Shown piece by piece: positions 1 to 64,000 of a stretch of DNA of 64,000 nucleotides (position 1 is the stretch's first letter; each line of letters begins with the position of its first letter). Location of the stretch: assembly GCA_018660825.1 (NCBI GenBank), contig JABJJO010000062.1, positions 1-64,000 of the forward strand, read 5' to 3'. This DNA is from Planctomycetaceae bacterium. GTDB lineage: Bacteria; Planctomycetota; Planctomycetia; Pirellulales; Pirellulaceae. A program made the position numbers and the translations under genes. The notes under the pieces were generated by a model. The model was given only the letters and a program-made list of their open reading frames with translations, was not told where the DNA came from and did no database searches.

Positions 1-1
1 A

Positions 2-1816
2 CAGATAATTGATAAATGCATGGTCGGGTGGGAGGAATCGTTTCAGAAGCAACGGGTTGCGGCCGGACAGCTTGGTGATGGTCTTGTCGGCGACCTAGTG
101 GATGAAATGTATGCAAAAATTTTGGAACGAAAACCAACGGAACGGGAGGCAGAGGATACCCTAGCGTTGACTAGTACATATATGAAAACCTTAGGTAACC
201 AGAAAGCAATCGCCAAACTTATTGAAACGCTCGTTTTAAGTTCCGAATTCGTTTATCGCGATGAATTCGGACATGGGCAAATGGATGAGTACGCGAGGAA
301 AATGTTGTCGCCACGCGATGCCAGTTACGCGTTGGCTTATGCGCTCACTGATAGCAGTCCTGATGATGAGTTGGTCGCTGCGGTCGAACGGGGTGACCTT
401 CGTTCCCGAGAAGACTATCGTCGCGAAATAATCCGCATGCTCAAGAAGAGAGATCAGTATTACGTTATCGACGAAACGGTTCAGAAGGCGGGATTTAATT
501 CCAGTATTACCAATACGCCGATTAGGAAGCTGCGGTTTTTTAGAGAGTTTTTCGGGTATGTAAAAGCCATGACAATATTTAAAGACGATGCGAGGTTCAG
601 TAATGGAGCAAGCTATGATGGTGTTAAAGGTCGCCTGGTAGATGAGGCTGATATGCTCGTAGATCATATTATTCAACTAGACCGTCGTGTATTTGAAAAT
701 CTATTATCGACGGAATCGTTTTATGTGTACCACTCTGGCAACAACGAATCGATGAAGGCTGCATCCGACAGGATCCGTAGGATATACGACTACTTCCGTC
801 GTTTTGACTGGGAAGAGTTCACCGAGGAAGAGCTATATAAACACTGGGACTTCATCAACGAAATGAAGATGATGGGCACGGTGTTTGCTGACTTTCAAAC
901 CAACGCCAAACGACGAACAAACTGGGTGCGAACTTTCAAGAGCCAAATGACAAGTTATTCGTTTCGTTTCGCAAACGGACAAAAGGCGGCCGCACCTTAT
1001 GACGCGACGGGAATGGCTTATTGGAACAAAAGTGATGCGTCCACCCGTACGGGCCAACAAATGCGGGGCCCAGACGTGGGAAGATTTTTTAATATTGACT
1101 TTGCAAACTGGGACTATCCCACGACCCAGCCGGCAAAAGTTGACCATCGAAAAGGTATTCTCACGCATCCGGCGTGGCTTATTGCTCACTCGCTGAATCT
1201 CGAGACGGATCCGGTGCGCCGCGGGAAATGGGTCCGTGAAAAACTCCTTGCAGGTACGATTCAGGATGTACCAATCACGGTCGACGCGGTCGTTCCAGAA
1301 GATCACCACAGGACACTGCGGCAGCGACTTGATGAAAAGACGTCCGAAACATACTGCTGGAATTGTCACAAAAAAATGAACCCGTTGGGTATGGCTTTCG
1401 AAATCTATGATGATTTTGGGCGATATCGGACTGAAGAGCGTCTCGAACATCCGGACAATCTAATTCAAGAAACGCCACGCGAACGCGGACTTCACATTGA
1501 CGGTAGACCGGTTTATAAAACAATTCCGGTGAATTCCAAGAGTGTTCTAGATGGTACGGGCGATGAATTACTTGATGGGGAAATTTCCGATGCCTTAGAC
1601 ATGACCGAGCGCCTTTCTAAATCCATACGAGTACGACAGTCTATCATTCGTCACGCATTCCGTTATTTTTTAGGGCGTAACGAGTTACTATCTGATTCTA
1701 AAACCTTGATCGATGCGGATCAGGCTTACGTTGATAGTGACGGTAGTTTTGATGCGGTGATTGTATCTCTGTTGACCTCCGACTCCTTTATTTACCGCAA
1801 AGCAACAAGGAACTAA
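2..1816 (+). CDS. DUF1595/DUF1592/DUF1588/DUF1585 protein, cytochrome-c-like, 5' partial
   Basis: C-terminal part of a large secreted planctomycete protein of the DUF1587/1592/1588/1585 architecture, usually 750-1000 residues with an N-terminal cytochrome c domain. The frame is open to the window edge, so the ATG at 20 is probably internal and the N-terminus lies upstream. Numbering from that ATG, a DUF1595-like helical segment is near residues 10-85, DUF1592 follows, and DUF1588 carries a haem-binding-type CWNCH (codons 1355-1369) followed by the typical NPLGMAFE and DDFGRYR motifs. A DUF1585-like tail ends in SDSFIYRK. The DUF1552 gene starts 1 base after the stop, the usual partner order in Planctomycetes. 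Proposed role: extracytoplasmic redox or polymer-degradation protein. The function of the family is not established. Confidence 0.85.
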   Translation, partial: QIIDKCMVGWEESFQKQRVAAGQLGDGLVGDLVDEMYAKILERKPTEREAEDTLALTSTYMKTLGNQKAIAKLIETLVLSSEFVYRDEFGHGQMDEYARKMLSPRDASYALAYALTDSSPDDELVAAVERGDLRSREDYRREIIRMLKKRDQYYVIDETVQKAGFNSSITNTPIRKLRFFREFFGYVKAMTIFKDDARFSNGASYDGVKGRLVDEADMLVDHIIQLDRRVFENLLSTESFYVYHSGNNESMKAASDRIRRIYDYFRRFDWEEFTEEELYKHWDFINEMKMMGTVFADFQTNAKRRTNWVRTFKSQMTSYSFRFANGQKAAAPYDATGMAYWNKSDASTRTGQQMRGPDVGRFFNIDFANWDYPTTQPAKVDHRKGILTHPAWLIAHSLNLETDPVRRGKWVREKLLAGTIQDVPITVDAVVPEDHHRTLRQRLDEKTSETYCWNCHKKMNPLGMAFEIYDDFGRYRTEERLEHPDNLIQETPRERGLHIDGRPVYKTIPVNSKSVLDGTGDELLDGEISDALDMTERLSKSIRVRQSIIRHAFRYFLGRNELLSDSKTLIDADQAYVDSDGSFDAVIVSLLTSDSFIYRKATRN

Positions 1817-1817
1817 A

Positions 1818-3191
1818 ATGTCTATCGATAGAAGAACATTTCTGGAAACGCCCATGTGGGGCGCGGGTTTGGCCTTATCGCCTTCTTTTAATTATCTGTT
1901 GGGGTCGCCCCAACCGAGTGATTATCCTCACCGCTTTATTTTTGTAAGGAAATCTAACGGAAACGTGCCAGCGTTGTTTTCGCTACCGACGTTGTCAACA
2001 CGAGAAAAAGAAAAAGACGATAACAAAGAAGCGTTTGAAACGGATCTTAACAATCATGAACTTCCCATTTGGCTGCGCGAGTTAGAGGAACATAAAGACA
2101 ACCTAACAATTCTACATGGCATATCAATGACCGTCAGTGGTGGTGGACACTATTCGTTCTCGGGTTGTATGGGCGCATATAAGGCGGGCCGGAATGTTAT
2201 TAGCGGAATTAAGAGAACGACGGTGGATTTCGAACTCGCTAAACTAGTCCCGTCTCCCTTTAGTCACGTGGAACTTTCGTTAACAGGCGATTACAGTAAT
2301 TTTCGGACGGGTATTGTCCCCGGATATTCTGCGCCAGCGAAACATCAAAGAAATTATTGTTACGCCGATCCGCAAACCGCTTACAACGAACTCTTCAAAT
2401 CTGTGACTAATCCGCTAGCGGTAGGCTCCGACAGTAGTCTATTGGATTATCTCTATGAACAGGAAGCGAGAAGACTCGATGGGCTAGACGGCAGGGAACG
2501 GATGAAGATCAGTAATCACGTTGATTCCATCCAGTCGATTCAGGAAAGAAATAAAAAGGTTGCCACACTTTCAGATGCAATTTCAAAAAATCTACCCCGG
2601 ATGGATAAAATACATGCCGGTGGTGGACCTAACGCCAGCCTTTTGGATAAGCAACATGCATTTTCGGATGTTTTAGTTGCAGCGCTGATATCTGGACTGA
2701 CGAACGTCGTAACCTTCACCATCGATGAACTTTCAACGCCAATCACTACATTGGCTGGTAATACGAGTCGAGTCGACCTTCACCGGTTAGGGCACAGCAA
2801 GAATACAAAACTCAGAGATATTGTAAAAGCTAGCCACATGGTTCAGATCGCCAAAATTGTCACGCGATTGAAATCTGTTCCGGAGGGTACCGGTACAATG
2901 TTCGACAATACAACGATTATCTATATGCCTGAAACCGGTGCTGGCCATCACGGACCGGATACCGAAGCGCCGATGGTGATCATGACCGGTAAAAATTCGA
3001 AAATAGATATAGCCGGACGATATATTCGACTTCCTTTCCATTCGACGGAGGGACATAAGACTCTAAGTAACTGGTACACCACCCTGCTAAACGCGTACGG
3101 CAATCCGATTGAACACTACGGCGATAAAGATTTGGAGATGTCCCGAAAGAAAATGCATCAGACGGGCGCAATCGCGCAATTTCTGGCGTAG
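1818..3191 (+). CDS. DUF1552 family protein with Tat-like signal
   Basis: 457-residue DUF1552 protein, a family found almost only in Planctomycetes, Verrucomicrobia and some myxobacteria and nearly always paired with the DUF1588-type protein just upstream. The N-terminus MSIDRRTFLETPMWG has a twin-arginine-like RRTFL motif followed by a hydrophobic stretch (residues 15-27), so periplasmic export via Tat is likely. Conserved-looking features include the HRFIFVRKSNG block near residue 38 and ETGAGHHGPDTEAP near residue 372. Length matches the family. The ATG follows the upstream stop by one base, so the pair is almost certainly co-transcribed and translationally coupled. Molecular function is unknown for the family. 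Confidence 0.88.
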   Translation: MSIDRRTFLETPMWGAGLALSPSFNYLLGSPQPSDYPHRFIFVRKSNGNVPALFSLPTLSTREKEKDDNKEAFETDLNNHELPIWLRELEEHKDNLTILHGISMTVSGGGHYSFSGCMGAYKAGRNVISGIKRTTVDFELAKLVPSPFSHVELSLTGDYSNFRTGIVPGYSAPAKHQRNYCYADPQTAYNELFKSVTNPLAVGSDSSLLDYLYEQEARRLDGLDGRERMKISNHVDSIQSIQERNKKVATLSDAISKNLPRMDKIHAGGGPNASLLDKQHAFSDVLVAALISGLTNVVTFTIDELSTPITTLAGNTSRVDLHRLGHSKNTKLRDIVKASHMVQIAKIVTRLKSVPEGTGTMFDNTTIIYMPETGAGHHGPDTEAPMVIMTGKNSKIDIAGRYIRLPFHSTEGHKTLSNWYTTLLNAYGNPIEHYGDKDLEMSRKKMHQTGAIAQFLA

Positions 3192-3318
3192 GTATTCGCT
3201 CTGCGGCTGCGATGATAGTTCACCAGAGAAACATCCATCCTGACCACAAGTGGAATTCACGAGAGGCCCGCTATTGGCTGATTAAATTACGCGTGAAACT
3301 GGTCCTTCTGGGTGTTGT

Positions 3319-4230
3319 TCAAGCGAGGTTGAAAACACGGTCCATGTTATCAGAGATTTCCTTGAGTCGGTCCGCACCGCCGCCACCCACTTCCGCAGCA
3401 CACCAACCGTGAAAATTGATCTCCGCTAGTGCATCATTCACATCTGCGAAGTCCAAGTCTCCCTCGCCAATTTTCTTGAACTTGCCTTCTGCTCGAGAGA
3501 AACCCTTCACATCAAGTTTGATGATTCGTTTATTCAACTGCCGAATCCAATCGCCCATACTTCCGTATTTCCAATGGTTACCAATATCAAATTGCATGCC
3601 CACGAGTGGCGAGTTGAAATCGTCGATATATTTTACAAACTTGTCAGCGGTTTGCTTATGGTCGCCACCATGATTATAACAAAATTGGTTCCAAACGTTC
3701 TCGACAACGATTGACACGCCAAGTTCTCCGGCAAGGGGCAATGCAAGGGCAATGTTGTCGACACTACGTTTCCAGATTTCTTCTTCGGGTCCATCATTGC
3801 CGTGGCCAACTACCAAAAGGCAAGTTTTGCCACCGACAGCCTCTGTCTCAATCAAGGAACGTTGGAGGTGTTCCAATGCTTTGCCGCGAACCGCCGCGTC
3901 TTCATGAGTGTGACGAACCTGCCAATGGGTATTGCCGACACTTCCGTCGACAGGCAGTCCGCTGTCAGCGATCGCCTTTTTTGTGTCGGCTACGTTTGCA
4001 CCGGGACAACTTATTTCAATGGCGCCGAATCCAGCCGCCTTCGCCAATTTGAATTTGTCGGTAAGTGTTCCACCTTTTAAACCGACCATCCCAATTTTGA
4101 GAGTTTTGTAAAGACGTCCCTTCAGACTTGTGGTCGGCGAATCTGCCGCAGCGAGCGGCAGAGCGGCCGTTGCGGAAATCGCCGCTGTAGCTTGTAAAAC
4201 TTGTCGACGGTTTAAACGTGTGTTTGTCAT
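3319..4230 (-). CDS. Sugar phosphate isomerase/epimerase family protein (TIM barrel), Tat-exported
   Basis: AP-endonuclease-2-like xylose-isomerase-type TIM barrel, about 303 residues from the ATG at 4230. That start is chosen over an upstream ATG at 4269 because it gives MTNTRLNRRQVLQ, a clear Tat motif followed by an Ala-rich hydrophobic region, and AGGA sits about 8 bases ahead. Barrel hallmarks include KIGMVGLKGG at the first strand, GFGAIEISCPG, VVENVWNQF, VGMQFDIGNHW and IKLDVKGF, which carry the E, D and H metal ligands typical of the family. Convergent with the DUF1552 gene and close to sulfatases, so a role on sugars released from a polysaccharide is plausible. The substrate cannot be read from sequence. 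Confidence 0.85.
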   Translation of the reverse strand: MTNTRLNRRQVLQATAAISATAALPLAAADSPTTSLKGRLYKTLKIGMVGLKGGTLTDKFKLAKAAGFGAIEISCPGANVADTKKAIADSGLPVDGSVGNTHWQVRHTHEDAAVRGKALEHLQRSLIETEAVGGKTCLLVVGHGNDGPEEEIWKRSVDNIALALPLAGELGVSIVVENVWNQFCYNHGGDHKQTADKFVKYIDDFNSPLVGMQFDIGNHWKYGSMGDWIRQLNKRIIKLDVKGFSRAEGKFKKIGEGDLDFADVNDALAEINFHGWCAAEVGGGGADRLKEISDNMDRVFNLA

Positions 4231-4292
4231 GTTAAGTCCTATTGGAAAGAATGCTAGGAATAGTATCAAAATGTCATAGGCAGAAGTGAAAT

Positions 4293-5765
4293 TTAAAGTT
4301 CTGGAATGGGAGCTCCCTTAGGGATGTCTGCGCCCTCCCAGTTTACCTTGCCAGCGGAATATAACAAAATACGATGAGAGCTATTTTTTACTGGTTTCAT
4401 ATTTGTTTTAGGAATCCACTGCCGTAAGTCGGCGATAACTCCCTGGTACATTGCCTTGCTCGCTAAGTTATGCCATTCGTGTGGATCCACGAGAGTATCA
4501 TAGAGTTCCGCACTTCCATCGGCATATGAAATATATCGCCAGCGGGTGGTCCTAATCGCATGGTTGTCATGATTGTGGGTGGTGATTGCTGGATGCTCCC
4601 GCTTTGCTGTTATATCTTTTAATTGGGGAACTAAGCTGTGCCCTTCAAGTTGTTTGCCAACCTTGCTATTGATGAGTTCTGATAGCGTTGGGTAGATGTC
4701 CAATAGTTCTGCAGGTTGCGCGGAAACTTGCCCGGGGGTAATTCCCGGTCCCGCAAATATCAACGGCACGCGTGTTCCGTCGGCCCACAGTGTGTTCTTT
4801 CCTGTAATCGCCTTTTCGCCAATATGCCATCCATGGTCTGACCATAAAACGATAATAGTATCGTTTCGGTATCCACTGTCTTCAAGTTGTTGTATCACTC
4901 TACCCACCTGGCTGTCGATGAACGCAGTGCAAGCGAGGTAGCTGCGAGCGAGGTTGTGCCACTGATTTTCGTCCTGTAGAAACTTCAAACGGCATTCAGG
5001 TAATTTCCAATGTAAATACCACGAAAAGCGAGGCGTATCATCTCGATCATTGGGAAATACCTTCGGCAAGACGCTGTCATCGTCGGGAAAAAGATCGTAC
5101 CACTTTTGAGTTGTATAGCAGGGGACGTGAGGCAGAAAAAAACCAACGGACAGGAAGAAAGGTTCCTGTGGTTTGGCCTTTAAGGTGTCGATGGCATATT
5201 GGGCTACTTTATAGTCCTGCTTTTGTTCGTCCTTGTGTGGAAACACTCCCCAGTCGACGAGGGGGTGACCACTGGGTGTATTTACTAGTGGTTTATCCGG
5301 CTTAATTCCCACGCCTCCGGGCGGTCCAAAATGATGGAATTCTTTAGAGTCAGACTGCCGACCGTAGCGCCCGTGATAGATTTTACCGGTGGAGTAGGTC
5401 GTGTAGCCATGTTTGGCTAAATGATCAGGGAGAGTAACGGAATCTGCTAACGCTGGGACATTACGAAACCACGGCGCAAGGCCGTAAATGCCGGTGCTAC
5501 TGGGCCTCATTCCGATCATTAAGCTGGTCCGCGAAGGATTACACAGAGGACTCTGGCAGTGAGCATTTGTAAATAATGTACCACTCACCGCCAGGTTATC
5601 GATGTTGGGTGTGTGCGCTAATGGATGCCCGCCCAGACAGCCGATCCAGTCATTTTGATCGTCAATAGCGATGAACAAGATATTGGGTTTCTCGGCAGCG
5701 AATAATTTTGCGGTCATCAAAAGTACACAAATCGTGGCTAAGTAAATTGGGATGAACCTTCGCAT
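4293..5765 (-). CDS. Sulfatase, iduronate-2-sulfatase-like
   Basis: Secreted type I sulfatase, about 490 residues from the ATG at 5765. The frame extends to 5843, but the 5765 start (MRRFIPIYLATICVLL) gives a standard signal peptide. The N-terminal metal site NILFIAIDDQND and the formylglycine motif CNPSRTSLMIG are intact, so the Cys should be convertible to formylglycine. IDS-like features include SVGFFLPHVP, a GKIYHG motif, and SDHGWHIGEK carrying the second metal ligand set. It hydrolyses sulfate esters, by homology 2-O-sulfated uronic acid or similar; the exact substrate is inferred. Divergent from the double SGNH hydrolase across about 100 bases and 62 bases from the TIM-barrel gene on the same strand. 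Confidence 0.9.
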   Translation of the reverse strand: MRRFIPIYLATICVLLMTAKLFAAEKPNILFIAIDDQNDWIGCLGGHPLAHTPNIDNLAVSGTLFTNAHCQSPLCNPSRTSLMIGMRPSSTGIYGLAPWFRNVPALADSVTLPDHLAKHGYTTYSTGKIYHGRYGRQSDSKEFHHFGPPGGVGIKPDKPLVNTPSGHPLVDWGVFPHKDEQKQDYKVAQYAIDTLKAKPQEPFFLSVGFFLPHVPCYTTQKWYDLFPDDDSVLPKVFPNDRDDTPRFSWYLHWKLPECRLKFLQDENQWHNLARSYLACTAFIDSQVGRVIQQLEDSGYRNDTIIVLWSDHGWHIGEKAITGKNTLWADGTRVPLIFAGPGITPGQVSAQPAELLDIYPTLSELINSKVGKQLEGHSLVPQLKDITAKREHPAITTHNHDNHAIRTTRWRYISYADGSAELYDTLVDPHEWHNLASKAMYQGVIADLRQWIPKTNMKPVKNSSHRILLYSAGKVNWEGADIPKGAPIPEL

Positions 5766-5864
5766 TGGTTGTTGTACCTGTTGATTAAAGACTATAAAGG
5801 AGTGTGCAATAGCGATAGTATAACGCATTGAACTACTCAACACCCCCCTTTGGAGATGATTACT

Positions 5865-7445
5865 ATGCCTAAGTTCGCTTGTACTGCGATTCTAGTCGTT
5901 TTTACTAGTTTGTATTCCGTGGCTGACGCTAAACCTCTTATTGAATCGGGGGATCGCGTTTTATGCATAGGCGATTCAATCACGGCGGCTGGTCATTATG
6001 TAAGTTTCCTAGATATGCAGTTGCAGGTACTATACCCCAATGATGCACCCACTGTCGTCAATCTGGGACTACCCAGTGAAGGCGTGACGGGGTTATCGGA
6101 ACCGGACCACCCATTTCCGCGGCCGAACGTACACGAGCGGCTTACGCGAGCGCTTGATCAATTCAAGCCGGATGTTGTTATCGCTTGTTACGGCGTCAAT
6201 GATGGAATCTACCACCCATTTAGTGCCGCGCGGTTTGCCGCGTACAAGACTGGGATTGTCAAGTTGATTAGCGCAGTAAAACAAAGGGATATTTCATTGG
6301 TGCTTTGTACGCCGATTCCATTTGACCCTGCGCCGCTCCGAGGCAAAGGGAAAATGTTACCGCTCGATACTGAAAAAAACTATGCGTGGTTTGCAATATA
6401 TGAGGACTACGACAAAGTTATAGCGCAGTATGCCGAATACATTCGTAGTGAGCTTGAGGGTGTCGACAGGACCGCGGATGTATTTCAAGAAATCACAAAC
6501 ACTCTGGCATCCAAACGTAAGCCTGATCCGGATTATAGGATGTCGGACGACGGAGTACACATTAACGTAGATGGGCATCTAGTGATGGCCCAGTGCGTGG
6601 CAAAGGCTTGTGGCATCACCTGGTCGACTATTGATAAAACGTTGTTTGATTTGACAGAGAAGAAGACGAAGGTATTACACGACGCGTGGCTGTCGAAGGT
6701 CGGTCATCAAAGACCTGGAACCGCCAAAGGAAAGTCTATCGTTGAGGCGGAAAAGTTGGCTGAGGAAAATGACACTGCAATCGCGTCGAGGATTCGGGCG
6801 TTGACGCCCAAGGCTAGTGCGCCAACCCCCGGCCCTCTGTCGCCGATTGACGACGTACCTGGATTACCCCGCGTTTTGCTCATTGGCGATTCGATATCGA
6901 TTGGTTATACGCTCGACGTGCGGCGGGCTTTAAAAGACGTTGCAAACGTTCATCGTCCACGAACCAATTGTGGGCCAACGAGCAAGGGCGTGGAGCAACT
7001 CTCAACGTGGCTCGGCGATGGCAAATGGGATGTCATCCACTTTAATTTTGGTCTGCACGATCTAAAATGGTTGGGTCCTAACGGTGAAAATCTCGCGGAA
7101 CCGAATAAAGCTGGGAACAAACCACAAGTCGCGTTAACGCAATACAGGAAGAATCTGGAATTAATCGTTAGCCGATTGCAAAAATCTCGCGCTGTCCTTA
7201 TTTGGCGGAATACAACTCCGGTTCCCAAAGGCGCTCGTGGTCGGGTGGTAGGGGATTCAGTGAAATACAATGAGGTGGCACTGGAGGTGATGAAACGCCA
7301 TGGCATTATAGTCGATGATATGTATAGCTATAGTTTGGCGAAGCAAACGCAGATTCAGAAACCAAAAGATGTTCATTTTACCCGGGAAGGTTCAGCGTTT
7401 TTGGGTAAAAAGGTTGCACAGATAATCCGTGCTCAACTTAAGTAA
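5865..7445 (+). CDS. Tandem double SGNH/GDSL hydrolase (esterase)
   Basis: About 526 residues from the ATG at 5865, which has GGAG 9 bases upstream; in-frame TTG 5850 and ATG 5856 are less likely. A signal peptide (MPKFACTAILVVFTSLYSVADA) is followed by two SGNH hydrolase domains. The first has VLCIGDSITAAG (block I), YGVNDG (block III Asn) and DDGVHIN (block V Asp/His). A charged linker follows near residue 285. The second has VLLIGDSISIGY, FNFGLHDLKW and PKDVHFTREG. Such enzymes deacylate carbohydrates, for example O-acetyl groups. Block III of the second domain reads G-L-H-D rather than G-x-N-D, so its oxyanion Asn is replaced. It lies between sulfatases, consistent with removal of acyl decorations. 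Confidence 0.87.
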   Translation: MPKFACTAILVVFTSLYSVADAKPLIESGDRVLCIGDSITAAGHYVSFLDMQLQVLYPNDAPTVVNLGLPSEGVTGLSEPDHPFPRPNVHERLTRALDQFKPDVVIACYGVNDGIYHPFSAARFAAYKTGIVKLISAVKQRDISLVLCTPIPFDPAPLRGKGKMLPLDTEKNYAWFAIYEDYDKVIAQYAEYIRSELEGVDRTADVFQEITNTLASKRKPDPDYRMSDDGVHINVDGHLVMAQCVAKACGITWSTIDKTLFDLTEKKTKVLHDAWLSKVGHQRPGTAKGKSIVEAEKLAEENDTAIASRIRALTPKASAPTPGPLSPIDDVPGLPRVLLIGDSISIGYTLDVRRALKDVANVHRPRTNCGPTSKGVEQLSTWLGDGKWDVIHFNFGLHDLKWLGPNGENLAEPNKAGNKPQVALTQYRKNLELIVSRLQKSRAVLIWRNTTPVPKGARGRVVGDSVKYNEVALEVMKRHGIIVDDMYSYSLAKQTQIQKPKDVHFTREGSAFLGKKVAQIIRAQLK

Positions 7446-7471
7446 CAAACAATGACCGCCAATATTGGCAG

Positions 7472-9007
7472 TTACTCGTACTCCCATTTCATAATCCAAG
7501 GATCGTTCATCAACTTTTGTTGGGCTTTGAGCTTGGCCTTGTACTTATCGAGCAATTCGCGGTATTTTGGATCCGCCGCTAGGTTGTGTTTTTCGTGCGG
7601 ATCTTTGGAAATGTTAAACAGCTCAAATTTGGGACGATTGATATATTCACCGACGGTCCTTTGCCCGTATGGCGCGTTCATTCCCTTTTCGAACTGCGCC
7701 TGCCAACTTGAGGCTGCCCAGAGGTCGGAAGCAAAAGGGTAGGGTAGTCCTGCAGCAATATTCCAAATCAATTTATATTCCCTGTCGCGTACTACGCGCA
7801 TGGGATAGTACATTTGAATTTCATGAAACGTGTGAGATGCGAAAATGGTATCCCAATGCGATTTACTCGGGTCCGCTACAACGGACATCCAACTTTTGCC
7901 GTGGTAACGATCAAACTTGTGACCGCCGTTAAGATTGTCTAACCGACTAATGCCCTTGTCCTTGTAGTAACCGCGCCAGTCCATAGTCTTCTTGGGCCCA
8001 TTTGTTTCACCGTCCAGTCCACTGGCGAAATCCAAAATGGAAGGTGTGATGTCGATATGACTGATCATCGCGGTGGTGGTTTGACCGCGTTGCTTGGCGT
8101 ACGGATTCCTCACGACGAATGGAACCTGTAGCCCGCCTTCGTACGTCGTTGTTTTACCACCGGAAAAGGCCATTCCGTGGTCGGAGGTAAATATGATCAT
8201 CGTTTTGTCATAGAGATCGGCTGCTTTAAGAATCTCTACAAGTCTTCCCAAGCCTTGGTCGATTCGCGAAACGCTCTGATAGTATTGAGCCAATTCTTCC
8301 CGAGTTTCCGTTGTGTCGCTCAAAAAATGCGGAATGGGAACGTTCGCGGGATTGTAAAACACTTCGTTTACGCCTGCCCATGATTGTCGCTCGGGCTTAT
8401 TCCCAAATAGGTTGGGTTTGAGCTTCATTTTCGAACCTTGGTCAACGCCGCCTCCGCGATGTGGGTCGGTGGTTGCGAAATATAGAAAGAATGGACGCTC
8501 ATCTGCTTTGTCGGTGATAAACCCTTTCGCGTTGTCGGCCATAGATACTGCGTTGCGACCGTTACCCGGAAGATAGTTTTCGAAATGAAATACGTCCTCG
8601 GGTGCCACGTGGTATTTTCCAATTTGCGCTGTACGGTATCCCGCACGGGTCATAGCCCGCGGTAACGCCAAGGCAATCACCGCAGGGAAGGAGGTAAACT
8701 TATGAAAATGGTGTTGGTGCCCATATTGACCGTTGTAATGGTTGTGTAATCCACTGAGCACGACACTACGACTGGCGCTGCAGCTAGCAGTCGTCGCGAA
8801 GGCATGGGTGAATATGAGGCCATCCGAGGCGAGCGCATCGATGTTCGGAGTCTGTGCGATCTTATCACCGTAGCAGCCCAAGGTAGGACTTTCGTCATCG
8901 GTTATAAAGAAGATGACGTTTTTCTCCGCGGCTTGAGTTACTGATATTGTTGCGGCTAAACCAAATAACATTACTGCGGAAAGGAAAAATGGAGCGCATT
9001 TTTTCAT
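7472..9007 (-). CDS. Sulfatase, heparan N-sulfatase (sulfamidase)-like
   Basis: 511-residue secreted sulfatase with a signal peptide at residues 1-26. Several blocks closely resemble animal N-sulfoglucosamine sulfohydrolase (SGSH): the QHHFHKFTSF segment, GKYHVAPE, ERPFFLYFATTDPHRGG and, near the C-terminus, SHTFHEIQMYYPMR. The active-site motif is CSASR (Cys at residue 76, codon 8782-8780), with Ala replacing the usual Pro. Ala is tolerated in the C-x-[PA]-x-R recognition pattern for formylglycine formation. Proposed activity: removal of N- or O-sulfate from a glucosamine-type residue, by homology only. Convergent with the double SGNH gene (26 bases between stops), where a perfect 12-base palindrome GCCAATATTGGC lies at 7458-7469. 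Confidence 0.88.
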   Translation of the reverse strand: MKKCAPFFLSAVMLFGLAATISVTQAAEKNVIFFITDDESPTLGCYGDKIAQTPNIDALASDGLIFTHAFATTASCSASRSVVLSGLHNHYNGQYGHQHHFHKFTSFPAVIALALPRAMTRAGYRTAQIGKYHVAPEDVFHFENYLPGNGRNAVSMADNAKGFITDKADERPFFLYFATTDPHRGGGVDQGSKMKLKPNLFGNKPERQSWAGVNEVFYNPANVPIPHFLSDTTETREELAQYYQSVSRIDQGLGRLVEILKAADLYDKTMIIFTSDHGMAFSGGKTTTYEGGLQVPFVVRNPYAKQRGQTTTAMISHIDITPSILDFASGLDGETNGPKKTMDWRGYYKDKGISRLDNLNGGHKFDRYHGKSWMSVVADPSKSHWDTIFASHTFHEIQMYYPMRVVRDREYKLIWNIAAGLPYPFASDLWAASSWQAQFEKGMNAPYGQRTVGEYINRPKFELFNISKDPHEKHNLAADPKYRELLDKYKAKLKAQQKLMNDPWIMKWEYE

Positions 9008-9259
9008 CGTTCGTACTTTCGGGTTTGATTTGTTAGGTAAGAGTTAAGTGATCTATAGTATAGCGTTAGGACGACGGCCGAATGAAGACCTCGGGGCCCG
9101 ATAAAGATTATTCGATATTGATAGCTATCAGAAGCATCACCTTGAACCGTTACGCTGCTCGGTGAAGTAAACGGTTTACTTGTGGGCGAGCGCGTAGTGT
9201 GCCACACTGAAAGTAAATGACAATATGGCTCATCCAAACTTTAGTTAAGGCCACTTCTC

Positions 9260-10864
9260 GTGACAACACTCAGGCGACGATTTAGCATGTGCCAATTAAC
9301 ACTATTGTTGATTCTAACGTCTGGCCATTGCGTTAGGGCAGCCGATACGCCTAACATTATCATCGTGATGGTGGACGATATGGGCTACAGCGATTTGGGT
9401 TACTTCGGATCCGCAATCGAGACTCCGGTTCTTGATAATTTGGCCTCGCACGGGGTGACTTTTAGTAATTTCTACAATACGGCGAGATGTTGGAGTACGC
9501 GGGCGTCCTTAATGACGGGGTTCTACCCTCAACAAGTCAATAAAGCGATGTCTTTTGGTCCCAAAGCACCGTTTGGTTATCAGGGGAACATTCCGCGCGA
9601 GACGAAATTTCTATCCGAATTGTTGCAAACTCATGGCTACTCCACATATCACGTAGGAAAATGGCACCTAAATAATAGAACTATAGACATTGAAAACTCT
9701 TGGCCGCTCGGTCGTGGATTTGATAAGAGCTATTGTGTTGTGAGTCAAAATAATTTCTTTGCGCCTTGGCGGATGCGAGATGAAAATCAAACTATCATTC
9801 GTTCCGAGAATTCTCGGCGGTGGCCGAAGGACTATTATATGACCACCGCAATTGGGGAGCGTTCAAGGATTTACTTGCAAGACCACCTACGAAACACACC
9901 CGAAAAACCTTTTTTTCTATATGTCGCACATACTGCTCCGCATTTTCCTTTGCAGGCGCCGCATAACGTAACCAGTAAATATCTAGGAAAGTACATGCAC
10001 GGCTGGGATGAAGAACGGAAACGCAGGCAGGCCATACTACAAGAAAAAGGTATAGTCGTCACTGGCTTGCCGGAGCGTGATCAAGAGGCGGTTGAGTGGG
10101 TAACTTTAAGTCGTGGTGACCAGATCGAATGGGACAGTCGCATGGCGGTACATTCGGCGATGATTGATGTTGTTGATCAAGAAGTTGGTCGACTTATTGC
10201 GCTGTTGAGCGATTGGGGCGTCTATGAGGATACGGTTATCTTTTTTTTAAGCGACAACGGAGCTAGTGCTGAGGTTCTGGTGCGCGGCGACGGGGACGAT
10301 CCAACAGTCGCGCCAGGGAGCATCGCATCGTATGAATGTTTAGAGGTAGGATGGTCTAATGCCTGCAACACTCCTTTCCGTGAACATAAAATGTGGACGC
10401 ATGAGGGAGGAATATCCACGCCGCTAATCGTTCATTGGCCTAACGGAAATATTGGGAGCGGCAAAATCACGCGACAAAACGGTCATGTTATTGATCTCGT
10501 TCCGACAATTATGGACATAGTCAACTCATCTTTACCCGTGGCGGTGGAATATCCAGGGAAATCATTGTTAGGCACGATTCGCTCTGGAAAGACTCATCGC
10601 AGGACGCTTTTTTGGGAACACTTGGGAAATAGAGCCGTCCGCAGGGGACAATGGAAAGCAGTGTCGGAGTACCAACATGCTTGGCAGTTGTTCGACATGC
10701 GCACCGACCGTGGGGAAAATATTGAGCTGTCCGAATATCACCCCGCGCTGCTGAAGCAGCTTATCTCAAAATGGGATGATTGGGCTGAAGCCTCGAGCGT
10801 GGTACATTGGGAGACAATGCGAGGGTTTCATCCTAATTATCCATTTGAGTACAAAAGGAAATAG
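9260..10864 (+). CDS. Arylsulfatase-like protein with CWSTR active-site variant
   Basis: 534-residue secreted sulfatase, first gene of a four-sulfatase operon. GTG start at 9260 with AAGG about 7 bases upstream; it supplies the positively charged n-region (RRR) of the signal peptide, and a start at ATG 9287 would lose it. Metal site IIVMVDDMGYSDLG, a GKWHL motif and FFLSDNGA are intact. The formylglycine motif reads C77-W-S-T-R81 (codons 9488-9502): Ser occupies the position that is normally Pro or Ala. The surrounding context NTARC...RASLMTGFYPQQ aligns with the sister gene downstream, which has CCPTR. The next gene starts 3 bases after the stop. Whether the Cys is matured to formylglycine is uncertain. 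Confidence 0.87.
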   Translation: MTTLRRRFSMCQLTLLLILTSGHCVRAADTPNIIIVMVDDMGYSDLGYFGSAIETPVLDNLASHGVTFSNFYNTARCWSTRASLMTGFYPQQVNKAMSFGPKAPFGYQGNIPRETKFLSELLQTHGYSTYHVGKWHLNNRTIDIENSWPLGRGFDKSYCVVSQNNFFAPWRMRDENQTIIRSENSRRWPKDYYMTTAIGERSRIYLQDHLRNTPEKPFFLYVAHTAPHFPLQAPHNVTSKYLGKYMHGWDEERKRRQAILQEKGIVVTGLPERDQEAVEWVTLSRGDQIEWDSRMAVHSAMIDVVDQEVGRLIALLSDWGVYEDTVIFFLSDNGASAEVLVRGDGDDPTVAPGSIASYECLEVGWSNACNTPFREHKMWTHEGGISTPLIVHWPNGNIGSGKITRQNGHVIDLVPTIMDIVNSSLPVAVEYPGKSLLGTIRSGKTHRRTLFWEHLGNRAVRRGQWKAVSEYQHAWQLFDMRTDRGENIELSEYHPALLKQLISKWDDWAEASSVVHWETMRGFHPNYPFEYKRK

Positions 10865-10867
10865 ACT

Positions 10868-12601
10868 TTGACTACCAATTTAAGAAAAATAGATGCGTTA
10901 AAACTGATATTGGCAGCTACTTTCTCGGCAATGTTGGGTACCGTCAACGGTGCGGAACGCCCTAATGTCATTGTTATCCTTGCCGATGACATGGGGTATT
11001 CAGATATCGGCTGTTACGGCAGCGAGATTGATACGCCAAACTTGGATGGTCTGGCTGCTAACGGCCTGCGGTTCACTCAGTTCTATAATACGGCGCGATG
11101 TTGTCCAACTCGTGCGTCATTACTCACCGGTTTGTACCCTCATCAAGCTGGCGTGGGACATATGACCAATGACCACGGATTTGAAGGATATCGAGGTAAT
11201 CTCAATCGGAAATGTATGACCTTCGGCGAGGTACTACGTCCAACTGGTTATCGCACTTATATGTCAGGTAAATGGCACGTAACACTTGACGATACCGCCA
11301 CAAGTTCGAAGCACAATTGGCCGATGCAACGGGGTTTCGACAAGTTTTACGGTACGATTTCTGGTGCCGGCAGTTTTTGGGACCCCTGGTCACTGGTACG
11401 GCAGAATAGTCCGATTTCAGCGTTTGCCGATGATCAGTATCGACCCAAGGAATACTACTATACTAATGCCATAAGTGATCACGCTGTTCGCTTCATCGAT
11501 TCCCACTACAAGGACAATGCGGATCAACCTTTCTTTCTATATGTTGCTTACACTGCGGCGCATTGGCCAATGCATGCGCCCGAGGCGGAGATTGCGAAAT
11601 ATAAGGGGAAATATTCCGCTGGGTATCAATCGCTGCGTGAACAGCGTTACGCGAAGATGAAGTCATTGGGAGTGATTGGTCCCAAATCAAAACTTGGTCC
11701 GGCCGCCGTTGATTGGAGTAAACAAAACAATAAGAAATGGGACCAGCGAAATATGGAGGTTTACGCCGCGATGGTCGACTGCATGGATCAAGGTATTGGA
11801 CAGATTGTTGATTCCCTTAATAAACATCGTCAGTTAGATAACACCCTAATTCTTTATATGCAAGACAATGGTGGGTGTGCCGAGGGCCTGGGTCGGTTGT
11901 CGAGAAATGGCGTTACGAAGCGTCCTGGCGTTGCTACACTACAGGCGATGCAACCCGAGGATTTGCAGACCAAGATGATCCCTGACCAAACCCGAGATGG
12001 CTTTCCAACCGTTATGGGGCCGGGCATATTGGCAGGACCGGACGGTACCTACATTGCGTATGGGAAGGGCTGGGCCAACGCGTCAAATACTCCATTTCGT
12101 GAATACAAACATTGGGTACACGAGGGAGGTATATCCACACCTCTCATAGCGCATTGGCCGAAGGGGATTAACGGAAAAGGCCGACTTGAACCGGAACCTG
12201 GTCATTTAGTTGATATCATGGCGACCATTGTTGAGTGCAGCGGCGCTAATTACCCGAAGACTAACAATGGCGTAGCGGTTAGGCCTTTAGAAGGTGAAAG
12301 TTTGGTTAATGCGTTCGCAGGTGGGGCGTACGATAGAGGAGCTATTTTCTGGGAACACGAAGGGAATCGGGCAATTCGTGTTGATGACTGGAAGTTGGTT
12401 GCTAAGGGCGCAAAGGGACGCTGGGAGCTCTACGATATTGCTGAGGACCGAGAAGAAACCACTGATTTGACTTCGACATATCCGGACGTGGCGAAGGACT
12501 TAGAGCAGCAATGGACAGCATACGCGACACGGGCAAACGTATTTCCACTAAATCCCAGACAGGCACGGGCAAAGATCGAGAAAAAGAAAGCGGGTAATTA
12601 A
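10868..12601 (+). CDS. Arylsulfatase
   Basis: 577-residue secreted sulfatase, paralogous to the gene just upstream. It uses a TTG start at 10868, supported by AAAAGGAAA immediately before it and by the complete signal peptide it yields (residues 1-28 ending NGA); no suitable ATG exists. N-terminal metal motif VIVILADDMGYSDIG, formylglycine motif CCPTRASLLTG, GKWHV, the QDNGG metal site, and FREYKHWVHEGGISTPLIAHWP all match the AtsA-type arylsulfatases abundant in Planctomycetes. Only 3 bases separate it from the upstream stop and 1 base from the downstream start, so it is certainly in the operon. Precise substrate unknown. Confidence 0.9.
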   Translation: MTTNLRKIDALKLILAATFSAMLGTVNGAERPNVIVILADDMGYSDIGCYGSEIDTPNLDGLAANGLRFTQFYNTARCCPTRASLLTGLYPHQAGVGHMTNDHGFEGYRGNLNRKCMTFGEVLRPTGYRTYMSGKWHVTLDDTATSSKHNWPMQRGFDKFYGTISGAGSFWDPWSLVRQNSPISAFADDQYRPKEYYYTNAISDHAVRFIDSHYKDNADQPFFLYVAYTAAHWPMHAPEAEIAKYKGKYSAGYQSLREQRYAKMKSLGVIGPKSKLGPAAVDWSKQNNKKWDQRNMEVYAAMVDCMDQGIGQIVDSLNKHRQLDNTLILYMQDNGGCAEGLGRLSRNGVTKRPGVATLQAMQPEDLQTKMIPDQTRDGFPTVMGPGILAGPDGTYIAYGKGWANASNTPFREYKHWVHEGGISTPLIAHWPKGINGKGRLEPEPGHLVDIMATIVECSGANYPKTNNGVAVRPLEGESLVNAFAGGAYDRGAIFWEHEGNRAIRVDDWKLVAKGAKGRWELYDIAEDREETTDLTSTYPDVAKDLEQQWTAYATRANVFPLNPRQARAKIEKKKAGN

Positions 12602-12602
12602 T

Positions 12603-14036
12603 ATGCGAAATATTCGGAACGTCACCTATTCACGTTGTCTTTTGTTTTTTTTAGTCGCGGGCATATTTAGTTCTTGTCGTGTCACTCTAGCGGTGAAACC
12701 AACTCGCCCAAATATTGTGGTGTTTGTTGCCGACGATCTAGGTTGGAGCGACTTGGGCTATTCGGGTTCATCCTTTTACGAATCGCCAAATATCGATTTG
12801 CTTTCAAAGCGCGGTATGATTTTTACAAATGCGTATTCCAATGGTCCCAATTGCGCTCCGTCACGTGCGAGTCTGATGTCGGGAATGTACACCCCGCGGC
12901 ACGGAATATATACGGTGGCGTCATCCGCGCGAGGCAAATCTAAAGATAGGCGCCTCATTCCGGTGGAAAATAACACGATACTGCGTGACGGTATCATTAC
13001 GCTTCCTGAAAAGCTACGGACGCTGGGGTATCGAACCGGGCATTTCGGCAAATGGCATCTGGGTGCGGACCCAACAACACAAGGGATGGACGTAAATATA
13101 GCTGGTCGAGAATGGGGTAGTCCCAGCGGTGGTGGGTACCGTAGTCCGTTTAACTTTCCTAACCTCAAGTCCGACAAACCGGGTGAGTATTTAACCGATC
13201 GGATTAGTGAAGCGGCCTGTGATTTTATACGCAGTTCAAAAAAGCAGCCGTTCTTCGTTTATCTTTCCCATTACAGTGTGCACACGCCTATTCAACCCAA
13301 AAAGCAATATGTTGAACATTTTGAAAATAAAGCTGAGGATCGGGGGCATAAAAATGCGGGTTATGCCGCGATGATTCAAAGTTTAGATGAGTCGATGGGA
13401 AGAATAATCCAAACTTTAGCTGCGGAATCACTCAGCGAAAACACGATCGTGATTTTTGTTTCCGATAATGGAGGCCACGGGGGGGTTACTACCAATCGTC
13501 CATTGCGAGGCGCCAAGGGAATGTTGTACGAAGGAGGGATACGCGTTCCGATGATTGTGCATTGGCCCGGAAAGACCGCGGCTGGATCCAGGTTCGACCA
13601 ATCGGTAATCGGCGTAGATCTGCTACCGACGATACTTGAAATGGCAAACGGCAAGTCGAAAAAAGAACCAGATGAACAACCCCGAGACGGGATTTCGTTG
13701 GTTGACGTTCTTGACGGAACGGCGTCGGGACTCGTCGATCGCCCGTTGTTTTGGCATTTTCCGGCATATCTTCAGGCGTCGGGAAGCGGTGCAATTCGCG
13801 ATCCCTTCCGCACGCGTCCCGTGGGTGCCATCCGCTGGGGAGATTGGAAGCTAATTGAATTCTTTGAAAGCGGGCAAGTTGAGTTATATAACCTCACTGA
13901 TGATATTTCCGAATCAAAAAACTTGGCCGCATCCAATCCACAGCAAGCCGCCTTATTGCTAGATAAGTTGCAAAATTGGCGACAATCAGTAAATGCGCCT
14001 GTGCCCCAGGAGTTGAATCCAGATTATGAAGATTAG
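12603..14036 (+). CDS. Sulfatase
   Basis: 477-residue secreted sulfatase, third gene of the operon. Signal peptide MRNIRNVTYSRCLLFFLVAG, metal site IVVFVADDLGWSDLGYSG, formylglycine motif CAPSRASLMSG, GKWHLG, a VSDNGGHGG metal-binding segment and a C-terminal VELYNLTDDISESKNLA block. This pattern resembles N-acetylgalactosamine- or N-acetylglucosamine-6-sulfatase-like planctomycete enzymes, but subfamily assignment by eye is tentative. The ATG begins one base after the preceding stop, and the end overlaps the next gene by 11 bases. Confidence 0.9.
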   Translation: MRNIRNVTYSRCLLFFLVAGIFSSCRVTLAVKPTRPNIVVFVADDLGWSDLGYSGSSFYESPNIDLLSKRGMIFTNAYSNGPNCAPSRASLMSGMYTPRHGIYTVASSARGKSKDRRLIPVENNTILRDGIITLPEKLRTLGYRTGHFGKWHLGADPTTQGMDVNIAGREWGSPSGGGYRSPFNFPNLKSDKPGEYLTDRISEAACDFIRSSKKQPFFVYLSHYSVHTPIQPKKQYVEHFENKAEDRGHKNAGYAAMIQSLDESMGRIIQTLAAESLSENTIVIFVSDNGGHGGVTTNRPLRGAKGMLYEGGIRVPMIVHWPGKTAAGSRFDQSVIGVDLLPTILEMANGKSKKEPDEQPRDGISLVDVLDGTASGLVDRPLFWHFPAYLQASGSGAIRDPFRTRPVGAIRWGDWKLIEFFESGQVELYNLTDDISESKNLAASNPQQAALLLDKLQNWRQSVNAPVPQELNPDYED

Positions 14037-15366
14037 GCAGATTTGTATACTGGTTGCTTTGACAATGACCATTGGATTGGGTTGTTCTATCGCGCAGGCC
14101 ACTGCGAACAAACCAAATGTTGTGCTGATTATGGCAGACGATTTAGGCTACGGGGATCTAGGTTGTTATAACGGTTGGATAAAAACACCTCATATCGACT
14201 CGATTGCGAGACGAGGCTTACTTTTCACCGATTACCATTCCAATGGTTCTAGTTGCAGTCCGACACGTGCGGCGTTAATGACCGGTCGTTATCAACAAAG
14301 GGCGGGTATTCCATCCGTTATTGCAGCAGATCTTAAACATCCGGCACATTATGGAGGTTTGCAACTACATGAAACCACGATAGCCGAGTGTTTTAAGCGG
14401 CAAAAATATGCGTCCGCAATTTTTGGGAAATGGCACTTGGGGTATTATCCGAAATACAACCCGACGCATCAGGGTTTTGACAGGTTTGTTGGTTATGTGA
14501 GTGGAAATATCGACTTTAGATCACATGTGGATCAAGCCGGCGTATTTGACTGGTGGCATAATTTAAAACCATCCACTGAAAAAGGTTATTCAACTCACCT
14601 AATTACTTCGCACGCAGTGGAATTTATCCGTGCCAGTAAACAACGCCCGTTCTTTCTATATGTACCACATGAGGCACCCCACTATCCCTATCAAGGACCA
14701 AAGGATGCGGCCTATCGGACCGTAAATGGTGTATTTGACAACAAAGGAATCCGTACGGACTCAAAGGAGGCGTATCGGGAAATGGTTGAAGAAATGGATA
14801 ACGGAGTTGGCGCAATTCTCACGGCGCTTACGGATGGGGGTATCATAGACAACACGATCGTGATCTTCTGTTCGGATAATGGTGCAACGACATTAGGTAG
14901 TAATGGGTTGTTGCGGGGATACAAAGGAACAAATTTTGAGGGTGGGCACCGCGTGCCGTGTGTGGTTCAGTGGCCTAATCGGTTGGAAGCAGGTAAGCAA
15001 TCGGCGCAGTTGATTGCGTCGATGGATCTGTTGCCATCGCTGTTTGGGTTGGCGAGTTTGAAATTGCCAGGAAATGTACGGCTGGATGGGTTGGACCTGT
15101 CGAATCAAGTTCTGAACACACAGAAACCCATCGAAAGAACCCTGATTTGGAACGGCGTAGCAATTCGGCGCGGCCGATGGAAATATATGGCGGCGCAAAA
15201 AGGCCTACCCTCCGATTCGCTATTTGATTTGGATTCTGACTCGTCCGAATCCATAAACAAGATCGAGCGGCACCCTATCGTCGCGAATGCATTTCGGGTG
15301 GAACTCGCGCGATGGAAAACCGAAATGGAAAAGACAAAAACGCTCCAACCCACGCGTCCCAAGTAA
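14026..15366 (+). CDS. Sulfatase, last gene of the sulfatase operon
   Basis: 446-residue secreted sulfatase. A signal peptide with a possible lipobox-like LGCS near residues 18-21 raises the option of a lipoprotein. Metal site VVLIMADDLGYGDLGCY, formylglycine motif CSPTRAALMTGRY, GKWHLGYYP, and FCSDNGATTLGSNGLLRG are intact. It is of the arylsulfatase A/B or galactose-6-sulfatase type; the substrate is not determinable. The ATG at 14026 lies inside the end of the upstream gene (11-base overlap), indicating coupling. It is followed by an imperfect hairpin before lutA. Confidence 0.9.
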   Translation: MKIRQICILVALTMTIGLGCSIAQATANKPNVVLIMADDLGYGDLGCYNGWIKTPHIDSIARRGLLFTDYHSNGSSCSPTRAALMTGRYQQRAGIPSVIAADLKHPAHYGGLQLHETTIAECFKRQKYASAIFGKWHLGYYPKYNPTHQGFDRFVGYVSGNIDFRSHVDQAGVFDWWHNLKPSTEKGYSTHLITSHAVEFIRASKQRPFFLYVPHEAPHYPYQGPKDAAYRTVNGVFDNKGIRTDSKEAYREMVEEMDNGVGAILTALTDGGIIDNTIVIFCSDNGATTLGSNGLLRGYKGTNFEGGHRVPCVVQWPNRLEAGKQSAQLIASMDLLPSLFGLASLKLPGNVRLDGLDLSNQVLNTQKPIERTLIWNGVAIRRGRWKYMAAQKGLPSDSLFDLDSDSSESINKIERHPIVANAFRVELARWKTEMEKTKTLQPTRPK

Positions 15367-15373
15367 GGTGCAA

Positions 15374-15412
15374 ATAACATCGCTCCTTGGCCTAGCTTGG
15401 CAAGGGAGTTAT
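15374..15412 (+). terminator. Imperfect hairpin between the sulfatase operon and lutA
   Basis: Inverted repeat: ATAA (15374-15377) pairs with TTAT (15409-15412) and CTCCTTG (15383-15389) with CAAGGGAG (15401-15408, one bulged G), enclosing a 10-11 base loop. No T-run follows, so this is not a classic Rho-independent terminator; it could attenuate read-through or stabilise the 3' end of the sulfatase mRNA. Weak evidence. Confidence 0.3.
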
Positions 15413-15463
15413 CTTACAATAGAGTTATACGCGGTAGTTTAAGACTAAGGTGATAGAGCGATT

Positions 15464-16246
15464 ATGAAAATAGGACTTTTTGTGCCGTGCTATATCGACC
15501 AATTTTATCCCGAGGTCGCGGTTGCGACACTGGAGATTCTCGAGTCATTGGACTTCGTCGAAAAGGTGTTTTATCCCAAAGAACAAACATGTTGCGGTCA
15601 GCCAATGGCGAATTCCGGTTGCAATGCGGACTTGCCTAACTTGGCGAATAGATTTGTTAACCAATTTAAACACGCGGATTATATTGTGTGTCCGTCGGGA
15701 AGTTGCGTCGCTATGGTTCGAATGCAATATAGAAATTACTTGGAAACTTCCGCCTTACCAATGCTGCGAGCAACGCTGGAGCTTTCTGAATTTCTGGTGG
15801 ACATCGCTAACTATGAGTGCGGAGATACAAAATTTCCCTATCGCGTCGGTTTGCACCAAAGTTGTCACGGACTGAGGGAGTTGGGACTGGGGCAATCTAG
15901 TGAAAGGAATGGGATCGCGTTCAATAAGCCGCGTTCACTGTTGCAACAGTTACGTGGTATAGAACTTGTGGAGTTGCAACGAAGCGACGAATGTTGTGGG
16001 TTTGGTGGCACATTCGCGGTTGATGAAGAAGCAGTGTCGTGCATGATGGGTGAGGATCGTATCGCCGACCATCAACAGGCTCAAGCAGAGATAATAACCG
16101 CCGTTGATATGTCCTGTTTGATGCACCTCGATGGGATTATCAGTAGGAAATCATTGCAATTACCGGTAATGCACATCGCAGAAATACTAGCGGGGCGAGT
16201 GCCCAAGAGCCTTGTACCTGATCAAGGAGCATGCGATGGCAACTAG
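15464..16246 (+). CDS. lutA: LutA/LldE-type (Fe-S)-binding protein of lactate oxidation
   Basis: 260-residue member of the LutA/LldE family, a subunit of the LutABC complex that oxidises L-lactate to pyruvate in the cytoplasm. Both cysteine-rich CCG-type modules are present: CCGQPMANSGC near residue 42 with CPSGSC near residue 76, and CH...ECCGFGGTF around residues 133-180. Length matches Bacillus LutA (about 240 residues). First gene of lutABC; its last 11 bases overlap the start of lutB. It lies 97 bases after the sulfatase operon on the same strand, so the two may be co-expressed. Confidence 0.92.
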   Translation: MKIGLFVPCYIDQFYPEVAVATLEILESLDFVEKVFYPKEQTCCGQPMANSGCNADLPNLANRFVNQFKHADYIVCPSGSCVAMVRMQYRNYLETSALPMLRATLELSEFLVDIANYECGDTKFPYRVGLHQSCHGLRELGLGQSSERNGIAFNKPRSLLQQLRGIELVELQRSDECCGFGGTFAVDEEAVSCMMGEDRIADHQQAQAEIITAVDMSCLMHLDGIISRKSLQLPVMHIAEILAGRVPKSLVPDQGACDGN

Positions 16247-17633
16247 GAACACACCCCACCCAACATTAGCCAAACGGTTTGTTGCGGATCGCGACCGCGC
16301 GCATTGGCACGATGAATCATTGTGGTTCATTCGAGAAAAACGAGACCTGCAGGCGCACGGACTGCCAGAGTGGGAAGAGTTGCGAGCCCGAGCTGCGCAA
16401 ATCAAAAAACATTCCGTTTCAAATTTGGCGGAATATCTTCTGCAGTTTGAAAAACGAGCGACCGCATTGGGCGTCACGGTTCATTGGGCCAATGACGCTG
16501 AGGAGCATAATCAAATTGTATTGGGAATATTGCGCTCACATGGGGTCAAGCGTGTCGTGAAGAGCAAGTCAATGTTAACGGAGGAATGTCACCTTAATCC
16601 GTTCCTGGAGCATCACGGTTTGGAGGTCGTCGACACGGATTTGGGCGAGAGAATTGTTCAACTCCGTAACGAGTCGCCCAGCCATATAGTGATACCGGCA
16701 ATTCATATTCGAAAAGAAGAAGTTGGCGCGTTATTTTCCGAAAAATTGGGTACGGAAACCGGCGCGACCGATCCCAAATATTTGACTGAGGCGGCACGGC
16801 AACATTTGCGACAAAAATTCCTACAGGCGGATGCGGGAATCACGGGTGTTAATTTTGCAATTGCAGAAACCGGCGGTATTGTTGTTTGTACAAACGAGGG
16901 CAATGCAGACCTAGGGGTCTCGTTACCAAAGTTGCACATCGCCTGTATGGGGCTTGAAAAAATAATCCCTCGGGTGGCTGATCTGGGTGTCTTTTTGCGA
17001 TTGTTGGCGAGGAGTGCGACCGGGCAACCAATTACAACATATAGTTCCCATTTTCACGGGCCAATGTACGACGGAGAAATGCATGTAGTGTTACTCGACA
17101 ACGGCCGCGTAGAGGTCGCGCAAGACGATGATTTTCGTGAGGCTCTAAATTGCATCCGATGCGGCGCTTGTATGAACACCTGCCCTGTTTATCGGCGAAG
17201 TGGTGGACACAGTTATTCTGCGACGGTTCCTGGTCCCATTGGATCGGTGTTAAATCCGCTTAAGTCACCCCTTGAACACACCAGTCTACCTTTTGCCTGT
17301 TCATTGTGTGGTTCTTGCAGCGATGTTTGTCCTGTTCAAATTCCAATACATCACCAACTGTACCAACTCCGAAGTGAGCTTAAGCGGCAGGGGAATATCA
17401 AAACGGCCAAGTCGTTGCAAATGTGGTTTGTTGGGATGTTATTCCGCCGGCCAAGGCTTTATCGCCTGGGCGGTTGGGCTGCTCGTTGGTCTTTGCGATG
17501 TTTTGGGAAATTAGCGGCGTTCCGGTGGTTAACGATCTGGGGACGTCAGCGTGATTTGCCGTTTCCACCTCGCGTGACGTTTAGGAAATGGCATAATAAG
17601 AATCGCCCTACCGATGGAGGCAGACATGTCTAA
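16236..17633 (+). CDS. lutB: LutB/LldF iron-sulfur protein of lactate oxidation
   Basis: About 465 residues from the ATG at 16236, chosen because AAGGAG lies 6 bases upstream. The N-terminal LUD domain contains KSKSMLTEECHLN and the AETGGIVVCTNEGNADL segment. Toward the C-terminus lie two 4Fe-4S ferredoxin motifs, CIRCGACMNTCPVYRR and CSLCGSCSDVCPVQIP, as in LutB/LldF. It transfers electrons during oxidation of L-lactate together with LutA and LutC. The gene overlaps lutA by 11 bases and lutC by 8 bases, so all three are one transcription unit. Confidence 0.93.
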   Translation: MATRNTPHPTLAKRFVADRDRAHWHDESLWFIREKRDLQAHGLPEWEELRARAAQIKKHSVSNLAEYLLQFEKRATALGVTVHWANDAEEHNQIVLGILRSHGVKRVVKSKSMLTEECHLNPFLEHHGLEVVDTDLGERIVQLRNESPSHIVIPAIHIRKEEVGALFSEKLGTETGATDPKYLTEAARQHLRQKFLQADAGITGVNFAIAETGGIVVCTNEGNADLGVSLPKLHIACMGLEKIIPRVADLGVFLRLLARSATGQPITTYSSHFHGPMYDGEMHVVLLDNGRVEVAQDDDFREALNCIRCGACMNTCPVYRRSGGHSYSATVPGPIGSVLNPLKSPLEHTSLPFACSLCGSCSDVCPVQIPIHHQLYQLRSELKRQGNIKTAKSLQMWFVGMLFRRPRLYRLGGWAARWSLRCFGKLAAFRWLTIWGRQRDLPFPPRVTFRKWHNKNRPTDGGRHV

Positions 17634-18225
17634 TGCGAAAACAAAAATTCTGGCACGGTTAGCAGGGCAAAGTGATATTTCCGTTGAGTTGCCAAAACTT
17701 ACGGGCGATTGGATTCAATACACGGATCCGGTTGAGCAGTTTTGTGACACGGCAATTGAGATTAGTGCGTGTGTGCATCTGGCTAATGGCCGAGACGACT
17801 GCACTGAATTGATCAATAGGTTGGTTTGCATGGACACCGCAGAAATGGTTTGTTGTTGCGCAGCGGATGTTGAAGTTGCGTCGTTAGTTCTGAGTTCCGT
17901 TGCCGATCCCCACGAGTTGGAATTACTTGATGTGTTCATCGCAGAAGGTAAAATTGGCGTCGCGGAAAATGGCGCCATCTGGGTGGATGATCACGATATA
18001 GCGCATCGTGCCGCACTCTTTCTCACGCAACACCTCGTATTGATCATAAAAAGTGGTAAAATACTAAACAACTTAACCGAAGCGTATTCATCCGGCGTAA
18101 TGGATTTTTCGCGTTTCGGTTGTTGGATTTCGGGTCCGTCAAAAACGGCTGATATCGAGCAGTCGTTAGTCATTGGAGCCCATGGTGCTCGCACCTTGGA
18201 TATTATCGTTATTCTTGATGAATAG
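17626..18225 (+). CDS. lutC: LutC/LldG, LUD domain protein of lactate oxidation
   Basis: About 199 residues. The ATG at 17626 is preferred over 17614 because GGAGG sits 5 bases ahead. A single LUD (LutB/LutC) domain includes AENGAIWVDDHDIAHRAALF and ends in the IGAHGARTLDIIVIL segment typical of LutC, where the final motif reads V-G-x-H-G-x-R. Third subunit of the LutABC L-lactate oxidation system. It overlaps lutB by 8 bases; the DUF1080 gene starts 18 bases downstream on the same strand. Confidence 0.92.
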   Translation: MSNAKTKILARLAGQSDISVELPKLTGDWIQYTDPVEQFCDTAIEISACVHLANGRDDCTELINRLVCMDTAEMVCCCAADVEVASLVLSSVADPHELELLDVFIAEGKIGVAENGAIWVDDHDIAHRAALFLTQHLVLIIKSGKILNNLTEAYSSGVMDFSRFGCWISGPSKTADIEQSLVIGAHGARTLDIIVILDE

Positions 18226-18243
18226 AAAGTTGGTGAACGAGTT

Positions 18244-18969
18244 ATGGTTAAATTCGCTTTAAAGTGGTCGGCAAAACAAACGGTGATTAACACACTATGT
18301 GCATTTGTAGTCATAGGTACATGTGCGGTTTTTGTGATCGATTCCGACGCTCAGGAGTTCCGAAGTATTTTCAATGGCAAAGACCTATCAGGGTGGAAGG
18401 GTGACATGACACGGTGGTCGGTCAAAGATGGTGCGATTACCGGTACGACAACGAAGGAACGACCATTACCTCACAATCAATTTCTTATTTTGAACGATTC
18501 CGTATCAGATTTTGAGTTCAAAGCTGAATTTCGCTTGATTGGGGATAATAACTCCGGTGTTCAATATCGCAGCCAAGTGATTGAAGGCGCTGGCGATTTT
18601 CGAGTCAAAGGTTATCAGGCCGATATTCATGCAAAACCTTCCTACACGGGTATGCTATATGACGAAGGCGGGCGTGGCATCGTGGCACAACGTGGACAAC
18701 GGGTTGTCGTAAATGACCAGGGAGAAAAAAACGTCATAGCTGAGACGGATCCCGTTGTGAAAGAAGATCTTACTGCATGGAATACCATCGAGATTAGAGC
18801 TGTCGGAGATCGGCTAATTCATCTGATTAATGGGAAAGTCACCGTTGACATAACGGATCTAGATACTAAGAACAGAGAATTCAAAGGCCTTTTGGCGTTG
18901 CAAATACATGCGGGTGGTCCGATGGTGATTCAATTTCGAAAATTAAAGTTGCGCGACACGTCGAAGTAA
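18244..18969 (+). CDS. DUF1080 (3-keto-disaccharide hydrolase-type) secreted protein
   Basis: 241-residue protein with an N-terminal hydrophobic signal (residues 12-34, SDAQ) and one DUF1080 concanavalin-like beta-sandwich domain. Hallmarks are FRSIFNGKDLSGWKGD at the start, WSVKDGAITG, DFEFKAEFR, NNSGVQYRS and the final FKGLLALQIHAGGPMVIQFR. DUF1080 proteins are highly expanded in Planctomycetes; some are 3-keto-glycoside hydrolases, many are uncharacterised. Its position directly behind lutC suggests it ends the same transcript. A perfect AT-rich palindrome, GAATTTTAAAATTC (18975-18988), lies between it and the convergent kinase gene. Confidence 0.87.
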   Translation: MVKFALKWSAKQTVINTLCAFVVIGTCAVFVIDSDAQEFRSIFNGKDLSGWKGDMTRWSVKDGAITGTTTKERPLPHNQFLILNDSVSDFEFKAEFRLIGDNNSGVQYRSQVIEGAGDFRVKGYQADIHAKPSYTGMLYDEGGRGIVAQRGQRVVVNDQGEKNVIAETDPVVKEDLTAWNTIEIRAVGDRLIHLINGKVTVDITDLDTKNREFKGLLALQIHAGGPMVIQFRKLKLRDTSK

Positions 18970-19018
18970 TAGTCGAATTTTAAAATTCCGATATTCAAAA
19001 TAGGCTTAAAAGCGTTAC

Positions 19019-22000
19019 CTATTTCTTGCTTGTCCCCTTAGTGGCCAGTAATACTCTCGCTTCCGCTGCGGTTATTCCCAAACTCGTGTCGTTTGGTCGG
19101 ACGGATAACATGAGTTTAAAACGACGCAGGGTTGTCGCCGCGGTATGTTGGTGATGGGGATCGACGTTGTCCAACGCATCGGTTTTCTGGAGGGGAATAT
19201 TCCATGTTCGAAGGGATGCATCGGAGTGAAGTGTGTACAGTTGTTTTCTGGTGGCGTCCAACTCCATTGCGATGACAAGATGGTCGGAGCGCATAGGTAG
19301 GTGGCGAGGGTGCATCGACATGCAATCCCAAATGGTGGTTATTCGACGATCGGTTGTTGTTAAGACAGATTGACCGCCGCTTGAAAAACTCATGGACCTT
19401 ATAGAGATAGTGAGCGGTGACTGCACAGTAGTCGGAACCATGTCTTTATTAAGAAGTGTCAAGTGATTACTCGAGTGGTCTAATAGCATCGCTCCACTAG
19501 GGTGTACGCTAATGTTGCGTAATTTACTTCCGCTTGTTGGTGGTCTGAAACGCGTTATTCGTTTGCCTTTCGGCAATTGTCGATACTCATACACATATCC
19601 ATCGGACGTGACAACCACTAAAGAGTCGCTCGCATTGAACTGGAGCGCGACTGCTGGACTTGGCAGTTGAAAGACGGATATAGTTGCGGCGAGGTGTTCT
19701 GGGTCCTTGACGATATGCAGCGTTGATTTGGTGGTAAATGCCGCCATCGATGAGTTCGCATGTATCGCTAATGCAGTAATCGGCGTCCGGACTTCGGGCA
19801 ATATAGACTTAGTTTCACCAGTCTCTAAGTCGAATGTGAATCCACCCCCTGTTTGGGTTCCAACAATGAGTTGGTTAGGGGTGTTGGACAAGATCGCTGA
19901 GGTGACTTTTGAGCCAACCCTAAACGAAACTGGGGGTGTGGAGGCGGTTACCGGTTGAATAGAAATCGAGGTCGCGTTGGATTGTGGCGTTACCACGACA
20001 ATCGCGTCATCTTTAGCGTCACGAAGAACTGCGATGGGAATGCTAGGAATTTCGCGGATGCTCGGCGGTGTGCGTGGCCCAACGGATTGGGGCAGGAACA
20101 GCAGTTGGTAAGCTGTATCGTGGGGTTTTGGACTGACACACGCCATAGCGGTCGAACCGACGCCTCGCTCGCGTGGGAGCAAATTGGTTGAAAAGGAATT
20201 CGTCGTCGAGATATTTGACAACGAAACACCTTGATCCATAAGTGAATTGGCCAAACCGACCATGTCGTAAATATCGGTGGTGTCAATTTCCGGGATGGTG
20301 ATTGCTGTCACAAGGGAAAGGATTGCTTCGTTGAGGCGGTTGAGTTCGATGAAATGTTGAGCCCGCATTCGAAGTTGTTGCGCGTGTTCCCGCCGAATGA
20401 TTTGGGCTAATCGTTGCGATTCCCTTTTCAGGATTTCCGTCTCTTGAAGAGCTTCGACTGCCTCAATTTTAGATTTCATCGCACGGGCAGACGCTAAGGT
20501 GGCGTCCATTGCGGATTTTGTAGCCACCTCCAACTGAAAAGCGGCTTCAGTTCGAGCGGAATCTGCCAATGCGGCTTGCACGGTCGTTGATTTTTGTAGG
20601 TCAATCGCGATTTGTTGATTGCGTAATGCGGATTCCTGAGATTCTGCTTCTTCTTTGTGTTTAGTGGCGAGCTGGTCTCGGAGGAAAATCGCCTCCTGCG
20701 TTAGAACGCGGGAGCTCCCAAGTAACATGCGAGCTTGGTCATTAGATTTGTTAATGACTAAATTGGAAATGCTGAGTGATATTAGAGCGAGCGTCAGTAC
20801 TGCCGATGAAATTGAAATCAATACAGGATGTTTTCGAATCCAACGCGCGGAAGCCCGAAGTGCGGTGTCGGGGCACGCGGCGATCGGTTCATCAACCAAG
20901 AACGATTGGAGGTCAGCCAGCAACGATTCAACGTCTTGGTAACGATTTTCGGGTTTGGACTGCATTGCCCTATTAACCATCTCTACGAGTTGGATCGGTA
21001 TCGATGGTTCAATGTTGTTTACCGTCGGTATTTTCCCCGCGGCAATCGCCATAAACATTTGGGACAAAGGTGCTGACTGAGATGTGACGGTACGCGGCGG
21101 CCGCCCCGTCAAAATCGTAAATAACACCCCTCCAAGGGAATAAACGTCCGAGAGTTGCGTCACAGTATCCCTAGTAGCTTGTTCGGGGGACATGTAGTTG
21201 GGGGTCCCTTGGTACTCTCCATGCAAAGTCTGCCCTGGTTCGTGAAATTCTCGCGAATCGGGGTCATTAGTAGTAGTGGGTAGTTCCGCCATCGTTGCTG
21301 GGGTGGCGCCGAGGCCCCAGTCAATGACCATCACTTCGCCGTAGTTACCAATCGCTATATTTGAGGGCTTTAGGTCTCGATGGATGACTCCCCGATTGTG
21401 GGCATACGAGATGGCAAGACAGATGTTCGAGAAAATATCGAGTAACGGGCGTAACGACATTATTGTGTGCTGGGTGTTATCCCGATGGTATAGCGCGATG
21501 CTTTCTGTAAGGGTGTCGCCGTCGATGTGTTTCATGGTGTAAAAAGGGTTACCATCTTTGTTCCAAGATACTGCATAGACCGGAATTATATTGGGGTGTT
21601 CGAGTTGACCCGTAATTTGAGCTTCACGCAAAAACTGAGTCTCGTTGTGTGTCGAGGTTTCCGGGTTGTTGCCAGCGCTTTCGTATTCCTTCAGAACGAT
21701 TTGGCGGTCGAGCACGGGGTCGTTGGCGGACCAAATACTGGCATTGGGCGAGGTGTTGATAATCCGGGAAAGGTCAGGAATGCTCGTGGTTGAACGTTGT
21801 CCTACGGTTTGTTGTTTCGGGTGCGGAAGGGTGCGGTCAACGGTAGAGTTGTTGTCAAGTTGGTTTTTCCATGCGTCCGTGGAAGCTGGATCAATTGTTT
21901 TCACAAATCCATATTGTTCCAATAAATCGTTGATTATTTGACTGTCTACGCCCGTTTCGAGTGCGGAAAGGCGGAGCATCTCCTGCAGGGTGTCCGAAAT

Positions 22001-22135
22001 ATCGATAGTTGCCTGCATATCAACGCCATGATGGGGAAATAGAGCCAATAGTGACTGTAAGAAGGTCGACTTACTCGGATTTATGTCACGTGCCTGTAGT
22101 AAAGTACGGACTAATGGGGAGTCAATGCTAGTCAT
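19019..22135 (-). CDS. Serine/threonine protein kinase with TM, coiled coil and WD40-type propeller
   Basis: 1038-residue membrane protein. An N-terminal leader (1-120) precedes a kinase domain at about 122-415: VAIK-type lysine at VLKEY (K149), catalytic HRDLKPSN (252-259), IDWG in place of DFG as is common in this group, and GTPNYMSPEQ. A membrane segment lies at 437-460, an Ala/Glu-rich coiled coil at about 465-610, and WD40-like beta-propeller blades from about 640 to 1000. The glycine-rich loop is degenerate (RIINTSPNASIW near 124-135 has no glycines). The start overlaps the end of the upstream WD40 reading frame by 8 bases, so the two kinase genes form one unit. Confidence 0.85.
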   Translation of the reverse strand: MTSIDSPLVRTLLQARDINPSKSTFLQSLLALFPHHGVDMQATIDISDTLQEMLRLSALETGVDSQIINDLLEQYGFVKTIDPASTDAWKNQLDNNSTVDRTLPHPKQQTVGQRSTTSIPDLSRIINTSPNASIWSANDPVLDRQIVLKEYESAGNNPETSTHNETQFLREAQITGQLEHPNIIPVYAVSWNKDGNPFYTMKHIDGDTLTESIALYHRDNTQHTIMSLRPLLDIFSNICLAISYAHNRGVIHRDLKPSNIAIGNYGEVMVIDWGLGATPATMAELPTTTNDPDSREFHEPGQTLHGEYQGTPNYMSPEQATRDTVTQLSDVYSLGGVLFTILTGRPPRTVTSQSAPLSQMFMAIAAGKIPTVNNIEPSIPIQLVEMVNRAMQSKPENRYQDVESLLADLQSFLVDEPIAACPDTALRASARWIRKHPVLISISSAVLTLALISLSISNLVINKSNDQARMLLGSSRVLTQEAIFLRDQLATKHKEEAESQESALRNQQIAIDLQKSTTVQAALADSARTEAAFQLEVATKSAMDATLASARAMKSKIEAVEALQETEILKRESQRLAQIIRREHAQQLRMRAQHFIELNRLNEAILSLVTAITIPEIDTTDIYDMVGLANSLMDQGVSLSNISTTNSFSTNLLPRERGVGSTAMACVSPKPHDTAYQLLFLPQSVGPRTPPSIREIPSIPIAVLRDAKDDAIVVVTPQSNATSISIQPVTASTPPVSFRVGSKVTSAILSNTPNQLIVGTQTGGGFTFDLETGETKSILPEVRTPITALAIHANSSMAAFTTKSTLHIVKDPEHLAATISVFQLPSPAVALQFNASDSLVVVTSDGYVYEYRQLPKGKRITRFRPPTSGSKLRNISVHPSGAMLLDHSSNHLTLLNKDMVPTTVQSPLTISIRSMSFSSGGQSVLTTTDRRITTIWDCMSMHPRHLPMRSDHLVIAMELDATRKQLYTLHSDASLRTWNIPLQKTDALDNVDPHHQHTAATTLRRFKLMLSVRPNDTSLGITAAEARVLLATKGTSKK

Positions 22136-25100
22136 CGTCGCCTCCGTATAATGTTGCGTCTAATTTTAGCCGTCGCAATAAAATATCCAGCAGGCAGCGC
22201 TCATCCCAACTTTTACCCGGGTTTCCAGACTCCAACGCTGGTAACACTTCAATTTGTTGCTGGAATTGACTTATAATGTCGTCGGTAATTAGTTGTGGGG
22301 CCGTCCAGACACCAGCCATTTTGGCATAAATTTGAACTGGTAAACGCAAACCCGACTTAGGCAATTTGTCAAGAATGTTCGATACCTGCAGTTTGTCATT
22401 GCGAAAAATAGCGTAGGCAAGTTGACCGCGTAGTACCAATGGGTTGCTCGCAAGACGCGTGGGCAGTCGATCCAGTGATTTTTGTAACGACTCAATAGGA
22501 AAATTATGCCGTGCCAATGACAAACCGTTGAGTAAATACACAAAGTGCTGAGGAATACGGGGGTCCGCTCGCTTTAGCAGTTGCCGTAGCGATCGATTGT
22601 ACAGCGGTGAGTCCTCAATCCAAGCGGCCAAAACTACAGCTTGGTACGTTGCTTTTACAACGTCATCACTAAGTGACAGTAACCGGTTGATCGATTCGGT
22701 ATAATTTCCTGCGGAAACCAGTGCATAATTCAGTTCGGCAACCATTGTCATTTTGGCATCCGAATTCGAAGTTGGCGATAGTTTAGAAAGTTCCGACCGC
22801 AAATGGTCAATGTGGACGCCCCACTGTTGGGGTGATATTGAGGTGGAATACCGCCGCAACCAATTTAAAGCGTTGGCGGACTGTGGCGGATGAATGTTGT
22901 TGTTAGATAATATATTCGCAACGTCTTTGGGCGTTAATTGAACTATTTGATTCTTCGCGTTCACGCGTATTCCGCTCAACAAGTTGATGTCCACTGTCAG
23001 AGACGTAACGTCACTGTTTGGGGTATCAACGGTGTATTGGTATACACCGTTGTCAGTTGCGATGAGGACGAGCGGTCGCCTAGCGTTCGACAACAAAATT
23101 GCCTCTCGAATAACTGTCGGAGTGGTGATTGGGGGGCAGATTTGTTGCCCCGTCTGTGCGGATTGTATTGCGAATTTCGTGTCGTTGGCCCGTAGAATCC
23201 AATTAAGTTCCTCATTGTAGGACAAATGAAATGTTTGGAAATTTGAGAGATAGATAGGTTGGGTCCCTTCGGAGGGCAAGCCTATGATCGTGTCATCACG
23301 AGCCAACAACAAATCCAATTGACCCTGACTCACTATTTCGCGTGCTGCAAGGGGCGCCGGTTCAAACGATCTGAAAGTCAGGGAGTTAACGTTGATCCGC
23401 CACACATCCCCGCGGTTCGTGGTGACCAATAGATCTTTTGAGTCTGGGAGGAGAGAGTTTGCTACCGAAACGATATCAAAAGGGACAAGTGTACGTTTTA
23501 AAACGGTATTGTCGGAAATAGATACGGTCTGAAGGACGCTAGTACCGGCATCATCACTAGGCGAACCAATAGTAAGAAGGACGGAAGAGTTTTCAGTAAA
23601 ACGGACAAACCTAGCAGCAAGTCGATGCGCGGTAATGCGTATTTGTCGATTGTTGTCATTGAACTTTCCGACCGCGATTGTGCGGTCAAGACTACTCAGG
23701 GCATAATGGCCATCTGCTGCTATCGCAACGTCTTGGATTTCGCCGGCGAACTCAATACTTGATCCGTTGGTCCTTAACATTGAGGTTGTAATGGGGTGAG
23801 CTATTCTTCGCGTTATAACTAATCCATCGGCGGTGTGCCGAGACAAAACGACTTGGTTGATGGGAAGTTCAAAGTCTAGTTTCGTCCCAAGTTGGCTAAA
23901 ACGGGTTTCCGACGTTACTTCGGCCAACGTGGAATCGTTGGTTGTAAAAAGGACAGCTGATTGCGCTGCATTACGGCAAAGGAATGACGGATTGCTTCCC
24001 ACGGCTAGTTGTGTGGGAGCGAGGTTGTTTTGAGCAAGGTCCCATAAAACAACCTGTCCGCTCGTTGTGACTATCGTGACAAACTGATTATTTGTGGATA
24101 GGTGCGCGAAGGATATTGAGTCGAGATGTGAAACATTTTCGTAAATCATTTCGCGCCGAAAAAAATCGTAGATAGACAAGTGCCCGGATGCGGTGCCAAT
24201 TACCAATAACCGTCCGTCGTCGGAAAACGTTAGCGCGGTAATCCTCGAACCAAACGATAACGGTGAGATAAAGTTGCTGCCTGGCGCATTGAAAATCCTT
24301 ACGTCACCGTGGTTGGTGCCAATTGCAAACAATAACCCCGCGGGGTGATGCGCCGTTGTGTTAACCACTTGTATAGCTGATGGACTGGGACCACGAGCCA
24401 ACCGACGTTTGGTCAGAGGCATTGCTGAATCCCAAGAGAGGGAAAAACCGTTAAGCTCGGTTGTAACAAGCGTATTGTCAATTTTGGAAAACCGCACGTC
24501 GACCACTGCGGAGTTATGTTGCAGGGCAGTGGTTAATGGGGTGAGTGTGCTCAATTGCCAGAGGCGGGCTGTCATGTCAGTGCTGCCAGTAGCAACCATC
24601 GATAGGTTAGGAGAAAGGGAGATTGTGGTTATTGCAGTGCGGTGAGCGGCGATACTTTGCTGTGGCGTAATGTTTGGAAATGAATAGGTCTTGAGCAACC
24701 CTTTGTCGGTACCCAAAATAATCGTGTTGTTGGTAGCGGATAGCGTAACAACATCGACTGGCTTTGATAGCGTAAAACGTTCCAAGGTAGCGTCTGACAT
24801 TGAGACTAGGATGAGTTCCGTGGCGAGTGGCGTTGTGCTTGCTGTGCCGGCGATTATTAAGTATTGACCTTCAAGGGAAAATGATATTGCTGAGGTGGAA
24901 AGGTCGATGCTAAACGTAGGGTGCAGTTGTTGTAGGGTTTCCCCTTGGACTATTTGCACCGTCGTATTTTGGGGTAAAGCAAGCCGAGTCACCGTCGCTA
25001 AAGCGTGTGTCGCTTCCGAGTAACTCGTGAGGCAAGGGGCATTGGAAAATTGCCGATAAGCTGCCAACACTGGGATGTGGCTGCGAATCGCCATGATACG

Positions 25101-25310
25101 GGTATGATGTTCGGCTAGTATGGTCGGATCGCGGCCGATTGTTTGTGCATGGTCACGAGACAGACTGGCGGAAAAAAGTGCCCTTTGAAAATCGCCTGAA
25201 TCCGCGAATCGCATCGCGGCACTCGTATATCCATCTTCAATATCTAATTGGCGTTGAAAGGAGAGATGTTCGGTTCGCGCTCGACTCATGTCCAGTGATA
25301 CGCGGTTCAT
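22128..25310 (-). CDS. WD40-repeat and helical-repeat half of a frameshifted kinase gene
   Basis: 1060 residues read from an in-frame ATG at 25310, but that ATG is probably internal. The frame stays open upstream to about 25590 and encodes a coiled coil (for example QQAANNETRQQAIIDQQQ and LAEQGEREAQSQTAAAAN) that continues the kinase encoded immediately upstream in another frame. Propeller blades include AHRTAITTISLSPN, VATGSTDMTARLWQL and LTFSDDGRLLVIGTASG. The C-terminal 250 residues look like helical (TPR-like) repeats, for example SAGNYTESINRLLSLS. Role: sensor or scaffold part of a planctomycete STPK-WD40 protein. It may be inactive as a separate product, as nothing shows independent translation. 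Confidence 0.75.
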   Translation of the reverse strand: MNRVSLDMSRARTEHLSFQRQLDIEDGYTSAAMRFADSGDFQRALFSASLSRDHAQTIGRDPTILAEHHTRIMAIRSHIPVLAAYRQFSNAPCLTSYSEATHALATVTRLALPQNTTVQIVQGETLQQLHPTFSIDLSTSAISFSLEGQYLIIAGTASTTPLATELILVSMSDATLERFTLSKPVDVVTLSATNNTIILGTDKGLLKTYSFPNITPQQSIAAHRTAITTISLSPNLSMVATGSTDMTARLWQLSTLTPLTTALQHNSAVVDVRFSKIDNTLVTTELNGFSLSWDSAMPLTKRRLARGPSPSAIQVVNTTAHHPAGLLFAIGTNHGDVRIFNAPGSNFISPLSFGSRITALTFSDDGRLLVIGTASGHLSIYDFFRREMIYENVSHLDSISFAHLSTNNQFVTIVTTSGQVVLWDLAQNNLAPTQLAVGSNPSFLCRNAAQSAVLFTTNDSTLAEVTSETRFSQLGTKLDFELPINQVVLSRHTADGLVITRRIAHPITTSMLRTNGSSIEFAGEIQDVAIAADGHYALSSLDRTIAVGKFNDNNRQIRITAHRLAARFVRFTENSSVLLTIGSPSDDAGTSVLQTVSISDNTVLKRTLVPFDIVSVANSLLPDSKDLLVTTNRGDVWRINVNSLTFRSFEPAPLAAREIVSQGQLDLLLARDDTIIGLPSEGTQPIYLSNFQTFHLSYNEELNWILRANDTKFAIQSAQTGQQICPPITTPTVIREAILLSNARRPLVLIATDNGVYQYTVDTPNSDVTSLTVDINLLSGIRVNAKNQIVQLTPKDVANILSNNNIHPPQSANALNWLRRYSTSISPQQWGVHIDHLRSELSKLSPTSNSDAKMTMVAELNYALVSAGNYTESINRLLSLSDDVVKATYQAVVLAAWIEDSPLYNRSLRQLLKRADPRIPQHFVYLLNGLSLARHNFPIESLQKSLDRLPTRLASNPLVLRGQLAYAIFRNDKLQVSNILDKLPKSGLRLPVQIYAKMAGVWTAPQLITDDIISQFQQQIEVLPALESGNPGKSWDERCLLDILLRRLKLDATLYGGDDD

Positions 25311-25348
25311 ACTGGTCAGTTTGAATTGAGAATCCGCTGCTACGGTTG

Positions 25349-26878
25349 CTAAACGGGCGAGTCGCTGTTGTTCTGTGGCTTGCCTAGTGGCGTCCTCGGC
25401 GAGTCGGCGAGCGACTTGATGTTCGTTGGTGGCGTTGGCTGCCGCGGCAGTTTGAGATTGGGCCTCGCGCTCTCCCTGTTCGGCCAGTAAGCGGGCGTCA
25501 ATGGCATGGGTAATTGCGTTTGTAAGCGCAACTTGCTGCTGGTCAATGATAGCCTGTTGACGTGTTTCGTTGTTCGCGGCTTGCTGTAAAATAAACGCGA
25601 CGAATTTATGGACGAGTAGAACCCGACAGAAAGGATAGTCGCAATGGACAACAAAAATATTATTGTTAGTGTTGTCCGTCGGTGCCGTCTGATGTTGCGT
25701 GCAAATTTTCTAGCGATCCCGTCGGGTGCCGCGTGAACTCGCTCGTCATTACGCCACCGGTAAAGATCATCAATCAGATGTTGAACAGAAGAATATCGAT
25801 CGTCCGGAAGGGTAGCGAGGCACTTGTCACAAATGCTCGCAATCAAACTGGAGTTGCGGGGCGAGATTTTTACGGCGCGCGGTATGTTACCCTCGATGAC
25901 TGAATTGAGTAACGTTTGCAGCGAGTTCGGGTGTTGTTCGATCATCCGGGGAGGGCGATTAAACAGCATTTCAAAAAGAATAGCGCCCAAGCTGTATATG
26001 TCCGTAGCCGCGGTGAGGCCTTCTCTAACTCCTTGTGCTTGCTCTGGGGAAAAATAATTGGGCGTACCGGAAATGGATTCCTCGTGCAATCCCGGGGAAC
26101 CTCGGCTTTCTCCAAATCGGTGGGCTAACCCCCAATCCAGGACGGTGACCTCTCCGAACTGGCCAACTGCAATATTTTCAGGTTTAAGATCACAATGTGC
26201 GATTCCTTGACTATGGGCGTAAGAGACAGCGTTGCAGATGCCAACAAATTCTTCTACTAGCTTATGGAAATCCTGCGATCGAACGACCACGTGATCTTGT
26301 TGATGGAGAGTCTGGATGCGGTTTGTAAACGATTCCCCGCGTATGTAGCGCATCGTATAGAATGGCGCATTGTCATCGTCGCGATCCATCGAATATACGG
26401 GAACGATGTTGGGATGTTGAAGTTGGCCAGTAATTTGCGCTTCATGCACAAAACGGTCGCTAGTATCGGGGGTGGTTCCCAATTTAGGCAATAGTTGTTT
26501 TAAAACGACTTCCCGTCCCAAGTGCTCATCGTGTGCAATCCAAACTCGGCCGATTCCGCCGTCCGCTAGAAACCGTGTAATGTTGTGGGGGTCACCTGAC
26601 GACGGAGTTATTTCGGTTACTTTGACGACCGGTGGTGCAGTTGGTCCTAAGATGGATTCAGCTAAATCAAGTATGTCTTTGTGTAGTTCGTTGGGTAGAG
26701 GCGTTGTAAGTTGAAGCAAAAAATGTTCAACGGATAGCCTGTTGATCGGTACAGTTTTGTCGAATGGTTTCGGCACAAAACTATCGATGATTGTGAGTAT
26801 GTCCAATATTCCCCCGTCACTCGCTAAAGTTGCGGTGATTTGAGGTATCAGAAATTTTAAGGTAGGTCCTTTTTGCAT
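25349..26878 (-). CDS. Serine/threonine kinase and TM half of a frameshifted kinase-WD40 gene
   Basis: The kinase domain spans about residues 100-385: LADGGIGRVW P-loop (105-113), K127 in VVLKQL, catalytic loop HCDLKPEN (228-235, Cys replacing the Arg of HRD), VLDWGLA, and GTPNYFSPEQ. A membrane segment lies at about 402-421. After F430 (codon 25591-25589) the sequence stops resembling the family; its last 80 residues (YSKPRTTKHVN onward) are an out-of-frame reading of a coiled coil that is sensible in the frame of the WD40 half. Adding one T to the TTTT run restores RLFLQQAANNETR. The genuine product would be about 1590 residues. Start ATG 26878; no strong ribosome-binding site seen. Confidence 0.75.
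   Translation of the reverse strand: MQKGPTLKFLIPQITATLASDGGILDILTIIDSFVPKPFDKTVPINRLSVEHFLLQLTTPLPNELHKDILDLAESILGPTAPPVVKVTEITPSSGDPHNITRFLADGGIGRVWIAHDEHLGREVVLKQLLPKLGTTPDTSDRFVHEAQITGQLQHPNIVPVYSMDRDDDNAPFYTMRYIRGESFTNRIQTLHQQDHVVVRSQDFHKLVEEFVGICNAVSYAHSQGIAHCDLKPENIAVGQFGEVTVLDWGLAHRFGESRGSPGLHEESISGTPNYFSPEQAQGVREGLTAATDIYSLGAILFEMLFNRPPRMIEQHPNSLQTLLNSVIEGNIPRAVKISPRNSSLIASICDKCLATLPDDRYSSVQHLIDDLYRWRNDERVHAAPDGIARKFARNIRRHRRTTLTIIFLLSIATILSVGFYSSINSSRLFYSKPRTTKHVNRLSLTSSKLRLQTQLPMPLTPAYWPNRESARPNLKLPRQPTPPTNIKSLADSPRTPLGKPQNNSDSPV
25588..25591 (-). other. Apparent frameshift site in the kinase-WD40 gene
   Basis: On the minus strand the bases read CGT TTA TTT TAC; the TTTT run is at 25591-25588. 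Upstream codons are kinase/TM, while downstream the meaningful coiled-coil frame is -1 relative to it. One extra T in this run joins the two frames seamlessly. No X-XXY-YYZ slippery heptamer is visible, which argues for a one-base deletion or sequencing error rather than programmed frameshifting. Confidence 0.65.
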
Positions 26879-26985
26879 TGCCCGAAGTAAGGAGTTTAGT
26901 TGTTGTAATATATATACGGATGATATAAAAATGCGTAAAACAGTGAAATATTAGTTCGGTAATTATTTAAAGGATCATAGCTTTC

Positions 26986-28281
26986 ATGAAAAATATGAAA
27001 CTGACGATGTGGTGTTCTGTAGCTTTTATATTGCTCGCCAGTCGCACCACTGGACAAGATGTTAAGACCAATTATGACGAGAGTCAGGTTCCCACTTACA
27101 GTTTGCCGGAGTTACTAATTACCAACGCCGGTACTACGGTGGTAAACAGGCGCCAATGGGAACGTAAACGACGTTTGGAGGTGCTTGATCTTTTTGCCGC
27201 TCACATGTTCGGTCGGGTGCCGAACCACGTCGACAATGAGTTGCGATTTGAGGTACTAGAACGCGGCTTGACGTTGCAGGGTTCCGCGAGACGCTTGCAA
27301 GTGCGTTTGTTCTTCGCGCCGGGACGGAATGCTCCGGCTCTCGATTTGTTGATATACGCGCCAGTCGGCGCGAACCGTCGGAATCCATGCCCTATGTTCC
27401 TAGGTCTAAATTTTATGGGAAACCACACTGTTACTACGGATCCCATGGTTGACGTTACTAAATCGTGGGTCAGAAACCGAACCGAGATTGGTTACCAAAA
27501 TAACCAGGCTTCCGCCGCCGCCAGAGGTGTTTCGGCCGAAAGATGGCCAATACAACTTTTGATTGAGTCTGGATTTGGCATTGCAACTGCTTATTACGGA
27601 GACATTGATCCGGATTTTGACGATGGATTTATGAACGGAGTTCATGCCCTGTATCCCAAGGGAGACGATTCCAACGGTCAACATTGGGGCTCGATAGCGA
27701 CTTGGTCCTGGGGACTTAGCCGTATTCTAGATTATTTACAAACTATCGATGCGGTGAATCCTAAACAGATTGGAGTCATTGGCCATTCGCGCCTTGGAAA
27801 GACATCACTGTGGGCAGGAGCAACCGATCCACGCTTCGCGGTCGTTATTTCTAATGATTCCGGATGTGGTGGAGCAGCGCTTAGTCGGCGTCAGCTAGGA
27901 GAGACAGTGCAGCGAATCAATACGTCGTTTCCCCACTGGTTTTGTGACAAATTTCAGGACTACAACGCCAACGAAAACGCGTTGCCAGTCGACCAACACA
28001 TGTTGATCGCATTGATTGCCCCGCGGCCGGTATATATCGCTAGCGCCTCTGAGGATTTATGGGCCGACCCGACCGGAGAGTTTCTGTCGGGACGACTCGC
28101 ACAACCAGTCTATGATTTATACGGCCTCGCCGGATTGGACATGGAGGTAAAACCTGAACCCAACGAATCTGTGGGTGATCACGTGGCATATCATTTACGG
28201 GAAGGCAAGCACAATTTGCTCGAATACGACTGGCGGCAATACATCAAATTCGCGCAACGTCACTACGCGTTAAAAAAGTAA
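26986..28281 (+). CDS. CE15-type glucuronoyl esterase / acetyl xylan esterase-like protein
   Basis: 431-residue alpha/beta hydrolase with a signal peptide (to about residue 23). It resembles bacterial carbohydrate esterase family 15: nucleophile elbow VIGHSRLGKTSLW (Ser268 in G-x-S-R-x-G-K), then ISNDSGCGGAALSRR, FPHWFC, the LPVDQHMLIALIAPRPVYIASA block and a late KHNLLEYDW with the probable catalytic His. CE15 enzymes cleave ester bonds between glucuronic acid in xylan and lignin or alcohols; here the periplasmic substrate is unknown. The second residue of the elbow is His rather than the frequent Cys. Divergent from the frameshifted kinase (107 bases) and convergent with the next kinase. 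Confidence 0.85.
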   Translation: MKNMKLTMWCSVAFILLASRTTGQDVKTNYDESQVPTYSLPELLITNAGTTVVNRRQWERKRRLEVLDLFAAHMFGRVPNHVDNELRFEVLERGLTLQGSARRLQVRLFFAPGRNAPALDLLIYAPVGANRRNPCPMFLGLNFMGNHTVTTDPMVDVTKSWVRNRTEIGYQNNQASAAARGVSAERWPIQLLIESGFGIATAYYGDIDPDFDDGFMNGVHALYPKGDDSNGQHWGSIATWSWGLSRILDYLQTIDAVNPKQIGVIGHSRLGKTSLWAGATDPRFAVVISNDSGCGGAALSRRQLGETVQRINTSFPHWFCDKFQDYNANENALPVDQHMLIALIAPRPVYIASASEDLWADPTGEFLSGRLAQPVYDLYGLAGLDMEVKPEPNESVGDHVAYHLREGKHNLLEYDWRQYIKFAQRHYALKK

Positions 28282-28298
28282 AGTTGTACCGAGTATTT

Positions 28299-30170
28299 CT
28301 ACTGCCCACATTGAACAACTTGGAGGTGAAATGGTTTCCAGTGACGATATCCATCATGTTCTGCTACGAGGGGGGAGCGGAGGAATTGAGCGAAAACCGG
28401 ACCAACATTAGTCCATTCTTTCGATGCTTTCAAACGACCCCTGACATAAATTGTGATACCACCAGCAACATGCCTAGAGATATCTATTAATTTAGTTTCT
28501 AGGCTCACCTGCATCGTTCGCTTGGATACTTCCGCAATTTGATGCCACGTTTCACCGTCGCTAGACACGTCAAGTTTGGCAATTGCATCGTCGTCAAACC
28601 GATCATCGTTTCGCCATTCTGGAAAAATTGAAATTGTCGCCCGAATTTTCGCCTGACCGATTTCAAACGGTATTTCGAATTTGTACGTCACAAATCCCCA
28701 TTCACCAACGACGCTGGGCATCCAGTATTTGGCGTCACCGAGTTCTTCTTCATTAATTAATCGAACTCCGTTCCATTGGTGTAAATAATTAGAGGTATCA
28801 TTTCGCAAGCTAAACGCAACTTCGTAGTCCACAGGCGTGAACGACGTGATTGGAGCCGGATTGGGTATTACCCGAGCAGGCGTGAGTAATTTCCATAGGA
28901 AAATAGTAATGACGGAAGCTATCGCTAGCAATGCGGTACGTTTGGTGATTGCTGGGCCGGGACGCAATTCGGATTGTGTGGACGCGAGTGCTCTTGCAAA
29001 TTCCGCGGCGCTTTCATATCGATGGGAGGGGTTATTCGACAATGCTCGAACTAATACTGCATGACAAGGATGGTGGGCCACTAAAGATGAAATCGTAGCG
29101 ACGTCAAAATGTCTGGCGGACTGTAACGTAATTGTTTGTTTTGGGTTCGCAGCGCGTAAGGGCGACCGGTTTTGGAGAAGATAAAACAACACGGCCCCGA
29201 GTCCGAAAACATCCGTTCTAGGTCCGGTCCGAGATTGGTCGGAGTAGGTTTGTTCCGGAGACATATATGACAATGTTCCGGCAACCCCAGTTTCCCGAAG
29301 AATCGAGTCAACGTCGGGCGAGGTAGCTAGCCCAAAGTCAATTAGCGTCGGAACTCCCCTCACGACTACAATATTGGACGGTTTGATGTCGCGATGAATG
29401 ATGGACTGATTATGGGCCTCGGTGACCGCGTAACAGAGGTCGATGACCCATTGGACCGCAGTCGCTGGTTCCAGCGGCTTAACCTGAGAAAATTCTCGTA
29501 GGGACGGGCCTTCTAAATGTTCCATAACTAAAAATGGACGTTCTTCATGAAAGTCCAAATCTATGATGCGCACCAAATTGCGATGATTCAATTTGGCTAG
29601 TAATTGCCCTTCTTTGACTAGGCGATCTCGGTTGGTGCTTTGCAAGACGACCGATTTTCGAGAAAGTTTAATAACCACGTTTTTTCGTAACGTTGGGTGG
29701 CGGGCTAGAAACACGTCCCCCTGACCGCCACTGTCAATGTGATGAATAACTGAGTATTTACCGATTCGCACAACTTCATGGACGTTAAAGGATGATGGTT
29801 CATCCCCCTCGACGGTCGCGTCGGTCGGTATATCAGTTTCCGAGTCGAAAAGCTTGTTGATTATTGTTGCGTTGGAGGGGCGGCGTTGTTTATATACGTC
29901 GAAAATAATGTTTTCAAATTGAGGAAAATCTTCGAGCATGCCCTTAATTGGGATGTATTGTTGGCCTAGTTCTTCATATTGGAGAAGTAAAAACAACAAC
30001 TCGCGAAATAGTTTTGCGCGAATATTGCCAGTTGCTCGATCTATATACGCCGACACTGATGGGCTATCGAGTTTGAGTAGTTCTTCCTCAAATTGGTCGC
30101 ACAACGAATCCAGCATTATTTCTTCTGCGCTCCAGCAAGCGGGGATAACGGGTAGTCGAGAGTTATTCAT
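28299..30170 (-). CDS. Serine/threonine protein kinase with TM and C-terminal beta-rich domain
   Basis: 623 residues. A helical N-terminal region (1-130) precedes a kinase domain at about 138-398: IDSGGQGDVF P-loop, K168 in VVIKLS, HRDIKPSN (259-266), IDFGLA (277-282) and GTLSYMSPEQ. This is a canonical RD kinase with DFG. A membrane segment lies at about 411-429. The C-terminal 190 residues are a beta-rich extracytoplasmic region with VSSDGETWHQIAEV, resembling an F5/8- or NPCBM-like carbohydrate-binding sandwich, though the assignment is tentative. Its ATG overlaps the stop of the ECF sigma gene (ATGA at 30167-30170), so sigma and kinase are translationally coupled, as in the ECF-STK groups of Planctomycetes. 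Confidence 0.88.
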   Translation of the reverse strand: MNNSRLPVIPACWSAEEIMLDSLCDQFEEELLKLDSPSVSAYIDRATGNIRAKLFRELLFLLLQYEELGQQYIPIKGMLEDFPQFENIIFDVYKQRRPSNATIINKLFDSETDIPTDATVEGDEPSSFNVHEVVRIGKYSVIHHIDSGGQGDVFLARHPTLRKNVVIKLSRKSVVLQSTNRDRLVKEGQLLAKLNHRNLVRIIDLDFHEERPFLVMEHLEGPSLREFSQVKPLEPATAVQWVIDLCYAVTEAHNQSIIHRDIKPSNIVVVRGVPTLIDFGLATSPDVDSILRETGVAGTLSYMSPEQTYSDQSRTGPRTDVFGLGAVLFYLLQNRSPLRAANPKQTITLQSARHFDVATISSLVAHHPCHAVLVRALSNNPSHRYESAAEFARALASTQSELRPGPAITKRTALLAIASVITIFLWKLLTPARVIPNPAPITSFTPVDYEVAFSLRNDTSNYLHQWNGVRLINEEELGDAKYWMPSVVGEWGFVTYKFEIPFEIGQAKIRATISIFPEWRNDDRFDDDAIAKLDVSSDGETWHQIAEVSKRTMQVSLETKLIDISRHVAGGITIYVRGRLKASKEWTNVGPVFAQFLRSPLVAEHDGYRHWKPFHLQVVQCGQ

Positions 30171-30814
30171 CGATGCAGCTCATTTTCTAAAACCGAGGTC
30201 CACTGCCTTCGAATTGAAGCCAATTTGCGTTGAACTGTGCGTTCACTCCGATTGATACGTTTTGCAATTTCGGCGCATGCAAACCCCTCAAATCGCAACA
30301 ACGCGATGTCTCTTAAAAGGGCGTTGGGCAGGCTGTCCAACAGGTACTGGCACTGTTGAAGCATCGTAACGACGAATTCCGGGGTGGGGCTTTCTCCGCT
30401 GAACGCCGAAATTGCTGTCGGGAAATTATCCAGACCAGCACCGGATAGGGCTGATTCGTTGTGTACGTTTCCACCTCCGCGTTTTTTGCAATTCTCTGCG
30501 ATCGCTTGGCTTATTGCGTGGCGACTTGTCAACATGATTAATATTTGCCAAAGGTCTTCACGACTATTTAATCGTTCGAAGCGGTCATCCTTTACGCCCT
30601 TGAAGAAGCTATTGAACGCTTTCACCACAACATCTTCTTCGTCGGCCATTCGCTGGGGCGCTGTTTTAAGATAATTCCGCGCAACGATGGAGAGTTGTTT
30701 GATATACTGGTTCCAAATTGAATGAGCAGCTATCTCATCCCCGCCCCGCAACGCGTGAATCCAACGAGTGATTGAGCTAGGCAACTGTGATTTAGTGATT
30801 GAAGTTGTTGCCAT
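30167..30814 (-). CDS. ECF-type RNA polymerase sigma factor (planctomycete ECF-STK type)
   Basis: About 215 residues from ATG 30814; an upstream in-frame start at 30895 would add a low-complexity 27-residue extension. Region 2 covers ALRGGDEIAAHSIWNQYIKQL through DEEDVVVKAFNSFFKG and ISQAIAENCKKRGGG; region 4 is LLDSLPNALLRDIALLRFEGFACAEIAKRINRSERTVQRKLASIRRQW, a clear helix-turn-helix (given here only as its boundaries: the HTH core is EIAKRINRSERTVQRKL). It directs RNA polymerase to a regulon, presumably modulated by phosphorylation from the coupled kinase. No anti-sigma factor gene is adjacent, which suits kinase-based control. Confidence 0.88.
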   Translation of the reverse strand: MATTSITKSQLPSSITRWIHALRGGDEIAAHSIWNQYIKQLSIVARNYLKTAPQRMADEEDVVVKAFNSFFKGVKDDRFERLNSREDLWQILIMLTSRHAISQAIAENCKKRGGGNVHNESALSGAGLDNFPTAISAFSGESPTPEFVVTMLQQCQYLLDSLPNALLRDIALLRFEGFACAEIAKRINRSERTVQRKLASIRRQWTSVLENELHR

Positions 30815-31093
30815 CAATAGAAGAGTCGTCGAAGGGGCAAGTCGGATTGTAAGCGGTTGTTGGGGTCCAGAAGAGGACCTGGTATCTACCGTCACTGCTG
30901 CATGCAGTGTTGCTATTATAGTACAAGAAATGGCGTTAGAAAATCCTAGAACGCAGACGCCAGTCGTTGAGATCCGAAGAATGTTAAAGGCACGTTAGTG
31001 CCGATTTATTAGGGCAAAGCCGGCAGTTGGCAATTATTAAAGACGGTTTTCTTTTGATAAAGGGTGGAATACGCGATCTCCTAGTGCAGTAAG

Positions 31094-31291
31094 TCAGTTC
31101 TTACAGCACCTACCGAGTGATGAATATTCATCGCAAGACAGATAACTCCAATTACCACTTGTAGCACTGTATATCGGTAAAGGGCGGGGCGCAGATCGCT
31201 TGCGATACTCATTTTCAGTCCAACCCATCCGGATGTCTTTACACATTTTTTCAATTTCCATGGGACTGGGATTTTTTGAGAGTTTTACCAT
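31094..31291 (-). CDS. Small conserved-looking hypothetical protein
   Basis: 65-residue protein starting MVKLSKNPSPMEIEKM. ATG 31291 is preferred over 31303 because GGAG lies 6 bases ahead. Residues about 12-33 (EIEKMCKDIRMGWTENEYRKR) resemble a short helical motif, E-I-x-x-x-C-x-x-I-x-x-x-W-x-x-x-E-x-x-x-R, recalled from other small planctomycete proteins. The C-terminus ends in a Cys pair (RCCKN). No domain recognised. It stands alone between the sigma gene and the LuxR regulator. Moderate confidence that it is a gene; function unknown. Confidence 0.55.
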   Translation of the reverse strand: MVKLSKNPSPMEIEKMCKDIRMGWTENEYRKRSAPRPLPIYSATSGNWSYLSCDEYSSLGRCCKN

Positions 31292-31535
31292 TGGTATCTC
31301 CATATTCTACGTTGTTCGGGGGCAAGGTAACTAACGAAACTATTTGTACCAAATGCAATTAGCGTGCCAAAACGGCACATTATAGTTAGGCGGATTTTAC
31401 GCGAGGAATCGCGACTTACGCAAAGCGTTCGTTCGTCAAAAATAGCGGACCACGCAATTAAAGTTGATCTAAAATGGTACAGTGTTCAATTTAGCTACAT
31501 TGCTACTGGGCATTTTAGATATACACTAGGAGGAT

Positions 31536-32039
31536 ATGAGTCATTCAAATCATAATCCATTGGTAACGCTGCATGATTCACGCGGTCGAATAGTGTTTGC
31601 GCAGCCTCTTTTCCAACTATCGGCGGCGGAAGTCATTTTTAGTCAACCTTGGGATTGGGTGAATACGGAAATTGAACGAGATGAAATTCGTATGGCATTT
31701 CAAAAGGTGCTGTTTGATCGCGAATCGATTGTCATCCGAGCCGTTTTTTATTTTGGAAATGAACCGATGCTTTACGAGTGCACCGCGGTACCCGTCGAGA
31801 CTGATGACATCACGGTAATGGCGACATCTGTTCCAATTGCGCAGTCATATAATTCACTAACGCCACGAGAAATAGAATGTTTACGGTTGTTGGTTGGTGG
31901 TAAACACACGGCGTCGATCGCGAAAAATATGGGCGTTAAGAGTACAACGATCAATACCTATAAACAACGGATAAAGGAAAAGCTAGGTATTGATACTCTT
32001 GCAGGATTAATTGCTTGGGGTTGCAAGCATTTGCGTTGA
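31536..32039 (+). CDS. PAS-like / LuxR-type HTH transcriptional regulator
   Basis: 167 residues. The N-terminal 105 residues look like a compact PAS fold (HDSRGRIVFA, then QPWDWVNTEIERDEIRMAFQ, then a YECTAVPV strand). The C-terminal GerE/LuxR domain is SLTPREIECLRLLVGGKHTA, followed by IAKNMGVKSTTINTYKQRIKEK and a LGIDTL tail. There is no receiver domain, so it probably senses a small ligand or redox state and binds DNA as a dimer. The start is fixed by an in-frame stop just upstream. An AGGAGG (31528-31533) lies unusually close, 2 bases from the ATG. No partner gene is evident. Confidence 0.85.
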   Translation: MSHSNHNPLVTLHDSRGRIVFAQPLFQLSAAEVIFSQPWDWVNTEIERDEIRMAFQKVLFDRESIVIRAVFYFGNEPMLYECTAVPVETDDITVMATSVPIAQSYNSLTPREIECLRLLVGGKHTASIAKNMGVKSTTINTYKQRIKEKLGIDTLAGLIAWGCKHLR

Positions 32040-32256
32040 AACACAAGTTGTCCGGACACAATCACAATTTGACGCACAACCCTATTGGGGTGGCGGCAAT
32101 CTTATGCGTCACGAATAAGCAAGATCTTCGCGAGAGTTGCGCAACCACTATCCAGTTAGAATCATTTGAAAATGGACTACGATCGAGTTTCGATAAAAAG
32201 GGCGGACATTGCGGACAGCGAGTTGTGGGAAACCCATAGCGGTGTTGGTTTATCAA

Positions 32257-33441
32257 CTATTTTGGTACGGGACCCTGATTCAGCAAAATATACGTGCCCG
32301 ATTTCCCAGCAACGGCGATATCCAATTTTCCATCGTCGTCGATGTCGGCCGTGCGAATTTGCAACCCGATTCCAATTCGCCCTTTGCTAATGGTATGTTT
32401 AATGAAACTTGCTTTTTTCGTATCGATAACAAAATAGCATATTTCAATGGGATCCTTCGCTCCAGCGTCGTTGCCATTGTGAGCGTAGTATCGTTTGCCG
32501 GTTATCAGTTCCGGCCTTCCATCTCCCGTGAGGTCCGCTAGATGAAGTGCATGTTGTTGCGATATCGTTTTATCGACCTCATGACGTTCGAATGCCACTG
32601 TGCCGTCCTTGGGACCCTTGTTTTCCCACCACGACAAACCAAATTCATGCCCCGCAGCGTAAAGAATATCGTTTTTGCCATCGGCGTTTACGTCGAAGAC
32701 TAACATCGGAACGGCACCATGCACGGACCAATCTTTATGATAGCGCCAAGGTTTACCAAAAAAAGGCGGCCCTGGGTTCTCATACCAGCCGTTTCCAGTC
32801 ATAAGATCCACGTGTCCGTCTCCAGTGATGTCTCCTACGCCCATCCCGTGGCCGTTGCCGCGTTCCCCGATTACATGTTTGGATAAACTGGGAGCCCCTT
32901 CTGGGCCCTTAGAGTTAAGGCTCCATACATATAAGGGTGTGTCCTTACCCCAGCTGTTTACCAACCACTCGGGAATGCCGTCGCCGTCGATGTCAGCCAT
33001 AAGTTGGCCTTCGTTTTGAGAAGCTTTAGTATCTACCAGCAAGTGTTTGTGCCATAACTGGCCCAATCGAAGTTTCTCTTTACCAGGGTTTTCGAACCAG
33101 TGCACGGTGCTGGGTAAAAACGAGCCAGCGATGATGTCCATTTTTCCGTCCTTGTTCACGTCATACGCGAAATCACCGTTGCTTTCTACATAACCATTGA
33201 AATCGTCTATAGACCGAACAGGCTGCGCGCGAAATTCGGGATTGCGATACCAGAATCTTCCAGCACACACATCCAACTTCCCATCACCGTCAAAATCGGC
33301 GATGTCTATTCCTTCGTTCGCATCGACAGCCAAGGGAATCACTTTCCACGACAAAGGTGCATCCTCCGCTGCGTGCACTGAATTTCCGAAGATTACAAGC
33401 AGACAAATAGACAGGATAGTGAGTACGAGGTTACGAGTCAT
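32257..33441 (-). CDS. FG-GAP/VCBS repeat secreted protein
   Basis: About 394 residues from ATG 33441 (an upstream TTG at 33447 is possible). A signal peptide is followed by a probable beta-propeller of FG-GAP/VCBS blades with repeated Ca2+-binding loops: IADFDGDGKLDV, YDVNKDGKMDII, MADIDGDGIPEW, GDITGDGHVDLM, FDVNADGKNDIL, LADLTGDGRPEL and TADIDDDGKLDI, seven blades in all. Such proteins are secreted binding or scaffold proteins; no catalytic motif is visible. Convergent with the LuxR gene (217 bases) and 24 bases downstream of the amidohydrolase gene on the same strand, so a two-gene unit is likely. Confidence 0.87.
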   Translation of the reverse strand: MTRNLVLTILSICLLVIFGNSVHAAEDAPLSWKVIPLAVDANEGIDIADFDGDGKLDVCAGRFWYRNPEFRAQPVRSIDDFNGYVESNGDFAYDVNKDGKMDIIAGSFLPSTVHWFENPGKEKLRLGQLWHKHLLVDTKASQNEGQLMADIDGDGIPEWLVNSWGKDTPLYVWSLNSKGPEGAPSLSKHVIGERGNGHGMGVGDITGDGHVDLMTGNGWYENPGPPFFGKPWRYHKDWSVHGAVPMLVFDVNADGKNDILYAAGHEFGLSWWENKGPKDGTVAFERHEVDKTISQQHALHLADLTGDGRPELITGKRYYAHNGNDAGAKDPIEICYFVIDTKKASFIKHTISKGRIGIGLQIRTADIDDDGKLDIAVAGKSGTYILLNQGPVPK

Positions 33442-33465
33442 GTTCAATCACTTTCAATGGTCGAG

Positions 33466-34740
33466 TTAATTCGGGTTAGATAATGTGCCAGCTTTGATTA
33501 TACCGTTCTGAAATACCGCCAGTAGGTTCTTCTTTTCTTCAATTAGGCTAATCTCATTTAAAACATCCCCGGCGACTACAAGGATGTCTGCCATTTTCCC
33601 TATTTCGAGGGTGCCGAGTTCGTCTTGGACGCCGATGATTTCCGCCCCCGTTCGGGTCGCGCAAATGAGAGTTTGTTCAATCGTGAGGCCAACATGTTCA
33701 ACGAAAAAAGTCAACTCTTTCGCATAGTCCCCGTGTGGGTTCCAAGCAAAACCGTAGTCGCCGCCTAGACCCAATCGACCACCCTCGCGGATTATGCGCT
33801 GAGCGCTAACCGTGCCAGCGTCAAGCGTTTCCTGGTGTCCATCGATAACTTGTTGTGTCATGCCGAATTCCCGTCCATGCATGATACTAGCCTTTTCAAA
33901 AAATAAGGCGGGCACTACCGGTACGTCGCGTTCTAATAGCAAATCAATCGTTTCGTCATCCATGAACGAACCATGCTCGATCGCGTCAAACCCTGCGAGT
34001 AAGGCATTCTTAATTCCTCGCGTGGCGCGGCAATGACCGGTCACTTTCAAATTGTGGTTGTGCGCAGTTGTCACGACGGCCTGCATTTCCTCAAAAGTCA
34101 TGCAGAGCGTGTGGTGGTCGTTAAGGTCCGGTGACGCCGCGTCACCGGTTGGGTATGTTTTAATCCATTCGACTCCGTCCTTGACTAGTTTGCGAACAGC
34201 AGCGGTGGCTTCTATTGGCCCGTTTATCAAAAGCACTAGGCCCTCCATTCCGATTTTGCGATAATTTGGATTCCAATCCATCAGTCCGCCAACGCCGCAA
34301 ATTTCACGTCCGCTGGCGGTCAGACGTGGACCTTTAACCACATCTTCGGCGATTGCCTTTTTAAGCCAAACATCAATATTAAATAGTGATCCTCCACTTC
34401 GAGCGGATGTATACCCATGTTCCAAGGCACAGGTAGCATTCTGGGACGCGAGCAAAGTTACGTATTCGACGGGATATTTAATGTCCAAATCCTCTAGAGA
34501 TGCGACGTTGAAATACGTTGGGTGAAAGTGAGATTCAATTAATCCCGGTAGAATTGTGCCCCCTTGAGCATCAATGAATAAGAAATTCCCGTCATCGACG
34601 GTGGGAGCGCTGTGGGCTGGACCGACGTAGGTAATTATACCGTTGACGAAATGCAATTCACCGTTTGGTGTCGGCTGCTCGCCGTTGGACTTAAAAATTG
34701 TCCCATTGCGGACGACGGTGGGAATTGAATTATGGATCAT
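33466..34740 (-). CDS. Amidohydrolase family protein (imidazolonepropionase-like)
   Basis: 424 residues, cytoplasmic (no signal peptide). The metal-dependent amidohydrolase pattern is intact: ESHFHPTYF (HxH), a lysine candidate in WIKTYPTG, VTGHCRATRG, DAIEHGSFMDD, and GLGGDYGFAWNPHG with the catalytic Asp. The C-terminal composite sandwich has TLEIGKMADILVVAGD. It resembles prolidase- and imidazolonepropionase-like amidohydrolases acting on cyclic amides or dipeptides; substrate unknown. Probably cotranscribed with the FG-GAP gene downstream and divergent from hemH. Confidence 0.87.
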   Translation of the reverse strand: MIHNSIPTVVRNGTIFKSNGEQPTPNGELHFVNGIITYVGPAHSAPTVDDGNFLFIDAQGGTILPGLIESHFHPTYFNVASLEDLDIKYPVEYVTLLASQNATCALEHGYTSARSGGSLFNIDVWLKKAIAEDVVKGPRLTASGREICGVGGLMDWNPNYRKIGMEGLVLLINGPIEATAAVRKLVKDGVEWIKTYPTGDAASPDLNDHHTLCMTFEEMQAVVTTAHNHNLKVTGHCRATRGIKNALLAGFDAIEHGSFMDDETIDLLLERDVPVVPALFFEKASIMHGREFGMTQQVIDGHQETLDAGTVSAQRIIREGGRLGLGGDYGFAWNPHGDYAKELTFFVEHVGLTIEQTLICATRTGAEIIGVQDELGTLEIGKMADILVVAGDVLNEISLIEEKKNLLAVFQNGIIKAGTLSNPN

Positions 34741-34877
34741 TAGTAAATAAGATCAATGTGCGAGACTGAATTTGAATGTCGGATTGTCGGACGTGCGAGC
34801 TTCGACCATAGACGTGAAGTGCAGGTAAACCCTATTATATACGATAACATAATCGATTATACACGAGTGAGAAACCA

Positions 34878-35906
34878 ATGGCGCACCTGAATGGACGAAA
34901 CCTTGACTACGATGCGGTCCTCATCCTGTCTTTCGGAGGCCCGGAGGCCCCGGAAGACGTCCTGCCTTTCTTGCAAAATGTTACGCGCGGCCGAGAAGTA
35001 CCAGAAAGTCGCCTGCTCGAGGTGGCTGATCATTACCAAGCGTTTGGCGGAGTTAGTCCAATCAACGGCCAGAATCGGGAAATTGTTCGTCATCTGTCAG
35101 AGGAGCTTCAAGTTCGAGGCCTGGAACTACCGGTTATGTTGGGCAACAGGAATTGGCACCCGTATCTAAAGGATACGCTAACCAACGCGGTTAATCGTGG
35201 ACATTCCAGTCTACTAGTGGTGGTTACTTCTGCCTTTAGTTCATATTCCGGGTGCCGACAGTACTTAGAAGATATTGAACGTGCAGTTCAAGCCATTGAT
35301 TCAAGGCACCCCCTGAGAATTGAAAAAATCAGACCGTTCTACAATTCCGCAGGTTTTATTGAGGCGCTTCAGGATAATTTAAGGGAGACGCTAGAAACGT
35401 TCGCGGGAACACCGAGTGAAGAGGTGCAAGTTCTCTTTTCCGCCCATAGCATTCCTCTTTCGATGGCGACCAACTGTGAATACGAGGCGCAATTAAGAGA
35501 TGCTTGTTCGCTGGTGATGGAGAAGTTTGATAATTATCCATCCCAGTTGGCGTTCCAGAGTCGTAGTGGATCTGCCGCAAAACCGTGGCTCGAGCCGGAC
35601 ATTTGTGACGTCATTGATGGATCGAACTATGCGAACATCGTCGTTTGTCCGATTGGATTTGTATCGGACCACATGGAAGTGCTATTTGACTTAGACTTAG
35701 AGGCAAAGAATGCCTGTGAAATGCGGGACATCAAATTTGCCCGTGTCGCTGCAGTCGGTACGAACCCAATATTTATTTCCGGTGTTGCTGACTTAATCGA
35801 ACAACGCTGTGGAACGATGCAAGAAGTCGTGACGCTAGGTGCGCGGGGAGAATGGGCGGATCGCTGCGATTTAGGGTGTTGTCTTGGTGAAAACACAGCA
35901 AACTAA
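34878..35906 (+). CDS. hemH: Ferrochelatase
   Basis: 342-residue ferrochelatase, inserting Fe2+ into protoporphyrin IX (or coproporphyrin III) in haem synthesis. Signature pieces: VLILSFGGPEAPEDVLPFL at the N-terminus, GGVSPINGQN, the active-site SAHSIPLSM (His), FQSRSGSAAKPWLEPD and VCPIGFVSDHMEVLFDLD with the catalytic Glu. Whether it is the protoporphyrin or coproporphyrin type cannot be told by eye. ATG 34878; AT-rich sequence resembling a -10 element lies at about 34833-34860. Its 3' end overlaps the convergent addA gene by 4 bases. Confidence 0.94.
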   Translation: MAHLNGRNLDYDAVLILSFGGPEAPEDVLPFLQNVTRGREVPESRLLEVADHYQAFGGVSPINGQNREIVRHLSEELQVRGLELPVMLGNRNWHPYLKDTLTNAVNRGHSSLLVVVTSAFSSYSGCRQYLEDIERAVQAIDSRHPLRIEKIRPFYNSAGFIEALQDNLRETLETFAGTPSEEVQVLFSAHSIPLSMATNCEYEAQLRDACSLVMEKFDNYPSQLAFQSRSGSAAKPWLEPDICDVIDGSNYANIVVCPIGFVSDHMEVLFDLDLEAKNACEMRDIKFARVAAVGTNPIFISGVADLIEQRCGTMQEVVTLGARGEWADRCDLGCCLGENTAN

Positions 35907-38900
35907 ACGGCAGCTTGCTCGCCGGTGTGGGTGAATATGAGTCGTGCCCCAACTTGTGACGGCTGCAGCGCAAGCATCTGCGCAATAGATTGTTTGTAAG
36001 CGTAGATCTGCGGGCGGTAGCGAGATACAATGCTTTGTAATGCCTCCGGGCCAACCCCAATGCGATCGGTTTTATAATCGCATATATCGACGGCCACGAT
36101 AAGTTCGTTCATTCGCATGACAACCAAACGGTCGATAAATCCCCGCAACAGTTCTCCGTCTATAAAAGCACAAATTGGGTACTCGTTATGAACCGTGAAC
36201 TGGATTGTTTCGTGGGTAGCGTCCGTTAGTTGAGTCAACGGGCTGGTGGGCTCGTCGAAATAGAAATCTTTGTTAAGAATGTTAGCTAATGGAGCGTTTT
36301 CTAGGAACATTGCGAGATGAGAATCCAATTCTGGGGAAACCTCTCCGTATTTTGTGTTAAACGCGTCCGTCGCCATTGTCCAATACGGTCCCTGCGCCCA
36401 ATCTATTTGTTCCATGAAATAGTGGAGTTGGATTCCAAATAATTTTGCCGTTTCGGAAGAGGACCGCAGCACGCCTGATAATCGGAAGCGTTCGCCACCC
36501 GAGCGGGATGACGGTGCGGCGCTCGTCAACGGAGACAAGTTTAATTGCGAGGGCTTGGCTAAGGGAATGGGTAGGGTTTCTGGATGGGGGGAGTCAGTTT
36601 CGTAGACTGGTAATTGTTCAAACCAAGTAGGATTGCCGTTTGCGTAGACAACGTCGTTTGGTGTTTGGGAATAAATGTTGTGAATCGCCATCTGAATAAT
36701 CCCGGCGCTCGTAAAGGGCGGTGATTTTGGAGTACTTGGTTGGCAAGGACCAATTAGATAAAGTGCGCGTGCCGCACGCGTTAACGCGACGTACAACAGG
36801 CATAAGCTCTCGCTCACTGATTCCGCGATCGTCTCCTTGCACGCGTCATTATAGCGTTTTGGCAATAATTCCCGGAACTCGGCGTTGCGGTACATGAATA
36901 CTTCGCTAATCTTCTGCGTCTTGAGATTTCTACTCACGGCGTATGTAGGTGCGCGGGGAGCCAAGGCAGATTCTAGTGTTGGAATAATCACTGCGTCAAA
37001 CTCTAACCCTTTTGATTGATGAATAGTCATAACTCTTACACGAGACGCATCCGGATCACTAAAACGTTCGTTTTGAACGGCCTCTATAAACTCGTCGATT
37101 CGAAAATTAATAGAAAACTTGAAAGTGTTCGCGAAAACAAGTAAGTGCTCGAGGCGAGTGAATTGAGGTCTGTCAACGTGGGGTTCCAAAGTTAGCACGA
37201 GGTTCTTCAGTACGGAATAAAAACCCAGAGTAGCAATTTGCCGTCGGAAATCTCGCGAGGTACGGCAAGCGATGTTGGTATCAATGGTGTCAGGACGATA
37301 TCCAAACAGCGACGCCAACGGAGAGTGTTCCACGTGAAATCGAGCGACTCCGTCCTGAGGATGATCAATAAGCGAAAGTGCGGAAAGAATTAGTTGCACG
37401 GCGCTATAGTTACTCAGTGAGTTACCTCCATCTTCGCTGGCTGGTATGCCACGGGCCGCCAATAAATGAATTAGCTCCGCGATAGACGAATTGGTGCGAA
37501 CAAGAATACCAATTTTCATTTGTCGGTTAGTGTTAAGTAGTTGTTCTGTTTTGTTTACCGCTAATGCCAAACACGATTTTAAGCGTTCTGTTTTTCCGAG
37601 GCCGTCCGTTGCGTTAACATATTCAACATATCCAACATGATCTAAAACGGTTTTCAAGGGCACAAAGTCTTTTTGCCAACGTTTCAGTGTTTCTGCGTGG
37701 TCGCTAGGGTTCGTGTGTGCGTCGAGATTGTTGAATATACTGTTGATAAACTCAACGACGACGGCGGAGGATCGGTAACTTTGTTCTAGGGTGTCAGAGG
37801 AAATATCATTTAGGCAAGATTCCAAACAATCAAAAATTTCGCGACGGCCGCCCCTCCAACCGTAAATCGCCTGTTTCACGTCACCAACGCAAAAAAAAGA
37901 ACTATTGATTTGTTGACAAATTGAAATCGCTAGGGGTTCGACAATATTCCACTGGGGGAGCGAAGTGTCTTGAAATTCGTCTAGCAGTAAATGTTCAATA
38001 GTTGCATCCATGCGAAACGTGGATGCAAATTTGTGCCCGCGGCCGTTTAGCAATCTTGTTACGTCGCCAAATTCCAACCGCTTGGTCTTGCGTTTGATCC
38101 GGTCTAATATCTCGGCATATTGAAACAGGATTGAGTAGGTCGCCTTTGTTTGATTTTCGAGTTCGCGTATTTTCAGCGCTACCACGTGTTGAGTTAACGG
38201 TTGATATGCAGCGATTAAATTGTCAGGTAATGGTTTCCGAGAGAAGGTGTTTTCACCGGCCACAATTTTTTTAAAAATCCCTCCCCTGAGGGCTTTGTTC
38301 CAGTTACGTGCTTGTAGCGTTTCAAGGTCCGTAGTAATCGTTTTCAAGAATGGGACGCAGTCTTCGTTTTCCATTTGATTTCTAATTTTCGACATCGCTA
38401 GGGATAGCTGTTCTGGATTTAAGATCCGCGCGGTTGATTCACCCCGTAGATTTCCGTTCCATGCTGTTGCCGCTGACTGATAGAATGGTGAAAGTAAACT
38501 TTCGATAGTGAGTTCTAGTGTGTGTAAAATGCTGCGATTACATTTTCCTTTATTGATGAATAGCATTAGCCGCGTGAAATCCGCGTTGCTTAAGTTGCGT
38601 AGCAATTCAATAATCGCAAGCTGCTTCTGCGCCGCTTGTTCTCCCGATGTCGCGATCGCCCAATCGGCGCCGATTTCAAACTCATAAGCGTGATTGGTTA
38701 GAAGTTTCGCGAAATAGGCATCGAGTGTGCTGACATTAATCCGGTGTAAGTTACTAGTCAGAAAGGCAAGAGCTTCGCCGAATCGTCGCGAGTGAGTGGC
38801 GTCAATCTTAAGCTCGTCGCTTAGCTTAATTGCTTGCTCCTCGGAGGTTGTCGCGATAGCCAACCGTTGGAGTATTCGTGCTAGAATCTCGCCGGCTGCT

Positions 38901-39034
38901 TTCCGTGTGAAAGTAGTTGCTAAAAGTTTCTCCGGAGATTTGCCGGACAAAATCAATAGTATATATCGATTTGATAACTGGAATGTTTTACCGGTACCCG
39001 CCGATGCTCGTAGTAATACGTTGTCGATAGTCAT
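35903..39034 (-). CDS. addA: UvrD/Rep-type helicase-nuclease, AddA-like subunit
   Basis: 1043-residue SF1A helicase. Walker A ASAGTGKT (residues 10-17), motif Ia TTFTRKAAGEI, motif II LLLDEFQDTS, motif III GDVKQAIYGWRGG, motif V TIHQSKGLEFD and motif VI LYVALTRA are all present. A C-terminal PD-(D/E)XK nuclease is indicated by GFIDRL...VDICDYKTDR. It fits the AddA subunit of AddAB, which resects double-strand breaks for recombination. It overlaps the upstream addB-like gene by 4 bases (ATGA at 39031-39034). Somewhat shorter than Bacillus AddA (about 1230 residues). Confidence 0.9.
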   Translation of the reverse strand: MTIDNVLLRASAGTGKTFQLSNRYILLILSGKSPEKLLATTFTRKAAGEILARILQRLAIATTSEEQAIKLSDELKIDATHSRRFGEALAFLTSNLHRINVSTLDAYFAKLLTNHAYEFEIGADWAIATSGEQAAQKQLAIIELLRNLSNADFTRLMLFINKGKCNRSILHTLELTIESLLSPFYQSAATAWNGNLRGESTARILNPEQLSLAMSKIRNQMENEDCVPFLKTITTDLETLQARNWNKALRGGIFKKIVAGENTFSRKPLPDNLIAAYQPLTQHVVALKIRELENQTKATYSILFQYAEILDRIKRKTKRLEFGDVTRLLNGRGHKFASTFRMDATIEHLLLDEFQDTSLPQWNIVEPLAISICQQINSSFFCVGDVKQAIYGWRGGRREIFDCLESCLNDISSDTLEQSYRSSAVVVEFINSIFNNLDAHTNPSDHAETLKRWQKDFVPLKTVLDHVGYVEYVNATDGLGKTERLKSCLALAVNKTEQLLNTNRQMKIGILVRTNSSIAELIHLLAARGIPASEDGGNSLSNYSAVQLILSALSLIDHPQDGVARFHVEHSPLASLFGYRPDTIDTNIACRTSRDFRRQIATLGFYSVLKNLVLTLEPHVDRPQFTRLEHLLVFANTFKFSINFRIDEFIEAVQNERFSDPDASRVRVMTIHQSKGLEFDAVIIPTLESALAPRAPTYAVSRNLKTQKISEVFMYRNAEFRELLPKRYNDACKETIAESVSESLCLLYVALTRAARALYLIGPCQPSTPKSPPFTSAGIIQMAIHNIYSQTPNDVVYANGNPTWFEQLPVYETDSPHPETLPIPLAKPSQLNLSPLTSAAPSSRSGGERFRLSGVLRSSSETAKLFGIQLHYFMEQIDWAQGPYWTMATDAFNTKYGEVSPELDSHLAMFLENAPLANILNKDFYFDEPTSPLTQLTDATHETIQFTVHNEYPICAFIDGELLRGFIDRLVVMRMNELIVAVDICDYKTDRIGVGPEALQSIVSRYRPQIYAYKQSIAQMLALQPSQVGARLIFTHTGEQAAV

Positions 39035-41817
39035 TGGATTGGCTGCCTAGTATTGTTAGGGCAAGGAGTGTCCAAGGTGGTATCGCCAAGAAGGTAAGAG
39101 AATTCGCTAAAAAATGGGGGTTTCGCTTCGTTACGCAAGTCGAAATGATTTGAGTTGATGGACTGCATCACGTTGAGGGCAACAATATCGGCGGCCTCTA
39201 GTTGGTCGGAGTTCCAATTCGCAAAATAACCACCGATTGCTTGCAGATCGCTACAAATATTGATATACCCCAATCTAACACTTGCGGAATCCGTGATGGA
39301 TTGGGCAAGATGGCGATAGAGCGGAAGTTGTAAGTCCTTCCAAAATGGGGCGTCGTTACAGTTGTGGATTCTTTCGGGCGTATGGCAGGTCTCTGACGAC
39401 TTGTAATCAAAAATTGACCAAGTCGCCGTTTCGGCGTGATAATCGATTCGATCGATGCGGCCGCAAACAACAAATTGTGGATGGTTCGTGGAAATGGCCA
39501 CTCCAGGACTACAATTCACCTCAGTTTCAACGATCTCCCACCCGTCGGCTGTCCAGGCCGCCTGCCAATGAGAAAACGCTTGGAGTCGTTGATTTAACAG
39601 CGCTATTTGGATTGGGATTACATCGAAGGAATCTTTACCGTAAAGCCGATCCGCTCGAGCTGCTAACTGCTTCTTTAAAAATGCATATATAGCATCGCTA
39701 TCCGTGCTTCGACTCAACTCAGATATACCAAAATCGTGAAGAGTAGCGTGTAATAAATTCCCGAATGCTAAGGAGGACAGTTCACGTGAATTATCGCTCG
39801 CGGAACTAATGCCCACTACATGTTTGAGGTAATATCGGGTCGGGCAACTAAGATAATCCCTGAATTCCGTGACGGTAAATTCGGTTCTATTTACCTGAGT
39901 AAAAGGTATATCTACTCGGATGGAAGGGCGCGTGGCCACATTGTATGCAGCTGAAATCGACGCGGTTTCGGATCTCTCGGTAGAAAAATTACGCAACCTG
40001 TGAGCAATTTGTTGGGAATTCCCAGTGAGCGCGATCCGGCTAGGCCACAAAGGCATGCCCGCTGCGTCAACTCGTTTACAAAAAAATGTCACCTTAGGGC
40101 GGCTATTGACCAAAAGAGTTGTGGTGTAAGCATCTCGGGCAAAGCGTCTTGCATTGTCGACAAGACCGAGCGACGACCGCAACGCGTTGGGAAGAAAAAG
40201 ATCTGATGTGATGGATGACGGTATCGTCCCCTCATTAAAACCAGTTATCAGAACGTCGGATTGCTCTCCCCAGACCACATCAAGCCAACCTGTTATCGCG
40301 ACGCCGGCCCGAGGCTGGATTGTTTCGAATTGCTTACTCGCCATCTGCAGGGTTAAATCGATACACTCCGTGACCTTACATTTCATATGAAACGACCGGT
40401 CCGCATCTTGGAGTTGTGCGATTGATTGTGCGATGGCACGAGTTCCGCTAAGTACCGCTGTGTCTTGCGGATCATTGATTTGGACCAATCGATTTCCATA
40501 AATGCGGTCGAGCGTATCTAAAATAGCGTTGCACCAATCAGATAACCTCGCCGATTCAGGGGACAACGGCGATACCAATTCATCCAATGTGTTCAGAGCG
40601 GATGCAAGAATTTCGTATTTGCCTGTCAAGCCACGTAGTCGTCTGACATTTTTTGGTAGGTGTTGTTGGTGGAAATCATCACTGATCGATATTATATCGT
40701 CCACGATGCCGGCGTCGAATAGATATTGTTGAATGTCGGGTAAGCGTATCAAGGATGAAAAAGCCTGATAGCTATTTGTCTGAACATAGGTGCCGAGCAG
40801 TCGCAATGTGCAAATGACGTTATTGTCATGGAGCGATCTACCTTTTTGCGGACTGACTGGAGTCGATTGTCGGTCGAACAAACGGATGATGTACGGTTCG
40901 TCGCTGGCGTCTGGACAGGCGATCACGAAATCCCGTTGACAATTTCCAGTCGCGGTACTATCAGCGATGACTTTCGCACAGGCTAATGCTTGAGCACTCG
41001 GCGATTCCACCATGCACAATTGGTTCGATGTTAATTTCACCGGTTGCCCTTGCCATGCGTCAGTATTTAATACACCGTTGTCCTGGAATCGCGCCGCTTG
41101 AGTTGCGGCGGCGAATGTCAGTACTGTCAAATTGTCGGCCACTGCATCCAGCATTCCTTGGATGGTTTGGTTTATGTCGACACAACCGGCGACGATAATC
41201 TCTTTATCAGTGGAACATTCAGATCGACTGACGGCAATCATTCGTGCAGTTTGGATGTCCCAAAAATCCAAACTATCGACAGCATCGAGGTAGGCGCGCT
41301 GTAGAGTCGCGAGTTGTTTCCAACGGTCAACCTCTGCCGGATGCCCAGTGCGTTGACAATATTCAACAACGGACTGAAAATCTCGTAAATCGCCTGCCAA
41401 TTCGGTATGTAAAGTCGCCAGCGTCTCCCCGATAGCGTGCCAAGCCGCAAAATCGTCTCGCGATGGCGGCGCGGGGAAAACAGATTCCAGAGCATTGTTG
41501 GCGACGGCGTTGCGGGCGACGTCAGTCCAGAGCAGGGCTTGTAGAGAGGGAGAAGCGGTGGCCCGAGCGGTATATAAATATTCTGGGAGATGGCCGAGGG
41601 TTACAACCGTTGGCGGAAAAAACAATAATTGATTTGTCTGGCAATGAGCAATTAATTGCGATAACAGCGTCTTAACCGCTGTGGCGGCTGGCAGTACGAT
41701 AATGGTGCCGCTCAAATCAAGGCGGTGCGTTTGTGTATAACGGGATGTTAACCACCCCGAGAGTGACTCAATGGGTGGAGTGTCCCAGCCTAAAAAAACA
41801 TGTCTGTGATTGTTCAA
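39031..41817 (-). CDS. addB: AddB-like PD-(D/E)XK nuclease subunit
   Basis: 928-residue partner of the helicase downstream. TTG start at 41817 giving VFLGWDTPPIESLSGWL, 25 bases after the tsaE stop; no ATG is available. The inactivated-helicase middle region has TGFNEGTIP and LRSSLGLVDNARRFARD, typical of AddB. The C-terminal nuclease has YLSCPTRYYLKHVVGI, GRIDRIDY and SIFDYKSSE (Asp and Lys of the PD-D/ExK site). Only one Cys is placed as in the AddB iron-sulfur site, and the CxxCx5C group expected near the C-terminus is not visible, so the Fe-S staple may be absent. Operon order tsaE-addB-addA. Confidence 0.86.
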   Translation of the reverse strand: MNNHRHVFLGWDTPPIESLSGWLTSRYTQTHRLDLSGTIIVLPAATAVKTLLSQLIAHCQTNQLLFFPPTVVTLGHLPEYLYTARATASPSLQALLWTDVARNAVANNALESVFPAPPSRDDFAAWHAIGETLATLHTELAGDLRDFQSVVEYCQRTGHPAEVDRWKQLATLQRAYLDAVDSLDFWDIQTARMIAVSRSECSTDKEIIVAGCVDINQTIQGMLDAVADNLTVLTFAAATQAARFQDNGVLNTDAWQGQPVKLTSNQLCMVESPSAQALACAKVIADSTATGNCQRDFVIACPDASDEPYIIRLFDRQSTPVSPQKGRSLHDNNVICTLRLLGTYVQTNSYQAFSSLIRLPDIQQYLFDAGIVDDIISISDDFHQQHLPKNVRRLRGLTGKYEILASALNTLDELVSPLSPESARLSDWCNAILDTLDRIYGNRLVQINDPQDTAVLSGTRAIAQSIAQLQDADRSFHMKCKVTECIDLTLQMASKQFETIQPRAGVAITGWLDVVWGEQSDVLITGFNEGTIPSSITSDLFLPNALRSSLGLVDNARRFARDAYTTTLLVNSRPKVTFFCKRVDAAGMPLWPSRIALTGNSQQIAHRLRNFSTERSETASISAAYNVATRPSIRVDIPFTQVNRTEFTVTEFRDYLSCPTRYYLKHVVGISSASDNSRELSSLAFGNLLHATLHDFGISELSRSTDSDAIYAFLKKQLAARADRLYGKDSFDVIPIQIALLNQRLQAFSHWQAAWTADGWEIVETEVNCSPGVAISTNHPQFVVCGRIDRIDYHAETATWSIFDYKSSETCHTPERIHNCNDAPFWKDLQLPLYRHLAQSITDSASVRLGYINICSDLQAIGGYFANWNSDQLEAADIVALNVMQSINSNHFDLRNEAKPPFFSEFSYLLGDTTLDTPCPNNTRQPIQ

Positions 41818-41842
41818 GTCGGGTGCACCAATATTCGGTATG

Positions 41843-42316
41843 TTACTCGTTCGAAATCGAATCCATCCACCTATTCGCAGCCTGTTTCAAAGCGTTAGTG
41901 GCGTTGACTACAAACAATCGAGAGTCACGGTTTTCGATATTGATTCGTATTGTAATATATTCGCGAGGTAAGCTGTTAACTATACGATCCGCCCATTCAA
42001 TAAAGACATAATGTTTAGACTGATACATTTCTTCAGGTCCAAGATCTGAGAACTCGTCGCAATCCGCTAAACGATAGGCGTCCAAATGATAGATCGATCG
42101 CGTGCCGACGTATTCGTTACATAAAACAAACGTCGGGCTAGTAATTGAGTGGGCTGCAATTCCGCTAGCTACGCCTACACCCTGAACGAAAGCTGTTTTT
42201 CCAGCACCCAGTGTTCCCAATAGTGCGACTGTGGTGCCGCAGGGAATGCTTGCGACAAACAGTTCGCCGAATTTATGGGTGTCAGCCAAACTGCGACTCA
42301 AGTAACTACGTTCCAT
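41843..42316 (-). CDS. tsaE: tRNA threonylcarbamoyladenosine biosynthesis ATPase TsaE
   Basis: 157-residue P-loop protein, normal length for TsaE. Walker A GTLGAGKTAF (about 34-43), SPTFVLCNEY, a YHLDAYRL motif and FIEWADRI are the family signatures. TsaE drives the TsaB-TsaD complex forming the t6A modification at position 37 of ANN-decoding tRNAs. Located 20 bases after thiL and 25 bases before the addB-like gene, all on the minus strand. Confidence 0.93.
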   Translation of the reverse strand: MERSYLSRSLADTHKFGELFVASIPCGTTVALLGTLGAGKTAFVQGVGVASGIAAHSITSPTFVLCNEYVGTRSIYHLDAYRLADCDEFSDLGPEEMYQSKHYVFIEWADRIVNSLPREYITIRINIENRDSRLFVVNATNALKQAANRWMDSISNE

Positions 42317-42336
42317 TTATTCGGCCCCTTGAGATC

Positions 42337-43230
42337 CTAGTGGGAATAACCGTGAATATCCAATGGCCTCGATTCCCCAGAGCCATCCAATAACACAAAA
42401 TTCGCATCCTGGGTAACATACCCAATTTCCGTTATAGGTATATCGCTGGGAGTGGTTTCTAAATTACCGGTGTATTGGGAAGAGGCAGTCCATAGCAATT
42501 CAAAATCCTCTCCATCGTAGAGGGCGGACTCAATGGCGGTTTGGTCATTGGGGAGATGTTGGGAAATAGGGATAGCAGATTCAATTAGAGTCGCACCCAA
42601 GTTACCGAATTCCAAGATGCTGTGCAAGTCTATGACTAGGCCATCCGTGATGTCCGTAACACTATGTACAGCGGGATTGTTGCCCAATCTAAGTCCCAGT
42701 TCGACCCGCGGGTCAAATGTCAGGTGGTGACCATCACGACTACCACCAAGCGCCCCCGACACAAAAATGCGGTCATGAACTGTGCTTCCGAATCGGAAAC
42801 GCAGTTGGCTTTGTGTTGCCTGTCCGAGCACAGTTACGTTAACGGAGAGAGGGCCCGTATGGGAAATGAAATCCCCACCAATGATGACACAATTATAAGA
42901 GGCGGCTATCGAAATCATTCCCTCATATAAGCTTTTAAGATCGTCCAGGCTGAAATGATTCGGGGCGACAATAGAAATAATGACGTGCCTAGGAACACCG
43001 CACATCGCCGCAATGTCGCTGATACTTGCCGCTACACACTTTCTGCCGATCAAAACCAAGGGTGTGGCGGTCACGTCAAAATGGACCCGATCTACGAGGC
43101 AGTCGCTCGTCACTAGTTGTTTCATCCCTGGCGGCGGTGCAAACACCGCGGAGTCGTCGCCAATGCCGGGGTTGGTCTCGGTTTGCCCACCCAGCGTCGT
43201 TTTAAGCCAGTCTATGAATTCGTTTTCCAT
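42337..43230 (-). CDS. thiL: Thiamine-monophosphate kinase
   Basis: About 297 residues from ATG 43230 (MENEFIDWLK); a GTG at 43245 is the alternative. ThiL phosphorylates thiamine monophosphate to thiamine diphosphate. Family motifs: GIGDDSAVFAP (metal/ATP), TSDCLVDRVHFD, RKCVAASISDIAAMCG, VSGALGG, ITDITDGLVIDLHSI and DGEDFELLW near the C-terminus. Precedes tsaE by 20 bases, an arrangement suggesting one operon. No TPP riboswitch is evident upstream. Confidence 0.93.
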   Translation of the reverse strand: MENEFIDWLKTTLGGQTETNPGIGDDSAVFAPPPGMKQLVTSDCLVDRVHFDVTATPLVLIGRKCVAASISDIAAMCGVPRHVIISIVAPNHFSLDDLKSLYEGMISIAASYNCVIIGGDFISHTGPLSVNVTVLGQATQSQLRFRFGSTVHDRIFVSGALGGSRDGHHLTFDPRVELGLRLGNNPAVHSVTDITDGLVIDLHSILEFGNLGATLIESAIPISQHLPNDQTAIESALYDGEDFELLWTASSQYTGNLETTPSDIPITEIGYVTQDANFVLLDGSGESRPLDIHGYSH

Positions 43231-43408
43231 GTGGACATTTAACACTTTTGCTCGGGCTCTGAATAGGGCAAGAATAAACCCGCGTTACGGAACTGGAAAA
43301 AAATGGTTCAGTGGTCGCGCAAATGATATAAGTATATATTTACACTCGATGGGAAAATTACGGGCTAACTGAATCGGCGTTTGGCATTAGACGGAAATAG
43401 AGGATCCG

Positions 43409-44785
43409 TCACTGCTGAAAAAGTGCCCCATAAAGAAAATCGTCGTCACGATAAATGTAGAAGGGCATAGGTTTCTTTGTTTGAAACATTTCCGTGTTAA
43501 GCACGTAGTTAAGATTCTCAAAGGTTACTGTCTCCCATTTATGTAGCCCTAATAGGATATCGCCGGTCCGCAGTCCCTGGTTTGTTGCGGGACTAGAACC
43601 CTTTACTTCGGTGATTTTTAGACCACCCCGATAGTTGTTTTGTTTGTTGGCGGCCTTGAAATTAATTGGTACGACACGGATGCCAATTTCCTCCCAGGCG
43701 CGGGTTGCCAAAACATCATCTTTCGGAATTATATCCTGCATTGATAAATAGATGGTACGTGAGGTTCCGGTTCGTTCGACGGTGACTTCAAGTTTGTCCC
43801 CTTGTTGTGATCGCAGTAAATGTTGATATACAAACACGGGCCAGTCAATTGAATCGCCATTAACGTGAGTAATGACGTCATCCTTTTTTAAACCCGCTTT
43901 GCTAGCAAGACTGTTTCTGCCGACGTCTGCAATAGTAACTCGCGGTGATCGTTGCCGAAAAGACACAGAAAGGTCTAGGCCGACATCAAGTCGTTGCTGA
44001 CTGCGGTCCATGAGTATTTCCTTGGCGATGGTCATCGCCCGATCCATCGGAATTGCAAAACCAATTGCCTGCGCGCCAACGCGTACGGCAACGTTTACGC
44101 CAACGGCATCTCCCTGAATATTAATCAACGGACCACCGGAGTTTCCGGGGTTAATACTTGCGTCCGTTTGTATTAAATCATCGTAGTACTGGTCGGTATT
44201 AATTTCGACTCGTCGATGCAGGGCACTGATGATGCCTCGTGTTATAGTGTCTTCGTAGCCGTAAGCATTTCCGATCGCAATGACCGTTTCTCCTAGCATC
44301 AAATCTGAGGACGTAGCTAATGACATGACTTGAAATTCAGTGTCCGAGTTGATTTTGATGATGGCCAAATCAATTTGTTCGTTGAAACCAATCAGCTTCG
44401 CGGAATGTTTATTCTTGGGGTGAGTTGCCAGCGGATTCAGCTTTACCTGAATATTGTTAATTCCCGCGATCACATGATAGTTTGTTAGTATATATCCGCT
44501 GGAATCTATGATTAGACCGGTACCCATTCCATTAACTTGTGACGCCTCGCGTTGGCCGGGAAATGTACTTATCGATGTGGTTTTCTTGCCACTTATATTT
44601 ACAACAGAAGGAGCGGCCTTCTGTACTGCTAAGACTATAGGCGAATATCGGCTAGCAGACTCCTGAGCCATCGTAGAGGCAACAACAAGCAGAGTCGGTA
44701 TGACCGCTGCAAATTTGGCGAGTTGTCGCAGTTGTATAAACAAAAAATTGCCATCCCTAAGCACGTAAAGAAACCCACATGTCAC
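43409..44785 (-). CDS. HtrA/DegP-like serine protease with PDZ domains
   Basis: 458 residues from a GTG at 44785. A TTG at 44743 with AGGGA upstream gives a more conventional signal peptide (FIQLRQLAKFAAVIPTLLVV) and may be the true start. Trypsin-like triad: His in TNYHVI, Asp in EQIDLAIIKI, Ser in INPGNSGGPL. Two PDZ-like regions follow, one after LDVGLDLSVSFRQ with GLKKDDVITHVNGDSI and a second with GLRTGDILLGLHKW. Periplasmic quality-control protease by family. A cleavable or anchoring N-terminal helix is likely. Confidence 0.9.
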   Translation of the reverse strand: MTCGFLYVLRDGNFLFIQLRQLAKFAAVIPTLLVVASTMAQESASRYSPIVLAVQKAAPSVVNISGKKTTSISTFPGQREASQVNGMGTGLIIDSSGYILTNYHVIAGINNIQVKLNPLATHPKNKHSAKLIGFNEQIDLAIIKINSDTEFQVMSLATSSDLMLGETVIAIGNAYGYEDTITRGIISALHRRVEINTDQYYDDLIQTDASINPGNSGGPLINIQGDAVGVNVAVRVGAQAIGFAIPMDRAMTIAKEILMDRSQQRLDVGLDLSVSFRQRSPRVTIADVGRNSLASKAGLKKDDVITHVNGDSIDWPVFVYQHLLRSQQGDKLEVTVERTGTSRTIYLSMQDIIPKDDVLATRAWEEIGIRVVPINFKAANKQNNYRGGLKITEVKGSSPATNQGLRTGDILLGLHKWETVTFENLNYVLNTEMFQTKKPMPFYIYRDDDFLYGALFQQ

Positions 44786-44890
44786 ATGTATTGCCGACTC
44801 TTCATTTATCGGTTGTCGGGATTGTTAGTGTTTACCCAGCAACCTTGATGCCGGAGCATCGGTAGAATCGGATCAATTTAACAGCTGTTC

Positions 44891-46030
44891 TTAAGCGGTT
44901 TTAGAGCTTTTGGTCTTTTTGATAATTCCCCGCAGAAATTGGAAGGCAATGAACAGCAGAAACGGGTACACTGGCCACAGCCTTAGGATGATTGGAGAAC
45001 TTTCGGCAAATGTCGTCGTGGGAATTGATTTTGTCGTTTGGTGTAGATCGCGGAGATCTGAAAGTCGTATCGTGTCAAATGTCCAAAACAGGCCAATAAC
45101 GGCTAGTGTCAATAACAATAAAAAACATCCAACTCCCGACATCACTCCCTTAAATGCATCCGTTTCCGTTGGGTGGGTTTCAAACAGTTCAATCTGTCGC
45201 CCTCTTTTCAAGGACAACGGAATCATCTCAGCAGTTTCTCTGGCCTTTGCGTAGTCGAGCCAACTGGGCGATAATTTTGGGTTGGACATTGAAAAAACAA
45301 TCGCGAGTTGATTATCAGTAGTGGCGTGGAAAAAAGAACGCTGGGGCTCTACTGTTTGTTCGTTTGAAAGAATGTATTGAGTGGTCGCGTGATTATTGTC
45401 GCTGTTGGACCACTGGATAATTGTGCTATTCCTCATTTCAATCGTTATGGAAATATCGATTTCCGCTGTGGGGGATATCGGGACTGATGTGCCAGGGGAA
45501 ATAGCAAATAGATATTTGGATTCACCGGCAATGGGTGCCAACTGAATTAAGTCCCGTGTTAAAGCTGCTGTAATGTCGCTCAATAGTCTTGTGAGGATGT
45601 TTTCGCGAATATCTATTTTCCGGATTACTGTGCCTATATCCAATGTCGACAGACCGGCAAAACACATTGGTATCAGTACGGCATCGGACTCTGTCCGAAT
45701 CATCTCCAACTCATAGGCGAAAAGTGAGTCCGCACTAGGGTCGATGATGATTAGAGAGAATCCATTTGAAACTAGGCTCCGAACAACATCCTGATGTGAG
45801 TCGACTCCCAGTTTTAGTGCAACAAAGATTTTGGTGTTCGCATCGACGCCTAGCAGTTCCGCCCAATCGCTCAACTGGGAAATCGAGGAATAGTAGGCTG
45901 GTGGAACAAACTTGGCGTCGTCAACGTAAATCGCTGAGCACTGGGCTCCCGTTAAAAGCGCGCGTTCGAGGACGTCCACGCAATCCGCAGTGAAACCAAG
46001 GAATACAAACTCTGAATTACGGTCGCTCAT
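44891..46030 (-). CDS. Membrane protein with N-terminal Rossmann-like domain, function unknown
   Basis: 379 residues. The N-terminal 150 residues have a Rossmann-like rhythm (EFVFLGFTADCVDVLERALLT, then AIYVDD, then IFVAL and LIIIDPSAD), loosely resembling the nucleotide-binding half of Gfo/Idh/MocA proteins, but no G-x-G-x-x-G is present. The middle (about 180-290) is beta-rich. Two membrane segments near 300-322 and 350-372 put the protein in the membrane, ending in a Lys-rich tail. I do not recognise the family. It lies downstream of the Mur-domain genes on the same strand with a 139-base gap. Confidence 0.7.
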   Translation of the reverse strand: MSDRNSEFVFLGFTADCVDVLERALLTGAQCSAIYVDDAKFVPPAYYSSISQLSDWAELLGVDANTKIFVALKLGVDSHQDVVRSLVSNGFSLIIIDPSADSLFAYELEMIRTESDAVLIPMCFAGLSTLDIGTVIRKIDIRENILTRLLSDITAALTRDLIQLAPIAGESKYLFAISPGTSVPISPTAEIDISITIEMRNSTIIQWSNSDNNHATTQYILSNEQTVEPQRSFFHATTDNQLAIVFSMSNPKLSPSWLDYAKARETAEMIPLSLKRGRQIELFETHPTETDAFKGVMSGVGCFLLLLTLAVIGLFWTFDTIRLSDLRDLHQTTKSIPTTTFAESSPIILRLWPVYPFLLFIAFQFLRGIIKKTKSSKTA

Positions 46031-46169
46031 AAGCTGTGTGACAAATTGACAAGAGAATAGACCAGTCGAGGCAAGTTGAAAAACAAGCCACGACAGTTAA
46101 AGCTAAATTCACGACTGTTCTCTGTCAACAGATGGGTCGCAAATTGAGAGGTCTCTTTGTACGTTACGG

Positions 46170-46562
46170 TTAAGCGACTCGTGGAGAGCGTAACAAGAGA
46201 TTTGCAGTTTCAACACTGTCGTCGATCAGACAGCGTTGCATGTAGGGATATAACAAATTAATCATAGATTCGACGGATTGTACTTGAATGACAAAAGAAC
46301 CCGCCAGAGGGGGAATGTGACTGGCACAGATGATTCCGTTGGCACCGTTTTCATAGGCGAGCATGCTATCCTTTAATAGTGAATAGTTTTCACAGCAATG
46401 GATATATGTGTCACCGAGTTGCACGGAATCTGGGTTTAACGCGAAACGAGTGATTTCCGTGTGAGTGCCGAAGATAGGTTCTATGTCAGCAAGAATAAGA
46501 TTTGCCCGCAAGAACTTCGTTAAAGTCGACACGGCAAGTTTGGTACCAGCGCGAGGCATCAA
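46170..46562 (-). CDS. Free-standing Mur ligase N-terminal-like domain
   Basis: 130 residues. The segment ALNPDSVQLGDTYIHCCENY followed by LAYENGANGIICASHI matches the substrate-binding N-terminal domain of MurE/MurF ligases (D-S-R-x-V-x-x-G-D-x-F pattern, then A-x-x-x-G-A-x-A-x-V). No ATPase or C-terminal domain follows: a stop occurs and the next 139 bases hold no remnant I can see. It overlaps the MurE-like gene upstream by 4 bases (ATGA at 46559-46562). Either a degraded Mur ligase or an accessory substrate-binding subunit of the partner. Confidence 0.7.
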   Translation of the reverse strand: MMPRAGTKLAVSTLTKFLRANLILADIEPIFGTHTEITRFALNPDSVQLGDTYIHCCENYSLLKDSMLAYENGANGIICASHIPPLAGSFVIQVQSVESMINLLYPYMQRCLIDDSVETANLLLRSPRVA

Positions 46563-48100
46563 GGAGTTCCTTCCGATGAGGACCCGTGGGCTTTAGGGAA
46601 AGGGAGTAGGTCGGTACCGTAAACAGGTTCCGGATAGAGCAGTTGGTCGAGGCAGATGTCGGCAATCTGATGGTCGTCAAAAAACAAAGTCTGATCGCCG
46701 AGTTGATGCTGTGTCCGAAAGCCCTTGCCGGTGATCAACACGGTATCATCGGTATTAGCGTGCGCTAATGCCCAGACGATAGCTCGTTCACGACTGATAA
46801 TAATTTCAGCATTTCCGGGGCGACGATATCCATCGAGAATGTCATGCGCTATAGAAAGCGTCTGCTCGTTGCCGGGGTCATTTTCCGTGATTATTGTAAT
46901 ATCAGCGGCTTTTTCCGCGATCCTGCCCATGTCGGCGCGGAAGGAGGCTCCTGTATTGGCTCCAGGACCGTAAACAACGATCAACCTTCCTAGGGTTATT
47001 TGACGCACGCTGTGCAGGGCGTTACGGAGCGCGATTGGAGAATTCGCTGCATCGATATAAACTTCGAAATCTTGACCCCGTGAAATTCGTTCAAGATGAC
47101 CTTGAATGGAATTTACCTGACTGATGGCGTCCGCAATTTCCGGAAGGGGGTAACCCTCGAGTAGTGCCAGTGCTGTAACTTGGAGACAGTGATAGACATG
47201 GTGATGACCAATAATAGGGGTAAAGACGACCGCCTCCGCGGCGCCGGCATGAATTCGAATACGCTGTCCGTCAGCGCTGTGATTAAGATGCTCAACCCAG
47301 ATGTCGCAATCGTCGTTTGATCCAATTGTTAGGGTGGGGTTTTCAATGCGGGGCAGATCAAATCGGGAGGCCGCATCGTCTGCGTTGATAATAACAACGC
47401 CTGTTGATTTTAACGAGTTGATGGCGTTAGAGGCAGCACGACGGGTTTGCTGTGCCGAGTCTGTAGCACTGGATTGGAAGTTAGTAAGTCTCGTGATGAC
47501 GGCATAATCCAAGTCGATGCCGGCTGAAGTTTGGTCCGCGAGATCACTATCACTTAGCTCGACGCAGGCAATCTGACATTTGTTGGCTGCCATCGAACCG
47601 AGCCAATTTGCGTATACTTTTGAGTCGGGTTTAATATCAGGGAAATCCGCTACGTCTATGCCATTATCGAAGCCTAGGTCACTTAACGCACCCGTCGTCT
47701 TGCCGAGATGTCGGAATACTTGCTGTATAAGGTAAGTAGCCGCAGTCTTTCCGCTGGCCCCACTAATTCCGATGGTTCTCAGACGTTGGGTCGGCGATCC
47801 GGCCAGATAATGCGCTGTGTTGGCGTACGCAACACGGGTATCGGGCACGACGAACGTGGGGATATTGGTTGGTAATATCCGTTCAGACACGATGGCAGTT
47901 GCGCCGTTGGCCGCGACCGTCGCAATGTCGTCATGCCCATCGCCAGTATCGGAATCTATGGCGAAAAATAGATTGCCTGGTTCACAGGCCGCCGCATCAC
48001 TTGTGAAGCCAGTAAAGCTGAGTCCTTGAGTATCGACTCGCAGGCAATTGGCAAGACAGTCGAGTATGTCAACGTCGGGGAGTAGGTTTCTCCGCAGCAT
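46559..48100 (-). CDS. MurE-like Mur ligase family protein (atypical motifs)
   Basis: 513 residues with the three-domain Mur ligase layout. The N-terminal domain has GFTSDAAACEPGNLFFAID. The P-loop is ISGASGKTAATYL (about 112-124) where MurE normally has TGTNGKTT. Central and C-terminal motifs are shifted: VELSDSDL replaces E-x-S-S-H-x-L, the D-H-L-D motif is missing, IDAANSPIALRNAL replaces D-Y-A-H-T-P-x-A-L, and TENDPGNEQ replaces the D-N-P-R-x-E diaminopimelate-binding motif. It is therefore probably a paralogue of the peptidoglycan DAP ligase with an altered substrate, not a standard MurE. It is coupled to a stand-alone Mur N-domain. Confidence 0.8.
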   Translation of the reverse strand: MLRRNLLPDVDILDCLANCLRVDTQGLSFTGFTSDAAACEPGNLFFAIDSDTGDGHDDIATVAANGATAIVSERILPTNIPTFVVPDTRVAYANTAHYLAGSPTQRLRTIGISGASGKTAATYLIQQVFRHLGKTTGALSDLGFDNGIDVADFPDIKPDSKVYANWLGSMAANKCQIACVELSDSDLADQTSAGIDLDYAVITRLTNFQSSATDSAQQTRRAASNAINSLKSTGVVIINADDAASRFDLPRIENPTLTIGSNDDCDIWVEHLNHSADGQRIRIHAGAAEAVVFTPIIGHHHVYHCLQVTALALLEGYPLPEIADAISQVNSIQGHLERISRGQDFEVYIDAANSPIALRNALHSVRQITLGRLIVVYGPGANTGASFRADMGRIAEKAADITIITENDPGNEQTLSIAHDILDGYRRPGNAEIIISRERAIVWALAHANTDDTVLITGKGFRTQHQLGDQTLFFDDHQIADICLDQLLYPEPVYGTDLLPFPKAHGSSSEGTP

Positions 48101-48333
48101 GTACGCGTTCCATCCCTGGGTGCTAAATATGTGAGTAGTGATATGCCAGCGTTCCTTGCTGGTTTGAAGTCCTAGTAATCTGCCATTTTTGCGAGGTTCG
48201 TGTCAAGCTCGATAAATACGTTCGTGCTGGGTAATCAGAGCTGGTATTCATTTGTCGGATAGAATCGACTACAATCATTCGATTCATAACTTCACAATAA
48301 AACGACGGCTTTTGGTTTATTCCCAATATCCCC

Positions 48334-49158
48334 ATGAATACCAACCTTACAACTTGGTCAGTGTTTGCTCGTGGCCAACCGACCCACTGCGGATTCACTG
48401 AGGGGTTGTACGATTGGTGTTTCTCGCAAATGCACCTTGCTTTCCAAATTCTCTCTTGTGATAAAGTCTTATCTGATGAGTCATTCAATGGGGAACATCC
48501 TGATCTTATTTTGATTAATTCCCGGCGTCGGGGCGATTTTCCGGCGAAGATGCTGCTACGCATAGTGAACAAATATCCCCTTTCGTTAGTATTGGAAATC
48601 ACGGGTGAGTGGTGTTTCGGCGACACTCGCAGTGGCGAACCGTTGCCCGTTTCCTGTCGCTTTGACGTTGCCGTTGCTCAACAACGTCTGCCGTCGATGT
48701 TATCCTCTCGTCAACGTTTTCTGCAGATCCGAAATGAATTAGGTCCACTTGCTAGTGTTGCGGAATTGTCTGCATTCTGGAACCGAAATACGACGACGTC
48801 GCACTGCAGTAGTTTGAATGTCATCGCTTCAGACGGTTCGGAGCGGGAAGCCTTAGGATCGTTGCTTGCACAAGAAGGTTTCAATGTCCATTCGTACCCC
48901 AGTTGGAATTCGATTGCTGAGGATGGTCGATCGCGAGCGATTGTTTATAGCGTTACCGACAGGCGGGAATTAGGAACGGCATTCAAGGAAATCGAACATT
49001 CATTTGCGGTGATTATTTCAAACCATTTTAATAGTTTGGACACGACATTCTTTAAAGGTAAAAATTCCGCGATGTTTTTGCGAAAACCATTCCTTGCCCA
49101 CGACTTAGTCCAGGCGATTAGCAACGTTCAGGTAATGCCTAAGGCAAACGCTGCTTGA
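48334..49158 (+). CDS. Response-regulator-like hypothetical protein
   Basis: 274 residues. Two halves can be seen: residues about 1-115 with PDLILINSRRRGDFPAKMLLR followed by VLEITGEWCFGDTRSGEPLP, and residues 163-274 with LNVIASDGSEREALGSLLAQ through AMFLRKPFLAHDLVQAI, which has the strand order of a CheY-like receiver including a K-P near the end. The usual phospho-acceptor Asp is not clear, so it may be a pseudo-receiver. Divergent from the MurE-like gene across 233 bases. An opposite-strand frame (48123-48626) is considered spurious. No domain confidently assigned. Confidence 0.65.
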   Translation: MNTNLTTWSVFARGQPTHCGFTEGLYDWCFSQMHLAFQILSCDKVLSDESFNGEHPDLILINSRRRGDFPAKMLLRIVNKYPLSLVLEITGEWCFGDTRSGEPLPVSCRFDVAVAQQRLPSMLSSRQRFLQIRNELGPLASVAELSAFWNRNTTTSHCSSLNVIASDGSEREALGSLLAQEGFNVHSYPSWNSIAEDGRSRAIVYSVTDRRELGTAFKEIEHSFAVIISNHFNSLDTTFFKGKNSAMFLRKPFLAHDLVQAISNVQVMPKANAA

Positions 49159-49170
49159 TGGATTTTCGTA

Positions 49171-50469
49171 CTAGCCTGACAAGGCCCGCAGTAATAATCC
49201 CTCTAGGTCGCCGCGTGCTCGGCACCCATCGACAAGTTCACTTCGTACGAAAATGCGAACGCGTTTCACGTGATAATCGAATTGTTCCTCCGCCAAGACT
49301 CGAACTACAGGTGAACGATCGCTTAAGGGACTGAAATCATCCGTAATTTTGTCGTAGACGTTTAAATCGAATTGGACCTCCAGTTCGGTTGGCGGTGCGT
49401 CGATTAAGACGGCGTTGGGTGTCTTGCCACAACGCATTAAATCTTGCAAACGGCGACTTGTGGCATTCAGTTCACTATACGATAGGCCAGCGACGCGGTG
49501 GTAAATCTCGGCGTTGGTAGATGCATTACATTGGAACACCGACTTGTGTATTTTTCGTATTGGGCCGAAAAGGTCAGCCGCAAGAGCACGGGCTTCAGTT
49601 GTGTCGCGAATGTAGATTTCGGCTTCGTGATCGCTAAGCGAACAGATAGTTGCTATGTTTTCGGACGTAGGCATTTGTTGGACACAGCATTGAAGCATTG
49701 CCGTAGCGCTGCGAACAGTTTTATGCCAGTATACTTCACTAAACATTACGTACCGCGCAAATACCATCATCTCGGCCGCGGTTAGAGACTTACCACTCAG
49801 CGCCAATTGATTGGTGTGGGGATCCGCAATTAGTCCAGACAGCAATCGTTGTTGATCGTAGTTCCGCCCGTATGGAACGCCAGCGTGGAGACTATCACGT
49901 TGGAGGTAATCCATTTTATCGATATCAACAGGACTCGAGAGCATTGAATATAACAACTGTTGACAGGGGGTTCCAACTGCACCCGTCAAAAAATGGGCTA
50001 CATCTTGCGGGGTGCAAGACCAATGCAAATCGATTTCAGAGGCTATTTCCGTTTCACAAATAATCTTCGTTGCGCGCTGTTCGTGGCCCACCAATCCTGG
50101 CAACCGCATATCTTCTATTGGGTGACAAAACGGCCAGTGACCAATATCGTGAAGCAGAGCTGCTAATACGAAAATCTCCAATTCGATCGTCGTTACAGAT
50201 TTACGGAAGTCGGGAGATCCTAGGAAATGTTCGAGATATCGCAGTGCTAAGTGATAGACGCCGAGGGAATGCTCAAAGCGGGTATGCTGTGCTGATGGAT
50301 ATACTCGAGCGACCAATCCGAGTTGCGATAAATGCGTTAAGCGGTGGAACGCTGGAGTGTCAATTAGTGCGCTAATTCGGTTGGTTATTGGAACGTCCTG
50401 TTGGTAGGCAATGCGAATGACGCGTTGAGGATTTCGCAATGCCTCTAGTTCCAATAAGGGGCGCTTCAT
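49171..50469 (-). CDS. HD-domain phosphohydrolase (SAMHD1/YdhJ-like)
   Basis: About 432 residues from ATG 50469, chosen because it overlaps the upstream stop as ATGA (50466-50469) and gives MKRPLLELEAL. HD motifs: RLTHLSQLGL, then HTRFEHSLGVYHLA (first His), LAALLHDIGHWPFCH (His-Asp) and a later SSPVDIDKMDYLQRD (Asp), the layout of dNTP triphosphohydrolase-like proteins. Likely substrate is a nucleotide; some relatives act on dGTP, others are uncharacterised. Translationally coupled to a zinc-ribbon membrane protein, which is unusual for a dGTPase. Confidence 0.85.
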   Translation of the reverse strand: MKRPLLELEALRNPQRVIRIAYQQDVPITNRISALIDTPAFHRLTHLSQLGLVARVYPSAQHTRFEHSLGVYHLALRYLEHFLGSPDFRKSVTTIELEIFVLAALLHDIGHWPFCHPIEDMRLPGLVGHEQRATKIICETEIASEIDLHWSCTPQDVAHFLTGAVGTPCQQLLYSMLSSPVDIDKMDYLQRDSLHAGVPYGRNYDQQRLLSGLIADPHTNQLALSGKSLTAAEMMVFARYVMFSEVYWHKTVRSATAMLQCCVQQMPTSENIATICSLSDHEAEIYIRDTTEARALAADLFGPIRKIHKSVFQCNASTNAEIYHRVAGLSYSELNATSRRLQDLMRCGKTPNAVLIDAPPTELEVQFDLNVYDKITDDFSPLSDRSPVVRVLAEEQFDYHVKRVRIFVRSELVDGCRARGDLEGLLLRALSG

Positions 50470-51170
50470 GTTGTAAGTAACCAGAGGTGAAAGTTGTCCG
50501 ACAACAGGCAAAACAGACTGGTGATGCAAATCATCACAGCAACGTGCAATGCCCCCTGCGCGAACTCCATCTCATAGCAAGCCATTGGTACAAATGTGGC
50601 GATTACGAAGCATGCTGCACCGATAATAGATAGAATCAAGGTGTAGGAGGGCTCTTCATAATGGATGAGAAGTAAAGATGTTGCAATAAACGTGGAAGCA
50701 ATGAAAAAATAGATCGCTGCAGTAATTATCGAACGCATAAATGCCTTACGTCGTTCGAAAACTTGGATCTCAGTTTTTTTCAATATCCCGTAACCGAGGG
50801 CACTTGACGCTAGTGACAATAGTAACAAACCAAGGACAGATAAAGTGGCAGTTGTAGGTGTGAAACTGTCTGGGTCGGTTTGCAGCATTCTCGCTAAAAA
50901 AGCGATGACGCCAGCCGCCGCGAAAAGTGAACATAGCGAAATGACCTCGAGCCGCTGGAAAAATCCAGCCCGTCGCGCTATTCCATCGATCTTAGTGTGA
51001 GCGCCCGGCGCGCCTGCCTTATGTTCCGGCTCTTGAATGACAACCTGATCTTCCAGAGTTGGAATGGCAATGATTGTCTTGCAGCCAGGGCAGGGACCTG
51101 AACGGCCAGCAAACTGGTCGCTAACCTGAAATCGTTTAAAACAACCAGCACATATTACATCAATCGCCAT
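50466..51170 (-). CDS. Zinc-ribbon membrane protein, function unknown
   Basis: 234 residues. The N-terminal zinc ribbon CAGCFKRFQV...CPGCKTII (four Cys in two C-x-x-C pairs, residues 7-30) resembles ribbons fronting many planctomycete membrane proteins. A polar linker of about 35 residues is followed by about five hydrophobic segments from residue 75 to the C-terminus. No catalytic motif. Its stop overlaps the start of the HD hydrolase by 4 bases, so the two are coupled. Confidence 0.75.
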   Translation of the reverse strand: MAIDVICAGCFKRFQVSDQFAGRSGPCPGCKTIIAIPTLEDQVVIQEPEHKAGAPGAHTKIDGIARRAGFFQRLEVISLCSLFAAAGVIAFLARMLQTDPDSFTPTTATLSVLGLLLLSLASSALGYGILKKTEIQVFERRKAFMRSIITAAIYFFIASTFIATSLLLIHYEEPSYTLILSIIGAACFVIATFVPMACYEMEFAQGALHVAVMICITSLFCLLSDNFHLWLLTT

Positions 51171-51309
51171 TACGCAAACCGTGGAAGGAATAGAATTTGG
51201 GGGCTATTGCCGGCACAACTAAGCGGCACTGCAATATCGAAGTTTACCAAAAATCCCGTTGCAACGGCAACCTAAAAAGATCTTTGGGGTTCAAGAAGTT
51301 TACGCGGTG

Positions 51310-51849
51310 CTAACCTAGAAAGTTTTCCAGAATCGAATTGCCTGCGCCACGTTGGATGATAATCCAAATCATGAATGCCGCGGTAAACGCAGGCAGTACG
51401 GGACCGACGGTCAACAACCGGATTAGCAACGTTTGCCGATTATTTTTATCCGCAACAAGGCTGATGCATGAACAAAAAGCGGAAAGCACAGAAATCAGCA
51501 ACAGAATTGTAGCAACGCCAACTGGAAAATCAGCGCGGTAAATCTCTCGATCAAAAGAAATTAGGGTTTCCCAAACGGGGTGGCCAAGGACCCAGAACAT
51601 TAAAACTACTAAGTATCCGGCTAAAAAAATCATCGACGCGCACAGCGACCATTCTCCCATTGTCCTGTCGGCTTCTTCCTCTTCATCGTCGGATTCTTCG
51701 GGAGGAATATCAATACTAGCCGGATCAATCGCAGCGTCTGGTGACATATCATCTAGTTCAATCGAGTCGGAGGATTCGCCTAACGTGATTTGGTCAGCCT
51801 CGCCGGTTTCGGCCGGCTTTTGATCCGTCATCTCTGTTTTCGCTAACAT
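51310..51849 (-). CDS. Acidic-tail membrane protein, function unknown
   Basis: 179 residues. The first 65 are strongly acidic (SDDEEEEAD near residue 55) and probably disordered; three hydrophobic segments follow at about 68-90, 108-128 and 143-165. GGGGA-like ribosome-binding sequence lies 6 bases before the ATG at 51849. No recognisable domain; on the same strand as and 139 bases upstream of the zinc-ribbon gene. Confidence 0.7.
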   Translation of the reverse strand: MLAKTEMTDQKPAETGEADQITLGESSDSIELDDMSPDAAIDPASIDIPPEESDDEEEEADRTMGEWSLCASMIFLAGYLVVLMFWVLGHPVWETLISFDREIYRADFPVGVATILLLISVLSAFCSCISLVADKNNRQTLLIRLLTVGPVLPAFTAAFMIWIIIQRGAGNSILENFLG

Positions 51850-51953
51850 GCAATTTCCCCGTTCCGGTAATTTAAACCTATCCTACACTTGTTTTCGGGT
51901 ATTTTAACGGTGAAAATGAGACGAAAATCAGTCGCTCGAGCAATAAATAGTCG

Positions 51954-52445
51954 CTAGTTGTCGAAAATCAAGTCATCTTCTGTGATTAATTGGAAACCGC
52001 TACTAGCAAGTGTTTCGACAGCACATTCTATATTGTCAACCATTAGCGCGACGACTGGCCTCCCATGCGGCCGAGAAAACAGCGGATAGGCTTGTGTAAT
52101 ATTCAATTCGGCGCGTAAAAGCGCCGTACATACGGATAGCATCGGTTGGCGAGTATCTGGGAGTTCGAGTGCGACCAATTGACTTTCAATTAACGGAAAA
52201 CCCGACCTTTCTAGGACTTCACGACCTGTTTCTGGGTTACTTAACAGTAGACGCGCAAAGGCGCATTCGGTAGAGTCGTTGATCGAAAGCGCTAGAATAC
52301 GAATGTCTGTACCATCGAATCGGCGGAGAACTTCCATCAGTTGACCGACGCGATTTTCCAGAAATATTGTGAATTGAGTAATTGCTGGGTAACTGTGCCC
52401 CCGCATTGTTTCTAGCGGTGTAACTCCGTCCTCGCCATAACTCAT
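51954..52445 (-). CDS. ACT-domain protein
   Basis: 163 residues with two ACT-like beta-alpha-beta units: QFTIFLENRVGQLMEVLRRF (about 24-43) and, after LVALELPDTRQPM, a second unit starting LSVCTALLRAELNITQAYPL. ACT domains bind amino acids or other small ligands and regulate metabolism. No enzyme domain is attached, so it is probably a regulatory subunit. ATG 52445 has GGAA about 8 bases upstream; ATG 52406 is an alternative. Divergent from the thioesterase. Confidence 0.82.
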   Translation of the reverse strand: MSYGEDGVTPLETMRGHSYPAITQFTIFLENRVGQLMEVLRRFDGTDIRILALSINDSTECAFARLLLSNPETGREVLERSGFPLIESQLVALELPDTRQPMLSVCTALLRAELNITQAYPLFSRPHGRPVVALMVDNIECAVETLASSGFQLITEDDLIFDN

Positions 52446-52571
52446 ATTGGATTTCCAAAAAATAAGTGTTGTGAAACAACGTTACTTATAAATAAATCAG
52501 CTTCTGCAGTCAAATGAGGGCTGTTAAAATTAATAACTTACGGGTGTTTTATTGCAGTAATCGAGGGGTTC

Positions 52572-53000
52572 ATGGATATAGGCGACGCTTTTAGTTTTGA
52601 ATTGCGAGTTCGTTATCAGGAAACGGACGGGCAGGGTGTCGTCCATCACGGCAATTACCTGACCTACTTTGAGAAAGCACGGATTGAATTATTGCGACAT
52701 AACGGTATTAGTTACCGTGATATAGAAGCTAGTGGTTTAATGTTAGTCGTAGCGGCAGCGCATCTGGAATATTATAAACCGGCATTATTCGACGATCTTT
52801 TGAAAGTAAGCGTAACAGTCCAACGGATCAAAGGTGCTGTGATCGAACATACGTATGTGATCACACGCGGTGAAACTGAGATCGTTCGCGGATTCACCCG
52901 CATTGGCTGCCTGAGTAAAGAGGGACGCGTGAAACGTGTTCCCACGTGGCTGGGAGGCAGGGGGGACTGGCCCGAACCTCAGCCGTCTCTCAAAGATTAG
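52572..53000 (+). CDS. YbgC/4-hydroxybenzoyl-CoA thioesterase family acyl-CoA thioesterase
   Basis: 142-residue hot-dog-fold thioesterase. The YbgC motif is clear: RYQETDGQGVVHHGNYLTYF with the catalytic Asp (D19 in ETDGQG) and EKARIELLRHNGI. It hydrolyses short- or medium-chain acyl-CoA in the cytoplasm; YbgC proteins associate with the Tol-Pal region in other bacteria, but no tol gene is near here. GAGGGG precedes the ATG closely. Its last 11 bases overlap the 3' end of the convergent hypothetical gene. Confidence 0.9.
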   Translation: MDIGDAFSFELRVRYQETDGQGVVHHGNYLTYFEKARIELLRHNGISYRDIEASGLMLVVAAAHLEYYKPALFDDLLKVSVTVQRIKGAVIEHTYVITRGETEIVRGFTRIGCLSKEGRVKRVPTWLGGRGDWPEPQPSLKD

Positions 53001-53565
53001 ATTCATCAATTTTGTCGATCAACAAATCGAGTTCATCTGCTGAGGGCGGGGTCCCGCTACGCCTAGGCATGGCTCTAGTCGGTTGCGTCGGCCGAGTGTT
53101 GGATGGCGCGGAAGGTGTGTCTGGGGGTATCTCTATATCGTTTCTTTTCTCATCACGCAGTAACGTTAAAATTTGTTGACGCGCATTGGCCGGTCCTTCT
53201 ATGTCACTTAAATTCAGACAGACTATGCGACGTTGCATCGCATCATAGTGCCCCGAGGGAAGGGCGATTGGTAGGTCTGGCGTAATGGTTGCGTCGCCAT
53301 CGAATCTTCCGATTATTCCTAAACGTCGAAGGTGTTCAATGCAGTCAACAATGGGATGCCAGGCGGCGACGAGCATGTCACCCCGAATACCCTGAATACA
53401 CAAGGCGTCAGTACTCGCAATTTCGAGTTGGGCAGCGTCCTGTACTAAGATCACTTCAATCCGATCACGCATTAAAAGCGCGGCGACCAGTTCCTGTTCG
53501 GTGTGTTGTCGTTTTGGATCGTTTTGATTTGACTGTGACAGTATGAGTTTCATGTTTATCATCAT
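52990..53565 (-). CDS. Conserved-looking hypothetical protein with Pro-rich tail
   Basis: About 191 residues if started at ATG 53565 (53562 and 53553 are nearby in-frame ATGs); the frame runs to 53709, but that extension crosses low-quality hydrophobic sequence. Core residues include LVAALLMRDRIEVILVQDA, IQGIRGDMLVAAWHPIVDC and LGIIGRFDG, a mixed alpha/beta domain I do not recognise. The tail is Pro/Thr/Ser-rich and ends DELDLLIDKIDE. Convergent with the thioesterase (11-base overlap). Confidence 0.62.
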   Translation of the reverse strand: MMINMKLILSQSNQNDPKRQHTEQELVAALLMRDRIEVILVQDAAQLEIASTDALCIQGIRGDMLVAAWHPIVDCIEHLRRLGIIGRFDGDATITPDLPIALPSGHYDAMQRRIVCLNLSDIEGPANARQQILTLLRDEKRNDIEIPPDTPSAPSNTRPTQPTRAMPRRSGTPPSADELDLLIDKIDESNL

Positions 53566-53706
53566 AACGCAGGAGATGACGTCAGATACAAAATAGAAGC
53601 AAAAAATTGATAACGCAAATTCGAACGATACAGATTCAAGCAGACAACCATAATGAATAAAGAAGAGCGGAACGTCAGTGGTTATCCAGGAGCCAGCAAG
53701 GAAACG

Positions 53707-53738
53707 CAAAAAGGCTGGTGTCCTAGGACACCAGCCTT
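53707..53738 (-). terminator. Rho-independent terminator of the initiator tRNA
   Basis: Perfect inverted repeat: AAGGCTGGTGTCC (53711-53723) and GGACACCAGCCTT (53726-53738), 13-bp stem. On the minus strand it is followed by a short T-run (TTTGCGTTT reading away from the tRNA). It lies 45 bases beyond the 3' end of the tRNA, the right place to end its transcript. Confidence 0.82.
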
Positions 53739-53783
53739 CGCGTAAAGTTTAGGGTCTTCTCGTTTTGAGACCAGAAAAACAAG

Positions 53784-53857
<74 letters not shown>

Positions 53858-53869
53858 TCATTTGCAAGT

Positions 53870-53875
53870 ATTATA
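53870..53875 (-). promoter_or_regulatory. -10 element of the tRNA-fMet promoter
   Basis: A perfect TATAAT on the minus strand ends 12 bases before the tRNA 5' end. No convincing -35 hexamer was found at 16-18 bases further upstream, so promoter strength is uncertain. Confidence 0.5.
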
Positions 53876-54079
53876 CACACCCTTGCGTCGTTGGATAGTA
53901 CACACAATGTCCTCTAAAATATATATTTACGGGGGATTTTGATTACTCGATTCTAACCTGTAAATTTACACATTTCGCGATATTCGGCCGGGTGATTCCA
54001 ATGTTGTAGAAATGTTTGTCATATTATGCGACGATGGATACACTTAAAGTGCCATCTTCACTATTACTCTGCGTTCGCA

Positions 54080-55660
54080 ATGTCCGAATCTTCCCAACTA
54101 CCTGAAAACAAACGACCCGTCGCTAGGCCGATTTTGGTTCGAAAACAAAATCAAACGGAGCCGCAGGCAGACGCTAAGGCGGCCCCATCCCCGATCGCGC
54201 AGCGAAGCTCTTCAGGGCCCTCCGCCACCCCCATTCGGGTCACTGCTAGGCCCGCCAAATTAGTACAGCCACATGCCGAAGAAGATGAACTGGACGCGGA
54301 ACTCAGCGAAGTCGCCATACGAAACGCGCCGCCTTGGTTAGTCAGCCTGTTAGTGCACTTAGTCGTTCTCATTGCGTTAGGCCTGCTCATGCTCCCCAAT
54401 CTCCTTGATACCCCCCTGATGCTCGAGGTGGTTTACGCCGAAAAAATAGGAGATCAACTCGACGATGCTGTACTGCAATCGCCGGTGGATCAAGTGCCTG
54501 ATATTATTGAACCCGTGCTATCCGAGGATGAGATGGCAGTGGAAGATCCTTTAGCGGCGCCGCCCGATATTGTGGCTGTAGATATTTCCACCAACCAGAG
54601 CAGTAAGATTGAGGCTCCGTCCATTGGTATGGCGTTAAGTGGCCGTGAAAAGGGGATGAAAAAGGCGCTGTTAGCAGCTTACGGTGGCACCGAAACCACG
54701 GAGAGTGCAGTAATCAGGGGGCTCGAATGGCTCAAGCGTAACCAACATCGAGACGGTATGTGGAGCCTTACCGGGAATTACAGTCAGGGCGCCCCTACCG
54801 AAAACCGGGCGGCAGCGACAGCGATGGCTTTGCTTGCATTTCAGGGGCACGGAAGCACGCACAAATTCGGTCCCTATCAGGCGGTCGTTGCTCGAGGGTG
54901 GAAGGCGCTTATCCAGAAGCAAGATGCCGAAGGCAACTTCTTTTTTACTGGCGGGCATCACCATCGCCTGTACACACATGCGCAAGCTACTATCGCATTG
55001 TGTGAGCTTTACGGCATGACCAAGGACCAAACTTTAAAAGTACCGGCGCAAAAGGCGTTGTCTTATTGCTTGTCTTCGCAATCCCCACAAGGGGGGTGGC
55101 GGTACTCGCCTGGCGGTACATCTGATACATCTGTAACCGGTTGGTTTGTGATGGCCTTACAGAGTGGTCGCATGGCGGGACTTACGGTTCCAGGGGTGAA
55201 TCTGGATCGCATCTCTGCCTACCTTGATACTGCCACCACGGACGCTGGGATTCGTTATGCTTATATGCCTGGACAGAGCGACACGTTGTCTATGACCGCT
55301 GAGGGCCTACTCTGTCGACAATACCTCGGTTGGAAGCAAACTGACCCTCGACTTGTGCAGGGATTAGACTATTTGGTGCGTAATCCTATCCGTTTCGCGG
55401 AGATGGACGTCTATTACTGGTATTACTGCACGCAAGCAATGCATCATATGGGGGGCGATCATTGGACACAATGGAATTCAGTGATGCGGCAATCGATTCC
55501 GGAAGAACAGTTAAAGACGGGAACCGAAAGCGGTAGTTGGGAACCGAGTCGCGATCTTCACGGGCACCTCGGCGGGCGATTGTACACCACCTGTTTGTGC
55601 ATCTATATGCTCGAGGTCTATTACCGACATTTGCCTATATATAAACACCGTCTGAACTAA
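54080..55660 (+). CDS. Membrane-anchored squalene-cyclase/prenyltransferase-like alpha-barrel protein
   Basis: About 526 residues from ATG 54080 (MSESSQLPENK); ATG 54026 would add 18 unconvincing residues. A disordered cytoplasmic N-terminus is followed by one membrane helix at about 86-106 (PPWLVSLLVHLVVLIALGLL). A 110-residue acidic linker leads to an extracytoplasmic terpene-cyclase-like domain from about residue 205: repeats such as GLEWLKRNQHRDGMWSL, KALIQKQDAEGNFFFTG, LSYCLSSQSPQGGWRY and RYAYMPGQSDTLSMTAEGL. These are QW-type helical repeats but lack the DxDD cyclase motif, so it is probably a binding or scaffold protein, a type common in Planctomycetes. Confidence 0.82.
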   Translation: MSESSQLPENKRPVARPILVRKQNQTEPQADAKAAPSPIAQRSSSGPSATPIRVTARPAKLVQPHAEEDELDAELSEVAIRNAPPWLVSLLVHLVVLIALGLLMLPNLLDTPLMLEVVYAEKIGDQLDDAVLQSPVDQVPDIIEPVLSEDEMAVEDPLAAPPDIVAVDISTNQSSKIEAPSIGMALSGREKGMKKALLAAYGGTETTESAVIRGLEWLKRNQHRDGMWSLTGNYSQGAPTENRAAATAMALLAFQGHGSTHKFGPYQAVVARGWKALIQKQDAEGNFFFTGGHHHRLYTHAQATIALCELYGMTKDQTLKVPAQKALSYCLSSQSPQGGWRYSPGGTSDTSVTGWFVMALQSGRMAGLTVPGVNLDRISAYLDTATTDAGIRYAYMPGQSDTLSMTAEGLLCRQYLGWKQTDPRLVQGLDYLVRNPIRFAEMDVYYWYYCTQAMHHMGGDHWTQWNSVMRQSIPEEQLKTGTESGSWEPSRDLHGHLGGRLYTTCLCIYMLEVYYRHLPIYKHRLN

Positions 55661-57954
55661 CGCGTTGAGGAATCGTCAAACGATTCGTCGATGACCGTCA
55701 TGTATCGTCGGCGAGCGTGATCGTAAGCCAACTTGGCCGCAGCTTGTTCAGCCGGTCTGATTCGTCCAACTTTGGATTTCCAGCAGACATCAACTGCTTC
55801 CAAGCACCATTGAGCACTTCTTTTACTGGCACGAATTGGTTCACCTTCAACCTCAATAAATATTGGGTTGGTATGAGCTGTGGCAAAAATGCGAAGTGCG
55901 ACCCAAGATGACCTCGACAACTCGTAATCAAAAATGAGTTTGCTAACGTCACCGTCCGCGATGATCATTTGGGTGTCCACGACAACCCCATTTACTATCA
56001 ACTCTACTGGAACCTTACGGCTTGTACCGACACGTGCGCGCTCAACGTGCCAATAGGGTTTGGAACGCAAAGGTCGATCTCGTAAGTCGATCAACGGTTG
56101 CTTTGACAGCAGTGCCGCAGCGGAAACCGTTGCGACGATGGGTACGCCGCGTGCTAAAGACAAATAACTCGCCCGGCCATCTCGACCCTTCTCACCGACG
56201 CCCATGCCATTCACCTTGAAATCGTATAAATGGCTCTTTCCGTCCCCAACGTAGCTTCGTCCATCCTTGATCCCTTGTACCCAATTATCAAAATTTATCT
56301 TTCGTTTGCTGGGAAGTTTAACGTATGAGCGACCCAACCCCACCCGTTCGCCGTAAATGCATGGGAAATCAGTTTCGCCACTAATGCGGGTGTCGAAGCC
56401 ACAATTTAGCGTGTGATACCAAACGCTCAGTTCCCAGATGATTGGAGTATCTACTGCGGAGATAAAGTCCACGACGTCATGCGTTACGTCAACGATGTAT
56501 TCGTTGGCGCCGATGCCATCGAATTTAGGCATTTGGTAACTCGGTAATTCGTCGTCTTCAACTGTAAGCCCCCAACCACTATGGGAAAATCCAACGACCC
56601 CACCTTGTTCCTTGCCCCATTTTAATACTGGGAGATCCCAACTCGGCCATTCTTCGATTTTCGACGTTTGCGGGTAGTCATCTTCCGAAAGCCTCAGCAA
56701 ACAGAGGTGTCCCGCATGAGAACTTGGAAAACCTGAGACTTCGATATCATACCGCATGACATTACTTCGAGTAGATAGGTTGTGGTTTCGACCTTCAAAA
56801 AATTCCTTTTGAAAATACCAACAGGGTCCCCAAGTCAGCACGCAGCCTACCTGCAAGTCCTCGCCCATGATGTGACGCATCATTGCGGCAGGAGTTACAC
56901 CCTGCGTGGGAGAATCATAATGTGAACATCCCGCTGCATGAATGTGGTGGTCACCTGAAATCCAGCCGAGGTCCGCAAGTTTAATCCATCGCCTTAGAAT
57001 AAAGTTTAGATTGTGTGTTTTCGCGTGCGGGATTGATACTTCTCGAGTTTCAACAAGGTATTCCGGTCCACGGGTTATGCGAAATGTATAACTGCCGGCT
57101 GGTAGTGAAACACTTTCGCCGTCGTAGCGATAGATTTGGTCGTGGAAATAGAAGTCCGGCTCCAGTCGCTTCAATCGGGATGGAAATACACGACCCTGAG
57201 CATCAGTGATGACGAACTCCGCGACCGTCGGTGATCCGTCCTCGTCGTGCACTTGTAATTGGACTTCCACCGCCGCGGATATGGTGAAAAGTAGGGGCAG
57301 GGAACTCCGAAATCCCAAATCTTGAGTTCCCTGACCGGCATCAAACGTCAACACGGCTTCCCGTTGTCCCGCATCGCGTGAGTAAATTCCTACGATTCGA
57401 TATTCCAACAATAATCCACTAAGTTTATCGCTAAGCGGTTGTTTATTGAAACTTTGCAGGGTTAGCCAGCGGTCGCCAATGTCAGTCGAGGTAATTCGTT
57501 TTTCGTCGGGAGCGTGCTGTCCTTTGCTGCGTATGTAAACGGGATCATTTTGGGGGCTATTAATCCTAAGTGGCGCAGTAATTCCGGCTTCGTTGTGAAC
57601 GCGAATCAAGAAAATGGTCCAACCGTTTTGCACGAGCGTCGGTTTCGCGGAACCAGTCGCCACCTTCACCCGGCTCTCAGGATTTATATGCACTTCAGCT
57701 AGTGTCCTTGAATCAAGCAAGGCCTGGAGTGCTTCGCCGTAGTCGCTGTCTTTCCCCGCTTGAATCTTCGCCAGTGAGACTTGCTCGTTTTGCGTCAATG
57801 GTGCGCCGATGTATGACAGCGCTTCGGCTATACGTTTTACTTGAGCACGCAAAGGTTGCACGGGAACATTCTCAACTGGGGCGGCCCTGACCAATAAAAC
57901 AGAGGCCGCCAGGCCGATGAAACAGACCAGCAAGGGTAGGATTCGCAGTCTCAT
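55657..57954 (-). CDS. CehA/McbA family metallohydrolase (PHP-like)
   Basis: 765-residue secreted protein with a signal peptide (to about residue 24). An N-terminal beta-rich region is followed by the metallohydrolase domain beginning WISGDHHIHAAGCSHYD (about 345-361), with GFSHSGWGL near 454 and further ligands in the IYGERVGLGRSYV region. This is the CehA/McbA-like PHP superfamily used by Planctomycetes for extracytoplasmic phosphoesters or carbamates; substrate unknown. The C-terminal third is beta-rich. Its 3' end overlaps the convergent squalene-cyclase-like gene by 4 bases. Confidence 0.84.
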   Translation of the reverse strand: MRLRILPLLVCFIGLAASVLLVRAAPVENVPVQPLRAQVKRIAEALSYIGAPLTQNEQVSLAKIQAGKDSDYGEALQALLDSRTLAEVHINPESRVKVATGSAKPTLVQNGWTIFLIRVHNEAGITAPLRINSPQNDPVYIRSKGQHAPDEKRITSTDIGDRWLTLQSFNKQPLSDKLSGLLLEYRIVGIYSRDAGQREAVLTFDAGQGTQDLGFRSSLPLLFTISAAVEVQLQVHDEDGSPTVAEFVITDAQGRVFPSRLKRLEPDFYFHDQIYRYDGESVSLPAGSYTFRITRGPEYLVETREVSIPHAKTHNLNFILRRWIKLADLGWISGDHHIHAAGCSHYDSPTQGVTPAAMMRHIMGEDLQVGCVLTWGPCWYFQKEFFEGRNHNLSTRSNVMRYDIEVSGFPSSHAGHLCLLRLSEDDYPQTSKIEEWPSWDLPVLKWGKEQGGVVGFSHSGWGLTVEDDELPSYQMPKFDGIGANEYIVDVTHDVVDFISAVDTPIIWELSVWYHTLNCGFDTRISGETDFPCIYGERVGLGRSYVKLPSKRKINFDNWVQGIKDGRSYVGDGKSHLYDFKVNGMGVGEKGRDGRASYLSLARGVPIVATVSAAALLSKQPLIDLRDRPLRSKPYWHVERARVGTSRKVPVELIVNGVVVDTQMIIADGDVSKLIFDYELSRSSWVALRIFATAHTNPIFIEVEGEPIRASKRSAQWCLEAVDVCWKSKVGRIRPAEQAAAKLAYDHARRRYMTVIDESFDDSSTR

Positions 57955-58046
57955 AAATATGTTCCTAAAAAGTGTCTACGTCGTGTATTGTGGTCGCCGC
58001 CGATATTTCGTTATTCATTGGAAACTCCCGATACGGAAAATTCAAG

Positions 58047-59114
58047 TCAGTTCGACGATATTGGTTCAGGTATATCGACGTCCAATGCCTCTGCGAGATC
58101 GGTGAGTTTCTCCCAATTTGCTGTGTCTAGAGGGATTCCACTTTCGCTACGTTCGTTAGCAATAAGCCGTTCGGGATCCCCTGGCAGAAGTATTCGTTCC
58201 ACGCCACTTCTGCGTGGACAACTGCGAACGAATCCGGTTAGCTCGCTAACTTCGCGCGTAAAAAGTTCGGTGCCGCCGAATCGATTTGGATCAATGAGCA
58301 TCATAAACACACAATTCCCCTTGGGCGTAATTGGTGTTTCTCGGGCGCACAACCCACCACTTATTGCGCCGCTAAAAATGTCTATCATGAGTGATAAACC
58401 AAACCCTTTATAAGCTTGATCGCCCCCCATGGGTAAGATCGTGCCGGGTGGATCGCCGTAAAGCGTATTGGGATCTTGCGTGGGTTGGCCCGTGGCATCC
58501 AGTAGCCACCCCGACGGAACTTGTTCGCCGGCGATTTGCTTTACGCGAACTTTACCTTCAGCCGTAGCACTGGTGCTAAAATCGAGCACGAGTGCCTCAT
58601 CACCGTTGGGTACACCCATTGCCAAAGGATTGGTCCCAAGTCGTGGACGGATTCCACCCGGTGGTGCCACTCGTCGAGCCGCCCCGTGCGTATTTACCAT
58701 GGCGATCGTTACGAGCCCATAATCATTTGCGGCGATTTCACAGTATTCGCCGAGTCGTCCGATATGCGAACAATTTCTAACTGTGCCAATTGCGGAACCA
58801 TTTTGTGCACAGCGTTTGGTCAGTTCATTAAGCAGCCTTCCACACTGGACGCGGCCGAATCCCCAATGCGCATCGGTGGCCAATCCAGCCGGAGAATCAG
58901 CAATCGTTTCTAGTTCTACTTCACTACGGATGTCACCGTCTTTGAGCATTTGTAGATAAAAGGGAATTCGCATCACTCCGTGTGACGCGTAGCCAAACAG
59001 GTCGGACTGTACGAGACTTGGCCCAACGACCGCCGCTTCCGCTACGGAGGCACCCCCCGCAGCGAGTAGTTGGGTAGCGAAGTCCTGTAAATGTTCTATT
59101 GAAATGGATGGCAC
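58047..59114 (-). CDS. Malate/L-lactate/ureidoglycolate dehydrogenase family (Ldh_2)
   Basis: 355 residues. GTG start at 59114 with AAAGG 10 bases upstream. Ldh_2 family NAD(P)-dependent oxidoreductase: YASHGVMRIPFYLQ with the catalytic His, NCSHIGRLGEYCEIA, PRLGTNPLAMGVP (nucleotide binding) and GDQAYKGFGLSLMIDIF. Reduces or oxidises 2-hydroxy acids such as malate, sulfolactate, ureidoglycolate or lactate; the substrate is not readable. Cytoplasmic. It lies 92 bases upstream of the metallohydrolase gene. Confidence 0.88.
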   Translation of the reverse strand: MPSISIEHLQDFATQLLAAGGASVAEAAVVGPSLVQSDLFGYASHGVMRIPFYLQMLKDGDIRSEVELETIADSPAGLATDAHWGFGRVQCGRLLNELTKRCAQNGSAIGTVRNCSHIGRLGEYCEIAANDYGLVTIAMVNTHGAARRVAPPGGIRPRLGTNPLAMGVPNGDEALVLDFSTSATAEGKVRVKQIAGEQVPSGWLLDATGQPTQDPNTLYGDPPGTILPMGGDQAYKGFGLSLMIDIFSGAISGGLCARETPITPKGNCVFMMLIDPNRFGGTELFTREVSELTGFVRSCPRRSGVERILLPGDPERLIANERSESGIPLDTANWEKLTDLAEALDVDIPEPISSN

Positions 59115-59218
59115 TATGGGGGACCTTTCAGAATGAAAAAACGTTATTGAAGTTGAGTTAACTTAAAATGAGACGAGTTTATAACTAATTGTTTAATAAG
59201 TACTGCTGACGAGCTTGT

Positions 59219-59686
59219 TTAAGGTTGCTGCGCGCCGATTTGCCGTTGGGCTTCATAGATTGCGATTCCTGCCGTCGTTGCAAGATTTAGGGATCGGACT
59301 TCGGTTCGCATGGGAATTCGAACGCAACGTTCAGTCCAAGAGTCGTGTATATGTGCAGGCAGACCCGACGATTCGTTGCCAAAAACGAGCGTATCGCCAA
59401 TGTCGTATTTGGCATCAACATACGAGTGTTCGGCATGCTTGGTGAACACCCAGGGATTCATATCGGGAAGTTGCTGCAATAACTGATCCCAATTTTGAAC
59501 TATTGTTAGGTCCAAATACTGCCAGTAATCCAAGCCTGCGCGACGTAACCGCTTTTCGGTCAACTCGAATCCGAGCGGCTCTACCAGCCACAATTTTGCG
59601 CCTACAGCAACGCAACTGCGGCCGATATTGCCCGTGTTTTGGGGGATTTCCGGTTCAAAAAGAACCACGTTTAAGGGGCAGTACAT
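59219..59686 (-). CDS. trmL: tRNA (cytidine/uridine-34 2'-O)-methyltransferase
   Basis: 155-residue SPOUT methyltransferase of normal TrmL length. Motifs: PEIPQNTGNIGRSC, the VFGNESSGLP knot segment and IPM...RSLNLATTAGIAIYE. It 2'-O-methylates the wobble nucleotide of tRNA-Leu isoacceptors in E. coli; the target here is inferred. Divergent from ispG across 141 bases. Confidence 0.92.
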   Translation of the reverse strand: MYCPLNVVLFEPEIPQNTGNIGRSCVAVGAKLWLVEPLGFELTEKRLRRAGLDYWQYLDLTIVQNWDQLLQQLPDMNPWVFTKHAEHSYVDAKYDIGDTLVFGNESSGLPAHIHDSWTERCVRIPMRTEVRSLNLATTAGIAIYEAQRQIGAQQP

Positions 59687-59827
59687 GTGTTTCCACGGGT
59701 ATAGTATGGTGCGACTAAGAACAACACGATCAGAAGACTAACGGAACGTTCAGCGTTGCCGCGGATTGCAGGAATAGCCAAACTGGTTGACAATAGTATA
59801 AATCAAACAGGCGAGGAATTGCACCCA

Positions 59828-60967
59828 ATGAAAGAACGAAATCCTACTCGCAGCGTTGCCATTGGCAGTGTGACTATTGGATCGCGATACCCGATCGCTG
59901 TTCAGAGCATGACCGCTACGTCGACAACGAACGTCGAGGAAACGACCGCACAAGTAATCGACCTTGTGGACGCCGGGGCGGATGTCGTACGTATCGCTGC
60001 CGACAGTAAGGCCGATGCCGCAGCTATCGTTGAAGTCTCCAAGAGGACGAGCGCGAATATCGCGGTTGATTTACAAGAAAATTATCGACTAGCTGAACTC
60101 GTTGCCCCGTATGTTGAAAAGCTGCGGTACAACCCCGGTCATTTGTACCATCATGAGCGGGAAAAACCCTGGCGGCAAAAGGTACAATATCTATTGGACG
60201 TTGCCGGCGCGAATAACTGCGCGATGCGTGTGGGAGTCAACTGCGGCAGTGTGGATCCGGCCAAGCTTTTGCAATATGCGAAAGGCGATTCAACCGCTGC
60301 GATGGTCGATAGCGCGTTAGAACATTGTGAGGAGCTGGACAGGCGGGGGTTTCACCAGTTTTGTGTTTCGCTCAAAGACTCGGATCCAGGGAATGTCGTC
60401 GCCGCCAATAAACAATTCGCTAAACAAAGACCCGATGTGCCTCTGCACTTGGGTGTCACCGAGGCAGGCTTACCGCCGGACGGCATCATTAAAACACGCA
60501 TCGCTTTCGAGCAACTTATTAGTCAAGGAATCGGCGACACCGTGCGGGTCTCATTAACCGTTCCCAACAGTGAAAAACCGCTGGAAATCGAGTCTGCTTT
60601 GGACATACTTCGGGATATCAAAAATGGCAGGGTGCGCAGCGTAGTTCAATTTAGCACGGACACGCTCAATATTATTTCTTGTCCCAGTTGTTCCCGTGTC
60701 GAAAATGAAGCGTTTATTCAGTTGGCACAAGATATTAAGAAAATTACAGCATACGCGCAGCGTTATGCGCTCACGATAGCTGTTATGGGGTGTCGCGTTA
60801 ACGGTCCTGGCGAAACTGACGAAGCGGATCTGGGATTATGGTGCGGCCCAAATTATGTCAACCTAAAAAAGGGGGTTAAGTCCCTTGGGCAGATACCTTA
60901 CGATGCGATTATCCCCCGCCTCAAGTCGGAATTGGACATTTTGATAAAGAACCTCGAATCCCGTTGA
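59828..60967 (+). CDS. ispG: (E)-4-hydroxy-3-methylbut-2-enyl-diphosphate synthase (IspG/GcpE)
   Basis: About 379 residues from ATG 59828 ([13 protein letters not shown]), with GAGGA ahead; the frame extends further up to 59756 without matching the family. Short type without the extra domain seen in plants and Chlamydiae. [10 protein letters not shown] starts the TIM barrel; the 4Fe-4S ligands lie in [15 protein letters not shown] and [11 protein letters not shown]. It converts MEcPP to HMBPP in the MEP isoprenoid pathway. The enolase-superfamily gene follows by 31 bases. Confidence 0.94.
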
Positions 60968-60998
60968 TTGATAGACTCAAAATTAAGAAAGTAACGGA

Positions 60999-62429
60999 AT
61001 GGGCCTTCTGCGAATTCTCAATTACGCCCTGCGGCTGCGTAATTCGTTTACTAAAACCCCTTTTCGTTATGGAAACGCAGAGTTAACTGCTTGCCCACAA
61101 GCAATCGTTCGCGTGACGGTGGAGTTTAATGGGCGAGTTTCGCACGGTTACGCCGCCGACTGTTTACCGCCCCAATGGTTCGATAAGAGCAACGAAAATT
61201 CCTACTCGCGCCAAATTGATTCGATGTGTGTGGCTATTGTAAAGTCCGCCGAGTTGATCGGGCAAGATGAGAGTTTTGACAATCCTCTTGATCTTGCGCT
61301 GGCGCTAGCCAATGCCCCGCCGACCGAGAGTCACGAAAATGGATTACTGGCAAGTTTTGGCAAAAGCATGCTTGAACGATCGATAATCGATGCGTGCTGC
61401 CGCGCCGAGGAAGCCTCGTTCGGGGACTTAATTACTCGTGGCATCCTCTGCGATGACCGGAAAATAACTGTGGTATTGGAATCCGGTGTTAAGGTTAGTA
61501 CGCATGTCTGGAACCGGGATTATCGACAACCTCGCATCTATGTCAGGCATACAGTTGGGATGGCGGATAAGATTTGGAACGACAAAAAAGGTGTCCGGCC
61601 AACGAGCCTACAGTCTCAAATACAGGCAGGCAAGTTGCGATACTTTAAGATCAAGATTGCCAATCGCGGCGCGGAGGATGTAGACCGTGTTGAGCAGATC
61701 GCGCAGTGCATTGAAACTGAAGTTGGAAATAATTATGGTGTCACCTTGGATGGCAATGAACAATTTGAATGTTTCGAGGAATTTGTCGAACTATACGCCG
61801 GAATTCAAGCCGCGCCGTCGCTGCGAAACTTTTGCAACAATGTCATTGCCATCGAGCAACCGGTCTCACGGGGGCATGCTTTGCAGCGCAAGTTCCTTGG
61901 TGGCCTGCGTGACTTTGCGGCGGCAACTCCGGTAATTATCGACGAATCAGATGAACAGTGGTCGTCATTCGCGCAATCCGTTGAGTACGGCTACACGGGG
62001 ACTAGCAGCAAGGCCTGCAAGGGTGTGTTCAAAGCGTTATATAATAGGCAACTTGTTGAGGAAAATAATCAGGCACTCGATGAGCCGGAATACCTACTGA
62101 CTGGGGAGGACTTGTGTTGTGTCGGTCCGGTTTCGTTGCATGCCGATCTTTCTCTGGTTTCTTTTATGGGGCTTGAACACGTCGAACGGAATGGTCATCA
62201 ATACTTCAACGGCCTCGATTACCTCCCACAGGGATGCTACCCTGAAGTGCTCCAAACGCATCCCGACCTGTATAAAGAGCAAGCAGGAATTCCTTGTTTA
62301 GAAATACAAGGCGGATCGATTTCGCTTGAGTCTGTAAATAGAAACGCATTCGGTTGTGGCATCGTACCACCGTGGGAAAGTTATTTGACCCCCGATAAAT
62401 GGGAATTCGCGACGCTCAATTTGCAATAG
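60999..62429 (+). CDS. Enolase-superfamily (mandelate racemase/muconate lactonizing-like) protein
   Basis: 476 residues. The N-terminal capping domain precedes a barrel with the expected acid/base and metal residues: FKIKI (Lys217/219), TLDGNEQF (Asp251), AIEQPV (Glu286), IIDESDEQ (Asp315) and SSKACKGVFK (Lys338/341). Both Lys-type catalytic bases are present, as in MLE/dipeptide-epimerase subgroups. It is longer than most members (360-440 residues), with an insert near 150-190. No signal peptide, so it acts on a cytoplasmic acid. Cotranscription with ispG is likely but the pathway link is unclear. Confidence 0.83.
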   Translation: MGLLRILNYALRLRNSFTKTPFRYGNAELTACPQAIVRVTVEFNGRVSHGYAADCLPPQWFDKSNENSYSRQIDSMCVAIVKSAELIGQDESFDNPLDLALALANAPPTESHENGLLASFGKSMLERSIIDACCRAEEASFGDLITRGILCDDRKITVVLESGVKVSTHVWNRDYRQPRIYVRHTVGMADKIWNDKKGVRPTSLQSQIQAGKLRYFKIKIANRGAEDVDRVEQIAQCIETEVGNNYGVTLDGNEQFECFEEFVELYAGIQAAPSLRNFCNNVIAIEQPVSRGHALQRKFLGGLRDFAAATPVIIDESDEQWSSFAQSVEYGYTGTSSKACKGVFKALYNRQLVEENNQALDEPEYLLTGEDLCCVGPVSLHADLSLVSFMGLEHVERNGHQYFNGLDYLPQGCYPEVLQTHPDLYKEQAGIPCLEIQGGSISLESVNRNAFGCGIVPPWESYLTPDKWEFATLNLQ

Positions 62430-62454
62430 AGCGGCTCGTCGTTCTGTCACAAAT

Positions 62455-63384
62455 TTATTCCAAATCCAGCCCTATATGCACGGAACGAATTAGTTTATCA
62501 AAACCCAATCCCAATAAAATCTTACAGTGTAGTATATCGGTTTCCGAGACGTGTACGCGCAAGGGGGACAAACCTGTATCCGGCAATTGGCGGATTAATT
62601 CACAAACAAGGTATTCAAATACGCCGATCTCAGTGTCATCACAGTTCGGTATATAGCTCAGAACGTCAACACCTCCATTAGGCCAACCCGGGTAGCTATG
62701 AGCTAAACTGGCGTATGCAAGGTTGGCTATAACCAAATTCGAGTCGCGGGCTATCAGCCGTAACTCAGAGTTAGCCAAATGGGAAAATACAAGATTTATC
62801 TTGCTAGAATCGAAGATCGGATCTATCACTTGCACTACATCGTGTGACCGCCGATACAACATATGTTCCCGCCGAAAAGGAATTTTAACCGTGGTTGGGT
62901 CACATTGATAACAGACCCATGCCGTAAGTTCTTTGAATCCCAGTCGATAAAGGGCAGGGAGAACATGTTGGAAATCTGGAATACCCACATTGAGAAAATG
63001 GCTAGATATACCGTTGTAATATTCGGCATTTTCGGGGGCCGACCCGATTCGTAATCGGGAAAATCCTTTGTCCCGCGCAAACCGGGACGCCGCTTCGACT
63101 AAAACGATGGCCGTTGCAAAGTCATCCTCGTCGAACAATAGATTGGAAATCGTCAGTGTCGATGAATCCGGCTGATCCGACGCTGGAGATCCAAGATGCA
63201 CGAATCCAACAATTCGTTGCGCCTCAGTCGCGATTAAAAGTCGGTCGTGGGTGAAACATATCTTGGAGAATACCGCATGCTCTAACAGGGCCGCTGAAAC
63301 AACAGATTCGATATTGCAACAACGATTGATAACCTCCGCTAGCGCGGGTGGATCGGTGTTGAGGAACTCGCGGATCTTAATCAT
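62455..63384 (-). CDS. GNAT family N-acetyltransferase, possibly tandem
   Basis: 309 residues. The first GNAT-like unit runs from MIKIREFLNTDPPALAEVIN through LLIATEAQRIVGFVHLG and AASRFARDKGFSRLRIG. A second half includes SNLVIANLAYASLAHSYPGWPNGGVDV, IPNCDDTEIGVFEYLV and LGFDKLIRS, consistent with a second GNAT module. Substrate unknown. Its ATG is within the coding end of the Rieske gene (8-base overlap), forming a tight three-gene set. Confidence 0.78.
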   Translation of the reverse strand: MIKIREFLNTDPPALAEVINRCCNIESVVSAALLEHAVFSKICFTHDRLLIATEAQRIVGFVHLGSPASDQPDSSTLTISNLLFDEDDFATAIVLVEAASRFARDKGFSRLRIGSAPENAEYYNGISSHFLNVGIPDFQHVLPALYRLGFKELTAWVCYQCDPTTVKIPFRREHMLYRRSHDVVQVIDPIFDSSKINLVFSHLANSELRLIARDSNLVIANLAYASLAHSYPGWPNGGVDVLSYIPNCDDTEIGVFEYLVCELIRQLPDTGLSPLRVHVSETDILHCKILLGLGFDKLIRSVHIGLDLE

Positions 63385-63697
63385 TGTCCATTCCTACTTG
63401 CACCATGCCATTAACGATCCGGGTTTCGTACGTTTTTAATTCGAGTGAGGGAATAGTTTGATGCTGACCAGTCTCCAAATCATATTCCCAACCGTGCCAG
63501 GGGCACCGTACCACACAATTATCATAGTGATGCAACGTCCCTTTTCCGATTGATCCGCCCTGGTGCGGGCAAATACCGTCGGTCACCTTGAACATGCCCT
63601 TGACATTAGCTATCGCTAGAACATGTCCCTCAACCACCTGTTCGATAACGAAACCAACGGGGCATTGATCTGCAGCGACAGTATCAACCCAACGCAT
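63377..63697 (-). CDS. Rieske 2Fe-2S ferredoxin-like protein
   Basis: 106 residues from ATG 63697, which has AAAGG 6 bases ahead; a TTG at 63703 is the alternative. Single Rieske domain with both ligand pairs: CPHQGG and CPWHGWEYD, spaced as in ferredoxin subunits of ring-hydroxylating or nitrite-reductase-like systems. Electron-transfer role is likely. Starts 2 bases after the stop of the acyltransferase and overlaps the GNAT gene by 8 bases. Confidence 0.9.
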   Translation of the reverse strand: MRWVDTVAADQCPVGFVIEQVVEGHVLAIANVKGMFKVTDGICPHQGGSIGKGTLHHYDNCVVRCPWHGWEYDLETGQHQTIPSLELKTYETRIVNGMVQVGMDND

Positions 63698-63699
63698 AT

Positions 63700-64000
63700 T
63701 CAACCTTTCTCACGGCCGCTGCGACGACGTCTTTTTTTCGCTTTCCAGCGACGGTGTAACCACCAATATTGGTACGGCGTACGGCGTATTTCATTTTCTA
63801 ACTGCCTATTATACCATTGTGTAACGCTACGTATAGAACGTTCGGATTTATCAAGTTGCTCCACATCTAGTACGTTAACACACGTCAGGGCAAAGTTCAT
63901 GCACCGTGTCTGACGCGTTGCGGTGGCGACTACCATATTGCAGGTGGAGTTTAGCGCGAACAACGCAATAGCCTTATGGCAGGTTGCTTTCCGTCCTAGA
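63700..64000 (-). CDS. LpxL/HtrB-like lysophospholipid or lipid A acyltransferase, 3' part
   Basis: Only the C-terminal 100 codons lie in the window; the frame is open to the right edge, so the TTG at 63963 is internal. HKAIALFALNSTCNMVVATATRQTR followed by QWYNRQLENEIRRTPYQYW and WLHRRWK is the typical end of LpxL-family inner-membrane acyltransferases. The charged tail KKRRRRSGREKG is normal for such enzymes. It likely heads the acyltransferase-Rieske-GNAT unit. Confidence 0.82.
   Translation of the reverse strand, partial: LGRKATCHKAIALFALNSTCNMVVATATRQTRCMNFALTCVNVLDVEQLDKSERSIRSVTQWYNRQLENEIRRTPYQYWWLHRRWKAKKRRRRSGREKG

What the first reader, a model, noticed from the sequence alone, without database searches (positions are those of the whole stretch)
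46170..48100. Degenerate MurE-like ligase coupled to a free-standing Mur N-terminal domain
All specificity motifs of MurE are altered in the 513-residue protein (P-loop GASGKT, SDSDL, no D-H-L-D, ENDPGNEQ for DNPRxE), yet the ATPase fold appears kept. It overlaps by ATGA a 130-residue protein that matches only the Mur N-terminal domain. The pair might be an unusual amide ligase with a separate substrate-binding subunit, or a decaying peptidoglycan paralogue. Planctomycete cell wall history makes both plausible.
Basis: partly seen in the sequence, partly recalled or inferred. Interest (0 to 1): 0.5.

Follow-up and report, generated by a model that had tools for sequence, protein, structure and literature searches.

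The report
Repurposed MurE–MurF remnant pair
A planctomycete that appears to have lost most genes for making a peptidoglycan wall still keeps, under strong selection, a catalytically broken MurE ligase together with the leftover first domain of MurF, which suggests that this old wall-building pair has been given a new, probably non-enzymatic job.

Summary
The two genes are real. The 513-aa protein is the MurE orthologue (TIGR01085 257.6 bits, cut-off 257.3) with a confident MurE fold, but it lacks the catalytic Lys224, His210 and DNPR-Arg equivalents. The small gene (129 aa from its ATG) is the N-terminal domain of MurF, left at the ancestral murE–murF junction (hhalign Prob 97–99 to MurF, 1–35 to MurE); relatives show full, truncated, N-only and absent states. 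The genome shows no other Mur ligase except a FolC-like protein, no MurG, and only sub-cut-off MraY and MurA hits. Yet dN/dS is 0.06–0.08, also in congeners without the P-loop lysine. In the order, 102 of 108 genomes keep a MurE-like protein at ≥170 bits; 22 have MraY. The family gained a helix motif, LxxxHxxxDG. Best reading: an exapted, probably non-catalytic MurE scaffold with a MurF-N accessory, working somewhat like plant PAP11. Loss of the wall pathway is published; I found no report of this pair. Function and physical pairing are untested.

The parts
46559..48100 (-). degenerate MurE orthologue, 513 aa (stop codon 46559-46561)
   Evidence: TIGR01085 257.6 bits, Pfam Mur_ligase_M 4.8e-17 and Mur_ligase_C 1.3e-19; AlphaFold model pLDDT 87.6; Foldseek matches PAP11 and MurE; dN/dS 0.077
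46170..46559 (-). free-standing N-terminal domain of MurF, 129 aa from the ATG (130 aa if the upstream TTG is the start)
   Evidence: hhalign to MurF profiles Prob 96.8-99.1, E 2.9e-10 to 1.6e-18; to canonical MurE Prob 1-7, to the genus's own MurE-like proteins Prob 29-35; model pLDDT 81.6, MurF N-domains among the best PDB hits; dN/dS 0.063
47744..47761 (-). P-loop GASGKT, residues 114-119; kept here, lysine lost in 5 of the 7 MurE-like proteins of the genus (own included)
   Evidence: alignment
47459..47494 (-). position of the TNLxRDHLDY loop, here TRLTNFQSSATD (residues 203-214), His210 equivalent missing
46862..46885 (-). position of the DAP-binding DNPRxE motif, here ENDPGNEQ (residues 406-413)
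46829..46858 (-). family-specific helix motif L415-xxx-H419-xxx-D423-G424 (LSIAHDILDG)
   Evidence: L 20/21, H 20/21, D 20/20 in family f1 against 1/18, 0/18, 2/18 in canonical MurE of the order

Best explanation
The pair descends directly from the murE-murF segment of the ancestral cell-wall cluster. After the peptidoglycan pathway was lost in this lineage, MurE was kept as a full-length fold without its ligase chemistry, and MurF was cut back to its N-terminal domain. Both are maintained by selection for a new role. The most likely mechanism is non-catalytic: the MurE fold acts as a binding or scaffold protein (perhaps still holding a nucleotide through the P-loop in this species), the MurF N-domain is a small optional accessory encoded directly behind it, and a new contact surface lies on one face of the C-domain helix around residues 415-424. 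Shown here: descent, loss of catalytic residues, no detection of the pathway genes, purifying selection, a newly conserved helix motif. Inferred: absence of catalysis, co-transcription, physical association of the two proteins, scaffold role. The partner molecule is unknown.
For: Besides this protein only a FolC-like one (named from recalled motifs) carries a Mur middle domain in the genome; none of the 9 genomes of the genus has more than 2 such proteins. No MurG hit; MurA- and MraY-family hits below cut-off. Partner is a MurF N-domain, with intermediate states in relatives. dN/dS 0.077/0.063 in G000-G007 and 0.082/0.071 in G005-G006, the latter pair without the P-loop lysine. H210, K224, D413, N414, R416 and E468 each change at least 10 times on the tree, P-loop Lys and E182 twice each. 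All 17 regions with a MraY beside the gene have 10-11 of 11 positions. 102 of 108 genomes of the order keep the protein at >=170 bits while 22 have MraY. New LxxxHxxxDG helix. A precedent exists: plant PAP11, a MurE in a new role after loss of wall genes, is also the top Foldseek match by E-value.
Against: The P-loop and E181 are intact in the window's own protein, and the P-loop lysine is kept in 96 of 108 rows (E. coli and 10 duplicates included), so nucleotide binding or another reaction remains possible. PAP11's first place in the fold search is slight: T. maritima MurE has a higher TM-score (0.81 vs 0.79), and by sequence a MurE-MurF fusion scores better, so it says nothing about function. 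The MurF remnant is dispensable: not found in G008 and in many family members. Four of 108 genomes have only weak matches and two more lie below 150 bits; congeners G003 (69% complete) and G004 (89%) show none. Six rows with 10-11 intact positions show no MraY in the region held, so intactness and MraY do not match perfectly. Jeske et al. reported wall genes in all species they analysed and MurNAc and DAP chemistry from Rhodopirellula baltica (PMC4432640, passages). No expression, interaction or phenotype data exist here.
Confidence: 0.66

Rival explanations
1. It is still an ATP-dependent ligase, but with a new carboxylate and amine substrate.
For: Walker A GASGKT and E181 retained here; P-loop lysine and E182 change only twice each on the tree; family-specific H419 and D423 lie just after the old amino-acid-binding loop; LpxD and MurF N-domains, which bind uridine nucleotides (recalled), are among the partner's fold hits.
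Against: Lys224 and His210 equivalents lost here; 5 of the 7 MurE-like proteins of the genus lost the P-loop lysine, and the G005-G006 pair among them stays under the same constraint; no new catalytic set beyond the helix residues was found.
Confidence: 0.17
2. The organism still makes peptidoglycan with undetected or unrelated enzymes, and this is its MurE.
For: Wall genes and PG chemistry reported for related planctomycetes including R. baltica (PMC4432640, passages); MurB found in 38 of the 40 genomes of the relatives set.
Against: MurC, MurD, MurF, MurG, and over-cut-off MraY and MurA are all missing in a 96.6% complete genome; published profiling reports such losses for the order (PMC12283558, section 13); substrate-binding and catalytic residues lost.
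Confidence: 0.08
3. A relic in the course of decay with no function.
For: Progressive truncation of MurF in relatives; a possible scar in G008 (weak tblastn match, E 0.25); four listed matches in the order carry one in-frame TGA.
Against: dN/dS 0.06-0.08 in two species pairs (a third pair, G001-G002, was saturated for the large gene); no in-frame stop in any listed match, down to 27% identity; a newly conserved motif.
Confidence: 0.04
4. The large protein is exapted, but the small MurF domain is unrelated to it in function and adjacent by history only. (Overlaps with the best explanation, so confidences do not sum to one.)
For: Small gene not found in G008, G012 and many family members while the large one stays.
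Against: Small gene starts within 12 bases of the end of the large one in 6 of the 7 genomes of the genus that have the large gene; similar constraint on both.
Confidence: 0.2

Closest known systems
[quoted passage not shown]
   Same: MurE fold kept after most of the peptidoglycan pathway was lost; role outside wall synthesis; top PDB match by Foldseek E-value (8r6s_Q, 2.9e-41)
   Different: Plant protein has a long N-terminal and a short C-terminal extension and mostly keeps DNPR or DNPK (PMC9434261 passages, PMC12681378 passages and discussion); the bacterial protein lacks the long N-terminal extension and the DAP motif, and in some species the P-loop lysine. Binding to RNA polymerase untested.
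Canonical MurE (UDP-MurNAc-Ala-Glu:DAP ligase)
   Same: Orthologue by position and profile; three-domain fold; P-loop and Glu182 equivalent
   Different: Lacks the His210, Lys224, His359, D413, N414, Arg416 and Glu468 equivalents; no MurC/D/F or MurG and no over-cut-off MraY found in the genome
MurF (UDP-MurNAc-tripeptide:D-Ala-D-Ala ligase)
   Same: Small protein matches its N-terminal domain and lies directly after murE
   Different: No ATPase and no C-terminal domain; substrate-binding DSR and DGxxF positions lost
MurE-MurF fusion protein of Bordetella pertussis (PDB 8f5d)
   Same: MurE and MurF as one physical unit (PMC6420597, passages); best PDB match by sequence
   Different: Bifunctional with both halves full length; reported as elongated with distant active sites

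Membership tests
MurE (TIGR01085) | Profile score over the curated cut-off | tested here: met
   257.6 bits against 257.3, barely
MurE (TIGR01085) | Three-domain Mur ligase fold | tested here: met
MurE (TIGR01085) | P-loop GxxGKT | tested here: met
   GASGKT; lysine lost in 5 of the 7 MurE-like proteins of the genus
MurE (TIGR01085) | Carbamylated Lys224 and His210 (E. coli numbering, recalled) | tested here: not met
   A and Q
MurE (TIGR01085) | DAP-binding DNPRxE and Glu468 | tested here: not met
   ENDPGNEQ and R
MurE (TIGR01085) | Upstream and downstream pathway enzymes present | tested here: not met
   (MurB is present)
MurE (TIGR01085) | Ligase activity | not testable with these tools
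   bench assay needed
MurF (TIGR01143) | N-terminal domain homology | tested here: met
   fold search agrees but does not separate MurF from PAP11 and LpxD
MurF (TIGR01143) | ATPase and C-terminal domains | tested here: not met
   129-aa protein, home-made MurF HMM positions 2-128 of 472
PAP11-like exapted MurE | MurE fold kept without the pathway | tested here: met
PAP11-like exapted MurE | Long N-terminal extension | tested here: not met
   first strand of the model at residue 20
PAP11-like exapted MurE | Bound to RNA polymerase | not testable with these tools
   pull-down needed

The most novel reading that the evidence does not exclude
Across the Pirellulaceae the murE-murF segment was converted, after loss of peptidoglycan synthesis, into a dedicated non-enzymatic assembly with a newly evolved interaction surface: a bacterial, independent counterpart of the plant PAP11 exaptation, which may take part in the division or transcription machinery of wall-poor, FtsZ-less budding cells.
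Probability: 0.4. Interest if true: 0.78.

Novelty: new variant of a known kind. Interest (0 to 1): 0.6.

Why it matters
Annotated 'murE' genes may be counted when authors argue whether planctomycetes can make peptidoglycan. Here that gene is a maintained but catalytically broken descendant, so its presence is not by itself evidence for a wall. It also provides a graded natural series (intact MurE–MurF, MurE with truncated MurF, MurE pseudoenzyme with MurF-N, MurE alone) of a bacterial enzyme pair being exapted. It gives a concrete, almost order-wide candidate for an unknown function in cells that divide without FtsZ and, in most of the genomes surveyed, without MraY.

Tried and rejected
Separate substrate-binding subunit: rejected, because the large protein has its own N domain and the small one is MurF-derived. 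Paralogue: rejected, because no second MurE was found. Decay: rejected by dN/dS. Functional link through neighbours: an SDR, the c3 protein and an HtrA-like protease recur near the gene in several genera, but lie on the opposite strand in Blastopirellula marina L086, so no inference was drawn; Pfam gave one sub-cut-off hit for c3 (SafA, 0.0013) and none for the divergent 274-aa protein. Co-loss with MurB: G003 and G004 lack both, but G032, G064, G071 and G079 lack a strong MurE-like hit and keep MurB, so no link. A first scan for gained residues over all non-redundant sequences mixed in pattern-selected loci; because the scan itself used a pattern containing HDxLDG, the family counts of the motif rest on the pattern-free relatives. 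The canonical set there still holds 14 loci found by those patterns, which works against the claim. In one search, G006 and G007 were dropped from the family set as near duplicates, and L139 (11/11 but inside the degenerate clade, no MurF), L136 (fragment) and E. coli were left out of the canonical set. G034 shows only a middle-domain MurF piece beside a nearly intact MurE (10 of 11); not explained. Literature: two searches looked for a pseudoenzyme Mur ligase (no paper) or planctomycete MurE with pseudogene, four for planctomycete MurE; no listing or passage that I read described a maintained degenerate MurE or a MurF remnant. Complex prediction of the two proteins was not possible (monomers only).

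Full report
What is there. Two minus-strand genes lie at 48100..46559 and 46562..46170. The large one is a Mur ligase by Pfam (middle domain 4.8e-17, C domain 1.3e-19, N domain weak at 0.0075) and just passes NCBI's MurE model (257.6 bits, cut-off 257.3). The small one has no Pfam or NCBIfam match. Its likely start is the ATG at 46559, as in the sister genome G007, so the stop of the large gene and the start of the small one share one base.

Is it the only MurE? The window's genome (4.94 Mb, 96.6% complete) holds two proteins with a Mur middle domain: this one and one on contig C204 whose sequence looks like FolC (motif recognised from recall). With the MurE model the second scores at most 50.6 bits. 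MurC, MurD and MurF are therefore not seen. MurG gives no hit, MurA and MraY give only weak sub-cut-off hits, while MurB is present (163.4 bits). In the relatives set of 40 genomes (own included), a match over cut-off is found for MraY in 3 (G025, G034, G037), for MurG in 1 (6 with E below 1e-48), and for MurA in 3 (G034's match is split over contigs). The protein query finds this MurE-like protein in 37 of the 40, without an in-frame stop in any listed match; G003, G004 and G032 are the misses.

Active site. Eleven catalytic or DAP-binding positions were read off an alignment with E. coli K-12 MurE (names and roles of positions are recalled). The window protein keeps 4 (P-loop Lys and Thr, E182, R389) and has lost the equivalents of H210, K224, H359, D413, N414, R416 and E468. 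In its genus 5 of 7 proteins (own included) have also lost the P-loop lysine. Of 107 planctomycete rows, 10 of which are named loci that repeat genomes of the relatives set, 18 have all eleven and 23 have ten or eleven. All 17 regions with MraY beside the gene have 10 or 11; six rows with 10 or 11 (L082, L101, L109, L125, L139, G035) show no MraY in the stretch held, two of them with less than 2.1 kb in view. On a tree of 94 rows (ten duplicates and four fragments dropped, the eleven columns removed; quick method, 26 open forks, several long branches) the smallest number of changes is 14 for K224, 13 for H210, 13 for N414, 11 for D413, 11 for E468, 10 for R416, 9 for H359, 7 for R389 and T120, and 2 for the P-loop lysine and E182.

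The small protein. A profile of the six short partners matches a MurF profile (five relatives plus E. coli) at probability 96.8, E 2.9e-10, and with truncated relatives included 97.9, E 4.2e-13; adding G023 to the partners raises this to 98.5 and 99.1. Against canonical MurE the probability is 1 to 7, against the genus's own MurE-like proteins (with G012) 29 to 35. Relatives show the series directly: full length (for example G025, G035, G037, G039 and the degenerate G033), no C-domain (G009, G015, G022, L084, L088, L090, L093), N-domain match only (G000, G001, G002, G005, G006, G007, G014, G023, L091), N plus C with the middle missing (L103), and no match (G008, G012 and many others). The DSR and DGxxF positions of intact MurF are lost in the window's copy. 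The model is confident in its core (mean pLDDT 81.6). Foldseek returns PAP11 first, then MurF, with LpxD and MurE N-domains close behind, so the assignment to MurF rests on sequence profiles and position rather than on the fold search.

Selection. Nei–Gojobori dN/dS between G000 and G007 is 0.077 for the large gene and 0.063 for the small one. Between G005 and G006, both without the P-loop lysine, it is 0.082 and 0.071. A third pair, G001-G002, is saturated for the large gene and gives 0.115 at dS 4.1 for the small one. As yardsticks from the G000-G007 pair, the neighbouring c3 gene gives 0.111 and MurB 0.061. dS is 0.8-1.2 in the first two pairs, so values are approximate, but both genes are under purifying selection.

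Breadth. A search of 108 genomes of the order (at least 90% complete, drawn evenly) with the 43-row profile gives a match of 170 bits or more in 102. G096 and G104 lie at 141.6 and 131.7 bits, near the 120.5 bits that a neighbouring MurF reaches (G035). G032, G064, G071 and G079 have only weak matches. Four listed matches (G082, G087, G091, G092) carry one in-frame TGA. The lowest-scoring matches could be other Mur ligases; this was not checked. MraY reaches its cut-off in 22 of 108, each of which has a strong MurE match. If the two calls drew the same 108 genomes, as the listed handles suggest, 80 of 86 MraY-less genomes keep the protein at 170 bits or more.

A gained feature. In the window's family (21 sequences after dropping two near duplicates; all from a pattern-free search) 35 columns are at least 90% identical, and 5 of these are not typical of canonical MurE of the order: A67, P77, L415, H419 and D423. 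The last three sit four residues apart, mostly within a modelled helix directly after the former DAP-binding loop: L 20/21, H 20/21, D 20/20 in the family, against 1/18, 0/18 and 2/18 in canonical sequences. Three of five random columns fall within nine residues with a probability of about 0.008. None of the 14 rows from outside the family has both H and D. This is the best sign of a new function, but shared ancestry also conserves columns, and which molecule touches the site is unknown.

Structure and parallel. The large protein models as a complete MurE, including its own N-domain (mean pLDDT 87.6; residues 209-213, the old DHLD loop, are of low confidence). The top solved match by E-value is PAP11, the MurE-like subunit of the plastid RNA polymerase (8r6s_Q, 2.9e-41), closely followed by MurE structures, of which T. 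maritima MurE has the higher TM-score; by sequence the best is the Bordetella MurE–MurF fusion. The fold therefore does not favour one role over another. Plants matter as the known case of a MurE that took a new role after wall genes were lost (PMC9434261, passages; PMC12681378, passages and discussion section).

Literature. Loss of murA, C, D, F, G, J and ftsW in Pirellulales, Isosphaerales and Gemmatales is in print (PMC12283558, passages and section 13), and absence of peptidoglycan genes in most Planctomycetales is stated in PMC8567305 (passages). murE is called 'semi-conserved' in the class in PMC10632474 (passages). Against this, PMC4432640 reported wall genes in all species analysed, and peptidoglycan sugars and DAP from R. 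baltica (passages). I found no description of a degenerate, maintained MurE or of a MurF N-domain remnant in six searches of the open-access library; subscription papers and supplements are not covered.

Conclusion. The role is inferred to be non-catalytic and scaffold-like, with an active ligase of new specificity as the main rival.

Noticed in passing
L146 (G000:C101:33403-34224) and MurB loci L147-L165: MurB is found in 38 of the 40 genomes of the relatives set (own included) although MurA passes its cut-off in only 3. By eye the catalytic Cys/Ser or Arg position (recalled) has drifted in several of 20 aligned (for example G013, G016, G018, G022, G033), yet dN/dS between G000 and G007 is 0.061. 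It may be a second exapted Mur protein.
   Followed up: partly
44891-46030 (-): 379-aa protein with a hydrophobic C-terminal part and no Pfam match above cut-off; relatives of it lie near the MurE-like gene in 13 of 97 regions, in several right behind an SDR gene that is missing at that place in G000 and G007.
   Followed up: partly
L047 (G026), L074 (G029), L071 (G030), just downstream of the MurE-like gene: MurG-like gene (3.5e-49, 2.3e-66, 4.8e-67) kept directly after a degenerate MurE in genomes without a MraY over cut-off.
   Followed up: no
L086, 4806-6494 (+): Blastopirellula marina DSM 3645 carries the MurE-like gene (8 of 11 positions kept) with no MurF match in the 4.9 kb held downstream; a practical organism for experiments.
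   Followed up: no
L139, 4935-6494 (+): Blastopirellula sp. NORP48 MurE keeps all 11 catalytic positions but sits inside the degenerate clade and has no MurF match in the 5 kb held downstream.
   Followed up: no
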